Assembly (NCBI GenBank): GCA_018897155.1
Contig: JAHILE010000014.1
Coordinates: 1 to 6,743, forward strand
DNA from: Nanoarchaeota archaeon
Lineage (GTDB): Archaea > EX4484-52 > LFW-46
Reading direction: 5' to 3'
DNA length: 6,743 nt
Shown: positions 1 through 6,743 of the stretch, piece after piece
Layout of the letters: each line of letters opens with the position of its first letter
Position numbering within the stretch: position 1 is the first letter of the stretch
Notes under the pieces: model-generated
The model's input: only the letters and a program-made list of their open reading frames with translations
What the model was told of the DNA's origin: nothing
The model's database searches: none
Translations under genes and position numbers: made by a program

Positions 1-1
1 A

Positions 2-79
2 GCTGAAACGCCAACTGAAGCGTTTATACGAAAAATGCGGCCTGAAGTCTGGTTTGAGTCCGCTAAAGATTGGTTTTGA
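2..79 (+). CDS. C-terminal end of an unidentified protein (5' part outside window)
   Basis: Frame 2 is open from the window edge to a TGA at 77-79. The 25 residues end in MRPEVWFESAKDWF and have protein-like composition (W, F, E, K, P). I do not recognise the family, and 25 codons are too few to prove coding. It lies on the same strand as the next gene and would be the last gene before the TATA-like element at 97-107. No function is proposed. Confidence 0.45.
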   Translation, partial: AETPTEAFIRKMRPEVWFESAKDWF

Positions 80-96
80 GGCGAAATTATGTGCGC

Positions 97-107
97 GAAA
101 TATATAT
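97..107 (+). promoter_or_regulatory. TATA-box-like promoter for the winged-helix gene
   Basis: An AT-only run (AAATATATAT) sits about 55-65 bases before the preferred ATG. An archaeal start about 25 bases downstream would fall near 128, leaving a leader of about 30 bases that includes the GGTG at 151-154. This is a position-based inference from a short motif, and it argues against a translation start at 70. Confidence 0.35.
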
Positions 108-162
108 CAAAGAAGATGGAAATGATTACGGGATATCACAATTTAAATACGGTGTGATGAAA

Positions 163-468
163 ATGAACCCGACTAGAATCACGGATGAAAAAATACTTGA
201 GGCACTCATCGGCTGCAAGCAACCTGCATCTTTTGAAAATATTGCCGCTTATTTGGGGTGTGTGAATAGCACAAATAATGGCAACTGCAAGTACACTAGC
301 GATGCGCTTAAAATAATTCCCATATTGCGCGACTTAATCGAAAGAAAACTTGTAAATCCCATAAAAACATTTGATGCGGAAAATTTTTATGCGACTCGAG
401 AAATACGGTATGCCGCCTCCAAAAAAGGACAGGATGTTTTAAAAGAATTCAATTATATATTCAGCTAA
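163..468 (+). CDS. Small winged-helix-like DNA-binding protein (hypothetical)
   Basis: The product is about 101 residues. Its N-terminal part (TDEKILEALIGCKQPASFENIAAYLG, about residues 8-33) reads like the first helices of a winged helix-turn-helix. A second helix follows at about 50-66 (ALKIIPILRDLIERKL), then a strand-turn-strand 'wing' (YATREIRYAAS) and a last helix. This fits a small archaeal transcription regulator, but the fold is inferred from pattern alone. The ATG at 163 is chosen because GGTG at 151-154 lies 8 bases before it. The ATG at 157 is an alternative (adds MK), and a TTG at 70 would overlap the upstream gene and cover the promoter. The stop is 4 bases before the DUF123 gene, so the two are likely co-transcribed. 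The ligand and target DNA are unknown. Confidence 0.65.
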   Translation: MNPTRITDEKILEALIGCKQPASFENIAAYLGCVNSTNNGNCKYTSDALKIIPILRDLIERKLVNPIKTFDAENFYATREIRYAASKKGQDVLKEFNYIFS

Positions 469-472
469 TTGT

Positions 473-985
473 ATGAAAGGAATTTACTGTCTGGTTATCC
501 GCCTCGAAAAAGATGCGCGCATCAGAATCGGCTCTTTAGGAGAGTTGTTTTTTGAAAAAGGCAGCTATGTCTATGTCGGCTCTGCAATGAACGGGCTTGA
601 AAACCGCATTGCGCGCCACTTGAGATATGAGAAAAAACTGCATTGGCATATAGATTACATGCTTTCAAATAAATGCGCGCGAATCACGCAAGTTCTTGCA
701 AAAGAAGCCGGAAAAAGTCATGAAAATCCTTATGCATGCCCCACCTTAAAGGGTGGTGCTTGTCCGGATTTTCAAGCCGTTTCAAAGTTTCGCTCCGCGC
801 TAAAGCGCGTAGCTTCAACGTTTGAAAGCGAAGAGTGCGCGACTGCGGAAAAAATCGCGCGCATTGGAAATTGTGTTGAAGATTTCGAATGCAGCGACTG
901 CAAATGCATTAGCCACCTATTTAAAATCAAAGGTAAGATAACACTTCCGGGATTCACTGTTTTTTCCCGCAAACATCGCATTTAG
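473..985 (+). CDS. DUF123 / GIY-YIG-like family protein with an in-frame insertion
   Basis: The 170-residue product matches DUF123 (PF01986), a family related to the GIY-YIG nuclease fold and common in archaea. Diagnostic stretches are MKGIYCLVI (1-9), GSYVYVGSAMNGLENRIARHLR (30-51, the GIY-YIG-like core), HWHIDYML (57-64) and the cysteine-rich FECSDCKCISHLF (138-150). The biochemical role of DUF123 is not settled; a nucleic-acid function is inferred from the fold. Residues about 83-118 (HENPYACP... to ...ASTFE) look foreign. Family members normally run almost directly from the strand ending VLAKEAGK into SEEC, and removing the 36 residues restores AGKSEEC. The extra DNA is exactly the two-palindrome element at 721-827. 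It keeps the frame, so the protein may still fold with a loop extension. The last 32 bases overlap the convergent E1-like gene. Confidence 0.85.
   Translation: MKGIYCLVIRLEKDARIRIGSLGELFFEKGSYVYVGSAMNGLENRIARHLRYEKKLHWHIDYMLSNKCARITQVLAKEAGKSHENPYACPTLKGGACPDFQAVSKFRSALKRVASTFESEECATAEKIARIGNCVEDFECSDCKCISHLFKIKGKITLPGFTVFSRKHRI
721..827. repeat. Tandem palindromic element inserted in the DUF123 gene
   Basis: Two large stem-loops stand five bases apart. SL1 is closed by TGAAAATCC (721-729) and GGATTTTCA (766-774), a perfect 9-bp stem, with an inner CCACC/GGTGG stem (741-745/752-756). SL2 is closed by TTTCAAA (780-786) and TTTGAAA (821-827). It continues with GTT/AAC (787-789/817-819), GCT/AGC (792-794/811-813) and CGCGC/GCGCG (796-800/805-809) around a TAAA loop. 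The pair coincides with the extra peptide that interrupts the DUF123 protein. It behaves like an in-frame palindromic mobile repeat, comparable in kind to the Rickettsia palindromic elements or archaeal IS605-derived MITEs. Whether further genomic copies exist cannot be seen here. Confidence 0.7.
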
Positions 986-1700
986 AATTCCTTTTTACAT
1001 CAAGAACATCGAAACGATTCTCTAACAAGTCTGCATAAAACAACTTTCCTGCAAGCGTTTTTCCGAATCCGCAGATTATCTTCAGCGCTTCGTTTGCTTC
1101 AATTGTCGCTATAAGTCCTGTTGCTGTCGGAATCACCCCGAGCCGGCCGCAATCCATTTCAAGCCCTGACACGCGCTGGAAAACGCATTTGAGGCATGCT
1201 GTTTTCCCGGGAAGCACAGCCAGTGCCATGCCTTTGTCGCGCACAGATGCGCCGTAAATATAAGGAATTTTGTTCTTTACAGCAAACGCATTGATTATCA
1301 TTCGCGCCTCCATATTGTCAGTTCCGTCAAGAATAATGTCAACGCCAGAAAGCAGTTTTTTCGCGGTTTTTTCATCCAAATCATCGCATATAGCGTCTAT
1401 TTTAATGCCGGAATTTATCGCCGAAAGCCGCTTTTTTGATACAAATGATTTTGTCGCACCGATATCAGACTCATCAAAAAGCACCTGCCTTTGCAGATTG
1501 TCCGGCTCGACAATATCGCGGTCAATCATGCGCAAATATCCGACTCCTGCACGCGCCAAAATCATCGCAGCCACAGAACCAAGTCCTCCAAGACCGATAA
1601 TTGCAACTTTCGCGCGCGACAACTTCTTCTGCCCTAATTTGCCTATTGTATCAAATGCAATCTGGCGAGAGTAGCGAACCGCACGTTCTGGAGAAATCAT
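954..1700 (-). CDS. E1-like ubiquitin-activating family protein (MoeB/ThiF/HesA type)
   Basis: These enzymes adenylate the C-terminal glycine of ubiquitin-like sulfur carriers (MoaD, ThiS, archaeal SAMPs) for molybdopterin, thiamine or tRNA thiolation, or for protein conjugation. With the start at 1700 the product is 248 residues, close to E. coli MoeB (249). Visible motifs are SPERAVRYSRQ at the N-terminus, nucleotide-binding GLGGLG (36-41), DNLQRQ (67-72) with the conserved arginine, DGTDN (125-129), and zinc-binding pairs CLKC (169-172) and CDVC (241-244). The cysteine in MDCGRLGVIPTATG (184) sits where MoeB and ThiF have the catalytic cysteine. An upstream ATG at 1751 overlaps the thioredoxin stop (TAATG) and would add 17 hydrophobic residues, unusual for this cytosolic family. 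That start could be used through coupling but is less likely. No carrier gene lies in the window, so the substrate cannot be assigned. Confidence 0.88.
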   Translation of the reverse strand: MISPERAVRYSRQIAFDTIGKLGQKKLSRAKVAIIGLGGLGSVAAMILARAGVGYLRMIDRDIVEPDNLQRQVLFDESDIGATKSFVSKKRLSAINSGIKIDAICDDLDEKTAKKLLSGVDIILDGTDNMEARMIINAFAVKNKIPYIYGASVRDKGMALAVLPGKTACLKCVFQRVSGLEMDCGRLGVIPTATGLIATIEANEALKIICGFGKTLAGKLFYADLLENRFDVLDVKRNSKCDVCGKKQ

Positions 1701-1750
1701 AGAACTAATTGCGCTTGAAAGAATAAAAAGAATCGAAATATACATTAACA

Positions 1751-2083
1751 TTACTTCTTCAGCGCCTTATCAATCTGCTTTTTGAAGTCTTCCTTAGGCA
1801 TTGCTCCGACAATACGCGCCTTTTCCGCGCCGTCCATGAAAAGAACAAATGATGGTATGCTCATTATTTCGTATTTTCCTGCAATTTCCGGCGCTTCCTC
1901 AGTATCAAGCTTTGCAAATTTCAACTTGCCTGCGTACGATTTGTCACCTGAAAGCTCCTCGAAAATAGGGCTCATCATCCTGCATGGCGGGCACCAGTTC
2001 GCCCAGAAATCTACAATTACCGGAATCTTGCTTTTAATGACTTCGGCTTCAAAATTACCACAGGTTAAATGAATTAGCGCCAT
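1751..2083 (-). CDS. Thioredoxin with CPPC active site
   Basis: The 110-residue product has the size and order of a classical thioredoxin and acts in cytosolic disulfide reduction. It shows the buried Asp25, active site WANWCPPC (27-34) in place of the usual WCGPC, cis-proline motif SIPS (75-78) and a final amphipathic helix. There is no signal peptide or membrane anchor. The proline after the first active-site proline changes the dipeptide that tunes redox potential, so this may differ from a general thioredoxin; that is inference from family knowledge. The start is well supported because the TATA box at 2104-2111 puts the transcript start at or next to the ATG, giving a leaderless message. 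The E1-like gene follows on the same strand with little or no gap, so the two probably form an operon. No thioredoxin reductase is nearby. Confidence 0.93.
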   Translation of the reverse strand: MALIHLTCGNFEAEVIKSKIPVIVDFWANWCPPCRMMSPIFEELSGDKSYAGKLKFAKLDTEEAPEIAGKYEIMSIPSFVLFMDGAEKARIVGAMPKEDFKKQIDKALKK

Positions 2084-2103
2084 ACCTAATTTTGCGCTTT
2101 AAG

Positions 2104-2111
2104 ATTTATAT
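2104..2111 (-). promoter_or_regulatory. TATA box of the thioredoxin / E1-like operon
   Basis: On the minus strand the sequence is ATATAAAT, centred about 24-25 bases before the thioredoxin ATG. This is the archaeal TATA-to-start distance, so the mRNA probably begins at or within a few bases of the start codon and has no room for a Shine-Dalgarno sequence. Confidence 0.6.
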
Positions 2112-2146
2112 GTTTGAATTGCATTTTCAGTTTGGGTCGAATGTTC

Positions 2147-2194
2147 AAAAAGAAAATATAGAAATTGCCGGTGCGCTCACTTTAGGCAATTTCT
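2147..2194 (-). terminator. Hairpin plus T-rich tract ending the membrane-protein gene
   Basis: A perfect 10-bp inverted repeat (AGAAATTGCC at 2160-2169, GGCAATTTCT at 2185-2194) starts 5 bases beyond the stop of the minus-strand membrane gene. Its loop contains a nested GTG/CAC pair. On the minus strand it is followed by TATATTTTCTTTTT (2160-2147). T-tracts terminate archaeal RNA polymerase, and the hairpin makes this look like an intrinsic terminator. It separates the membrane gene from the thioredoxin promoter. Confidence 0.6.
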
Positions 2195-2199
2195 TTAAT

Positions 2200-3015
2200 T
2201 CATGCCACAATAGAAACCAACGTCGGTGCAATATGATAAAAAACAAAGTAATTGAAAGCTATATGTGTCGCATCAAAAACTAGGGTCTTTATCGCGCTGT
2301 GCCCTGAAGAAATATAAATTACTGAAATTATGGCGTCGTAAAGCACTGTAAAAATGACACCCCATAGCGCTATATTTGCTATTGTCAATGTTCCTGCAAG
2401 AAATCCGATAACCATTATTGTAATAAATGCAGGCCACATCTTTCCATGGTCTTCCTGTGTCAGGAGTGTGCTTAAAACAAGCGAAACAAAACCGACAATC
2501 AATCCGGCGGCGGCGCCATATGTGACTCCTGAAACTACTGTCGCAAGCATAACCAGTTCAATTCCAAACTCAAACGGAAAAAAGCGCTGCCATACCCTCG
2601 AAATCGCGCCCATGAATATCAGCGACAAAAGGACAATACCCGCTTTCATATAAGTGTAAAAGAAAAACGCGGACAAAATTAAAAGAATCGCGCCAATTGC
2701 AATTACAACTCTTCTGTGCTTCTTAAAGTCAAGTTTTATCAGCTCAAGAACGCTTTTTTCATGACGCGAGCCGCTGCAGGCAGGATTATTTGAAGAAACG
2801 CGATTTTCCGCATTTACGATATCTCGGGCAGGACTATTTAAGGTGACTCGATTTTCAGCATTTACTTTTTCAGCAATTATATTCTCATCAGTTACAGAAA
2901 CTGTTTTTTGCGCGCCTGAAAAAACTCCTGCAACCGAAAGAACGAGCCCTGAAACGCTGAATAACTGCATAGAGGATTTATCTTTTTTAATAATCCCTCC
3001 TTCTCTTAAAGTCAT
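2200..3015 (-). CDS. Multi-pass membrane protein, possibly ECF S-component-like
   Basis: The 271-residue product starts with a short basic stretch and a hydrophobic segment (about 17-34). A polar linker (about 36-100) contains a duplicated 16-residue unit (VNAENRV...), followed by basic KKHRR (98-102). About six hydrophobic segments fill the rest (roughly 103-120, 122-139, 153-186 possibly as two, 195-212, 215-235, 241-265). The stretch FEFGIELVMLATVVSGVTYGAAAGLIVGF recalls the membrane-embedded S-components of ECF vitamin transporters, usually about 180-200 residues. That matches the C-terminal 170 residues, with the N-terminal part extra. The resemblance is by pattern only, no EcfA/EcfT partner is in the window, and the substrate is unknown. 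The ATG at 3015 fits the TATA-like elements at 3041-3055. A strong GGAGGG lies inside codons 6-7, without a usable start codon at the right distance after it. Confidence 0.7.
   Translation of the reverse strand: MTLREGGIIKKDKSSMQLFSVSGLVLSVAGVFSGAQKTVSVTDENIIAEKVNAENRVTLNSPARDIVNAENRVSSNNPACSGSRHEKSVLELIKLDFKKHRRVVIAIGAILLILSAFFFYTYMKAGIVLLSLIFMGAISRVWQRFFPFEFGIELVMLATVVSGVTYGAAAGLIVGFVSLVLSTLLTQEDHGKMWPAFITIMVIGFLAGTLTIANIALWGVIFTVLYDAIISVIYISSGHSAIKTLVFDATHIAFNYFVFYHIAPTLVSIVA
2779..2865 (-). repeat. Tandem 48-base repeat inside the membrane-protein gene
   Basis: Bases 2779-2817 and 2827-2865 are diverged copies offset by 48 bases, sharing a GCAGGA core, TATTT and CGATTTTC.GCATTTAC. They encode two 16-residue units, VNAENRVTLNSPARDI and VNAENRVSSNNPACSG, in the linker before the transmembrane domain. 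The period is a multiple of three, so unit number can change without a frameshift. Confidence 0.75.
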
Positions 3016-3040
3016 ACAGGCATTTAATTGATTTCAAAAG

Positions 3041-3055
3041 GTTTAAAGTATTTAA
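3041..3055 (-). promoter_or_regulatory. TATA-like promoter of the membrane-protein gene
   Basis: On the minus strand the sequence reads CTTAAATACTTTAAA. The TTTAAA part is centred about 29 bases before the ATG at 3015 and the TTAAATA part about 37 bases before it, so the message would be leaderless or carry a leader of about ten bases. The two overlapping candidates cannot be separated by eye. Confidence 0.4.
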
Positions 3056-3108
3056 GGTGCGTTTCTCATATAATTCGGCAATTGACGTGCATAAAAGCGC
3101 AATATGAC

Positions 3109-3115
3109 AAAAAAA
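3109..3115 (-). terminator. T7 tract downstream of the box C/D sRNA
   Basis: Seven consecutive T on the minus strand lie about 27 bases past the 3' closing stem of the sRNA. Oligo-T tracts alone can end archaeal transcription, and the mature RNA would then be trimmed back to its stem. It lies before the promoter of the downstream membrane gene. Confidence 0.45.
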
Positions 3116-3141
3116 CGCTATATCCTATTAATACTATATTT

Positions 3142-3204
3142 GGCATCAGTCCGCCCATCGCTCATCACATTTTGTCAGTGTAGGTCAGTATCATCATTTG
3201 CCTG
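3142..3204 (-). ncRNA. Box C/D guide sRNA (predicted to direct 2'-O-methylation of 16S rRNA C1402)
   Basis: Read on the minus strand, the order is closing stem GGCA (3202-3199), box C ATGATGA (3197-3191), a 12-base guide (3190-3179), box D' CTGA (3178-3175), a 6-base spacer, box C' GTGATGA (3168-3162), a 12-base guide (3161-3150), box D CTGA (3149-3146) and closing stem TGCC (3145-3142). All four boxes match the archaeal consensus (RUGAUGA, CUGA), and both guides have the canonical length. Such RNAs assemble with L7Ae, Nop5 and fibrillarin to methylate the base paired to the fifth position before D or D'. The guide before D (GCGATGGGCGGA) can pair with 16S ACCGCCCGUCGC by 10 Watson-Crick pairs, one G-U and one terminal mismatch, selecting C1402. 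The guide before D' (TACTGACCTACA) has no target I can name. A TATA box at 3223-3233 sets the transcript start at about 3203. Confidence 0.88.
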
Positions 3205-3222
3205 ATTATGTTTGTCTGCCGA

Positions 3223-3233
3223 GATATTTAAAA
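3223..3233 (-). promoter_or_regulatory. TATA box of the box C/D sRNA
   Basis: On the minus strand the sequence is TTTTAAATATC, centred near 3228. Twenty-five bases downstream is about 3203, exactly where the 5' closing stem of the sRNA begins. This spacing supports an independently transcribed sRNA gene. Confidence 0.65.
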
Positions 3234-3252
3234 CTCAACTCATGACAATTCC

Positions 3253-3261
3253 ATTATAAAC
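3253..3261 (+). promoter_or_regulatory. TATA box of the rtcB-purA unit
   Basis: ATTATAAAC is centred about 36 bases before the rtcB ATG at 3293. A start 25 bases downstream, near 3282, leaves a leader of about ten bases. An upstream ATG at 3275 meets a TGA at 3293-3295 that overlaps the rtcB start, so it is not the rtcB start codon. Confidence 0.55.
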
Positions 3262-3292
3262 CTTCCCCTCCAAATATGCAGATAGTGATATT

Positions 3293-4729
3293 ATGAAGCT
3301 TACGCGAATAAACGATTTCTCCTACATGGTTGAAAAAGAGGGCAAAATGAATGTTCCTGCAGTGATTTTTGCATCAGACACATTGATGGAAAAAATCAAG
3401 CTCGACAACACGTTGCGCCAGGCAATGAATGTCGCTTGCCTTCCCGGAATCCAGAAGCACTCTCTAACAATGCCTGATGCACACGAAGGCTATGGATTTC
3501 CGATAGGCGGAGTTGCTGCATTCGACGAAAAGGAAGGCGGCATCATTTCTCCGGGCGGAATCGGTTACGACATCAACTGCGGCGTGCGGCTTGTTTCAAC
3601 AAACATGACGCGCGAATCTGCAAAATCAAAAATAAGCGATCTTCTGAATCTTGTCCAGAAAAACGTTCCTGCCGGCGTCGGAAGCTCCGGGAAAATAAGG
3701 GCCACGCGCGAGGAATTAAACGACGTGCTTTTCAAAGGCGCACGATGGGCAATCGAGCACGGCTACGGCTGGAAAGAAGACTTGGAACGCCATGAAGAGA
3801 ACGGCGAGATGAAAGTATCCGAGCACTACATCACAGCAGACGCGATAAAAAGAGGCATGCCTCAGCTCGGTTCTTTAGGCTCCGGAAATCATTTTCTTGA
3901 ACTGCAGTATGTCGAGGAAATTTATAACGAAAAAGCAGCAAAGGCTTTCGGCGTTTCAAAAAACCAGTTGTGCGTAATGATTCATTGCGGCTCAAGAGGC
4001 CTTGGGCACCAAATATGCTCGGACTACCTTCGCGAAATGGAAAAAAGCTTCGGCCAGGATATTTCAAAACTGCCTGACAGGGAATTGATTTACGCGCCCC
4101 TTGATTCTGAACTCGGGAAAAAATACTATAACGCCATGTCTGCAGCAGCCAATTTCGCATGGGCAAACAGGCAGATGATAATGCATTGGGTACGCGAAAG
4201 CTTTGCAGGAATACTCAAATCAACGCCAGAAGACCTTGAAATGAAGCTGGTGTATGATGTGGCCCACAATATCGCGAAATTCGAAGAGCATGAAATCGAC
4301 GGAAAGAAAAAAACATTATGCATACATAGAAAAGGCGCGACACGAAGCTTTGGCCCGGGAAGAATCGAAATTCCTGCGATATATCGAAAAATCGGGCAGC
4401 CAGTGATTATTCCGGGCTCAATGGGAACTTCATCTTATCTTCTTTCAGGAACAACGCAAGCTGAGCACGTAACTTTTGGCTCGACAGCGCACGGAGCAGG
4501 GCGCGTAATGTCAAGAGGCGATGCGCTTCGGAGATTCCGAGGCGAAGATGTGCGAGACAATCTCCTAAAACAGAATATTCAATTGCGCGCAAGCGGCGGA
4601 TGGAAAGGCATTGCTGAAGAAGCGCCAGAAGTCTACAAAGATATTGACGAAGTGGTACGAGTTTCAAATGTTGCAGGCATAGGAACGCTTGTCGCAAAAC
4701 TGAAACCAATGGGAGTTATCAAAGGTTAA
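3293..4729 (+). CDS. rtcB: RtcB, GTP-dependent tRNA-splicing / RNA ligase
   Basis: RtcB joins a 2',3'-cyclic or 3'-phosphate end to a 5'-OH end using GTP and manganese; in archaea it seals exons after tRNA intron removal. At 478 residues it is nearly the same length as the Pyrococcus enzyme. The metal and GMP residues known from P. horikoshii RtcB are all present with a small offset: Asp93 and Cys96 in GYDINCGVRL, Asn199-His200 in GSGNHFLELQ, His231 in MIHCGSRGLGHQ, His325 in VAHNIAKFE, the guanylated His400 in STAHGAGRVMSR, and the C-terminal Lys477 in MGVIKG. There is no intein, although some archaeal RtcB genes carry one. The ATG at 3293 fits the family N-terminus (MKLTRINDFSYMV) and the TATA box at 3253-3261. 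purA begins 24 bases after the stop, and a box C/D sRNA is transcribed divergently from the same spacer. Confidence 0.98.
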   Translation: MKLTRINDFSYMVEKEGKMNVPAVIFASDTLMEKIKLDNTLRQAMNVACLPGIQKHSLTMPDAHEGYGFPIGGVAAFDEKEGGIISPGGIGYDINCGVRLVSTNMTRESAKSKISDLLNLVQKNVPAGVGSSGKIRATREELNDVLFKGARWAIEHGYGWKEDLERHEENGEMKVSEHYITADAIKRGMPQLGSLGSGNHFLELQYVEEIYNEKAAKAFGVSKNQLCVMIHCGSRGLGHQICSDYLREMEKSFGQDISKLPDRELIYAPLDSELGKKYYNAMSAAANFAWANRQMIMHWVRESFAGILKSTPEDLEMKLVYDVAHNIAKFEEHEIDGKKKTLCIHRKGATRSFGPGRIEIPAIYRKIGQPVIIPGSMGTSSYLLSGTTQAEHVTFGSTAHGAGRVMSRGDALRRFRGEDVRDNLLKQNIQLRASGGWKGIAEEAPEVYKDIDEVVRVSNVAGIGTLVAKLKPMGVIKG

Positions 4730-4753
4730 TTAAAGTCAATCAAAGGTTTGTCC

Positions 4754-6019
4754 ATGTTCACAATAATAACCGGCGCGCAATTTGGAGACGAAGGCAAAGG
4801 TAAAATCGTGGATATGCTTGCTTCCGAATACGACATTATCGCCCGATTTCAGGGCGGCGACAATGCCGGACATACTGTTGTCACAGATGGAAAAACATAC
4901 AAGCTGCACCTAATCCCTTCTGGAGTTCTGTATGACAAACGTCTTCTGATAGGTCCCGGCACTGTAATGAACCCCATAACATTGATGGATGAAATCAATA
5001 TGCTCGCAGAATGCGGCATAGATGCGCCACCAACAAAACTTGGCATTGATGCAAAGACGAGCATCATAATGCCGTATCATGTGGCGCTTGACACCCTAAA
5101 AGAAGAAAGGCGTAAAGATAAAATCGGTACCACAGGAAGAGGAATCGGGTATGCGTATCGAGATAAAGTAAGTCGCGATGAAATAATTTTCGCTGACTTG
5201 ATAAATAACACTCGCTTCACAGAACGTTTTGAGGAATTGCTCCCGCAAAAAGAGTTTGAAATAGAATTGCTTGGCGGAGATCCAAAACTCGCAAGCAAAG
5301 GAAAAGAGGACTATATACAACTCGGAGAAATGCTAGACCCATACATAACGGACGTATCAAAAGAAATAAATTTTGCATTGAAAGACAATAAAAAAGTTCT
5401 TGCAGAAGGCGCGCAGGGAACGCATCTTGACAATATTCACGGCACGCAGAAATACGTAACTTCATCCAGTACAATCGCTGGGTCTGCATGTGCTTCACTT
5501 GGCGTAGGTCCAAAAAAAGTTGATGAAGTGATAGGAGTTATCAAAGCATATATCACGCGTGTTGGAGAAGGACCGCTGCCCACTGAACAGAAAAATGAAA
5601 TAGGCGAATATCTGCGCGAAGAAGGCAGAGAATTCGGCACAACTACTGGAAGGCCGAGACGATGCGGATGGTTTGACATGCCGATTGCAAAAAAAGCCAT
5701 CAATCTCAATGGATATACGTCTATGGCGCTCACAAAGCTTGATGTACTTTCAGGGCTTGATCCGGTAAAACTTTGCATAGGGTATGAACTGGATGGAAAT
5801 AAACTCGATTATATGCCGGAGCTTTCACATGATGTCGCAAAATGCAAACCCAGTTATGTTGATATCCCTGGATGGAATGATGATGTCTCAAATATTGCTA
5901 ATTTTACAGACATTCCAGAAAATGTAAAACACTATGTGCAAGAGCTTGAAAATATGATGGGTGTCAAAATAAAATATGTTTCTGTAGGGCCTGGAAGAGA
6001 ACAGACACTATCTCTATAG
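4754..6019 (+). CDS. purA: Adenylosuccinate synthetase
   Basis: PurA converts IMP, aspartate and GTP to adenylosuccinate, the first committed step from IMP to AMP. Motifs from the N-terminus are GAQFGDEGKGK (7-17) with catalytic Asp12, GGDNAGHTVV (34-43) with catalytic His40, TTGRGIGYAYRDKVSRDE with the IMP-binding arginine, TTGRPRRCGWFD, LTKLDVLSGLDPVKLC (base-recognition region), and the C-terminal SVGPGREQTLSL. Usual enzymes read GIGPAYEDK where this one reads GIGYAYRDK. At 421 residues it has the full bacterial/eukaryotic length rather than the short form of about 340 residues of many euryarchaea. The ATG at 4754 has AAAGGT (4742-4747) six bases upstream; a TTG at 4748 would add two residues and is less likely. 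No promoter is evident in the 24-base gap after rtcB, so co-transcription is likely. Confidence 0.98.
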   Translation: MFTIITGAQFGDEGKGKIVDMLASEYDIIARFQGGDNAGHTVVTDGKTYKLHLIPSGVLYDKRLLIGPGTVMNPITLMDEINMLAECGIDAPPTKLGIDAKTSIIMPYHVALDTLKEERRKDKIGTTGRGIGYAYRDKVSRDEIIFADLINNTRFTERFEELLPQKEFEIELLGGDPKLASKGKEDYIQLGEMLDPYITDVSKEINFALKDNKKVLAEGAQGTHLDNIHGTQKYVTSSSTIAGSACASLGVGPKKVDEVIGVIKAYITRVGEGPLPTEQKNEIGEYLREEGREFGTTTGRPRRCGWFDMPIAKKAINLNGYTSMALTKLDVLSGLDPVKLCIGYELDGNKLDYMPELSHDVAKCKPSYVDIPGWNDDVSNIANFTDIPENVKHYVQELENMMGVKIKYVSVGPGREQTLSL

Positions 6020-6048
6020 GTATCGAAGCGATCGTCAAGTAATGTGTG

Positions 6049-6601
6049 TTAGGGGATGACGCCAATATATGTGATCGAATAATCACGAGCGGGCACATGT
6101 TTGTACAAATACGCCTCAGCTTCAAGAGATATACTCGATTTTTTATCTTTGATTGCCATATCTGCAATCAATCCGCCATATTTTTTGCTGTTTTCTTCAG
6201 AAATACTTTCGGCAGCAAAAGTAGACGTATCCCTAATCCCTCTTTTAACAAGCTTTTGTGATGCCGAAGCATCCACAACCGATGGTGTTTTTTTACGGTT
6301 TACGACAAGAACAAGATCATCAAACTTCAAGCCGGATTTGTATGCTTGATAGACTGCTTCTGCATCAAACTCGCTTTTTGCATTATCAAAAGTCGAAGAC
6401 TCTTTTTCAATATGTTTGTAATTTACAAGTTGGTAATACGTACCACCCCGTAACATTTCATGACAATAATCTGGCAGCACGCGATTTAAATTCAGATAAC
6501 TCATAGGAACTTGATAATTAGTGAACTTATACGCAATATCTTCATGCAGATTTTTTCCAAATTCGGAAGCCTTATTTTTTAGTCCATCAAAAATAATTTT
6601 A
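6049..6601 (-). pseudogene. Unidentified protein gene, probably 5'-truncated by an insertion sequence
   Basis: The minus frame is open for about 183 codons from 6600 down to a TAA at 6051-6049, 29 bases past the purA stop and convergent with it. The residues look like a soluble protein (about KIIFDGLKNKASEFGK to SITYIGVIP) with no recognised family motif, no membrane segment and no signal peptide. In the flanking part (6601 downward) the first in-frame ATG is at 6504, inside the open region (MSYLNLNRVL). The longer start at 6642 lies within the insertion-sequence end (MHETPRHLWRG). The simplest reading is that an IS200/IS605-type element landed in the gene and separated it from its true start, leaving a fragment. 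The alternatives are a shorter intact gene from 6504 (about 151 residues) or a new fusion translated from the element. Confidence 0.5.
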
Positions 6602-6610
6602 CGTAAACTA

Positions 6611-6630
6611 CCGCGCCATAAATGGCGCGG
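6611..6630. repeat. Perfect palindrome in the putative insertion-sequence right end
   Basis: The arms CCGCGCCAT and ATGGCGCGG are exact reverse complements around AA (plus strand). In single-strand IS200/IS605 transposition, such hairpins near the ends are the TnpA recognition structures. Here it lies about 16 bases after the TAA of the adjacent open frame. Confidence 0.8.
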
Positions 6631-6645
6631 CGTTTCATGCATGAC

Positions 6646-6741
6646 TTACGCCGCAAACTGAATCAGCTTACTTTGTGCGCCGAAATTCGGCTTTGTAGAT
6701 AATGTTTTATGCCAATGCTTCTGTTGCGACTGTTCAACATA
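6646..6741 (-). CDS. C-terminal tail of a possible TnpB-like protein (5' part outside window)
   Basis: The minus frame is open from the window edge to a TAA at 6648-6646. The 31 residues start YVEQSQQKHWHKTL and end SKLIQFAA. The tail is polar and has no diagnostic motif. The tnpB assignment comes only from its position directly before the IS200/IS605-like right-end hairpin, where tnpB genes usually stop. It could instead be tnpA or an unrelated gene. The other two minus frames are interrupted by stops in this stretch. Confidence 0.35.
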   Translation of the reverse strand, partial: YVEQSQQKHWHKTLSTKPNFGAQSKLIQFAA

Positions 6742-6743
6742 AT

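Follow-up and report, generated by a model that had tools for sequence, protein, structure and literature searches.

The insert in the DUF123 gene

The window, by which we mean the whole 6,743-nucleotide stretch of DNA analysed here, carries on its forward strand a gene of the DUF123 family in which the two conserved parts of the protein are separated by a palindromic stretch (Table 1). The initial annotation had placed two adjacent stem-loops inside this reading frame, and RNA folding bears this out, as 712-835 forms two adjacent hairpins of -44.4 kcal/mol against a mean of -27.6 for shuffled sequences (z -4.7, 0/200 shuffles as good) while the 170-residue frame stays open throughout. Among the 61 genomes searched, matches to the DUF123 protein span residues 1-84 and, beyond an omitted middle, about 118-161, and in 12 of 12 aligned homologues the 37 residues between AGK and SEEC correspond to one clean gap. 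This exact gap sets the limits of the insert at 718-828, a length of 111 bp or 37 codons, so the proposed insertion stands but its proposed size, about 36 residues, does not. Removal of the insert leaves AG/C at the junction and restores AGKSEEC, the sequence predicted from the DNA and now in agreement with the aligned homologues. Hairpin 1 of this copy contains an additional nested stem (741-756) that is private to it. Neither the PDB (E≤10) nor NCBIfam (E≤1, in a release in which the presence of a Rickettsia palindromic element model was unverified) returned a match for the protein. Elsewhere in the window, a 271-residue protein (2200-3015) without a Pfam match contains VNAENRVTLNSPARDI / VNAENRVSSNNPACSG, imperfectly repeated in tandem close to the N-terminus (about 2766-2866, minus strand).

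Table 1. The DUF123 gene and the parts of its insert, in window coordinates
Feature	Position	Strand	Basis
DUF123 host gene, 170 aa	473..985	+	ORF list; Pfam PF01986 DUF123, E 3.2e-23, in two stretches
Element, 111 bp, TCATG...TTTGAAAG, conceptual translation HENPYACPTLKGGACPDFQAVSKFRSALKRVASTFES	718..828	+	37-residue gap in homologues; termini are those of the dispersed copies
Hairpin 1, TCATGAAAATCC ... GGATTTTCAAGC	718..777	+	fold; match to R1 (covariance model of hairpin 1) at 718-785, 47.2 bits; covarying stem positions
Hairpin 2, GTTTCAAAGTTTCGC ... GCTTCAACGTTTGAAAG	779..828	+	fold; second hairpin in nearly all copies, compared with control positions
Left flank AAAG, host-gene sequence, fits AAAR target preference	714..717	+	flank enrichment in 120 copies

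A dispersed family with a common plan

The window's own genome (G000, 1.43 Mb in 62 contigs) and its congener LFW-46 (G001) both belong to family f1. LFW-46 is a DPANN archaeon (p__EX4484-52), described as reduced and host-dependent (PMC8561730), and the main text of the paper describing it contains neither the word palindrome nor the word repeat (PMC8561730). Its DUF123 gene (L199, G001:C55, about 12350-12950) carries other palindromic inserts and an in-frame stop. BLASTN of 700-840 against the window's genome located six further places at E≤1e-3 and a consensus query yielded more, so that the dispersed copies that the initial annotation had proposed as a check were found, in the same and in related genomes. 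With the scoring of candidates capped in each search, the R1 model gives approximate counts at E≤1 of 71 for G000 and 102 for G001, and at E≤1e-3 with stricter filters of 56 and 73, respectively; the copies themselves were read as stretches around search matches. The same two-hairpin element is present in genomes of family f7 of the same order, where at five loci (L253, L258, L263, L269 and L273) copies follow one another head to tail in pairs, spaced about 75-77 bp apart and with one AAAAA in common; at none of the f7 loci read does a copy sit internally and in frame within a conserved gene. More distant archaea gave no match in 26 of 27 cases and a single weak match in the other, and a strict pattern run over 84,980 species genomes found 18 stretches, 16 in 'uncultured archaeon LFW-46' and two in unrelated surroundings. 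The strict pattern is absent from IMG/VR, searched for viral carriage, and window 600-950 has no Rfam match up to E 1. Template switching can create palindromes, and those in the DUF123 gene might have arisen locally in this way rather than from a mobile family; homologous copies with common termini are, however, spread over numerous contigs and across several genera of the order, and we see next to no chance of such an origin.

Nearly all copies are built to one plan, TCWTGAAA, stem, loop, stem' and TTTCAAGC, then directly TTT, stem, loop, stem' and AAA (in short, TCWTGAAA-stem-loop-TTTCAAG-C-TTT-stem-loop-AAA), with a median length of 70 bp. The stem sequences are variable but their pairing is kept: at the four stem positions that vary in hairpin 1, 363/464 cases are paired compared with 295 ± 6 after shuffling of the 3' arms between copies, and a hairpin 2 stem score of at least 12 is reached in 97% of copies but at only 27% of matched control positions. 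Several copies (G000:C24:35331, C29:22783, C59:11495 and others) run on into a further repeat, e.g. AAAGCCTAGAG...GCGAAAGGATTTT, which suggests a longer composite element.

AAAR is over-represented in the left flank, with A at -3 in 68/120 copies and a purine at -1 in 103/120. AAAG does occur at both borders of the DUF123 insert (714-717 and 825-828), as had been noticed, but the target-site duplication it brought to mind is ruled out by the other copies, whose left flanks are unlike their right ends (left-flank 4-mer/right end: uvrA AAGG/AAAG, carA GCAA/AAAG, grpE AAGA/AAAG). AAAG is the conserved 3' terminus of the element itself, and at the clean empty sites in DUF123, uvrA and carA there are no duplicated bases, the length of the insert being that of the element. 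A consistent target duplication is absent, and the left flank reflects an AAAR preference.

Copies within, at the ends of and between genes

At least five genes, DUF123 together with uvrA (contig C15), carA (C27), ileS (C55) and grpE (C50), hold an internal in-frame copy that adds 18-37 residues. All five copies lie on the gene's own strand in codon phase 2 and read HENP...DFQA, and in this phase all five are open and have a length divisible by three, as is true of only 9/110 of the other copies, so they constitute a selected set. Since other copies are often open in phase 1 and in the reverse frames, open frames alone fail to explain the phase common to the five. A copy in a Fic-like gene (C27:692) and the N-terminal copies of SAHH, RpiB and vWA, with empty sites unchecked, were left out of the internal insertions.

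Besides DUF123, two of these sites have exact empty counterparts. Exactly 32 residues, HENPQ...STFES, are missing from the CarA of four relatives in the order (G007, G032, G029 and G012), and the UvrA of LFW-46, 84% identical, is without 22 residues (66 bp) and represents an empty site; the alignment with Geobacillus UvrA (2r6f) likewise has a gap at the position of the element. The junction is less exact in LFW-46 IleRS, which lacks 20 residues (60 bp) compared with an element of 18 (54 bp), and also in LFW-46 GrpE, from which the element is absent but where the N-terminus is variable. LFW-46 has fewer copies within genes.

Some yeast mitochondria bypass hairpin-rich inserts within coding genes, and in-gene copies might similarly be passed over by the ribosome, or be removed from RNA as a BHB-type intron, and so be missing from the protein. 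Each hairpin closes on itself, however, so that no bulge-helix-bulge would form across the junction, and the stop-free, in-frame state of the five copies in a common phase, set against that of the others, points to selection on translation; we regard both routes as very improbable. Our preferred reading, to which we assign a probability of roughly 0.85, is that 718-828 belongs to a high-copy, non-autonomous family of two-hairpin mobile elements, and that it inserted precisely and survives as an open, in-frame insert. An element of this archaeal order would have entered the DUF123 gene after an A-rich, AAAR-type site without target duplication, and its survival there would be owed to the phase xxT CAT GAA ..., in which it is open and its length is divisible by three. 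The gene would then still make its protein, with a 37-residue hydrophilic linker that is presumably translated and tolerated as a surface loop.

The left foot TCATGA offers an immediate stop in phase 0 (TCA TGA) and an ATG in phase 1, hence copies are found also at gene ends and starts. Across two genomes, ten ORFs of at least 100 residues end one codon into an element, and Pfam-confirmed genes ending in this way include those for ribosomal protein L3, Pus10, UbiA and a phosphoribosyltransferase, among others. In eight copies the right foot of hairpin 2 carries an ATG from which an ORF of at least 60 residues starts, and in a DegT-family gene of LFW-46 the element's own ATG is usable as a start. 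Some copies (L153 at G000:C46:51385, L095 and others) fill an intergenic spacer, for instance after the ribosomal protein L3 gene; the upstream gene's TGA then lies in the left foot and the downstream gene's ATG on the right foot.

These gene ends and starts, together with a stretch rich in purines within the right arm of the eight copies that supply an ATG, are what would be expected of a copied regulatory RNA leader (stop, hairpins, Shine-Dalgarno-like stretch, start) whose in-gene copies are accidental. Many copies lie elsewhere, however, including convergent or divergent spacers and a tRNA intron, the host genes are unrelated and the f7 copies form tandem arrays, all of which makes a leader origin highly improbable. 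The tRNA-like gene concerned (GGGGCCG...CGGCCCC; L062 of LFW-46, reverse strand from 5121), judged by eye from the pairing of the tRNA halves, has a long intron that holds the copy; at L007 ARAGORN found no tRNA. A 235-residue ORF with a signal-peptide-like start and no Pfam match encloses another copy (L141, G000:C48:68760), which runs on the opposite strand.

Mobilisation and comparison with known systems

At the end of the window (6646-6743, minus strand, and 6611-6630) the contig cuts an IS200-like Y1 transposase gene within its 3' part; its last 32 residues are identical to those of a gene at G000:C35:26310, and its stop codon is followed by a CCGCGCCAT/ATGGCGCGG hairpin. Y1_Tnp genes number three in the window's genome and one, with TnpB, in LFW-46, and among the other genomes of the order 1/19 has a match, which contains an in-frame stop. 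None of the four Y1 loci inspected has the element at its ends, which speaks against its being part of a Y1 transposon, and no autonomous parent was found. Its motif occurs in 0/3 of L170, L171 and L173, with one copy about 1 kb off in L137, and the folded end regions of the Y1 loci, for which full transposon boundaries were not established, look unlike it. The mover would be a single-strand hairpin-recognising enzyme, the leading candidate being a Y1 (IS200/IS605-type HUH) transposase acting in trans. Such single-strand transposition would fit the precise, duplication-free insertion, the two hairpins and the A-rich left flank that resembles the right end, and we propose Y1-driven mobilisation tentatively, at somewhat less than even odds.

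The archaeal PATEs (palindrome-associated transposable elements) of Haloquadratum walsbyi are transposase-free, with near-terminal palindromes and neither terminal inverted repeats nor target duplication (PMC3119063), and the element resembles them in these palindromes and in both absences. It may itself be of this kind, that is, a core-deleted IS605-type transposon of which only the fused hairpins of the left and right ends remain and which an IS200-type TnpA moves in trans. The shared architecture, the likeness of the A-rich left flank to the element's right end and the presence of Y1_Tnp in both f1 genomes are consistent with this derivation, but the ends of the four inspected Y1 loci are unlike the element, and three f7 genomes with many copies of it (G007, G012 and G017, MAGs 79-82% complete) have no Y1_Tnp match, so that we consider it possible at somewhat less than even odds. 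The ends of PATEs match those of IS605-type elements in the same genome (PMC3119063), whereas no such match was found for the present element at the four Y1 loci, and in-frame gene insertion is not given as a PATE feature in the accessible text of that source (PMC3119063).

The mobile element that we propose for 718-828 differs further from two other classes of short repeat. Like REP/REPIN sequences and their RAYTs, it combines high-copy hairpin repeats with Y1 transposases in the f1 genomes, but no GTAG tag was seen at the hairpin foot, and it is not limited to extragenic DNA and does not flank Y1 genes (none adjacent at L170, L171 or L173). Like classical MITEs it is short, non-autonomous and dispersed, but its termini, TCATGAAAATC and ACGTTTGAAAG, do not form inverted repeats and there is no consistent target-site duplication.

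The closest parallel in behaviour is with the Rickettsia palindromic elements (RPEs), which are short, dispersed in a reduced genome and inserted in frame in unrelated genes, to which they add a peptide (PMC10969869). That the DUF123 insert is a protein-coding palindromic insert of this type in an archaeon, as the initial annotation had ventured, is supported by the second copies and by the exact gap; no homologue turned up with the same residues and no palindrome. The archaeal element likewise lies in frame in unrelated genes (DUF123, uvrA, carA, ileS and grpE), but it belongs to another domain of life, consists of two independent hairpins with variable, covarying stems, and is shorter, with a median of 70 bp compared with about 150 bp for RPEs. 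Its strict pattern is not found in Rickettsia or relatives, 16/18 matches among the 84,980 species genomes falling in LFW-46. The RPE review called a similar process in other prokaryotes conceivable (PMC10969869), and in the open-licence literature on palindromic elements and RAYTs we found no archaeal protein-coding palindromic element.

Selfish palindromes that enter conserved genes in frame have hitherto been regarded as peculiar to Rickettsia and close relatives. On balance we think it probable that this is the first archaeal family of protein-coding palindromes and an independent counterpart of those in Rickettsia, in which the TCATGA foot acts as stop, start or linker according to phase and so permits residence at gene ends, starts and interiors. 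An unrelated family of this kind in a small-genome, host-dependent DPANN archaeon suggests a recurrent route to longer proteins in small-genome prokaryotes, and congeners with occupied and empty uvrA and ileS sites make translation, tolerance, usefulness and the moving enzyme testable. While matching neither in sequence, the element acts like the Rickettsia palindromic elements and looks like the IS200/IS605-derived PATEs.

Follow-up and report, generated by a model that had tools for sequence, protein, structure and literature searches.

Sequence features of the sRNA

A small RNA encoded on the minus strand of the window (the whole 6,743-nt stretch of DNA analysed here), upstream of rtcB, very probably directs sugar methylation at two conserved sites of the decoding centre. 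The reading favoured, with high confidence, is that of a stand-alone dual-guide box C/D sRNA that guides 2'-O-methylation of C1402 and G1197 in 16S rRNA, with transcription, assembly and methylation expected from the mechanism of the family. The sequence, the pairing with the organism's own 16S rRNA, the conservation in a sister genome and the fibrillarin and Nop5 genes are direct observations. The most distinctive point is that the predicted guides to the A-site and P-site parts of the decoding centre lie on one RNA.

From 3202 to 3142 the minus strand reads GGCAAATGATGATACTGACCTACACTGACAAAATGTGATGAGCGATGGGCGGACTGATGCC. Its layout is GGCA, A, ATGATGA (C), TACTGACCTACA, CTGA (D'), CAAAAT, GTGATGA (C'), GCGATGGGCGGA, CTGA (D) and TGCC. 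The original prediction of a canonical dual-guide box C/D sRNA upstream of rtcB is borne out by the complete C, D', C' and D boxes, the Rfam C/D match and the conservation in the sister genome. The guides, each of 12 nt, and the GGCA/TGCC stem that it described are read directly in the sequence. It had placed the element at 3142-3204; the locus is correct and the true span is 3142-3202. The TATA box proposed to precede the stem is also present as a TATA-like element. The features are as follows.

3142..3202, minus strand: box C/D guide sRNA of 61 nt, both strands of the closing stem included; from sequence and Rfam; kept upstream of rtcB in LFW-46
3191..3197, minus strand: box C, AUGAUGA; from sequence; same in LFW-46
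3179..3190, minus strand: D' guide UACUGACCUACA, 12 nt; positions 2-12 pair with the organism's own 16S GUAGGUCAGUA in 11 Watson-Crick pairs
3175..3178, minus strand: box D', CUGA; from sequence
3162..3168, minus strand: box C', GUGAUGA; from sequence; degenerate in LFW-46
3150..3161, minus strand: D guide GCGAUGGGCGGA, 12 nt; positions 2-10 pair with the organism's own 16S CCGCCCAUC; paired positions invariant in LFW-46
3146..3149, minus strand: box D, CUGA; from sequence
3225..3232, minus strand: TATA-like element TTTAAATA; begins 30 nt ahead of the closing stem

The element has the attributes by which archaeal box C/D sRNAs are recognised. An RUGAUGA box C and a CUGA box D lie near the ends, which are joined by a terminal stem (GGCA/UGCC). 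Internal C' and D' boxes, separated by a spacer of six bases (CAAAAT), accompany two guides of about 12 nt. Both guides are complementary to the organism's own rRNA, with the fifth nucleotide before D or D' over the target. The genome encodes fibrillarin (E 2.6e-90) and Nop5, and the two genes adjoin one another.

A covariance search, which the original prediction had proposed as a check, gives a match to the Rfam family snoPyro_CD (RF00095) that extends over all 58 positions of the model (E 6.1e-4 against the window). Across the whole genome the sRNA is the sole match to this model at E<=1 (E 3.1e-5). The score over the full model is 32.8 bits, under the curated gathering score of 45 bits, and the sRNA is of the C/D class and is not filed in the snoPyro_CD family. 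Thermodynamic folding of the sRNA (z -0.67) is uninformative, as expected for C/D sRNAs.

By the mechanism of the family, L7Ae, Nop5 and fibrillarin would assemble on the C/D and C'/D' motifs. The D guide would pair with helix 44 of 16S rRNA (1399-1407), and fibrillarin would then 2'-O-methylate C1402. The D' guide would pair with helix 34 (1194-1204), which would lead to methylation of G1197.

Pairing with the organism's own 16S rRNA

The organism's own 16S gene is located at G000:C50 (L001 1501-3303). It reads CCGCCCAUCAA at 1399-1409 and ACCGCCCAUCAAAC at 1398-1411. This sequence gives a D duplex of nine Watson-Crick pairs from C1399 to C1407, in which U8 of the guide is opposite A1405. The duplex contains no G-U pair and leaves 1408 and 1409 unpaired. 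Position 5 of the guide lies on C1402. The original prediction had taken 1399-1409 to be CCGCCCGUCGC and had drawn an 11-bp duplex with one G-U pair; neither agrees with the gene. Its selection of C1402 survives the alignment to the organism's own 16S, and the pairing at 1408-1409 does not.

The D' guide, which was left unplaced in the original prediction, is the stronger of the two. Its 11 pairs fall in helix 34 (E. coli 1194-1204), and its position 5 selects G1197 (E. coli numbering, counted back from C1228). When random 12-mers from the window are matched to 16S and 23S, the chance level for the D' match is P ~0.009. G1197 is presumably equivalent to yeast G1428 (Gm1428), by way of a yeast fragment anchored on E. 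coli C1228 as yeast C1461. The predicted G1197 guide would be an archaeal counterpart of yeast Gm1428 and is open to test. The correspondence of E. coli C1228 with yeast C1461 is given in PMC7005279.

The 9-bp D match is weak taken alone, because approximately 25% of random window 12-mers match equally well in 16S and 23S. This frequency is the point in favour of the C/D-like boxes and the rRNA complementarity having arisen by accident. Such an origin is scarcely credible, given the second guide with 11 bp, the concentration of sequence identity within the sRNA in the sister genome and the outcome of the pattern survey, both described below.

Position 1405 of 16S rRNA, normally G, is A here and in several genomes of the order (L001 3173-3186). 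Known aminoglycoside-resistance methylases act on G1405.

Conservation in the sister genome

The sister genome LFW-46 is the closest named relative, and its RtcB is 81% identical. It has the sRNA at the same place, upstream of rtcB. In ungapped comparison, 54/61 bases of the sRNA are identical, against 18/61 in each of the flanking 61 bases. The identity is concentrated in the boxes and in the paired guide positions. The guides differ only at position 1 in D' and position 11 in D, neither of which is paired in the duplexes with the organism's own 16S. A TATA-like element (TTTTATAC) starts 28 nt before the stem in LFW-46. A search of the LFW-46 assembly for its 16S gene, intended to show covariation between guide and target, found none.

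The window and LFW-46 share one gene order: ThiF, thioredoxin, membrane protein, sRNA, rtcB. The membrane-protein-like ORF (window 2200-3015, minus strand) has no Pfam match and is kept in LFW-46 with the same neighbours.

The shared order would suit a cis-acting leader, an L7Ae-bound kink-turn that controls either rtcB, which is divergent, or the membrane-protein gene downstream (2200-3015). This arrangement is very improbable. The sRNA runs antisense to rtcB behind a TATA-like element of its own, and a T-run precedes the downstream gene. In addition, it is the rRNA complementarity that is conserved, and the guide is also found elsewhere in unrelated contexts. These features favour the stand-alone guide sRNA.

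Occurrence of the guides in other archaea

Beyond the genus, a DNA search with the whole sRNA returns only short box-level matches, and a guide-plus-box pattern was therefore used instead. The strict C1402-guide pattern consists of box C or C', the guide core RYGGGCGG and box D; the same pattern read backwards serves as the control. Of 394 archaeal genomes, 18 match the pattern; the backward control has no match. Among the matches examined, the majority are C/D sRNAs of canonical form that have closing stems and other partner guides. The C1402 guide thus recurs in unrelated archaea within C/D sRNAs that are otherwise different, and predicted C1402 guides are patchy across many archaeal families.

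Pairing with 16S was scored in nine genomes, including that of the window (G288, G283 and G133 were left out). The guide pairs across C1402 in all nine. Position 8 of the guide is C or U opposite G1405 in the scored genomes, and U opposite A1405 here.

In three genomes from one genus of another family, a separate sRNA carries a guide that fits G1197 (for example UAUUGACCUAUU). In these guides a U2-A1194 pair replaces C2-G1194, which is a compensatory change. Since separate C1402 and G1197 guides occur elsewhere, both targets appear to be addressed in other archaea by separate RNAs, and here by one.

The two duplexes differ in length, and the element may be a genuine C/D sRNA in which the D' guide (G1197) alone is productive. 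In that case the D guide would be a docking or folding strand, an RNA chaperone that keeps helices 44 and 34 together during assembly without methylation of C1402. The D' duplex of 11 bp is significant alone, the D duplex has just 9 bp, and chaperone roles have been proposed for archaeal sRNAs with distant dual targets (PMC7994747). This version is unlikely, because unrelated archaea have the D guide together with other partner guides and Cm is observed at the C1402 position in Pyrococcus abyssi. Methylation directed by both guides is the better account.

Other matches have different forms. The match at L124 (around 1501) has no evident C'/D' boxes and is not counted as a canonical dual-guide sRNA. 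It is short and C/D-like, with one C1402 guide and a stem of CCCC/GGGG. The match at L129 looks like chance coding sequence and is likewise not counted as a dual-guide sRNA. In the three genomes of one distant genus (L125, L126 and L127, around 1501), the C1402 guide is in the D' position, and a tRNA-like 3' end precedes the sRNA by a few tens of bases. This arrangement suggests a putative tRNA-sRNA precursor. One contig of genome G349 contains two near-identical C/D sRNAs of the G1197 type (L159 and L166), approximately 4.2 kb apart, perhaps a recent duplication.

Relation to known guides and enzymes

The sRNA is like the known archaeal box C/D sRNAs (snoPyro_CD; the Pyrococcus, Nanoarchaeum and Pyrobaculum sets) in being a dual guide of approximately 60 nt with C/D and C'/D' motifs and in following the position-5 rule. 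It differs from them in its new host lineage, its guide combination and its Rfam score below the gathering score. With it, an uncultured DPANN lineage gains a well-supported guide.

In Table 4 of PMC7005279, P. abyssi has Cm1376 at the C1402 position. This site is marked as archaeal/eukaryotic and is aligned with bacterial m4Cm1402, yeast Cm1639 and human Cm1703. The same row in PMC11542601 gives the P. abyssi site as Cm1369. The nucleotide, the type of modification and the archaeal host are the same as those predicted here, but the P. abyssi mark is observed in a structure, whereas the C1402 mark of this organism is predicted from the guide. Haloferax volcanii is without 2'-O-methyl at C1402 (PMC2584109).

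The yeast guides are snR70 at the C1402 position and snR56 for Gm1428, both of which are known Nm sites (PMC8307265). The plant guide at the C1402 position is U43 (PMC11542601). By alignment, snR70/U43 (Cm1639 in yeast, Cm1703 in human) and snR56 (Gm1428) have the same two targets as the present sRNA and use a fibrillarin-type mechanism. The yeast guides are two separate snoRNAs, whereas both guides are on one RNA here.

The original prediction inferred an RNA-guided archaeal route to the C1402 modification. RNA-guided methylation at this position is not new, because P. abyssi Cm1376, yeast snR70 and plant U43 are already known, and the predicted guide to C1402 holds no conceptual novelty. The comparative table of PMC11542601 has no archaeal entry at the G1197 equivalent; P. 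abyssi is the only archaeon in it, so the novelty of G1197 cannot be judged from that table. Dennis et al. 2015 name neither C1402 nor G1197 in their main text.

The bacterial enzymes RsmI and RsmH produce m4Cm1402, with the same 2'-O position methylated. RsmI is a protein-only enzyme, whereas 3142-3202 would act by RNA guidance and no N4-methyl is predicted. No RsmI is found above the cut-off in the organism's own genome or in 60 related genomes. The predicted guides help to place the archaeal-eukaryotic RNA-guided route relative to the bacterial protein route (RsmI) to one decoding-centre mark.

A broader and rather doubtful proposal is that RNA-guided methylation of the P-site nucleotide C1402 and of G1197 on the A side is an ancient trait of archaea and eukaryotes, maintained by guides that have been reshuffled repeatedly among sRNAs. 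The single RNA that has both guides in this genus could then also bridge helices 34 and 44 during 30S assembly.

Insertions in the 16S gene

The organism's own 16S gene contains four insertions of 43-151 nt relative to its relatives.

16S gene positions 627-675, 773-815, 1101-1195 and 1209-1359: insertions; from comparison with relatives

The 43-nt insertion splits the universal GGATTAGATACCC (790 loop). Its fold has a 4-bp helix flanked by two bulges of 3 nt each, the form seen in bulge-helix-bulge introns. If the insertions are introns, their splicing would need tRNA endonuclease and RtcB, and rtcB adjoins the sRNA.
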